Positions 1-64,000 of a stretch of 64,000 nucleotides of DNA are shown here, piece by piece. A program made the position numbers and the translations under genes. The notes beneath the pieces were generated by a model. That model saw only the letters and a program-made list of their open reading frames with translations, did not search any database and had not been told where the DNA came from. The DNA lies in assembly GCF_020085105.1 (NCBI RefSeq), contig NC_058062.1, forward strand, positions 7,615,945 through 7,679,944, read 5' to 3'. How positions within the stretch are numbered: position 1 is the first letter of the stretch; every line of letters starts with the position of its first letter. Origin of the DNA: Siniperca chuatsi. Its lineage: Eukaryota > Chordata > Actinopteri > Centrarchiformes > Sinipercidae.

Positions 1-798
1 AGTCTGCAGGGTTTCATCAGACAATCTGAAGTGGTCATCTTGTTAAAGTACACAAATCATTTGATCTTTTTGTTTGCTTGTTTGTTTGTTTTAGACATAG
101 TTGACAGCATGACTAGCAGTATGAATGAGAGTGTGATGAGAACATCTGCCTGTGCATTGGTTAAAAATTGCAGACACACTACTGCAGTGGTAGTGTGTTA
201 TACAGTAAACCATTGCTAAATAGGGAGACTTAGAGTAAAGTGTTACTTATAATACATATACAGAGTAGGGGTCAGCATTGTTCATTGGTGGACCAATATT
301 TTACAGGCATTGTGGAAATGGAGGCCTGCATGTTTTCGTGTTATTTTTTATTTGTTTATTTCTTTTAAATAATTTAGCTGAGGCCAGATGTATTTTTTCC
401 CATTAGTAATTGGGATCTAACAGACAGCAGCTTATTTTAATTCTCCAATACTAGAAAAGACTAGAAATGTACATAAACAGATAATGAATGACAATATAGT
501 AAAACATAGTTGAAATAATAAAAAATGTCTTCATAAGGTAAGTTATAATTGTTGACAAATACTGTATATTAATAAACACTTAAAATATTCTACATACAAC
601 TACATTATAGTGTGTTATAAACCAGTCATGAAATGTTTATATACTCCCCATAAAATAGGGAGACTAAAAGAAAAAGTAAGTGTTACCATATTATCTTCCA
701 CCTATTACATTTTTCTGGTAAAGATAAATATCTCTCCTTCTTCCTAGACAGTTAATAGGGTAACCATATCTCAGTGTCATACTGATTATCCTGGCAAG

Positions 799-799
<1 letters not shown>

Positions 800-845
<46 letters not shown>
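800..845. repeat. (ATT)n microsatellite
   Basis: About fifteen uninterrupted ATT units, followed by a short 'caacaacaac' run. Confidence 0.95.
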
Positions 846-2202
846 CAACAACAACACACAATATGACACATTCTAATAATAACTGAGTATATTATGTCAG
901 ACCTTTGAAACAAAAATATAATGTAATACGCCATTCATGAACTTCTTTTGGCTTCTGAAGGGGGCATGACAGAAAAAGTTTGAGAACCATTGCGTTAGTG
1001 TTTAACTAAAGCAAATCTGGTTGTGTTTTCACTTTTCAATTACTAGACTTTAAAAAAGCATTTAAATCTTTTTTACTGATACATAGAAGTACAAAGTCAT
1101 ATCAATCTAAAATCGGTCTGGCACATAATGCTTAAGCTCATGCCAGAGGAGCAATTTACAATCATGGTTGTTTTCACACGCCCTAGGTGGCCAATTCTAC
1201 ATCCCAGAGCTCCATAATGTCAATATCACATTTGGTAGTGAAAGAGTGATTCTGGGAAAAGGTCAAAACAAAATCAGATACCCAGCATTGGATGACAAGG
1301 CTTGATTGTGTGTCTGATAATGGACATAAGAGCTGGGAGGCATCTACATGAAAAACAAATGTACGTATTGGAGGCTAAATACACACACATAACAACACAT
1401 GAAATCAGAAATTATCACTTTGATTATGCTGTCATTATAAGAACAATTTCCAGACATTTTCCTAATATGTGAACTGTAAAATATCAGACTTCTTAATTAT
1501 ACTGCCTGCTATCAAGAATAAACAGGGCATTCCTATAGATTTGTGCAAAAATGCATATATGATATGTTTGTGATATGCTGTAAAAACATTTTTTTTAAAG
1601 AATGCTCTAATAGAAGCCAGAGGGTCAAACTGTAAGCATCTAAATTGAAAACTGAGGATGATAAAATAAATCAGTGAAACTGACTTAATGTCCAGCTACA
1701 AAATTATCAATTATCAGTACAAATTATCACTTTGGGGTATTCAAATAATGATCCTCTAAAAGCCACCTTTTTTCAGTGGTATATTAGATATAATAGTATT
1801 GGACTTGATACAAGTGAGTGAAGGAGGCTGTCCTTCTCCTGTTTTTGTTGAGGCTTCTTATTTGTGCTGTAGGCTAGATCAGTCATGAAAATGTCTGACA
1901 ATTGCACCTGATCTGAGGACAAATATCATAAACCAGATTAGAAAGTCTGTGACAGTCTCATATTTCTACACATATTATTACATGCTATCAGAATTATTTG
2001 TGAATGATTTACTGACCTCATGGCAACAGCTGCTCCATCCTCCCCATCTCTGTTCCTCTACATCTGATTCTACTGAGTGATTCGTTTGGCTGTTTACTAA
2101 CATCTCCTGTGTCTCCATGTGTCAGACATGCTATTCCACTCCAGGTGTCCCGACTCTGTCACCTGACACATCACCTGCCTGTATACCTGCTTCTCATTGC
2201 CC

Positions 2203-2307
<105 letters not shown>

Positions 2308-5300
2308 AAGGTAGCTCTTAAGGGCTGGTAGGATTTAAAACTAAAAGTCCTTAAGGATTTTAAATCCTTAAGGATTTAAAACTAAAAATTGAAATTTATT
2401 CCATGCAAATGTTTCACATCGAGTTCAACTTTGGTAAACCTTGACACGCGAATTTGCGCCATTGACAAATAGCGAGCTGCCTTGACCTTTGAAAGGACGG
2501 AGAGTCGGAGTCCAAAATAGAGGAGGCAATCTTAGCTTATTAGCTGTGTTGCACCATTCACTTTTTTTTAACCTCCTCTGTCGGAGTAAAAACTGTCCCA
2601 CAACAGAGCAATGGTTTGCAGACAATTATGAGACAAGAGTCGATGGTACTGTAAAAATATACCTCATATGACATAATAATAAAACAACAATTCAAGTGTT
2701 CACAAGTGCGCTAGAATACAGATAGAAGGCTACATCTTACAGTGCAACTATAAAACTATTTTCCAATTCATCCCTCTGCCTTAAAAACCCAGAAAAAATA
2801 ATGGGACAGCTCAAATAACAAAAATAAAAGTTTTACAAATATAAAACCTCCATGGATCAAAAATTCATAATAGAAAGAATCATAATTGATCTTGTTTGCA
2901 GTTTGAGGTGTTCTGTCAACAGTTTTACAGATGTCACTTTTATAATTGTGGCCTATGGGAAAAATGCTATTTGGGCCAGCGGGGAATTTTTCGTAGCAAC
3001 GAGTGGCCACTGGAAATAATTGGAAGCAAGGCTGAGTTGCGGCGCCGTATCCAGTTCTTATTATACATCCAAGATTTTACCACGCACAGTGTAACCCAAA
3101 ACCGCCCAATTGGGCAGAAAACCACCTGACCTGGCAACACGGTTCCCGCCTCATATCCACCTATATCACATGGATGAGCAAATATCACCGTAATGTGATC
3201 TCCGCTTTACTCCTTGCCCTATGTTGTCTCAGTGTTTCATCATATGTCAAAAGACTGTTTTCACCCTACCATCCTTTTCTACAAAGTGTGCTTATGGGTT
3301 CAAGCCTGTCTTTGATTGTTACAGAGGTGTACTGTATTTATCACACACAGTGGCTATAAAGCAAACAAAAACATTGTAATGCCATCAAGGTGTTGATTGC
3401 AGCGCAATCTTCATTTGTACTTTTGTACAAATGAATTTGCAGTCCACGGCTCAGCTATTTTCAGTGCAATGAAGCCTTCACTGGCATAACATGTTATGCT
3501 GACATAACATTTCACTTTACAGTATCAAGGCTGAATGGACAAAAGAGTAAACGAGCAATCTTATGGAGTGTTCAGTAATATTTATTAAATATTTTATTTG
3601 TTCAGATTTGGGGTTAATGATGGCTGATACAATCTATCATATGATACCGACAAACAGAATTCATAGTGACTGTTTCAACAAACCACTAACTTGACACTCA
3701 CTTTTTTCATACCGAGAGGGATGTAAGTAAAGGTGTCAAACAGACTAAAAATGGGGCATGAGTGACATGACGTTGAGATACAGATACCGCAGCCACTATA
3801 ATTAAATATGGTTTCATCTTCAGCGTACATTTATCTTTGTCATCATAACACTTTAAAGGCCTCAGCAACCTATGAATAGAGATTACTGAAATTTTGAAAA
3901 TCTTTTTGTCACCTTCTTAATTGCCTCTTACTAACTGTTCTCAGAAACTGCAAAGATAACTCTACAGCATGATTAAATTTAACAGACCTGCTTAATAAAA
4001 ATAAAAAGGAAATTTGAATTATTTCTGACATACATCAATTGATGATGGTTGTATGTGTGTTACTGAATGGGTGATTATGTGTGCCAGGATAGAGGATGCC
4101 TACTTCTTGTAGAAAATAGTGGAGTTCTAGATTTTCACTGGCAGTGATGCAAAAACTGTAAAATTCACTCTTGACCTAGGAAAACAGAAGTTTTCTAAAT
4201 GTGTTTGCCCTGAAGGTGGCAGCAGATGAGAGGTCATTTCACATGGGTTTATCTGCAGTACTTTGGTCATTTTGGGACATCTCAGATTCAGCTGGTCAGG
4301 CTGATTCACACAGCTGCTGTATGAGACTGTATTAGCTGTAGAAAGATTTATGCTGAGGTAAAACATTTTCATAATGTTAACACAGTCTGTTTATACCAAC
4401 TCTATTTTATTCTTTTCCATAAGACATGTACGGCTCTTGATGTATAGTATTGCATCTATGACTATTTGAATGTAGCCATGCCATTTTCACAGGATGTAAT
4501 GGCATGCTGAATACGTAATGTTTGTCAGAGATTTTCTGCCATGGTCACACTGGCTAACCATCAGAAAGCAAACATTAACTGACAAAGTCTGTGTAGTGCA
4601 AATGCATCTCTGCAAATGCATGTTTGGTGCCATCGGGTGACTTCAAGCATTGGAGCTGAAGGACTGAAAGTTCCAGACGCCTGATGTATGGAATAGAACA
4701 GCTGCCAAAATATTACTTGGAATTACGTGGAATAATGAATCTCAAAACACACAAAGTTTGCAAAACACACTTAATTGGGAAGACCCTCAGGCCCTATAAT
4801 GTTATGGATAAATATAACCCTGCAGTGTGTGTGTTGTCTTACATAATACGTTGTTTTTGTAAGTTGCTCCTACATGGAAGCAGGAAGAGGCTCTGCTTCT
4901 ACTCCACACTCCAGTGGGAACAGAGTCAGCAGTAAAAGAATTAGTGATATAAGAGTCAGGCAGTGTGTTGGAATTTGTGAATGATGTAGGTAGGTTCCCA
5001 CAGGAATCTGTCACTAGCCATCACCTGTAACAACAACAAGCAATCAGTTGAGCAATGCCTGGGAGATTGTAGTTTCAATCTAAGCAAGTCAGAACATGTG
5101 ATGTTCCAGAAGGATCTTTATGAAATACATATACTGAACTGAGCTGCATGAGAATTGAATTTATTGAAAAATTATTAAATGAAATCAACAACTGAAATAT
5201 GGTTTAAACTACAGAGCAGATAATCTCCCAAGATTTCCCAACAATGTGCTGCATAAAGTTACACTTTAGTGAATAACTTTCTTGAAATCTCCTTAGGTCC

Positions 5301-5970
5301 TTAATCCTTCAAGATACAGAGGTGATATCAGTACCACCCATGTCTGGTGTGGATGCAAATATGCTGAAACAGAGATGTTGTCTAATTAATACATGATTTA
5401 GTTTATGATTCACCTAATTAGCATTATTGATAATGTTTACTATATATTGTGACAATGGGATATTAGGTGGCCCAAGCGTTTCTTTTTGAGACATGATTTT
5501 CCATAAGGACACACAGTGGACATGCCCGTGCTTGTGTTGGAACAAGCACTGTAGAGGTGTAATCACACAAGGGAGATTCTCCACCTCTCTGCAGGAACTG
5601 AGAAAAAGGAACTTGACGCTGCTGTCTAGCACAACTCGCGTGTTTATCTCCAAAAGGTGAATATAATTACTCCTACTTAAGATTATAACTTCACTGTGAT
5701 CTGTGTCTTAATTATTAATTAATTGTAGAAAACCTTTTTCTCAGTACTCTCAGATAGGAGCAGTTCTCATAATTCACGTTGTATATACACATGCTGCAAA
5801 GCATGAACTGAAAAATTATTTTCAGGAGTTTTGTAATTGAGAAGAAGAAAATCAGCTTGGTTTGACTGTAAAAGGGTAATTTGCCTTTGCAACAATAAAA
5901 GATTTGTATTTTTCCCTTTGACCCAATATGACTTATGACCTAAATACTCAGGTATTTTCCTCACGTCTGT

Positions 5971-5980
5971 TATATAAAAG
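5971..5980 (+). promoter_or_regulatory. TATA box of first actinoporin-like gene
   Basis: The string TATATAAAAG lies 105 nt upstream of the ATG at 6076. A start of transcription about 30 nt downstream would leave a 5' UTR of roughly 70 nt. Position and sequence fit a core promoter, but this was not tested. Confidence 0.55.
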
Positions 5981-6075
5981 AAAAGTATCTAGTTACTACA
6001 GAATACCTGCTGAATGGCGACATGTTAGCGGATATACTGTTCTAAGCTTTCAGTCCTGTTCCTCTCGCAGCCAAG

Positions 6076-7762
6076 ATGCCAGAAACAGCAGAAGCTGTGT
6101 CAGCCACTCTCACCACCAACAGAAACTGCACCATAGAAATAACCAATGTCAGCAGTAGCTACTGCCTTATCAACCCCAAGTAAGTCTGTAAATGTATTTA
6201 CCAATTTAATACATTAAATGTGATTAAATGAACATACAATTTGAGATCAAACCAGATTGGATGAATAAACAAAAATGTAAAAGTACAAATTAATGAATGA
6301 CATCATACAGTACATGCAAAGATAATGTGATGAAAATTGCTATATATTAAAAACTGTCTAGAAAATGTAGGTAACATTCATTTTAATTAACCTTTTTTTC
6401 TTTTGGAAAAAATGCATCTCTTTGGAGGTCAGTGCAGGTTAGCTAAGTCTGTTAGTTACCTGCATCAACATTGTTTTCTACACAGAGATAAGTTGCTGCA
6501 AAGTATCATGGGCTGTCTGTGCACTCAGGTTTGATTGGTTCCAGGGAGAAGTATTCATTTTCAAAAGGCTTAATGCATTGTTTTGAAGTGCCTTGAGATT
6601 GCAATGCCTGATTACAGCTCCAAATCAGCATCCTGATAGTATTAGCATGCAATACCTATTGAAGTATCCATAACATTTTTCTCTCTAATAGTCATGGAAA
6701 AAGCACAGATTTCCAGCATAAAAGTCTATGCTAATTCAATGTGGTTATACTGTACTTAATTATAAGTAAAACTCAGTGATATTGCAAGTGAATTGCCAGT
6801 GTACCATCTCTTTAACATAAATATATGATTCGATTTACTTTGGTGCCTATTTCTCAACAAGGCAATCCCTCAGTTTCTTCCACTTCTGCTAAAAAGGGAA
6901 AATTAATTAAAACAACAATAAAATCAATAAAATGACCCATGTCTTTAGGAATTTCCACCAAGCTTCTACATTTATCTCGCTGTGGCAGGACAGACCATAT
7001 CTTGGATGGGTGGTTTTCATGTGTGACATCACTTTGCTGAGAATATCCACCTATCCATCATGTAGTGACACACACTGCCTCATTGCACATTGCATGCAGG
7101 TACACTCACTGTTGCTTAGAAGTCCACAGCAGTACTTGTACAGTCACACTCCATCCATCAGCATAAGGTATTTCAGGTATCCTGGAAAGCCCAACTCAGA
7201 AAGTACACTGACAATGTCCAAACAAACTTACAAAACTCTTTTTTTTTCATCAAAAGTCTGGGAAGTGTGACATAAAAGTTATCAACTCCTTGGTAGTGAT
7301 GGTAAGGATTTGTCTCCTGCTGTCCTGTATAGGGTATACATGGCAAGTGGCTTCTGTCACCACCCGCCTCAGCCTACGATTCGTACCACCAAGATCGAAG
7401 TGTGCTCTTTCATCAAGGATGACAACACTGCCACAGGCACTGTTGGCATACTGACCTACGACCTGTTCCATATGCAGAGCCGGGTTTGCTCTGAGCGCAT
7501 GGCCATTATGTTCTCTGTGCCCTTTGACTACAACCTGTACAAGAACCGGCTGGCTGTGGGTGTGGTTGAGCATTCTCGTGCCTGCGACAAACATCTGTAC
7601 AACCAGATGTATGATGGGAATGACCTCAGTAACTTCACCCGCTCTGAGACAAACGGATGTGGGCTGGAATATAAAGCTACATATGTTGATTTGAGGGCTA
7701 CAATGTCTTCTATTGGCAAAGCCATTGTTAAAGTGGAGCTCTATGATAAAATGGGTCATTAG
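6076..7762 (+). CDS. Actinoporin-like protein, copy A
   Basis: Two coding exons, 6076-6179 and 7333-7762, encode 177 residues. The donor is gtaagt, the acceptor tatag, and the intron follows codon position 2. The family (sea anemone actinoporins and related animal, plant and fungal proteins) folds as a beta-sandwich that binds phosphocholine/sphingomyelin membranes. The diagnostic block is present as SVPFDYNLYKN (residues 96-106), followed by a Cys-Asp-Lys turn and a tyrosine pair near 124-128. Only about 15 residues precede the first strand, so most of the amphipathic pore-forming N-terminal helix of anemone proteins is absent. There is no signal peptide. Compared with the next gene, residues at aligned positions 99, 107, 108 and 113 change from W, W, F, Y to F, R, L, V, which removes aromatic side chains from the lipid-binding face. 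Poly(A) signals lie at 7819 and 8013. Lipid binding or cytolysis is inference only. Confidence 0.88.
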
Positions 7763-7818
7763 TGTAGATGAGTCTAATGGTGTTGCCTTTTTGTACTTTT
7801 TTGATTTGTAACCAACAG

Positions 7819-8018
7819 AATAAATAAACTTCATTTGATTTGACTACTGTTGCATGTTGACATTCAGAGGAGAGGAAGACTGATTTTGCTGTCGTCTGTA
7901 TTTTGTGTCCGCTGAAAGATATCAATATCTGACAGCCAGCTCATTGATTCTCCATTAGCTTATTTCTTGGGCTTATGTATATTGTACACTCCCCTTTTTC
8001 TTTGATTATGGTAATAAA
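7819..8018 (+). other. Poly(A) signals of copy A
   Basis: AATAAA occurs at 7819-7824, 57 nt after the stop codon, and again at 8013-8018. Either could end the transcript. Confidence 0.6.
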
Positions 8019-9202
8019 ACATTCAGACCCAATGCTTGTGTTACTTTGTGTGGGATATGTTTTCACTCAGTATGCTTTCATTATTACTGATGAACAGTAA
8101 TCAGTTTTTAATCTCTTAGCTGGATCCATCCAATTCTAATGAGTAGCAACAGATGGAATATCTGCATAGATGTTTTTTTAATCTGCATGATAACAATATT
8201 GTTCTTCACTGGCTGTGAGACTCTCCATCCTGCTCTGAAATGTGTGGTTTTTGTGTGGTATTTGGAATGCAAGAGGTTCAACAAAAGAAAGTAGCTCCAG
8301 AGATGTCTGTCTTAACTTGTTCAGATTGCTTTTTTCTCTGTTGCACAATACCACAGGAATGAGAATCCTAAACTACCTCAGGCAGTCAGTCAGACATCCA
8401 GTAGGAGAAAATGAATGTGCTGAATGACTGATCCTGGCTTACCCAACAGACTGGGGTGTGGCAGTTTTATCCCACAGGGGAAAACACAGGGATAATTGTG
8501 TGAGTAATAAATATGTGTTGAAAGAGGGTGTGTACTGTCCAACCAGGGTTGTGTTGCAAGTGGGAGGGTTTCCTCTGTGATAGCATACATCCTTGTTTTT
8601 AAAAAAAAAACTACCGGCACCTCCCTTCAGGTAACTTTTCCCATTTTGTGACTTGGGAGCATCAACAGAGGTTCTTAGCAGGTAACTGACTTAGAACATT
8701 TGGGAAAAAAGAGGGGCAGTACAGAGAATGGCTAATCAGCTCATGGTTCTAAGAAAAAAGCTATTTGTAGAGGCATACAGAAGCCTGATGGGGCATTTGT
8801 TTGATTTGTATCTTATATCTGTTATGATAAAAGGGGTGATCATTTTCTCTAGTGTTTTCACTCTAACTTCATTATTGCATGCCACTTAGTGCTGTAAGTG
8901 AAGAGGTACACTCTTTAATGAGGCAAAGAGAATATGCAGCTATTCTCTGATTGTTCACAACTTTTTTGAAATCTCATTAGCCTCTGAAATGCATCAATCA
9001 TACCTAGCACTTTTGAAGGTCAATGTAATGCCAGTACAGCATGTCAGGAGGATATTTTAAATTGTTATAAGTGTGATTCTCATGATTCCCAGTGTACTAG
9101 GAGTGGAGGGAAGTGCTAGTCACAGCTGTCATGTTGTTCGGTCCAGCTGGTTAACATCTAAATTAGCTTTGCTTTATAAGCGGATCTCACAGCCATTCCA
9201 AC

Positions 9203-9871
9203 ATGATGGAGTCAGCTGAAGCTGTAGCAGCCGATGTGACCAGTAAGAGAAGTGTTATCATTGAAATCTCAAATGTCACCAACAACTACTGCCTCATCAA
9301 CCCCAGGTAAGCCCTGACTGCGTTGGAGTCCTGTATTTTAAGCCTTGTTTGAAATGTATTATACAGATCCCAAAAAATTTGTTTAATGTATGTTTCTATT
9401 TGTGTACTGGTTAGAGTGTACCTTGAGAATGGGGAGACATACAACCCACCTCAACCCACAGTGCGCCCTCTAAAGACAGAAGTCTGCACTTTCACGAAGT
9501 CCAGCGGCAAAGCAACTGGCAGCATTGGTGTACTGACCTACGACCTTTTCGAGAGGTCAAAGAACGACCACATTGAGACTCTGTCCATCATGTTCTCAGT
9601 TCCCTGGGACTACAACCTGTACAAGAACTGGTTTGCAGTGGGCATCTATAAAAAGGGCCGCAACTGTGATAAGGATTTGTACAAAGAAATGTACTATGAG
9701 AAGAACCAGCACGAGCATGGATTTGTCAGGGAGGAAGCCACTGGTTCAGGAATCAATTATGTGGGCAACTACCTAGATATCAAGGCCACCATGGGTCCCT
9801 TGGGCAAAGCCATCATGAAGGTGGAGGTGTGGGATAAGCTTTTCACACCCATGGGCCAGCACGCATACTAA
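9203..9871 (+). CDS. Actinoporin-like protein, copy B
   Basis: Two coding exons, 9203-9306 and 9415-9871, encode 186 residues. Exon 1 has the same length (104 nt) and intron phase as copy A, and the two proteins align without gaps through the core, so they are tandem duplicates. Here the intron is only 108 nt. The block SVPWDYNLYKNWF (residues 96-108) and tyrosines at 113, 124, 128 and 129 keep the aromatic cluster that contacts phosphocholine headgroups in this family. The N-terminal stretch before the beta-sandwich is short, as in copy A, and there is no signal peptide. Two ATGs stand in tandem (9203, 9206). A weak TATA-like ttataag at 9174 is too close to the ATG to be convincing. Poly(A) signals lie at 10201, 10254 and 10259. 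This copy looks more likely than A to retain membrane-lipid recognition. That is inference. Confidence 0.9.
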
Positions 9872-10200
9872 AGATCCCTCCTCACCAGTATTTCTGTAAT
9901 GAGTCCCCGCTGCTTAATTCATCCATCCACCTCAAGCTTTTACCTTGGAAACTGTTTCTAATACAGTCAACATGCATGATTTAACAGATGTATTGTTGCT
10001 GACATGTGTCTGTATACCTGAGTATTACCCTTCAGTAAATCTTCTTAAGATCAGAGTTTAGTTTGTTTATAAATCCAGGCAGCAATAACCCTCTTTTATA
10101 GCCGAAGCCTCTGTCTGTTTCAATAGCATTCGTTTTAAAATGGTCTCTTTAGAAATGAAAATCAAAGGATGACTCACCAGAGGACGAGGGCACATAGCTT

Positions 10201-10264
10201 AATAAAACACACTGAGAGCTTGTCTGTATTTACCTTGACACTGTAGTCTGAGAAATAAAATAAA
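10201..10264 (+). other. Poly(A) signals of copy B
   Basis: AATAAA at 10201-10206 and overlapping copies at 10254-10264, about 330-390 nt after the stop. Confidence 0.6.
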
Positions 10265-10269
10265 CCTTT

Positions 10270-11879
10270 TTGCTGAAGCTATTTGTGTATGTCTGTTGAT
10301 TGAGTTCAGAAAAGCGCAAAAGTGCTTAAAAGAAAATAAGATTGAAATTTTTGAATACAAAATTATCTTATTTGTGCATGCATACTATCCAAAGCATGCT
10401 CTGTGTGGTTGCAATGGATTCAGAAGGATCAATTTGAAGTGAAATTTAGATTTGAACAGAATCAAAGGGTGCTGGGGGTTTTTCCATAGGGGCTGAATGA
10501 GAGCAGCAGAGGAACACACCCTTTCTCATGTTGCCCAGCTTCAAAGCATATCCATCATTACTAATACTGTATTTACAGTACACCAAAGAGCATGTGAAAA
10601 AAGACTAACCACATTTTATAGAAGTTGGTTTAACATGCATCATATTTAAATTGTTTTTGTAATTTTTCAGAACATATGATGACAATTTTTTTCTGTGGTC
10701 TGTGATGTTGTAGATTTCTATTGAGATATTCCATTGTTTTCAGTGATTTTTTAGTAACCTGCAGCTAAATTACAAATATTTTTTTTAATCAGAGCAGCTA
10801 ATGTACATAGCAGTAAAGACACCAGAGACTAAACAGACTGATCTCTACAAATCAGTTTTACTGTAAATATATCCTAAATAATGTCTCCACCTAAATGAAA
10901 ACAAATAGTCAATTATTGCCAAAATAAAACCTTGTGTCATCAAAATCTGTTTTTAAGAGACTCAGCAGAACAGTATTTGTACCCAGATTCTTGAGATAAA
11001 GAGAGTTTTAAATGCCTGCGTTGCCATCCTGGCAGAACCAGAGGGAACATTTCTTCACTTATGCAGTTATTGTTCAAAACATATTTACTGGTTAATTTTT
11101 ATGAACCAGTAAACTCAAGGAGAAACTGAATAGATACATTTGCTTTGTTTTGCAATTATGATCTTGGCAGGGACTTTGAGGAAGAGGTGAATGAGACAGG
11201 AATGGATTTAGGTGAAGACCCTATTATTATGACTGCTCAGCAACACATTACACTTACTAAAAGCTTTACAATTCTTTAATTGGGAAGAAACGACAATCTT
11301 GATTTGTTATCTCACCATCAAACAACTTCTTTTGCAGTAATTGCACAGCCAATTTTGCGTAGATACCGTCATTAACCTTTAAAAAATGTGGGATTCTAAG
11401 GCAGGAGGCAGTATATCAGCTCTTAATTTACATCGCAAGCGAAGTTATCAGGTTCCCCCGATTCTATTTGCAATCTCAACACTGAATTTCTGATTCTGTT
11501 TTCTCATTAGATTCATGATGCTTTTGCTGCATTAACTGTTCCAGCCACAAAGAAGCCCAGATCAAAGGTTTTTGCTCACTGTCACTATTGCATCTACATA
11601 AAAGCCACACATAATATAGAGGCATAAACTAGGCCTGTTTAGGCTCAATCCCTGGAGCATTGTCGAGTAGTGTACTGGAGAAATGACACACGGTCCCTAT
11701 AAACAGATGGGGACAAAGCAGAAACTTTTGTTGTCACAGCTTTAAAATGGGGATAAGTTCCCACACATTCCTTTCATATTTTTCCTTTCAGTCTTTCCTC
11801 TATGTTTACTATACCTGCACATAAGCCTTCTTTCATGTTTTGTATTATATTGTTTACTGTGTGTGTTTGTGAGTAAGTG

Positions 11880-11910
<31 letters not shown>

Positions 11911-13380
11911 CTGCGTTTGTACATACAGTAAATGTGTTTGCATGCTTTTGTGATTAGCATCTCTGAGTGTAGGTACACATGCACCTGCACATGCAGAGAT
12001 GGATATTTTATATCAAATACATTCTTTTGTGCATTATGTGATTTGTGTTTAGCAAGTCAGAAAAATTCTTTCAAGGACAGACTAGGATTAGACTTCTTAA
12101 ACAGGAAACAAAAGATATGTGAAAAATGTATTTTCCTGTGTAGATAAACTCAAGATGCTCAGCATTTGTGTATTGAAACTGATGCTATTTACCACCAAAT
12201 GGGAGTGAATCTAGCTGTTTGTCATGGTAAAAGCTTCTGTCAAAATCCTTCCGGGATGTTAAGAGGAAAGGGTGGTGGTTGAATGCAGGTGCACCATCAA
12301 AATGAACACACTGGCATATCTTTTCATGCGATAAAAATCAGCTGATCACACTAAAACAATAGTAAGGCTCCAGTTAAACCTACTGCAAGAAGATGAGCGG
12401 AAATGAACGAGAAAAAAACTGAAAACAGGAAAACCAAGAAATTCTTATAGCCTGTTACAGCCTTTTTAAAATTTTGAGGAATTTTTACTTGGCATTTCTG
12501 TATTGTATACAACACAAAGGAATGTTTAACTTTTAATTATTTTACTTTGTTGAACTGGTACTGTAGTTTTCATGCTATGAATAGAACAAGGTTAAAGAGT
12601 GAAGTGAACACAGCAGCATGCATCTCCTCTCCCAGTTATCATCACCACCTGTTATCAAGACCGTACAGTGGTTGTGTCTCTTCAGAGCATGAAAACATTA
12701 AAAAAAAATTATTGATACATTTTAATTTTTCAGACTCTCAACAAAGCTGGCTGAACACAAAGCTAAGAGTGCAATAACTGGGAGATCATAAAAAGTATCT
12801 GCATTAAAGGTTCAGCCTCCATGTTTGTTTGAATTTCAGTCATTCTATTTGCATTGAAACTAAGCCTACAGTACATGATAACTGTATTGTATATTGACTC
12901 AAACTGGGAATGCCCAAACAGAAGCACAAATGATTGAATTTCAATGACCTGAGGTTAGAGTGTGAACTGCCACCTTTTAATAGCCGAAACCACTGCATGC
13001 CCATGATCAACGATACAATCAGCAATAAATTACATATTCTTCTCTCTCAAAGTGAATAGAAGTATACTTAAAAGGTGTAATTTGTGAGTGCCTTTGACAA
13101 CTAAATATGCTTTCAAAGACTGCCATCTAGAGGCCACCTCTGATATCAAGTATACTCACAGAATTTACAGTTTAAATGCCCTAAGCACTCTAGGCAAGTC
13201 TTAAAAAAAGTGAATTTTCCAAAGCTATTTTTAGAACACTGTTCAAAATATCTTCTAGACTCTACATGACAGTAAAATATAATGTATGCGATCAGAATCC
13301 GGAAAGGACTGGTTTTAAGCAGAAAACTTTGTGTCTTTGTGTCCTTGGAAAACTCATCACTATTAGCAGACAGGGGTATC
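10270..13380. other. Intergenic, no gene recognised
   Basis: No protein match on either strand. It contains a (GT)n tract at 11883-11910 and otherwise unique-looking AT-rich sequence. Confidence 0.6.
11883..11910. repeat. (GT)n microsatellite
   Basis: About 14 uninterrupted GT units. Confidence 0.95.
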
Positions 13381-13384
13381 AATG

Positions 13385-15254
13385 CGGCTCACCCTGTGTC
13401 TTCTCCTGCTGCATGACATCCAGCAGGGTCTGGTACTTTTGAATAGTTCACTCTGTGTCGCCCTGATGTGTGTCAGGCTGGCAACAGGTGCCTGCAGCCC
13501 CGTCATCTGAGCTAATTTACAGGCCTCAATCTCAGTCAGATTCCTCTCCAAAAGGGTAAAACAATAAAGTCAAATATTTTTAAGCTAAACTCGATTTTTT
13601 CTCATTTTTTCCATATTCTGACCCGCAACTTTACTGTTTTGGTTCACTCTCATAGCCTCATTTTCGGCTGTTTTCAGCAACAAAAAAAAAGCTCTAACAA
13701 CCCACTTTTTGCTACCTGCCTGGCATCAAACAGCAGACAGACAAAGTTAGCAACTAGCCGGTGAATACAGTGGAGCATTTATCAGCTAAAGAGATATTTT
13801 CCCTCAAGAGTCACCCACAGCTTGTTTCTGCTGCCCCCAAGTGGCGACAAAATTTGTCATTGCAGATTTAAATCATCCATGAGTGAATTACATCTCTCCA
13901 GATTTACCATAATGCTGAGTATCTCCAAACCCAGGTCTTCAGTGGTGATGTAATGTGAACCTCCTTTAGTCCCTACATGAGATCCTTATTTAGTAATCTT
14001 TTGTTGCACCCTCTTTGCCGGAGATGATCCAACAGACCCAGATCACCTCCTGCTTTATTTGTCATTTGTCAACTATTCCTGATATGTATAATATGCAGGT
14101 AAACTACCGATTGCCAATACTGCATATTTATACAGTAGCCTACATGTTTATTTTGCTGCTCATTTTGTTCTCTTTTGTAACCACTGGAAGTTTTTAGGTA
14201 AACTCCGAGAGCTGCAGCCACTTCCACTTGCATGTGATGACTAAGCCGGCAAAGCATGTCAATGCATTGTTTTAATTTCCTGATTCTGATGATCCCAACT
14301 CCCTCTGGTTGTTTCTCAGGTAAGCCAGCTCAGTTATTCCAGCTGCAGCTCAAGGTCTTTTTTTTCAGGGATAAATCTCTCAGGATCTTCATTAAACCAA
14401 TAATGTTGACCTTCACAGGTTGGTGCAGGCTCTGCTCCTTTTCCATCATCATCAAAGAACCAAAGATTATTTCTGCCCCTTGTCACTCAAATTTTCAGCT
14501 GCCAGTGGAAGACGGTTGTTCATGCAATGTATTTCTTTCAGTTTATTCTGACTGATAGAGCAGCAGTTTTGATGTCAAACCTACTTGAATTTACAATCAT
14601 CTGCTGCCAGCTTGGTGTCATCCAGCTGAAGGGTCAGCTCTGACACAGCAGTGCCAGCTGCCTGGATCTCGCACAACGAAGTAATTACTCGCGTCACACT
14701 CAATGACTCGCATCAATGCGTACAATCTTTTAATTTTCATCAAGTCTGGCAACACTTCAGTCTGCAAGTGCAACAATAAACTAGTCAGTGAAAAATGCAT
14801 GTAATGCAAACATCTTTTTATGAATGAAGACATCTAAATCCGATGAGATATCAATAACTCATCAATAACTTGGCATAGGCTCCATTAAGCTGAGCCTCTC
14901 AGGCCATCTGTGGCAGTTAACCAGCTGTCCTTGATGCTGCTGAAACTGATAGTCAGGCACCATTATTATTTCCAGATCCAAAGTCCCCAGCCACACTATT
15001 AAGTCTGCCAAAGGAACCAGCAGTTGATGTGCAGATGCCCTTACCCAATGTCCTTCCAACCACTCTGCCAGATCTCTGGGACATAACAGACATTGGCTCC
15101 CACGGTGAGAAGACCCAGAGGCCCTGACAAAGGCTCCAGAGCCAAGACCCACCACCCTGCAACTGGAGCCGCAGCTGCGGCTCACAAGTGTGATCACTAC
15201 TGCAGAGACAGGAAGGTCTCTGGTATCTTCTGAAAACAGCGTGGAAGGCAGCAA
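13385..15254 (-). pseudogene. Type I keratin pseudogene with exons still in order
   Basis: Pieces of a type I keratin rod are seen in order on the minus strand. At about 15,254-14,870 there is a Gly/Ser-rich head-like segment, then a helix-start-like RDLAEWLEG. Near 14,640-14,590 TLQLDDTKLAADD matches coil 1B and is followed by a gtagg donor. At about 14,445-14,290 GLMKILRDLSLKKKDLEL and, in another frame, ELAYLRNNQREL match the next exon. At 14,257-14,130 MQVEVAAALGV matches linker 12/coil 2. At 13,555-13,388 LTEIEACKLAQMTGLQ and, after a one-base slip, YQTLLDV match the end of coil 2 and run to a gtgagc donor. The breaks are frameshifts and in-frame stops, and I found no intact frame. The pieces are separated where keratin introns would fall, so this is a decayed gene copy and not a processed one. 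Exact ends are uncertain. Confidence 0.8.
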
Positions 15255-15269
15255 TGAAGTAATAAAAGC

Positions 15270-18200
15270 AATAAAACTATTTCCACTTTTTATTTTTCAA
15301 ACAAAACCACAAAATGAAACTGAAAAACAGTTTAACCTCAGTTCTAATTTTACTTCATCATTGTAATATCACATACTATAAAATATGTGTATGACTGGTG
15401 CTTTTGCAATGCACAACAACCTTTGTACAAAAGAAAAAAATATATTTTAATTTTAATTAGCATTATTGATGTTGTGTCAGTGTTTTGATTCCGTACTTTT
15501 TTTTAGCTTTGTTTGAATATGTTTTACAATAATTACCTTTACCAATGACATGTACAGTATCTAATATTTTAAATCTCCTTAATGAGTTTGGTGTCAATAA
15601 AAGTCAAAAGGTCAAAAGGATTCCTTTTGAGGAAAAAACAGTCAGATTTTACATAACAAAATATATCTGGAGGACAGTGCTCCCTGGTCCATTTCAGAGA
15701 GCAATTCCAGCCCCACAGCATCAAGTCAACCCACTTCAGTGTAAGCACAGATCATTGAAACTGAGGCCCATGGGACTGTGTTCGCATTAGCTGATTTATA
15801 TACAAGTTGAAGCATCTCAAAATGTTATATAATTGTGCTGTGGCACTTGCTGAGGGGCTGGAGAATAACCTCTTGGCCTCATATACTGCTTTGAAGTATT
15901 GATAGCATACTTCGCAGTACTGTTGCAGAGATGCCCAGATCTATCCAAGCACACAAATTTTGTTTTGTAAGCTTTTACAGTAAATGCCATTATTCTGCTG
16001 CTACTTGCATATAAATATATGGAGATTTTTTTAATATATTTATAAATATTTCTGCATATGTAGCCTAATTTGATATTTATTTTTAAAGATTTCCATGTTA
16101 AAAATCAGAGTCATGACTGCACCAAAGATATTGTGTGATGTGAAAGAAACAGGTGCATACAGGTGTTATGAAAACAACTGGAAGTTTGTGATTGCAATTT
16201 GGCCCATAGATTTGGCCTGCTTGCCAACACCGTCAGCGGATGGGGCTACAACAGAGTCTGTGAAAAAAAGCTCATGGAGGCAATTAACGTAATGTAGGCC
16301 TACTTTCTTCTCTGAGTCATAACTCAGTTGAATTTCAACACAGAGATACACATATGTTTAGATTCGGTGTGACATACACATTCAGAGGATATTCCATGGC
16401 GAGTAACATACATTCACTTAGAAATCATCGAAAAAACGTCCCTTTCAACTCCAGAACTTGCCTGAGAATCATCACGTTTTTAGGGTTTCTTCAGTTGTCC
16501 AGGGGGGCAGTGGCACAGTTTCTGACATTGAAAACCTCTGGTCTATTTCATAGATGAACACTGTGGGCATGAACATAATGTTTTTTAGAGGTGACAGTCA
16601 AGTGCTGGTCTGAAAACATGCTACTGAGTCATTAAGCAGTTTGTCACATATCAGGTTTTCTGACTGAAAACAAACTCATGTAGACCAACTGTATATTGAC
16701 CTTGGGTAGTGACTTGTGTACTAAACACAGGCACATATTGTCTTGTGAAACAATTGATGTAATGTGACTTATAAAATATGATTAATGTTGTTTTCACAAT
16801 CACATCTTGCATAATGGAATCAGAAATGGTTTCTGGCTTGCTGTAACAATGAGGAGTAACACAGAATTGGATGAGATCAGAAGGGGGTGGAGACGAGTAT
16901 GACCCTGCATCTAGAGAGGAAGAAGGTCACCAAACACACTTTCCCACCCAGCCCTGCCAGACACACACACATACACAAAAACACAGGCCCACCCTGCAGA
17001 GTTGTGTTTGCCAGATGAGGGTGTGATACATGACCGCTGTCACTGCTTCCTTCACTACATCAGCATAGCAACTGCACCACAATATACAGTGCTGCTCTCT
17101 GAAGATACAGTGAAATACTACCCGAGGCACAAAGCAATGCCATCTGCAGTGCACTCAAGGGGAGTGTTTAAGAGTGTTTAATCAAATAGTGACAAAGGTT
17201 AAAGAGTACTTTTGCCAGAATGACGCTGCAACTCTCTTAATGTATCCTTGTGAACATGAGCTGAACTGAATAGAGTCTGCTTCTTTCATGTTATGATTTG
17301 CTAAAAAAGCTGGAACCAGTTTCTGAAATCAAATTTTGATGGTTTACATTTACCCGACAGTCTAGATGAGTAAAAAATAAGCAACAGCCAAGAATTTAAT
17401 TGTAGATTTGTAGATTTAATTGTGTAACATATAAAAAAGGATATCAAAATACATACATTACATGGTGTGAGAGCATGTGTTCTCTCAGACAGTACAGTAA
17501 GTCCATTAAGTCCTGACAATGGCAGAAATATAACACAGTATATAAATACACATTTTGTTCCAAAATCTGAAAGCACTTACAATAGCTTTATCGTCATTCA
17601 AGGCTGAACTATACATAACCACATTATCATGATTCAGGCGAAAGATAACACCTTTATCTTCTTCGTCATTGCCCAGTGTTTATCACTTTGCTGCACAGAC
17701 TATTTAAATGTCTTTTTGTCTGAACTGGGTGGAGATGTTAAATAAATTTTACTTCAAATAGCTCATTATATGATCATGAGGCTTGTCGTTGTTTGGACAG
17801 GGGAAAGTGCTGTAGGATTTCTTACTGTTCAAAAATAGACAATACCAGGAAAGGGATCTCTTTTTCTGAGCGTACCCACTCATTGTGTCCCATCTGTAAC
17901 CTCTGACCCCAGACCTTACATACGCTATGACTCACATAACCAGATCCATGCATCAGACTACACTAATTTTCCTGTCCTCCCTTTACATATAAAGAGGACC
18001 TTTTTCATAGATCAAACATGGACACATACCTGTATCCAATTCAGACTTAAAAGCACTGCCTGGTCCATCTGTTTAGTTTACATGCAAAATCCAATAAACA
18101 CTGTTGGAATAAAAAGCAGTTTAGGTTGCATGTATCCTCTGCATACCTACTGTACATTGTCTAATTAGTGGCTCAAAGCAGAGTTAAGGTTGATCAGCAG

Positions 18201-18800
18201 CAAAAGAAATTGCATATGAAGAGTTTAGCAATAAAAATTACCTTGTCTTTTATCAACACAACTGCTGTGCAACATAATGAGGAGTGTCAACACAAATATA
18301 TTTTGCCTTTACTTTTGCAAGCTCTAGAGCTTTTGTTATCATAACCCTGAATACTGGGTTCTCCAGTAAAAATCAAGCTCTGTTTTCTGAATAGTGTGTG
18401 CAAATTGGATGTGACCAATACATAAATGTTCAGATCTCGAGTCGGGTGGTTGAAAAAACTTTTGTCACAGTACGGTACAGGAATAACACAGTTTGTCACA
18501 GTGAGTTTCTATTGACATCAGGGAGGTTGTTATTGAACAACCGCAATAATTGTGATGCCTGATTATGACATTCACTCTAAATCAGTGTCATCTTCTCGAT
18601 AGGTGTCCTCTGTGGCTGATATATCTGAGTTGTAAAGCGCAGGTAAACTTGTCAGAAAGATTCAGTCCTCTGCAAGGTCACTGGTGAGGTGAAAGCGCAG
18701 CGGTGAATGTGTAAACAACCTGTAGTCCTCAGGTTGGGATAGACAGGAGAGCATAGGTCAAAAACATGATTTTGTCTTCTTGGTGACTGTGAGCAGAGCA
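15270..18800. other. Intergenic, no gene recognised
   Basis: No exon could be supported on either strand. It includes the presumed 3' UTR of the RAMP gene at its right end; no clear AATAAA was found there on the minus strand. Confidence 0.55.
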
Positions 18801-18814
18801 GAGATTTAGGATTT

Positions 18815-21800
18815 TCAGGAGCTGCCATCCCCATTCTTGGTCTTGAGCACAACTAGGCTAACCATGACGGGGATCAGGCAGATGGGAGTTATCACCAGGG
18901 CAAAGACGATGACTGGTGGTGGGTCGCTTAGCTCCTCTGTGGGACAATCCTTGAAAAACTTGGAGTGAATGTCCACAAAGGTTTGTTCCACCAGAGGGTT
19001 GGGCCATGGGATCAAGAGACAATCAGAAATCTTCTCTGTGCAAAGGCTTAGGTTACTATATGAACTGCAGTATGGAGACAGAAAGTATATGGAAGATTTC
19101 ACACTGTACACTGTATTTTGTTGTATTATATTTAACAATCTTTTGTTAAATGTGCAAATGTGAACACACACTACTTACCCGCTCACATTACCCCAAATGC
19201 ACAAGTCACTGCTGTTTAGTGATGCCATTGCATGCTCAAAATTGAAGAGACATAGATGGTCAAACAGTTTGGAAAGGCAATCCATTGTTGGTGCACCATA
19301 AATATCATAACAGAAGGAGCAAAAGTCCATACAACTGTGAGAATTATTCCCACAAACTGCATGAATTAAAGAGTTAGAAAAAGAAAGAGAAGAGGGAAAG
19401 AGTCAAAAACGAGAGAGAGAGGGAGACATTGAGGCACATTAGAAAATGACAATAAAGATGTGTTGGACATCTTCAGAAGATCTCCATTAAATTATTTGTT
19501 TACAGAATGATATAAGGTTGTATGGCTATGTATGGTTATAAAGTTATGTCACCTACCAAATGATAAGGTAGGATCTCCATAAGTGACATCTAAAACAGAG
19601 AAAAATAAGATTTTTAGATTAAAACCCTTTACATAAAACAGTAATGTAGACCTTCTTATTCAGTTCATTAAAGAAGTTCATCAAAGACATGCATCCTAGC
19701 AAGTTTCAATGCAAAGATATTTTTGGCTATCGTAGCTGATGAGCTCCTTCACATGTCTAGTACTGAGGCAGGCATTTGCAGCTGTATAAGGGAGACCACA
19801 CACTCACCAGAGAGAAAGGAGAGGAATACCCCAATGAAACCAAGTGCTCCCTTCATGTCAGAAAAAATGAATAAATGTGCGTTTTCCCCAACTGATGACC
19901 ATGTATAATAAAACTAAACTTCTTAGACTGTGTACAGCGAGGCATAACAGGAAACCCGACAGGATGGAAGAGACGCAGTGTAACCTTCGGTTACCAGATG
20001 TCCAAACAGTGTTACCCACGGTTACCAGATGTTCTTCGAAGATCTGTCTGACGGCCCTGCGCCTTGGTAGCAGCTCTTCCTCTCCAAAACACGTTTCTTT
20101 AGGATTTTCTTCCTCTTTTAAAGGGGTGGAGGCAACAAAGATTGTCCTCTCCATTCTCCCAAATAAAAGGGAGCACACCCAAGCTGGGCTGGACTCACAT
20201 CTGAAAACCCTTTACTCTTTAACTCTTGTTCTGCTTTTTAGTCTCAGTTTCTCACAGTCAAAGGCCTGGCCAGCTCACAGCATGTGATTTATTTGCCTTT
20301 TGGGCTCCCTCTGCCAAATAGGAAACATAAGTAAACATTTAGAGCTTAGCTTTGTAGCTAGTTTGGGGGTGGATGTAATCATGACTCTGCAGGGTGTGCT
20401 GTGCAGACAGGCATGATTTCATATGTAGGTTAATTTGACCAAACCTGGAAGAAGTTATTAGTTGGAGCTGTCCAGCTATTTAAAAGGCCAACTATCTTTA
20501 CAAACACTTACTAGTAAAGAAAACAAATTGACATTTCCACCACAAGTGTGGAAAACTTTTGTTTTTCATGTCATGAGAAGCTCCTGGGTGTGCTGCATCT
20601 ATAAGGTAGTTTCTCACTGTCACCATTCACCACTTAAAAGAGCAGTGTGAGAGAGGTGGTTTCATTGATTGAAAGAAAAATGAAATGTATGGTTCATGTT
20701 TTCTCATGACCAACTTGTTCATTAATGTCACTGAATCCACATGTTGGGCCTCTCACAACATCTGTTTGCCGAGCAGCATTTTGATTTAGTAATGACATCA
20801 GGAAATGTGTCTTTTCAGCAAAGGAGGAGCTCAGAGTTGGGGGGAGTTGGCAGGGGAAGGAGGTGGGACAATCAGGGGAAAGAAAAAAAAGGAAGGATGA
20901 GGAACAGTGAGAGGGGAGCTGCTCCAAAGTTCCAGTTGTTTCACAACTTGGAGTTCATGCGTTGATCACAGACGTTGCATGGGGTGAATGACGAACAAAT
21001 TCAGGAAGTTGAGCCAGGTGGGGGCTGCTCATAATGAGGTCTGAGTTAACTTTTAACCCCAAACCATTATGGGTCTTGTGTCTACTGCTGTTGACCTCTC
21101 ACTGGTAGAGACCTCCCCAGGAGTTTGTCTTGGATTCTCATGACAATACACACAAGGAGATCTTGGCAGAAACCAGGATCTCAGAGTTCTGCTTTCTGTG
21201 TTTGTCAATTCTAGGCCAGGCAAATGAGTTTAAGGAACTGATCCAAAACAATCTCCCAGTGGACACAAATATATAATCATTATTTATAACTGTAAAATAC
21301 AGAGCATGTAAATAGCGCTCATGTAATTATTTATTAAACTAATTAAAGTAAGATTTAATCAAAACCTGACCATTTGCAGATTTCATTTATTAAGGAGACA
21401 CAGACATGTAAGTGACAGTCTCTAATAATGTATAACAGAAAAAGGTTCTAAACTTACTGGCATTCATTGTCTCTGTTGAGTGATACCCTGTAGAGAAAGG
21501 AGGTCAAGTTCGTCAAAGTATTTATGGTCATGCATGAGATATATTTTTTTCTTTTTTTCTTTAAAATACACATACCTATTGTCATAGTGGGTCCCACCAC
21601 TAACTTTTCATCAACCAGACAAACCACTGTTGTGCATCCTGCTATAAAATAAATAAAGTAATGGGCAAACTGAATATTGGAATAAGATGTAAAGTTTAAA
21701 AAAAACTGTACAATTTGTAACAGGAATTATTAGACTGAATTATGATAGATAATCCTATATATACACATTTCAGAACTTGTGAAAGTAGAGGAGGTAAAGG

Positions 21801-22334
21801 AAATAACAAGGAGTAAACTGTAGGGAGTGAATAGGTCAGTGCATCCTGCATTTGTCTGCCACTGCTTTGAGAAAATCTTAATATATTCAGCTAAAGGACA
21901 TTTAAACTTACAAGACATCCCCCTCTCACTCATCAAGAATAAAATATCTCATTTAATAAATAGGAGCAAATAATAACTACAACATGAATCATAAAATAAA
22001 CTAATAATCTGGTGATAATATTCTCAACAACTATAACACAAACTAATTCTTTAAAAACGAATATGTTGTCTCAGCTTGATCAAAATCGCTCAATGACCCT
22101 TAAACCAAACTGTTTAAGTATAAAACTCAATCATGAGACTCGCTAAGCTCCTTTATAAAACCACTCAATCACTGAAAGCCCCTAAGCATTCCTCTTGAGA
22201 GGTGAGATGGAGGACAAGTAAAGGAGTTATATCATAAGAGTGAAGAAATGGACAGTGTAAATCCTCTACTTACCCCAGATGAGAAGAGTCACAAAACACC
22301 CAGAAAACATAAGTGAGAAACTAGTGTCTGTCAT
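18815..22334 (-). CDS. ramp2: Receptor activity-modifying protein, RAMP2-like
   Basis: RAMPs are single-pass type I proteins that escort calcitonin-receptor-like GPCRs to the surface and set their ligand choice (adrenomedullin/CGRP). Long form: exons 22334-22274 (signal peptide), 21641-21576, 21487-21458, 19589-19557, 19356-19179 and 19064-18815 give 205 residues. Short form: first exon 19856-19808 joined to the last three exons gives 169 residues. All joins are GT-AG and all exon junctions before the last intron are phase 1. In short-form numbering the six RAMP cysteines are C54, C63, C80, C95, C102 and C127, with an extra group at C29, C36, C40 and C43. Sequons are at N31, N75, N84 and N91. 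A transmembrane helix (about 138-160) contains ITPICLIP, closest to RAMP2, and ends in a short basic tail. Position beside ezh1 supports ramp2, although human RAMP2 has only four of the six cysteines. Confidence 0.88.
19808..19856 (-). CDS. ramp2: Alternative first coding exon of the RAMP gene
   Basis: The exon holds an ATG followed by 16 codons, MKGALGFIGVFLSFLS, a plausible signal peptide, then one base before a gtgagt donor. It joins in frame to the exon at 19589-19557 with the same phase as the upstream exon set. No acceptor AG directly precedes the ATG, so it reads as a first exon with its own promoter rather than an internal exon. Joining from here makes the junction codon Asp, whereas joining from the upstream exons makes it Asn and creates an N-V-T sequon. 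Confidence 0.65.
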
Positions 22335-22597
22335 TTTGCCTGACAATGCTCTGTCCGTCTTCCCTGGTGGGTAGTGATTACATATCTCAACCTTTTTGCA
22401 GGAAGGCTCTATAAAACAACAGGAAGCCCTCATTTCCTAGGATGGGCGGATTCACACAACGGGACAGAACCTCTGATAAGGTTAAAACTACTGTGGTCCA
22501 CTGGTGCACCACCATTACTTTCTCTCTCTTTATCTATTTCTTTCCCTAATCCCACCCTCTGTTTTCAAACAGAAAGAGAGAAATTGGGGAGAGCCCC

Positions 22598-22600
<3 letters not shown>

Positions 22601-22630
<30 letters not shown>
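22601..22630. repeat. (CT)n microsatellite
   Basis: Fifteen CT units. On the ramp2 strand it reads as a GAGA tract upstream of the first exon; any promoter role is speculative. Confidence 0.95.
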
Positions 22631-22632
<2 letters not shown>

Positions 22633-22907
22633 TTGCCTTTGATTAATATTTTTTAAATACAAACAACATTTAGATGTCAATAATGGGTACACACAAGTGA
22701 CTAATAGGATGTGAGCCATGAAGCCAACTCACAGCATAAGAGAGATGCATGCTTGTTAATCGCAATCCAAAAGCTTTTTACTACTACAATGTGATATTTG
22801 TTTCTTTACCCAAAAGTAGCAGTTACTGAAAGTACAAACAAAATGTTGTGGGACTTAGTATGACATTTTAAAAGAGTACTCAACCGACTTAGCAATGCAC
22901 TCCAATG

Positions 22908-23352
22908 TCATTGTCGGACTCATGATGGTTCAGCGAAAGTATCAAAATTGATGGAGCAGAAGCAGAGATATCATCTTTTTTATTCCACATATTTTTTCTT
23001 CCTTGTCAAAACCTGGCACCTACATTACCCACAATGCAACTTGACTGTACACAATTTGGTTGGAGATTCAGATGTGTCATACTAGTAGTGGCTAATGTAG
23101 CTTTGAGCCGCTAGCCTCAAGTAGAGATGAGGAGCGGGCTATGTAGGTCTGATAAGCTCACTTCTTTCTAACTCCACAGCCCCAGACTTTTAAACTTGTA
23201 GTCTTCAGCCCCAACCAATGCTGACTGACGTGACATCACTTGAGGAAGCTTCCTCTGAAGCCACAAAAAGCTTCATACAACTTTTTTTCACATATGTAGT
23301 AGTAACCTGTAAACAGATTTTGAAGTGTAAAATTGGTGCAGTTCCCCTTTAA
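22908..23352. repeat. Dispersed repeat, copy 1
   Basis: Shares long blocks with 33,470-33,852 in the same orientation: 'ccttgtcaaaacctgg', 'acccacaatgcaac', 'gagccgctagcctcaag', and an end block 'gtgtaaaattggt' then 'agttccccttta'. It has no coding content and is probably a non-autonomous element common in fish. The family is not identified. Confidence 0.85.
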
Positions 23353-24339
23353 TTTGCCATCATCGAAGACTACATTTTCCAGATTTTGGGTTTCTGTTTT
23401 TGGTGCTGTAGAGGATGAGATTTACTATACTGTATATTACTGGTGGTGAGTAAGGAATATGTTTTTTTGTATCTGTGCTGTGTTACAACACCAGTGCTGA
23501 TGACAAGCGTCACTTTTCCACCACCTCTGGATCTGACATCACACTGAGCTTCTGTGCTAAAGAGAGGCGGCAGGGTTCTCCATTGCGAAAGTGATGAACT
23601 CATCCACGTCACTGAAGGATAAGTGCTCTTTCTCAGCTGCTGGACTTGGGAGAGAGCCAGGTAGCTTGGGGCAGAAATTGCTTCCACATTTCATTTGAGA
23701 AAAAGGAGGCCACTCTTCTTAATGTAACTGACTGAATTTTAAAAATCCCACAATCTTAAATACATCTGCATCAAACTTTCAGTGTGAGTGAAGCTAAATA
23801 GCTGAATGGATTTGCCTGCAAGGAGGAACTTAACACATTTCAAATGTTGTGTTGAGGGAAGGCAGAAAAAGTGAAGGTTTACATGGCATGTCTCCCTTCT
23901 AGGAATAAATGCTTCTCACATCAGTTAATATTCTAGATGACTTTAGAGGTAACTATTTCATCAGCCATTTTATGAATCTTTTCATCTCCAAGCCTTTGTC
24001 ACAGATCATAAAAGCTACACCATATTTGAAAACATGAGTCCCACAATGACAGGCGCCAAGACCAACACACAGAGTTTTCCTTTGTACAGAATAAAAAACT
24101 TCCTGCTGATAACAGCCTCATTCCCCAAGCTTATCTTCCTGTGTGTGTTTGCTTGTGTTTGACAGTTCAGTATCAACATGGCACGAGCTACTTTAAATAC
24201 CACTGTAGATACGCCAAACATGTGGTATCATGTGAGATACTTAAGATTCTCTATAGATTGTATTATAGTGTATTGTGTATAGTGTATAGTGTATTATAGA
24301 CTGTATTATAGTGTATTGTATTATATTTTTTGCCTTTTT

Positions 24340-24445
24340 TGCTAGTACTTTCCTGTGTGCACTGACGTAAAGGTGAGCTGCTGTAACAAAGAGTTTCCCT
24401 TCAGGGATCAATAAAGTATTTCTGATTCTGATTCTGATTCTAGAT
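24340..24445 (+). mobile_element. LINE/SINE 3' end with (ATTCTG)n tail
   Basis: The segment 'tttcccttcagggatcaat' followed by 'aaagtatttctgattctg' and repeats of the last unit is the usual 3' terminus of a teleost non-LTR retroelement with a short tandem tail. Only the end is present, and no open frame is associated. Confidence 0.6.
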
Positions 24446-26379
24446 TCTCACTGAATGCATAATTAGTAACCATGAATGCACGACATAAACGGCAGAACCA
24501 GAGAGCAGAAAGGATCAACAGCAGCACAGTAATCGGAGAGAAACACACTGAGGCATTCGTGTTGGTATAGCATGATATCAGACCAAACCATGTCAAGCCA
24601 GGTTTCTTTATCCGAATTAGATTAGTGTATGTACTGTATAAGCATGTGTTTGTGTAGCTGAACAGTGCCATCTTGTGCCAGAGAAGAAGCATTTGTGTGG
24701 TTTCCTTTTATCCAATAATGGTTTATTTTGAAGAAATAAACTAAGCTGTTGTAAATATTAAAGATCCCCTCCAGACAGGTATTAAAACATATATACAAAT
24801 AGTATGCTTGGAACAATAATGTGTGTCTGATAAAATATAACTATAATAAAACTATAATTTCCACGTTAAAATCCTTTAAAAGGCATCCCTCCTTCTCATT
24901 AAATATTCCAGAATCTATGAATATGCAAACTGTGTTCATTTCTAAAGTTTTTTTCATTCTGAGTGTATGTGCAATGGTGGCTTCACATTTCTACATCACA
25001 CATGTATAAGCTGAAAATTGGACCAGGATTGGCTTCAAAACTATTTTTGATGTCACAAATCATGCTTGTAGGCCCACCCCTTAAAATCACAATTCCAATA
25101 AGCACAGAGAAATTCTCAACTTTCAGCAGATGAATGTGAAAACAGCCATCTAGTGTCAAACTCTGCACATACATCATTCTGCACAGTGAAGCTCAAACAT
25201 CCAACTGTAGGATCAAGAAGAAAAACATATTTTTGAGTGGAGGGTGACTTTAACAGAATAATAAACATTCAAATCACAACAGCATGTGATTTTACAGTCA
25301 CCTCAGAAATTGTTATATCTGCTATTACTTATAGAGAGTTATGGTGCTGCAAGTGCCTCTCAAAGGAACATATTTGTATTACAATCAATGTAAATAGCCT
25401 ATTTGTGACACAAGCCAAGCCATGTAAAAAAAGTGGATAAAGGCACATCCTTTAAATCGATAATAATCACAATATCTAAAAGGTAAACAATTCTGTGTAT
25501 TTATAAAATTAATTAAATAGGAATACACGTGGTGGTCTTCACTTACCATTGTTACTTATAACTTATTGTTACTAATAAAGCCCAATCAGGTTATAAAATC
25601 AGATAACTCGTTAACGTATGTTCAATTAAATTGTGGCTTTAAATTATTCTGTTCCTTCTACTCATCAGAATGATCATTTCCAAAAACTTAGCACAAACCA
25701 AAAAGGTGCATTTGTTTCTTTTGTCATGTTTTCAATTTAAGTTGTCCAATTTAGGATTTTACATGGAGTACGTGACTGCATCAGTGTCCCGAGGACCTTC
25801 ACACAGCCCTCTGTTTCAACACGGAGGCTAAAATGCGTTGGGTTCTCCCTGGAGGAGGAGTGCAGAACAACAACTGAACTGTTTTCCATCCGACAGAACT
25901 CCACAATAGGAGTTTTCAATTATTAAAAAATTTTTATTCTTACATTTTTTAGACTTTTCATCTACACAATCTGCACAATCGGGGTAATTAGTCCTACTAT
26001 GTGAATATGTTTTCCGGTTTTGTGAGCCGTCTATTTGTTTCGCTATTTCAAAAATTACCATAATATTCCTTTGAAATTATTTCATTTATTTCTTACATTA
26101 ATATCATATAGAGTGTTGTGCCGTCACGCATTTAGATGGCGATCTAGCTCTCAGGACAGTTGCATCAGTTCCTGTGTGTGCATGTGTAAACGGCTGTGCT
26201 GTCGCTGCTCCACGCTACTTTTTATTGCCAGGACGCTGAATAGTAATAAATCCTCCTCTGCTAGGAAAGGCTGTGATCATAATAAAGACGTCACCCTCCT
26301 GCTCGGGCTGGCTCAACGAAGCCAAGTGCGCAGCTATTTGTAAGCTACAACAACAACAACCTCCAGCACCATGCCCATG

Positions 26380-26760
26380 GATAACGTAGGGATTTCTCTG
26401 AGATCCCCTCGCCGTGCGGAGACGGTATATGCGTCATATCCATAGCAAAGACAGCCTTTAATTGCTCCGGATCGCTCTACTATAAAAAAACAGACAGGGA
26501 CTTGATCGCGTTGCTCCCGTCGCAACAAATAGGACGCAAGACGTGGATTTGAAGGTATTTAATAACTGCGACACTGGATGTAGAGGTAGACGTGCACACG
26601 CGTCCGCTAGAATAACGTGCTGTCATTGTGGTGCTCGCTGCGCACGTCTTTAAAGTATTGCACATTTAAATGGATAGCCTACTGTGTAGCTCTGTCTGAA
26701 CGGGGCTGCAGCTACAGGACGTAGCGCACTTCATAGCTGTGGCTGAAACGTGTGCACGAC
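26380..26760 (+). promoter_or_regulatory. ezh1: Probable ezh1 promoter and noncoding first exon
   Basis: This is the most CpG-rich stretch between ramp2 and ezh1. A TATA-like string (tataaaaaaa, 26481-26490) is followed by a G+C-rich segment ending in a possible donor, TTTGAAG then gtattt, with the exon end at 26553. That would splice over 1.0 kb to the acceptor at 27575, just before the ATG. Transcription start and the 5' exon are inferred from position and base composition only. Confidence 0.45.
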
Positions 26761-27579
26761 TCATAGTCTAGAAAAATGCACTATAGCAGTTTTCCGAGCT
26801 CAGTTTTGTCTTTGTACTTATTTTTGATTCTGATTTAGCGCAGACAGGGAAGTAAATGTTCACTAAGGTGATTATAAAACACAGAAAAACTGTACTACGC
26901 ACTTTTTTGCTCCGCTTCATATTGCTTTTCTGGAGAGGCACGCCCACTCCTGAGCAACGTTGATGCCCCGTGCTGTTGAATTCATGTACTTTACTTATTT
27001 GTGTACACATGATGAGTCTGTTTGTTCATTATTTGGTCAGCTGTCATCCATGATTAAAAAAGGACCAACGGCAGTCTTACCCTAAGCAGTTAAAGCACCC
27101 GTGTGGAAGGCATTTTTTATATTAAATGTCAATTTTGTTTTTCCAACAGAGGGGGGCAGTCTTTCAAATAGACTCATAGTGAAGGTGAATGGGGAAGTTT
27201 TATGTCTGCGAGAGGCAGAGGGAAAGAGTATGTAGTACTTACTGTATATGTAAGCATATCACACCAAAACAATCAATTATGAGCATACCAATTTTAGTTG
27301 TATTATTGAGAATTATCATAGAATAGGTGGTGAAAACAACTCACTATACACTTACTATTGAGTCCCACAGACACCTGAAATTACTTAAAAAAACACATTT
27401 TTGCCCAAAATGCAGTCATTCATCTGGTAGTGTTCCCTTGCGCCCTTTAAACACCCTTTTCAGCTCTAAAGGCTTAAGTTGACAACAGAATCTAACCTGT
27501 TTAGTGGTCTCAATAAATCACGTACCCAAGTGATGTTGGACTGGTTTGCCACATAGTATCTCTTTCTTTTTAAAGAGTC

Positions 27580-30500
27580 ATGGAGGAAACAGCTGCTGCA
27601 ACCCCAGCCCCTGGCGCTAGTACTGCCCCACCAACACCAAGACCACAGCTTTCCTCCTTTGCGCCCTCCCAGAGCCTGCTAGAGTGGAGACGGAGGGTCA
27701 AGTCTGAGTATATGCGCCTTCGCCAATTAAAACGCCTTAAAAAAGCAGAGAAGGTCAAGGTGGGTCAACCCAATTATTGACAGTTCTGCATATAAACAAA
27801 TGTATGCCTGTGTACTGTATGCATGGTGTGGGGATGTGCAGTAGGTGTGTGTTTTATATACAGCAGTCACTGTGTATGTTTATGTGCCCAGTGCATGTGA
27901 CATGCTCCTTGTTCTGTTTGTTTCTAGACCCTGTACATGTCCAACAGGCAAAAGATTGAGCAGCAGACAAATGTCCTGAATGCAGAGTGGTCCAGGCTCA
28001 GAATTCAGTCCATCCCTCTGTCAACTTCTAGTGGAGCTCTTGCCAGCAAGAAGGTGTGTGAGTATGTGTGTGTGTTTTTCATGTTCTTATATCCCGGTGG
28101 GGACTTTAACCTGAATGCACACTAACCCATGGGGACTTGTGTCACCGTGGGGACAAAAATTGAGGTCCCCATGAGTAGAGACTGCTTTTTGAGGGTTAAG
28201 ACTTGGTTTTAGGGCACAGTTTACAATTAGGTTAGGGTTAGGGTAAGGGTTAAGGTTAGGCATTTAGTTGTGATGGTTAAGGTTAGGGTAAGGGGCTAGG
28301 GAAAGCATTATGTCAATGACTGTCCCCCACGGGGATAGTGTGTGTGTGTGTAATGTGCTAAAGAGAGTAAAATGATAGCCATTGCAACACATAACTTTAC
28401 ATACCATCGTACCTGCACTGTCCAGCTCAGTCTTCATATTCCTGCCCAGGCTGCTCTGGCTTAACTAGTAATTCAATCTATTATTACTGTGTGAATGTGT
28501 TGTGAGAAAACTCTTCATGTCCATCATGTTGAGTCATTTTCACCAGCCCCAGTATACTGTTCTGACTCCCACCTGGCTGTCAGGTGTTACTAAAATATCT
28601 CAGGACAAAGCTGTGTGCCAAAAATGGATCATATGGCAGCCTAAAAGTGGTCCTGGCCCTGTTGGAGCTAGTGAGGGCATAACAGCATCTTTCTCTTCCC
28701 ACATGCTGTCAGGGTCCACTTTATTGTGTTTACTGGGTTTATTTTCCCTGTTTGGTGTCAAGCAGCATGTGTATTCAATTATATATTAATAATAATTATA
28801 TAACCCAACCCACCTCTGGTTCTCTTACAGATGTGTACAGTGGAGTTTGGCTTCCCAGCATTCAAAGCTCAAGCGATTGCCATGAGACCACTGTCAACAG
28901 TGGCAGGAATCCCCTTCATGTACTCCTGGTCGCCTCTGCAGCACAACTTCATGGTATGAAATAAACCACAATGTGTTGTGGGTGATGCAATTACAGCATT
29001 ATTACAGGGACAGGAGCACACTTTATATAATATTTTACTCATTCACCTGATCCCAGTTTTGAAGATTTTCATGTGTTCAATGGAAATAGACATGATCCTC
29101 TGTGAGTTTATTAAATTCTACCAGTCGTGGATTTTGGAACATCTAAACCAGTTTAATGAACTCAAGAACACACAAGCAAAAGCAAGGTTTCCAAAAAAAA
29201 AACATTTTGAAAATAATAATAATAATAATAATTTTTACCAGCAAAAGGTGACATGCTCACAGAACATAGACACACGCTGCTCTTGCAACACAACTTGGTT
29301 TACATTTCTTATATTTCCAGTCCATTTGTGTACCTTTGTTGGACTGTGAAATGTCCAGAGGCAGGAATATGTGAACATTTTGTGAACTATTTGCTACTAA
29401 CAGGTCAGTGTACTTGTTTGTTACTTTGGTTTTCAGCTGTAGGCCATAAGCATCACAGGTGGTGGTGTGACATGCAACATCAGCTGGTCGCATACCTGTC
29501 TTGACAGGAGTTTTTGTTTCTTAGGTGGAGGATGAGACGTTCCTTCACAACATTCCATATATGGGCGACGAAGTGCTGGAACAGGACGAGGCCTTCCTGG
29601 AGGAACTCATCGACAACTACGATGGTGTCCATGGTGACAGAGGTGTGTGTTTAATGCTCTGTGCCGTAAAGATGTCTGCACAGATCCCATAATCTAACCC
29701 CTTTCTTATTGTATATATCACTGCAACATTCACTTGGGAATTTGATGATGTAGCTGATGCCATTCTTTAGCATTTCTGGATGCCTGTGGAAAACATAAAT
29801 ATTTAAGGGATTCTGATGTGTTAATTGTTTCCCAGAAGGGGGGTTTATCAGTGACGAGATCTTTAAAGAGCTGGTGGAGGCCTTGAGCCAGTACTCTGAC
29901 CACGAGGAGGAGGAAGAGGAGGAAGCAGCAGCGGCGGCGGCAGAGATGACAGGAAAGAAGGAGGACGAGAGAGTGATGAGGAGCAGCTCAGTGGAGGGTT
30001 CAGAAGAGATCAAACCTGGTACTGTGGCATTCATCAGGAGGAAGAGGAGGAGCACTACTGAGGGTGAGCAAGTCTTCAGCTGTGTGTTCAGACTTTGTCC
30101 TGCGAGAGAACAACAGGGCTGCAGCATGAACAGGGCTGGTACTGTTCCTCTCATTACACTCTACAGCTGCCACAAGGTTGCCCTGCCACAGCAGCTCTTG
30201 CACAGGCATTGTTTACTTTAAAGCTGCCCATGTGTCCCTGCATGGGTACTGTGTGTGGGGGAACCTGTTTGTCCATGACACTGATATGGCCAGCTCTAAT
30301 TACAGAACTTAATGACCTCTTGTACCAGGCTTTATGGGAAACTAGGCTGTATACACCAACCCTTAGTGATAGTGAAATGGAAGCACATCTGGCTACACGT
30401 TCTGCTACTGGTACACAAATACATCAATGGATGAGGGGTCCATGAATATAAACACACAAAAAAGACGCTAAAAAAGGAAAACTACACTGTTTGTATTGCA

Positions 30501-32782
30501 TCATGATTTTCACTGAGAACTGTTTTCAGAACATGTTATTGCTAACTGGCCTTGAGCATTAGGAACACTTCTGTACCATTGCAAAATGTTTAAAAGAACA
30601 TATTGCATAAGATTTATTTGTGAATCTGTATCAAAACCTGATGTGTGGACAAAACTGGGTTATTTGTGTAACCAACTCTGTTCACTGTCTCTTTCTGTCT
30701 CCCAAAGTGAGGGACTTGTCCAGCAGCAAGAAGGTCCCCAGCGATAAGATATTTACAGCCATCGCCTCAATGTTCCCTTACAAGGGCACCATGGAGGAGC
30801 TGAAGGAAAAGTAAGAAAAGTGCAGTGAAAATGGGGATCTATGTGCACAATGCTGAACAGGCTGTTGCTTAGTGTTCACCATGGAGACGCAAGCTGTCAG
30901 GGAGGAAAGTAATAATGGTGGCTCCCTCTCAGGCTCTCTAACTCAAAGGAGCAGTTGCATCAGCATCTGAAAGAGTTTTACTTAGAAAGAAACATCTATA
31001 CCACATGAGCGTACTAATACTGTGGCAAAAGAACTGTACACAGGTAATATATATATTACTACTAAAACTCGCCCTGTCATCTTCACAGGTACAAGGACCT
31101 CTTGGAGCCCCCCAGCCCGGTAAAGCTGCCCCCCCTCTGCACCCCCAACCTGGATGGACCTTTTGCTAAGTCTGTGCAGCGGGAACAGTCGTTACACTCC
31201 TTCCACACACTCTTCTGTAGACGTTGCTTCAAATACGACTGTTTCCTCCACCGTAATGGCTTGATTTATGTTTATTATTATTATTATTATTTCTCCTGCA
31301 GATTAATTTTAGTTTAGGTTTGTTGATTCCCAGTGAGATTGTGATAAATACTTTAGAATTATACTATGACTTCCCAGCCATTTTTTTGTGCGCCTTGGGT
31401 GTTTTATTTACTTATTTGCGTACAGTTGCTAACTACTAATCACCTGATGTCCAATAGAGAGTCAAAATATGTTTGTTTGCATTCATAAAGCTTTCCATGC
31501 TACACCCAATGTTTACAAGAGGAAGAGTAAGGAGATCCGGATGGAGACTGAACCATGTGGTGTAGACTGCTTCCTGTTACAGGTATGCCAAGCTCACAAT
31601 TATTTACCTATTCATGCATTCTGTACACTGTAGTACTGTTGTTTACTCTTTGTGGTTTTTCCCATCCCCTATGCTCTGCTGAAGAAAGGGGCTAAAGAGT
31701 TTGTGAATCAGAATATGTTACGATCACAGAGGTCTCGGAGGCGCCGAAGGCAGCAGCGTCCCACCAGCTCCAGTTGTCCTGGACCATCTGGGTCTGCTGA
31801 GGAAGGCAAAGAGGGCGACAGTGACCATGAAACCACCTCCTCCTCAGGTAGGAGTCTGATCTGACAGAAACTGGGATTGGAGCTGCTTTTGAAACCACCA
31901 GGTGCTTTGTCTACTCTAGCCAGGACGACTAAGGGAGTTATGCAAAAGGTTCAGTTTATCTAAAAGTTTCTTATTTTGGAGTTACTTTGACTTGCTACTA
32001 TATATTGCCTATTGTTTTGAGATTTCCATTTTCTCAGCTAGTCTAAAATAAATGTACAGATCTGGTAAATTGTGGAAATGACTGTCTACTTTGAGGCATC
32101 ATACAGTATAGACAGTGTTTCTGAGTCACTGTATGACTGACTGGATGCATCATTTACCGAAACGTCCCTCAAATCCCTCCCTTTCTGGAAGGCTGTCTGC
32201 CCTGACTGACTGCAGCCCTTCAGAAAAGTGAAATTTGACTGAAGATGATAGCTTTCAAGTCATATCCTGTTCTCTCCTCTGTCTCCCTTCTTACATCTCC
32301 TCTCAATATCAGCTCTCTCTTGCCAAGCAAAATAAACCAGCCATTAGTTTTGCATACTTCAGCCCCAACATAAACACTTTGTTCCCTCTCCCCCTCCTCA
32401 TACTGTTTTTTTTCTGTTGACATCTTCTTGTGGAGAGCAGCAGGGGGGAAATAAGAGCAATCTTCCCTGGCTCTTTATCGTCCACTCCTCCCCTGGAGCT
32501 TTCAGGTTGTTGTTCATCGCCATCAGGGCCTCACTGGAAGTCTTTGTTAGTTTTGGAAACTGCTTATGCTCAGCCAGTGACTCAGCAGACTCTCTTGCAC
32601 GTGTTGAGATAATGTGGAAAAAACAGATTGTTGAGTAGATTAATAAAGATACTCAGTGCTGGGGCATGTGGCTACAGCAATGCTGCATTCAGCTTGTTGC
32701 CAAGCAACATTCAGCTCTCTGCCTCGAGCTGTGGGTGTACAGGCTGGAATATCCAGAAAGCTAAATCAATTCCTATGGTCCC

Positions 32783-32844
<62 letters not shown>

Positions 32845-33028
32845 TAAAAATGGCAAAGGGTTAAATTAGCACGAGTGATGTGTGTGTGCAGATAAAATGC
32901 TGTCTAAAACCTTTTGCCAAGACCAAGTAATAGAAAAGTGTTTGTGTGTGCAGCTGCATGTGTGTAGATTCAAAAATTATGAAACAAACTTTCTGCCAAA
33001 AGTATTTAGTCAGTGATACTAAAGTGTT

Positions 33029-33080
<52 letters not shown>

Positions 33081-36000
33081 CAGAGGGGAATTCGCGGTGC
33101 CAGACTCCCACCAAGCTGCGTCCAGGGGATGATGACGGGGAGCAGCAAGCATGCTGTGTGGTCCAGTGGAGCGGGGCCGAGGAGTCACTGTTCAGGGTGC
33201 TACACGGCACATACTTCAACAACTTCTGCTCCATCGCTCGCCTCATCGGTACAAAGAACTGCAAGGAGGTGAAATGTTCACACTCTTAACAGTTTTCCCA
33301 TCTCAGCATGTTTCCTCTTGTACCATAAGCAGAAGATGTGCACTAACTTTGCTGTATTCATTCACCATTTAAACAATGTAGTGACTGACTAATAATGATT
33401 GATAGCACATAACAAATTATGGCTTATATCTAAACAAATTATGTTTCTTTAAGTTGCTACATATAGGATCAGACTCACGATGTTTAAAAGCAGAACCAAA
33501 AATATCGTCTTTTTTATTTCACGCGTTCTTATTCCTTGTCAAAACCTGGTACCTACATTACCCACAATGCAACTACCGGACCGCCGACAATTCAGTCTGA
33601 GTGTGTTATGCTAGTAGTGGCTAATGTAGCTATGAGCCGCTAGCCTCAAGCAGAGATGAGGAGCGGGCCTCACATCTTTCTAACTCCATTTTATTTATTT
33701 TGCCATTTTTAACTTGTAGTCTTCAGCTCCAACCAATGTTGCCTCTGGAGCCACTAAAGGCATCAAACAACATTTTTCACATATGCAGTAATACTCCCCA
33801 AGACCTGTAAACAGATTTTGATGTGTAAAATTGGTTGAGTTCCCCTTTAAAATGCCAGATGCTGGAATGAGAAAACACTTCAGTAGAGTAGAAAAGAAAG
33901 GGAACACACATAAAACAAGGGCATGGAAAGAGAGTGGTGACAAATAGGAAATAAAAGCAAGAGCATTTATAAGAAATGAGGTCTTAATTTTAGAGAATTA
34001 GCACTAACAGTAAAAGCACAGCAATTGTACATCTGTTGTTTACTAGCTATATTAGCTATGAAATATAGTTTTAAATGTTAAATAATGAACTCTGACTAAT
34101 ACGTTCTGAAACTGACACATTGTTGTTTTGAAATGAAGCAGACAACATACTCACGTTGCTGATTTGTGTTGCGCTTGCGTCAATGGGAGTGTAATAACAC
34201 ATGCATCCTGTGCCTGGTTTTATGGTGTGGATAATTGGGCTGACTACAGAGAGAATGGCATGTGGCATCATTAACAGGGATGCTTACCAGATGTGACGTC
34301 TCTCATATTCTCTCATGATTCAGTCTTAGACATTCTCAAACTTATGTCAGTTGAGTGTCATGTGGGCTGTGCATAAGCCTTGTAGAAAATATTTTACAAC
34401 TTCTAAATTAGATTTCAAAATGTTTTACTTTTGAGCACAATGCACAGTAAAGATCAGGTAAAACAAATCTTGACATATTTAAGTAATGTTGAAGCAGGCT
34501 TGCCCATTTACATCCAACCCCTGTAGCGCCTCTTGTCCCACGGCCAGACCAGTCCGGGGGCTGTATTGGACTGTCTGTCACAGCCCTGCTGGCATCCAGA
34601 GGGCCCCGCCCACTGCTTAACTAAGTGGAAATACTGAAACCAGCTGCATCATTATGTATGTCTGTGTCCGAGGGAAGAGGCCAAATCTGTGTATTGGCAG
34701 CCAAAGGTGGTTGCATGTGTATGTTTGGCTTCTGCAGTGGAGTTTTGATAGCAGAGGATGGAGGGGGCAGGATGGAGGGGGCAGGATGTTCTGTGGCGTA
34801 ATCGTGGCGATGTGCTTTTCAGCTTGAACGGCATTACATTACACAACATAATTATGATGAAGAGAACAGAATTTCCTCACAGCAGTGTACATTTGTGATA
34901 AATTAGCAGGATGTGTTGTTCATGTCATTTTCATTTCCCACAGGTGTACGAGTTTGCAGTGAAGGAGGCCCTTATCCATCGTGTTCCTTTGGTTGATGGA
35001 GGCATCTCGCCCCAAAAGAAAAAAAGGAAACACAGGCATGATATCGCCAGTTATTCTCCCTCTCTTGCCCTCCCTTTGCTGAATGATGGAAACATGATCA
35101 CAACATGATCTCTTGCTAAAGGGAGCTTGGCCCTCAGTGAAACTTCCCTGAATAGATTAAGGTTAAATAAATAAAGTCATGCAGAAATAAATGTATTCTG
35201 CACTGTTGCATTTGTATTAAAACTGCATTTGGTCTTCCTGTCACATTTAAATTTTTGTCACTCAAGTGAATTAACTGAATAGGTGTGGAACAAGTTAGAG
35301 GAGTTTTTGACCAAGCTGAATAAACCCTGTAATTTGTTTGTTTAATGTGGTAGGTTATGGGCAAAGATTCAGCTAAAGAAAGGTATGTTCATCTCAAAAT
35401 AAAACGTCACAGCATGACTATTACTACACTATGCCCTCTGAAATACAACACAGCTTACTGTGCCAGTCTGAGGGCTTTGTCCTCTGTTGCTCTAGATAAC
35501 TCATCCAATCAGGTGTTTAACTACCAGCCATGTGATCACCCCGATCATCCATGCGACAGCTCCTGCCCATGTGTGATGACCCAGAATTTCTGTGAGAAGT
35601 TCTGCCAGTGCCAGCACGAGTGTGAGTGTCACCTTTCTTATTCACCTTTGAGACCATGCTGTCATATACTGTATGCATTTTTTCTTTCTTAAACAAACAA
35701 AAGCACACAATAAGCTTGTTCTGCCTTGTGATACTAAAAGAAAATTGTTTGTCATAACCACATTTTCCACTGAAAGCTCTCAGTAGCTTTAAAGCCCTTT
35801 TGCCAGGCCACAATAGAGCAGGGCAGCAGAATGTAAAACGATTCTGCAGTGTTCTGGCAGTGGTCAGAGGAGAAACTGTCCTCTGGCGAAGATAGGTGGG
35901 TGTCTGTTTATTACAGAGCTGCGTTCACAAAGAGGCATTCGCTGCAGCAGCAATGACCCAGAACTGTGTTTTCTGAAATGGCCACATGGTGGAGGAATGC

Positions 36001-37903
36001 ATTTTGTTTTTTGCTCTCTGGAGAGTATACAAAAAAGAAAGAAGATAAGATGAAGTAAACATTTTGCTATGGTTTGGAAAAGATGGTTTTGCCTAATTTG
36101 TTCTTCTGTTGTGGTTCAGTCACCTTCTCTCCCCCCTTGTCCTTACCCTACTGTTACCTCGCCTTTTCCCGTAGCAGAGGAGAGCCAGGGCCAAACAGGA
36201 AGCAGCCCTCGGTTGCACATGTGTGTGCTCTAACAACTTGGAGAGAAATCAAAGGGATGTGACACTGATCAACATCATCTCCAACATCAGTATGAGTCAG
36301 ACAGCTCCAGCTAAACAATGCTTGATAATACAGACACATAAAACCCACACAGGCTGGGAATGGGAGGTTAAAACGGCACGACAGAGAAGACGAATGCTGC
36401 CTAGAGCTCTTGTTATGGACAGTTTTCCCCAAGCAGAGTCTGCTGGAAAGACATTTCGGTTATTCTTGCCTGATCCTTCCGTTCATCTGCCCGGAGGGTG
36501 TTATGTTACACTCTGCAAAATTGCATTTCAGCATATCTGCCAGCAGAGGTCCCTGACGGATGGGCTTCTCAGCATTACTCAGCCATTGAGCTTCTGTTGT
36601 GCAACAGCATTTTGAGATGGAATTATTTATCATAATCATGTTGTGTTCTGCCAAGTCATGTTATGTATTATCTTTCTGTATTGCTGCATGCAGTTAACTC
36701 ATAAAGCTTTTCAGAGCAGCTGTCTGTCTAAATGTTTTCCAGGCCCGAATCGCTTCCCAGGCTGCAGGTGTAAGACACATTGCAACACTAAACAGTGTCC
36801 CTGCTACCTAGCTGTGAGGGAGTGTGACCCAGATCTTTGCATGACCTGCGGCACTGCAGACCACTGGGACAGCAAAGGGGTCTCCTGCAAGAACTGCAGC
36901 ATCCAGAGAGGCCTAAAAAAGGTACACAAGGACACTTGAAGGTCTAAGTGGTTAAATGTTTCAAATCTGATATTCTGTTAATCTGGAGACAAGTTAGTGG
37001 TGCTTAGATCACTCATATGACTTGTGGTGTCCTAACCTGCATCTGACTTCTCTCAGCACCTGCTTTTGGCTCCATCAGATGTTGCCGGATGGGGCACCTT
37101 CATTAAAGAGTCAGTTCAGAAGAATGAGTTCATCTCTGAATACTGCGGAGAGGCAAGCCCATGCAGTTTAGTCAGATTGAAGACATTTTATTTACAAGCT
37201 CTCAGCTTGATTGAAGTTTTGTACTTAAAGTGTTTATTATTCCTGTGTGTGTGCATGAGCAGCTGATCTCCCAAGATGAGGCAGACCGACGTGGAAGGAT
37301 CTATGACAAATACATGTCTAGCTTCCTTTTCAACTTGAACAATGGCAAGTATTCCCCACTCCCTCTGATCATAACCATACCATGGTTATATTAAGTAACT
37401 CTTAATGTACTCTATGTTTCTCAGTAGACTTCGTTGTGGATGCCACGCGAAAGGGGAACAAAATCCGCTTTGCAAATCATTCAGTTAATCCCAACTGCTA
37501 CGCAAAAGGTAGGAGTCAGTTTGTTTTGCTTTTAAGTCAAATATGAATGGATAGGATTTTTGTGGGATGAAAGCAGTCTTTTGTTGGCTGATGTTATGTT
37601 TGCTGCCATTGCAGTGGTAATGGTGAATGGAGACCACCGTATTGGAATCTTTGCCAAACGAGCTATCTTGAAAGGAGAAGAGCTCTTCTTTGACTACAGG
37701 TAGAGTCACGGGCCTTTTTGTGACTCTCCATCAGCTTCAAAGTAAAATAAAAAACAAGGTTGCTGTACATTGTGACTGAATTACTAGTTTCTGCAGATAC
37801 TGTATACTAACTCAGAGTCTTTATATCATCTTCCTCCCGCAGATACAGCCAAGCCGATGCCCTCAAATATGTGGGGATAGAGAGGGAGGTAGACTGTACT
37901 TAG
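27580..37903 (+). CDS. ezh1: Histone H3K27 methyltransferase EZH1 (PRC2 catalytic subunit)
   Basis: Nineteen coding exons: 27580-27759, 27928-28053, 28831-28953, 29525-29642, 29836-30063, 30708-30810, 31089-31252, 31491-31582, 31685-31847, 33084-33268, 34944-35035, 35354-35382, 35496-35621, 36743-36921, 37057-37152, 37263-37344, 37428-37508, 37615-37699, 37843-37903. They join in one frame of 770 residues (human EZH1 has 747). The N-terminal [17 protein letters not shown] is the EED-binding helix. An acidic and alanine-rich loop follows in exon 5. The CXC domain is at about 540-636. The SET domain (637-755) has SEYCGE with Tyr665, NHSVNP (712-717) and FFDYRYS (747-753), so substrate and SAM sites look intact. 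Introns 11, 15 and 16 start with GC. Exon 12 lacks four residues found in vertebrate EZH1/EZH2. The choice of EZH1 over EZH2 rests on the RAMP2/CNTNAP1 neighbours and on details such as VVMVNG. The enzyme mono-, di- and trimethylates H3K27 in the nucleus. Confidence 0.96.
28087..28345. repeat. Dispersed repeat with telomere-like core in ezh1 intron 2
   Basis: Blocks rich in 'ggtgggga' and 'gtccccat' flank a core of imperfect GGTTAG/GGGTTA units (about 28,190-28,300). The outer GGGGAC/GTCCCC motifs are inverted. This pattern is typical of a non-autonomous repeat common in fish introns. It does not overlap an exon. Confidence 0.7.
32785..32838. repeat. (GT)n microsatellite in ezh1 intron 9
   Basis: Twenty-seven uninterrupted GT units. 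Confidence 0.95.
33033..33077 (+). repeat. (TG)n tract abutting the ezh1 exon 10 acceptor
   Basis: About 22 TG units end six bases before the splice site: the run is followed only by 'taaacag' and then exon 10. It therefore occupies the place of the polypyrimidine tract. Confidence 0.95.
33470..33852. repeat. Dispersed repeat, copy 2, in ezh1 intron 10
   Basis: Same orientation and block order as the copy at 22,908-23,352, with small internal deletions. It lies wholly inside the intron between exons 10 and 11. Confidence 0.85.
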
Positions 37904-39265
37904 CTGCACCTGCTGCCTATCTCCATAACCTGTCCCTAACTCCTCAGCCACCCACTAATGCTTCTATCCCTTCCTGCAGCGTCACATCTAGCTGATGTGT
38001 TTCTATGAACAGTCGCTGTCTCTGCCGTTTCTGCAGCACTTCCAAAAATAGAAAGTCCCTCCCTACTGTTTGCAGGTACTCCTGCTCTGCAGACACCGTA
38101 CGACCTTCTTCAGTGACAGCCATCAGCTCTCCTCTCATCTACCCAAACCCACCCACCTACCTGCAAGACTGTATACCCCAAGCTTATGAAACTAAACTAT
38201 TTAAAGAGGAAATGCTATTAATCTGTATCGCTTACTGCACCAGGATCACATGGTTGTTTTTTTGTTCCATCTTGTCAGCAAAGAGGCCGTGATTATCCAT
38301 CATACAGTGTGTTACTTGCTCAGCAGTTTTTGTTACTGTTCTTATAGGCTTTTGTTTGACCTCTCAATATGTAATGCAAGTTATTACATAGTACCTAATG
38401 ATGATCAGTGAAATGCATGTGCTGTCTCTTGGTTAAACAAACCATTAAACATGTTAGGCCACAGCATTAGCTTCAGTCAGATGCTGCTTTGTGCAGTCAC
38501 TTAGTATTGTAGTGTCATGTTACCCACTGTATGTTCTTCAGAAGAACTTTTGAAGAACAGGCAGGTGTGACAGCTTACAGGTATGACAGATATGTTCTTC
38601 TATGAACCTTTTCAGCGGCTAGTATCACCACCACATCTTTATGGTGAAATAAGTTATTGTGCATTTATATCGTTGTTCTGCAAAAATAGGCAACCAGACA
38701 AGAAACCGACTGACTGAATGTAACCTGTAGATGATGGTGAAGAGATCTCATCCCTCATTTCATTTTACACATTTACTCATTCTATTGGTACTCTGAGCAA
38801 CGTGCACATCAAACATTTATCATCATGTTTACATGATCTTGAGGCCTTCACACTTTGTGAGGGAAATCATTACTAAATTAACTAGTCACACAGTAAATGT
38901 CTTCCTTCATATAATCATACAAGTGCCAAGTGATTCCACACTGAAAAAGGCTGAAACAGTGTGGATGTGTTGCGTAATTAACAGAGGTGTGTTTAAGGTA
39001 AACTTTGCACGGTTATGACCATGGGTAAAGCAAAATTTTCAGTGTTTGACCAAATATTAAAGTCCCCCACATGTGAATGTAAAATATCATATATCATCTT
39101 TTCTTTATTTTTTTATATGTCCAGATTTGTTATTCACTCTGTTTTTCATTTATTAAATATTAAAGCCCACTTTGAAATGAGATCTTTCTCAATGGAGATG
39201 AACAAAATGGAATTTACTGCTATGTACAGTGTATGCCTATAAAAATAAAAGTTTAACTTTATACA
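37904..39265 (+). other. ezh1: ezh1 3' UTR
   Basis: After the stop codon at 37901-37903 no further exon is seen. The first convincing AATAAA is at 39244-39249, which gives a 3' UTR of about 1.36 kb ending near 39,265. Confidence 0.65.
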
Positions 39266-39344
39266 TTAAAACATGCTGTTCTAGTCCTTGAGTGTGTTAA
39301 CTGTCACAGTGCAAAAAGCATCTCACCTAAAATAACACACTGAC

Positions 39345-42300
39345 AATTTCCTTCAAGCTTCTTTTATTGAGGTGACAGTTTGCCTTGATTTACACAGTTA
39401 TGGTCATTTACAGTGAAAGTATTACGAAACAAAATGGAGCATACTGAAGAACAGAAAAATCCCTAAGTGATCACAAACACAACCGTAATGATTATTTCTG
39501 GTACCTGTTGCAGAAGGATTCAGTTTGTTGGTGCAGAGAAGTCTAACCTGCCTACTTCTCACTCTGGTGCTTTATCATCTGATTTCATACATGATGTCAC
39601 TATTGACAGGGTAGCTGCAAATTCATATAAAGTATGAACAAATCTTCAGACCATTAAAAGTATTCAAATTTCTATAGTAATTATTCAACTAAGAACAGAA
39701 TTACATGCAAATCAAGACTTTTTACTAACCCCAATTTACCTTTATGTCCCTTTAAATATGTTTAGTTGTTTTTTTTAATTTGAAGTCTGATGTTAATCTG
39801 AGGTTCTAACTCCAGGAAGCAGCAGATACCCTGTCTGAGCTAACAAGATCCTACTGACCTACTCCCTCTACTGGCCATTTTAAATTAATCCCTTTTATTC
39901 AGACCCTTGCCTCCATTATTAGGATGCAGGATGGACACTTTAGAATCAGTTCAGCACAGATTCAGTGTGCTTGTAATGTCCCTTACAGACACCTGATACC
40001 TGGACATGGAGGAGCCACTCTGAGCTACATCCAAGCCTTGTTTCTGTCTCACTGTACTACTGTTGGTGCACTACAATAAATGAGTTAGATAGTTGGCATC
40101 AGTGCACATGTTTGTTTTTTAATGAGAGTCATTATTTAACATCAGTAGGTTGTATCTTGGTGGGCAAACTATGAATTCACAAACATCTAAACATCCAGTC
40201 AGTCACACATACACATGCTCCAGGGACCACGCATGATTAACTAGTGAGTTGCAATGAAGTGGCACTGCTAGGCTGAATGTTTAATGTCAATTTACCAATG
40301 AACAGTGAGGTGTATATATTTATATAATACATAAGTTGACTCTTTCCTAATAGGCAACAAAGCATATTTGACCCAAGTTTGTTGGCTTGCGCCTAATATG
40401 AACTTTGAGTGGTGATTGTCCAACAAAAACACAAACTATTCTTTGTGTCGATCACAAACCAACAGTTTAACTTTGTTTGCTCACTTTTCATCATCATTCA
40501 TCTTATTACAGCATTCTTAAAAATATAGCCTGTATATGCCACTTTTGGCCGAATCTGTACATTTTCATACATTATTCGCAAGTCGTGCCTTCACAGTAAT
40601 TGCAGTTTTTACATCTACTGTACATTCTTTCATTGTACAATTTCGCACAGTTCTGCCCATCTGTAATGGAAGAAACCAACAATGTTGAGTTTTGGAGGTG
40701 TATTAGTGCTACAGAGAACAAGTACTGTACTTTCTTCCTGAGCATTCTAAAAAACTACCATGAATAATTTTACTTTCAGTGCTAAGCAGTCTACAATGAA
40801 AACATCAGAGCAGGTCTTTACTGTAGTGTCTGCTTATACATTACAGAGTCAGAGGATTTACATTCAAAACACTCCATTTAACTGTTTTTAACTTATGTAT
40901 AAACCATAGGAATAAAAAAGTCACTTAACACATTATTCAAATATTCACGTATACACTCATTATATCCTACTTGCATCTGCAAATTAAACTGAGACATTAA
41001 CATCATTGGTGGTTGAAAGAAGCTCATATTATTGCATGTTACTGCAAATTGCGGTCATGCTCTACAAATGCATGGCTGATATGTTATAAATGTTTTACTT
41101 TTTTTACTTTTTTTCACATACACAATAGTGCTATTTTGTCAAGGAGAGCTGCAGTGAGTGATGAAAGCCCTAAGCTTGGGTTGCACCACACATCAAACGA
41201 AATTTCATCTTGCCAGCGAAGGAAATTTCACTTGGACTATAAGTAGAATTTTCAACTTTCCACTGAAAGCAGCTAAACAAGCAGCAGCGAGGCCGGCTAC
41301 TGTCCTACAGCATTATGCAAAAATATTCGAGCAGTATGAGTTAGAAGTAAAAGATTATCATTTACACTTGTGTGGTCCTCTGTACATGTTATTGTGTGTG
41401 TGCATGTGTGTAGATTCTCCACATGGCCATAGGGAGCAGCTGTTTCCTGAAAGATGCTTATTATTGGGGATGAAAGGATTGTAAGAAGACTGACTCTTTT
41501 GTAATACTGTTGTTAGAGTCAAACACTCTGTAGCACCGAGCTATTGGCAGCTTGACCGTAATATAAGCAACCAGAAGTAAGACAGAAGGAATGAAAACTT
41601 GGATATTTAGGTCACCCTGTCTCTGGCGAGCTTCATCACCTCAACTTTTGTTTTGATTCTGCAGTACACCAACAGTCTGTTAGTGCCCATACCTAGAGGT
41701 ACAGTATCTTCATGTGATCACACTTTCATTTCTGAAGCCCCAGAGTTGAGAATGTGTTAGGAATCTGAGCATACTGTGATCGGCAAAGCTGTTATCTACT
41801 GACACTATGGTAATTCTGAACCACTTACATGTGCCGTTCTGTATAGGTAATGTACTGTTAGAGGCTGCAATACAACAAATATAAGCGTATATACCTTTTA
41901 CAATCTTTATATGTAACATCTCAAAGCTCCGTGCTTGTCAGTATGTTCTCTCTTCAGCTGGCTGTTTGCATTCACAAACACCAGCTTTGTTTTGGTGAAT
42001 TTTTGTTGTACTGGTTTAGTTCACTAGTTCTCAAATGTGCTCACTGCTGAAACCCAAGATGGATTATGAGCTATGATGTCAAAAATGGCTCCATGAAAGA
42101 TTGTCATAAAAGGGTATATTTTAGATGGCAATAAATCTATACAGTAAGATATCGGTAGCTTTAATCGGTCTCAGAAATGGCTCAGGAAAAAAAATCAACA
42201 AACAAAAGCCTGAATATGTTTAACTGATGTTCCAACTGTAATTAAACATCCCTTAAAATCCTGTTCCCACAGTGTCTAATCTAAACCCTATCTGAATAAG

Positions 42301-42620
42301 CTATTATGATTACTTCAGATCAAGCTTGCTCAGATGAGGCACTTCAGTATTTCACCCTGCAATACAGTGTGAGACTTGTTGGCTACTCACGCAACATGGG
42401 GCTTGATAAGAACTTTCAACCCTTACCAAAATACATACTATGTAGAGCACCAGGCATCAGATCCCACTCAACCGGGGACAGGAACAAAAACCAAACTATA
42501 AAAAAAGAGAACAAAAGAATTAGAAAACTTGATACAGGTATCTGTGGTTGTTGTAAGTGCTATTTCCCTCTCCCCAACCCCCAGTCAAACCCCACCCACT
42601 GTCCCAAAGGTCCTGTGATG
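39345..42620 (-). other. cntnap1: cntnap1 3' UTR (inferred)
   Basis: On the minus strand the cntnap1 stop is at 42623-42621. An AATAAA reads at 39368-39363, and a further AATAAA-type signal is near 39,895. No other gene was recognised in this 3.3 kb. If the distal signal is used, the UTR is about 3.2 kb and ends less than 100 nt from the ezh1 poly(A) site. A shorter UTR is possible. Confidence 0.5.
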
Positions 42621-59774
<17,154 letters not shown>

Positions 59775-59985
59775 CCTTCACTTAGGACACGTTTCTCCGC
59801 ATAGGCTATGTTAATTAGATCGTAGATTGTTCTGCAGCATCCTCTCAACCCCCTTTAGCCCAACTTTAACTCGCGCAGCTCCAACTCCTCTTCCCGGGAT
59901 CTCGGGCATCCGATGCGTGGACGCGCATCGGATGCTGGTGCTGATGCTGCGCTTCGCCGAGAGCGCGCACTTCTTCTTTTATATA
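59775..59985 (-). promoter_or_regulatory. cntnap1: cntnap1 promoter and 5' UTR with TATA box and hairpin
   Basis: On the minus strand TATATAAAAG reads at 59985-59976, about 200 nt upstream of the ATG at 59774. Transcription would start near 59,950. The intervening 5' UTR is G+C-rich and contains a 12-bp perfect hairpin at 59906-59935 (gcatccgatgcg and its complement, 6-nt loop). TSS and UTR are inferred from the TATA position. Confidence 0.6.
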
Positions 59986-60516
59986 ATTTAAATTGGTTTA
60001 ATTCATATGGCCGTTGTGTATTGGTGTGGCTCCTGCATGATATCATTCAACATATTTGTAAATGTGCTTAAATAGCAGAGTGCTGGTAGACCAGATGGAG
60101 GTAGGATTTTGTTGCGTTACTTCCGCAAGAGTCTGGATGCAGAGGAGACTGGAAGGGAGGAAGAAAAATAAACTTTTTCAGTCCGCTGCAGATTGATAGT
60201 ATTTTTCCAAAAAACATGAATAATATCTTGTCTTCAATCTCCAAATAAGTCTTGTGGAATTGGTCAAAAACAACACTTTTCCATCTGGGCTGTGGCTCAT
60301 ATCACCGATGCACTAAAGTATTCCTCTTCTCTTCTGCCCTGGCATCGCATATCGTCCTTTGGCACACTTTTCATGGCTGCCAACTGGCCAAGAGTGCAGT
60401 GCGCTAGTAAGGAGAAGGTTAAGAAGTCTTTCTCTCCAGGAATGCAGATCTGAACTTGAATCCCAGAATAAGATGGAAGTCCTTAATATCCTGTATCAGC
60501 AGCAGAACCACAGAGA

Positions 60517-60572
60517 ATGACAATCACAGCAGGCTGCACAGTTCTGTGGGTTATCTTTCTGACCTTGTCCAG
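60517..60572 (+). CDS. Possible first exon of a divergent secreted/membrane protein
   Basis: An ATG starts MTITAGCTVLWVIFLTLS, a good signal-peptide profile, and runs into AG|gtactc, a usable donor (phase 2). It faces away from cntnap1, about 0.75 kb from its ATG, so the two could share a bidirectional promoter. I could not find a second exon before 64,000 and do not recognise the protein. A chance open frame is a real alternative. Confidence 0.3.
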
Positions 60573-60574
60573 GT

Positions 60575-63500
60575 ACTCAGTTCATGCCAATGCATTCACA
60601 AATACACCCAGAGCAGGTTACAGGATGATGATGCCAGCTGTGCTTTAACTCAGACTCATCCCTGCGCACACACACAGGGGCAGTGGGGGCGGGGTGCTAC
60701 TGAGACAGAGGGGGATTTGTGGCAATTGGTGGCACATTGACCACAAAATAAAAAGGCTTTGGGATTAAAAAGTGGGTTTATGGGACGGCAGTGTGTCAGT
60801 GAGGATGTGAGATTGAATGCCTGGGCCAGCATGGGATTTACCATGTTTTCAATCAAATCAGATTGTCAGTTTGTAAGCTCCCTGCCGCTGGTTTTCCCCC
60901 TGAAATACCATAAGAGTATAGAATTATATCTGCAGAGAAAAGACAACAGCAAATGGCATGGGAGAATAAAGTAGGACATCAAATCAGCAGGGGAAATCGG
61001 CTGCAGATGTGGCCCAGGCACTGCAAAGTTATCTATTTAACTGACAAGACAAGGGTATAAAAATGATTTGGTGAGGTAATCTATCTCAATCACAGTGGAA
61101 ATCAAGATATTCCTCAAGTGTTCGGGATATTTTAGAGAGGTTTTCTTATTGACAGTGTACAGTGATCCATATTATTTCAGATATACTTACTCAAACAAGG
61201 TGCAATGGCATTTATAACTGTATAATTATCCCACACTACTGCCATGCTGCCAGGCTTCAACACTACAAAGCTAGTATGTAGTTTAACATACACCAATTTT
61301 ACCTAGTAAAGGTAAAACAAGCAAGCAAATAGGATTATTTTATTTCTTCAGTGAGTTGTCTCTGTTAGACTATCACACAACAGCAGTGAAAGAGTTTAAA
61401 ACCAAATGTTGTCCTCTGATGCTGTTCTTTTAGCTTCAGATAACATGTACAATACACACAAACACATGCACACCCTCTCTCCCTCTCCCTCACTCACATC
61501 TGCACCTAAGCTTCAAGGTTGTGGTTAGGCTGGATTGCCATCTGTTTTCCCATCGACTGTTTACGTTTGACCTTATAGTAACCATAGAGACCGGTTCAGG
61601 GGAGACGTAATAGTGTCTGGTTGGGGTTAAACTAATCATGTGGAAAAAACAACACAAAGGCTCAAGTGATAAACTGATTAACAAGAGCAATCAGTGGCAG
61701 AATTTCCAGCAAATATAATGCAGGCTTTCCAACACTCAACCTCACTCACAAAGTCATGGTAATTTTGGCACCAAGTTTGCTGCAAAATATGCATAAATAT
61801 ATCAAATCAGTCCTTCCACCCTTTTTTTATTTTTCTTACGTGAATAGTTAATGGGGTGAAATAATTCCACCTTTTCACAATAAAGGCTGACTTGTTTCAA
61901 GTTAAGACAAAAATTTAGAAGAGTCTTTAGAATATCTTCAAATAAGGCAGAACTCTAAATTAATTCCCTTTATATTCAACTGTCACTTCAGGCGATATAA
62001 ATTACTTTTTACTGAAATATTTATGCCACCTCACTGGCAAACATTTTTAAGAATGACAAGTCAATGCAAGATTAAATCACTTGTTTAGACTGACACGTTT
62101 TAATGGAAACATATATTCAGTCAATAAGTAGTAATTAATGGTTAGGTTTAAGGTTAATCATAAGAGTAATACGCTTTTTTTGGACAATATAACTCTCTCT
62201 TTCATTCATGTGCATTTGAACTGAATTTGCATTTTGCATTTACAGCAGCAGTTTCAGAGTCAAACCACAACTGACCACTAGATGTCAGATGAAGCTCAGA
62301 CTTGGATCTCTGTTTCTCACACATGATGTCAGTTAGCCGATTTGACTGATAAGCTGTTGTCCAACTCTCTCCGATAATTTATTTATCACTTAACTTTATT
62401 CTGCAGGTCTTAAATTATGCTCCAATGCTGTCATGCTGCCAAAATGCATTAAATCTGCACATAAATTATAAATGAATGAGCAAATGATCTTTGGGTTAAT
62501 AAAATGAGTCTGACAGGACAATATGCCAGATCATTTCTGATGAAAAACTGAAAAATATGCACATGCACCAAGAGATATGATCTTATTTCATATATTTTCT
62601 TTTTATCCCACTTCAAACTAACAAAAACACAAAAACACACATACAGTACCATAAAAGGTCACGCTCTCACATATGCACAAACAAACTCACAGGTGAGATG
62701 GTCTTGTTTCTTACAGCGTTCTTTTGGGATCAGATAGTACATTGGTCTGGCCCCATTAGCACTGAGTGTATTTTCCATAAGGGTGCCACTGTACACTGCA
62801 TAGGACATGTGCCGAGGGTACGAGGATGAAGACACACATAGACTTGCAGACATTCTCACACATGGACATACACCATCAAACCCACAACCACGGACACACA
62901 AACACACTCCTACTCACAAACAGGGGTCAAGTTTTGACTCACGCCCAAACGTTTCCAAGAGATGGCTGAGTGTTATTTGTCATGAAGATGGATGAAGGAA
63001 TCTGTTAGGTTTTGTGTGATGAGCACTGGCTTGATTTATGTGCATCTGATATGTCAAACACCAGACAGTAGTGGTTAATGCTGACGGTGGCTGGTTTGAA
63101 AATGTGTGTCAGAAACTGCAGAATTCAGCAAGATTGTATTCTAGTTGGACTCTCAGACAGGTGTTTGTTTTGGCCACCAGCTATGGGAACCCAATGTCCC
63201 ATGTGAGCTGCTGTAAACAGGGCTATTAAAACAGCCTGCTTTCAGGTGCCCGTACACTGGTATGACCTCCTGCTGGTGAGGGCCAATCCCAGCAGAAATT
63301 AAGCCCAGCAGGGGATCCACAGACTGGGATCCCACCACTGAAGATCTACCCCCAGTGTTAGCTCAACTGGTGTGTCCAAGACAGCTGCTACAACCTGTTC
63401 AACTACTCACACTTCAGAGTGGACGCACCAACCAACTTAGTTTAGGACACAGACCAGGGGTGAAGGTTATGTTACAAAACCAAGTGATGGTGGCTTCTGC

Positions 63501-64000
63501 TGAGGATCTTAGTTTAAAGGAATAGTTTGAAATTTTGGGAAATACGCTCATCGCTTTTTTGCCATGTAGCTGGACCCAGCAGCCGGTTAGCTTAGCTTAG
63601 CACAAAGACTGGAAACAGCTCTGTCCAAGGGTAACAAAATCATCTACCAGCACTCCTAAAGTGTAAAAATGACAACTCATCATTTTACTGGGGATTATGT
63701 GACTTCCTGGGGTCTCCACTGGTTGCCTGGCAACTGGTACCAGCAAAGAAACTGTACAGCGTAGAAATACCCATACATTTTTGTTTTTACACTTTGGTTT
63801 TTGTATGGAAAAATCTTTATAATCACTTCTTAACACTCACTTTTTATTGTAAGACCTTCACTTTTGCCATTTTTAACTCTATTGTATCTTGTTTTTGTTG
63901 TTTGAATTTGAGTGTTTCCTACATGAAATTTTTTCCTGTCTTGTGATCTTATTATTTTAGCATATTTTATTGTCTCTCTCTGTTTTGGCCATTTGTTCTG
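60575..64000. other. No clear gene; repeats
   Basis: No exon was supported with confidence. It contains CA-rich patches around 61,450-61,500 and 62,620-62,920 and one arm of the foldback family at 63,519-63,605. A minus-strand segment near 62,780-62,716 has an acceptor-like and donor-like border but no recognised protein. Confidence 0.5.
63519..63605. repeat. Single arm of the foldback repeat family
   Basis: Contains 'ggttagcttagcttagcac' followed by 'aaagactggaaac' and an upstream 'aatagtttgaaattttggga' block, matching the reverse complement of the right arm of the element at 45,779-46,140. Confidence 0.75.

Follow-up and report, generated by a model that had tools for sequence, protein, structure and literature searches.

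How are three introns of the ezh1 gene, in which GC stands where all other coding introns of the gene have GT, to be understood? They may be ordinary GC-AG introns that are spliced out constitutively, sites of regulated splicing, or products of assembly error. We addressed this question within the window (the whole 64,000-nt stretch of DNA analysed here) through the gene model, the protein it encodes and the strength of its splice sites. The model and the protein domains that matter below are as follows.

27580..37903, + strand: ezh1 coding region, 19 exons and 770 aa, supported by the spliced ORF, the match to human EZH1 and Pfam domains
Residues 60-89 of Ezh1: EED-binding segment (Pfam)
Residues 583-613 of Ezh1: CXC (Pfam)
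Residues 647-750 of Ezh1: SET (Pfam)

With exon ends set from the sequence, the spliced frame is open over 2313 nt, spans 18 coding introns and ends in TAG. Human EZH1 (PDB 7kso) was the best match to the product (residues 30-769, E=0), with EZH2 chains next, and the Pfam families in the product are WD-repeat-binding (EED-binding), PRC2_HTH_1, MCSS, CXC and SET. Human EZH1 aligned over residues 9-746 in one stretch and human EZH2 (PDB 5hyn) nearly full length in three, both with identical domain order, although the acidic stretch around residues 205-260 differs. A zebrafish study gives A544T, A569T, I631T, I650L, C668S and M705V as Ezh1 marker substitutions, and K661R with V662I as markers of ray-finned-fish Ezh1 (PMC6416316). 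Reading the alignments by hand, and assuming that the published positions follow the numbering of the 751-aa EZH2, we found 8/8 marker residues in this protein, including both ray-finned-fish markers. Judged by its sequence, 27580-37903 codes for a ray-finned-fish Ezh1. The exon 14 peptide had no ezh relatives in viral and prokaryote sequence collections, as expected there.

Fifteen of the 18 introns are GT-AG, and three carry GC at +1/+2 with AG at the 3' end, as U2-type GC-AG introns do:

35036..35353, + strand: intron 11, GC-AG, 318 nt, donor CAG|gcatga, acceptor tttaatgtggtag
37153..37262, + strand: intron 15, GC-AG, 110 nt, donor GAG|gcaagc, weakest-scoring acceptor of the 18
37345..37427, + strand: intron 16, GC-AG, 83 nt and the shortest of the 18, donor ATG|gcaagt

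A previous sequence-only reading had placed the donors at 35035|gcatga, 37152|gcaagc and 37344|gcaagt, and all three are present as exon ends of an open coding sequence. Its count of 3/18 coding introns, with introns 15 and 16 adjacent in the SET region, is borne out by our gene model. The protein reads KKKRKH-R-LWA, YCGE-LISQ and FNLNN-DFVV across the three junctions, as in human EZH1 save for a four-residue gap inside exon 12, and junctions 15 and 16 sit inside stretches identical to the human protein.

That reading had also held that the protein frame forces the GC donors, with no nearby GT keeping the conserved residues. We scanned for GT-AG alternatives whose GT lay between a point 7 nt inside the upstream exon and a point 40 nt short of the following one, with an intron of at least 60 nt and any AG of the intron or next exon. 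This yielded 10 in-frame, stop-free alternatives for intron 11, 21 for intron 15 and 3 for intron 16. None of those listed individually (8/10, 8/21 and 3/3, respectively) keeps the conserved residues: each inserts or deletes some of them, and each has a donor score below that of its GC site. A GT is also present at +4 of intron 16 and at +14 of intron 11, and both would shift the frame.

Given that the coding sequence is open with exact junctions, that it is identical to human EZH1 around junctions 15 and 16, that no listed GT alternative preserves the protein, and that the donor flanks score above the GT mean (see below), we conclude, with a probability of roughly 85%, that this ray-finned-fish ezh1 has three ordinary U2-type GC-AG introns, which probably arose by T-to-C change at the donor and are mostly spliced constitutively to give full-length Ezh1. 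Each GC donor would probably have arisen from GT by a T-to-C change at +2. Introns 15 and 16 may tolerate the C because the remaining donor (gcaag) should pair well with U1 snRNA, and intron 11 retains CAG|gca.g around its GC. The spliceosome would then use these sites most of the time, and full-length Ezh1 would result. Counting against this view are the density of 3/18, which local base composition does not explain, and an intron 11 donor that is off consensus at +4 and +6.

Alternatively, one or more of the three donors could be a GT that assembly or base-calling error turned into GC. Changes of this sort can occur in error-prone assemblies, but here three independent substitutions would be needed, all falling at +2 of real donors without disrupting the frame, and we consider this very improbable. 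The donors of cntnap1, in the same window, speak against it as well. The sequence-only reading had found no GC donor among 23 cntnap1 introns; this stands for the 22 donors that we located, all of which read GT (19 from a scored table, those of introns 2, 22 and 23 by eye), and leaves out intron 1, which was not located. Several cntnap1 junctions offered more than one GT option. At intron 3 (54217-54274, - strand) there is also a GC candidate, GAG|gcgagga, which lies 57 nt further downstream than the GT and would add 19 residues in frame; by donor score it outscored the GT donor at this junction, one of the 19 tabulated. Our choice of the GT here rests on human CASPR2: in its match with the GT-joined protein, 115 residues of the query face 113 of the chain, lengths that leave no room for 19 extra residues.

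How unusual is it to find three such introns in one gene? The GC-AG rate in human coding genes is 0.8% (PMC7242645), and the consulted portions of PMC7072748 and PMC8321248 gave no rate for fish. The probability of at least 3 GC-AG introns among 18 is 3.8e-4 at 0.8% per intron and 7.3e-4 at 1%, figures that apply to one gene before any correction for how many genes were examined. Using round figures of our own for gene and intron numbers, one would expect about 0.8-1.6 genes with at least three GC-AG introns among 20,000 genes of 9 introns, and about 1.6-3.0 among 3,000 genes of 20 introns. Thus, 3/18 is rare, yet within what one genome should contain by chance. A GC-rich local bias was considered as a cause and rejected, as introns 11, 15 and 16 have 37% GC versus 40% for the window.

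These introns resemble the vertebrate U2-type GC-AG introns described by Abou Alezz et al. 2020 (PMC7242645) in their GC donor and AG acceptor, in the shortness of introns 15 and 16, and in the low acceptor scores of introns 15 and 11. They differ from the class as described there in that three fall in one 18-intron gene and two are adjacent, and the same paper reports that few human coding genes have more than two GC-AG introns per transcript. In the literature records consulted, nothing combined "GC-AG intron" with EZH1, and the only match with EZH2 was a review on metamorphosis and lncRNAs. The ezh1 gene with three GC-AG introns is a further case of an already known kind; three of them in one conserved chromatin gene offer a natural case for studying the origin and tolerance of GC donors.

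The three donors had been described as weak, a description that holds only in part. With +2 left out, and using a donor matrix of approximate frequencies, the GC donors scored 4.03, 6.31 and 6.46 (introns 11, 15 and 16), whereas the 15 GT donors averaged 3.11. When +2 was included as a mismatch, each GC donor matched the consensus at 6/9 positions, and the GT donors at 4 to 7 (mean 5.7). A good donor consensus outside +2 is typical of the GC-AG class, and all three donors have it, intron 11 the least. For GC-AG introns as a class, donors and acceptors weaker than those of GT-AG introns are nonetheless reported, as well as shorter lengths (PMC7242645). For introns 15 and 16 at any rate, calling the donor weak is misleading. 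The weak sites here are two acceptors: that of intron 15 scored lowest of the 18 (-4.05) and that of intron 11 fifth lowest (-0.11); that of intron 16 was middling (2.55). Separately, at the acceptor of intron 9 (33033-33083) a (TG)n tract replaces the normal pyrimidine tract, with a score of -2.47, the second lowest of the 18; the length of this tract could affect exon 10 inclusion.

It is also possible that the GC donors are old, shared with ezh1 (or ezh2) of other fish and held by selection instead of being a product of recent drift, an idea that we hold tentatively and at somewhat less than even odds. Human EZH2 splice variants c.1505+3delG and c.1505+1G>C have been reported, and we take the c.1505 donor to be at the intron 11 position. 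The first of these variants fits a G at +3, so the flank there differs at least, which argues against shared donors. In favour of age, 47% of human GC-AG genes are shared with mouse (908 genes), the ordinal position of the intron is equal in more than 75% of the shared cases, and some cases are conserved as far as fugu and zebrafish (PMC7242645). The literature searched, as far as it was accessible, contained no human EZH2 donor variants at c.2029+ or c.1490+, though c.1947+ or c.1932+ does occur in it, and the consulted part of a paper on EZH1 in neurodevelopment (PMC10336078) named one acceptor variant and gave no donor base.

The sequence-only reading had suggested that weak donors can make splicing regulated, and that retention of intron 11 would add a stop ahead of CXC and SET. 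The predicted stop held up: it would fall at residue 548, before both domains, and the 24 residues added up to that point would begin with the native Arg. If intron 15 were retained, 37 residues would be added before a stop, and for intron 16 the number would be 16. The exon that follows intron 11 is itself short:

35354..35382, + strand: exon 12, 29 nt, encoding (R)LWAKIQLKK without AHCR, supported by the gene model and alignment

Skipping this exon would lead to KHR and a stop at residue 525. In either failure the EED-binding segment is predicted to be kept while CXC and SET are lost. Intron 11 together with the 29-nt exon 12 is therefore the most fragile point of the gene as predicted, since either retention or skipping would truncate the protein before its catalytic part.

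A rival reading is that intron 11 and exon 12 form a regulated on-off gate, at which retention or skipping lowers or redirects PRC2-Ezh1; we think this unlikely. The outcome would be a product with the EED-binding N-terminus but without CXC and SET, or degradation of the mRNA. Both failure modes truncate at once, exon 12 is very small, its acceptor scores low, and the EED-binding segment lies upstream of the truncation, all of which would suit a gate. However, most stop-containing introns and most out-of-frame exons would act alike. TGC, a motif of neuronal microexons, is absent from the final 40 nt of this intron 11. A cytosolic Ezh1 beta of mammalian muscle is reported to sequester EED (PMC6921592) and provides a model for the putative truncated fish product, with the difference that Ezh1 beta is a reported isoform, whereas the fish form is predicted from the genome. 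Human genes with a GC-AG intron are also more often multi-isoform (84.9% versus 68.9%; PMC7242645). Against a gate, zebrafish Ezh1 is not required for development, according to the title of PMC6416316.

Ordinary GC-AG introns, the reading that we prefer, leave the content of exon 12 to be considered on its own. The size of this exon, its four-residue loss and the KHR-stop on skipping were absent from the sequence-only account. The fish exon reads LWA-KIQLKK, and human EZH1 and EZH2 both read LWAAHCRKIQLKK, so that the fish has four residues fewer in its bridge helix/automethylation loop than either human protein (PDB 7kso and 5hyn). The conserved form of the loop is R-LWAAHCR-KIQLKK, with an Arg before the first automethylated Lys; in the fish AHCR is absent and an Ala precedes that Lys. 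A six-frame search of the window for the exact motifs AHCRK and WAAHC found no further version of exon 12 that includes AHCR.

On nucleosomes, the automethylation loop of EZH2 takes the form of a bridge helix, and EZH1 is described as conserving this loop (PMC11980035). In EZH2, R504 touches the backbone at H3K36, R497 touches DNA and Q507 the H3 tail (PMC11832421), and among EZH2 loop peptides only K510me3 stimulated activity, an Arg at -1 being thought necessary (PMC11980035/PMC11832421). From the alignment, the missing block is predicted to include R504 in the numbering of the 746-residue chain, and by our reckoning this would also be the Arg at -1 to K510 when residues are counted on the 751-aa protein. 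The loss of these four residues may matter more than the GC introns.

A combined view is that exon 12 has been remodelled twice in this fish lineage, as an RNA gate to an EED-binding, SET-less form and as a shorter helix with altered function; we rate it slightly below even the gate taken by itself. If it were true, the RNA gate would consist of the upstream GC donor, the weak acceptor and the 29-nt length. The bridge helix would have lost roughly one turn, and with it the Arg that in EZH2 touches the backbone at H3K36 and stands just ahead of the key automethylated Lys. In this fish, PRC2-Ezh1 would then no longer be coupled to trans-activation driven by automethylation, and its reading of H3K36 would differ. 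The role of the bridge helix in automethylation and H3K36 sensing is an active research topic, and the shortened helix, if real and common to relatives, would be a natural mutant of this part of PRC2.

Elsewhere in the window, a fragment of an ORF at 18815-19174 (- strand) matches the RAMP family (E=4.9e-29), and by its sequence this ORF is probably ramp2. The order ramp2-ezh1-cntnap1 presumably mirrors the human neighbourhood. Two + strand ORFs, at 7271-7762 and 9353-9871, look alike by eye; the first, the one that was scanned, contains a fragment matching Pfam Anemone_cytotox (actinoporin-like) at E=1.4e-13.
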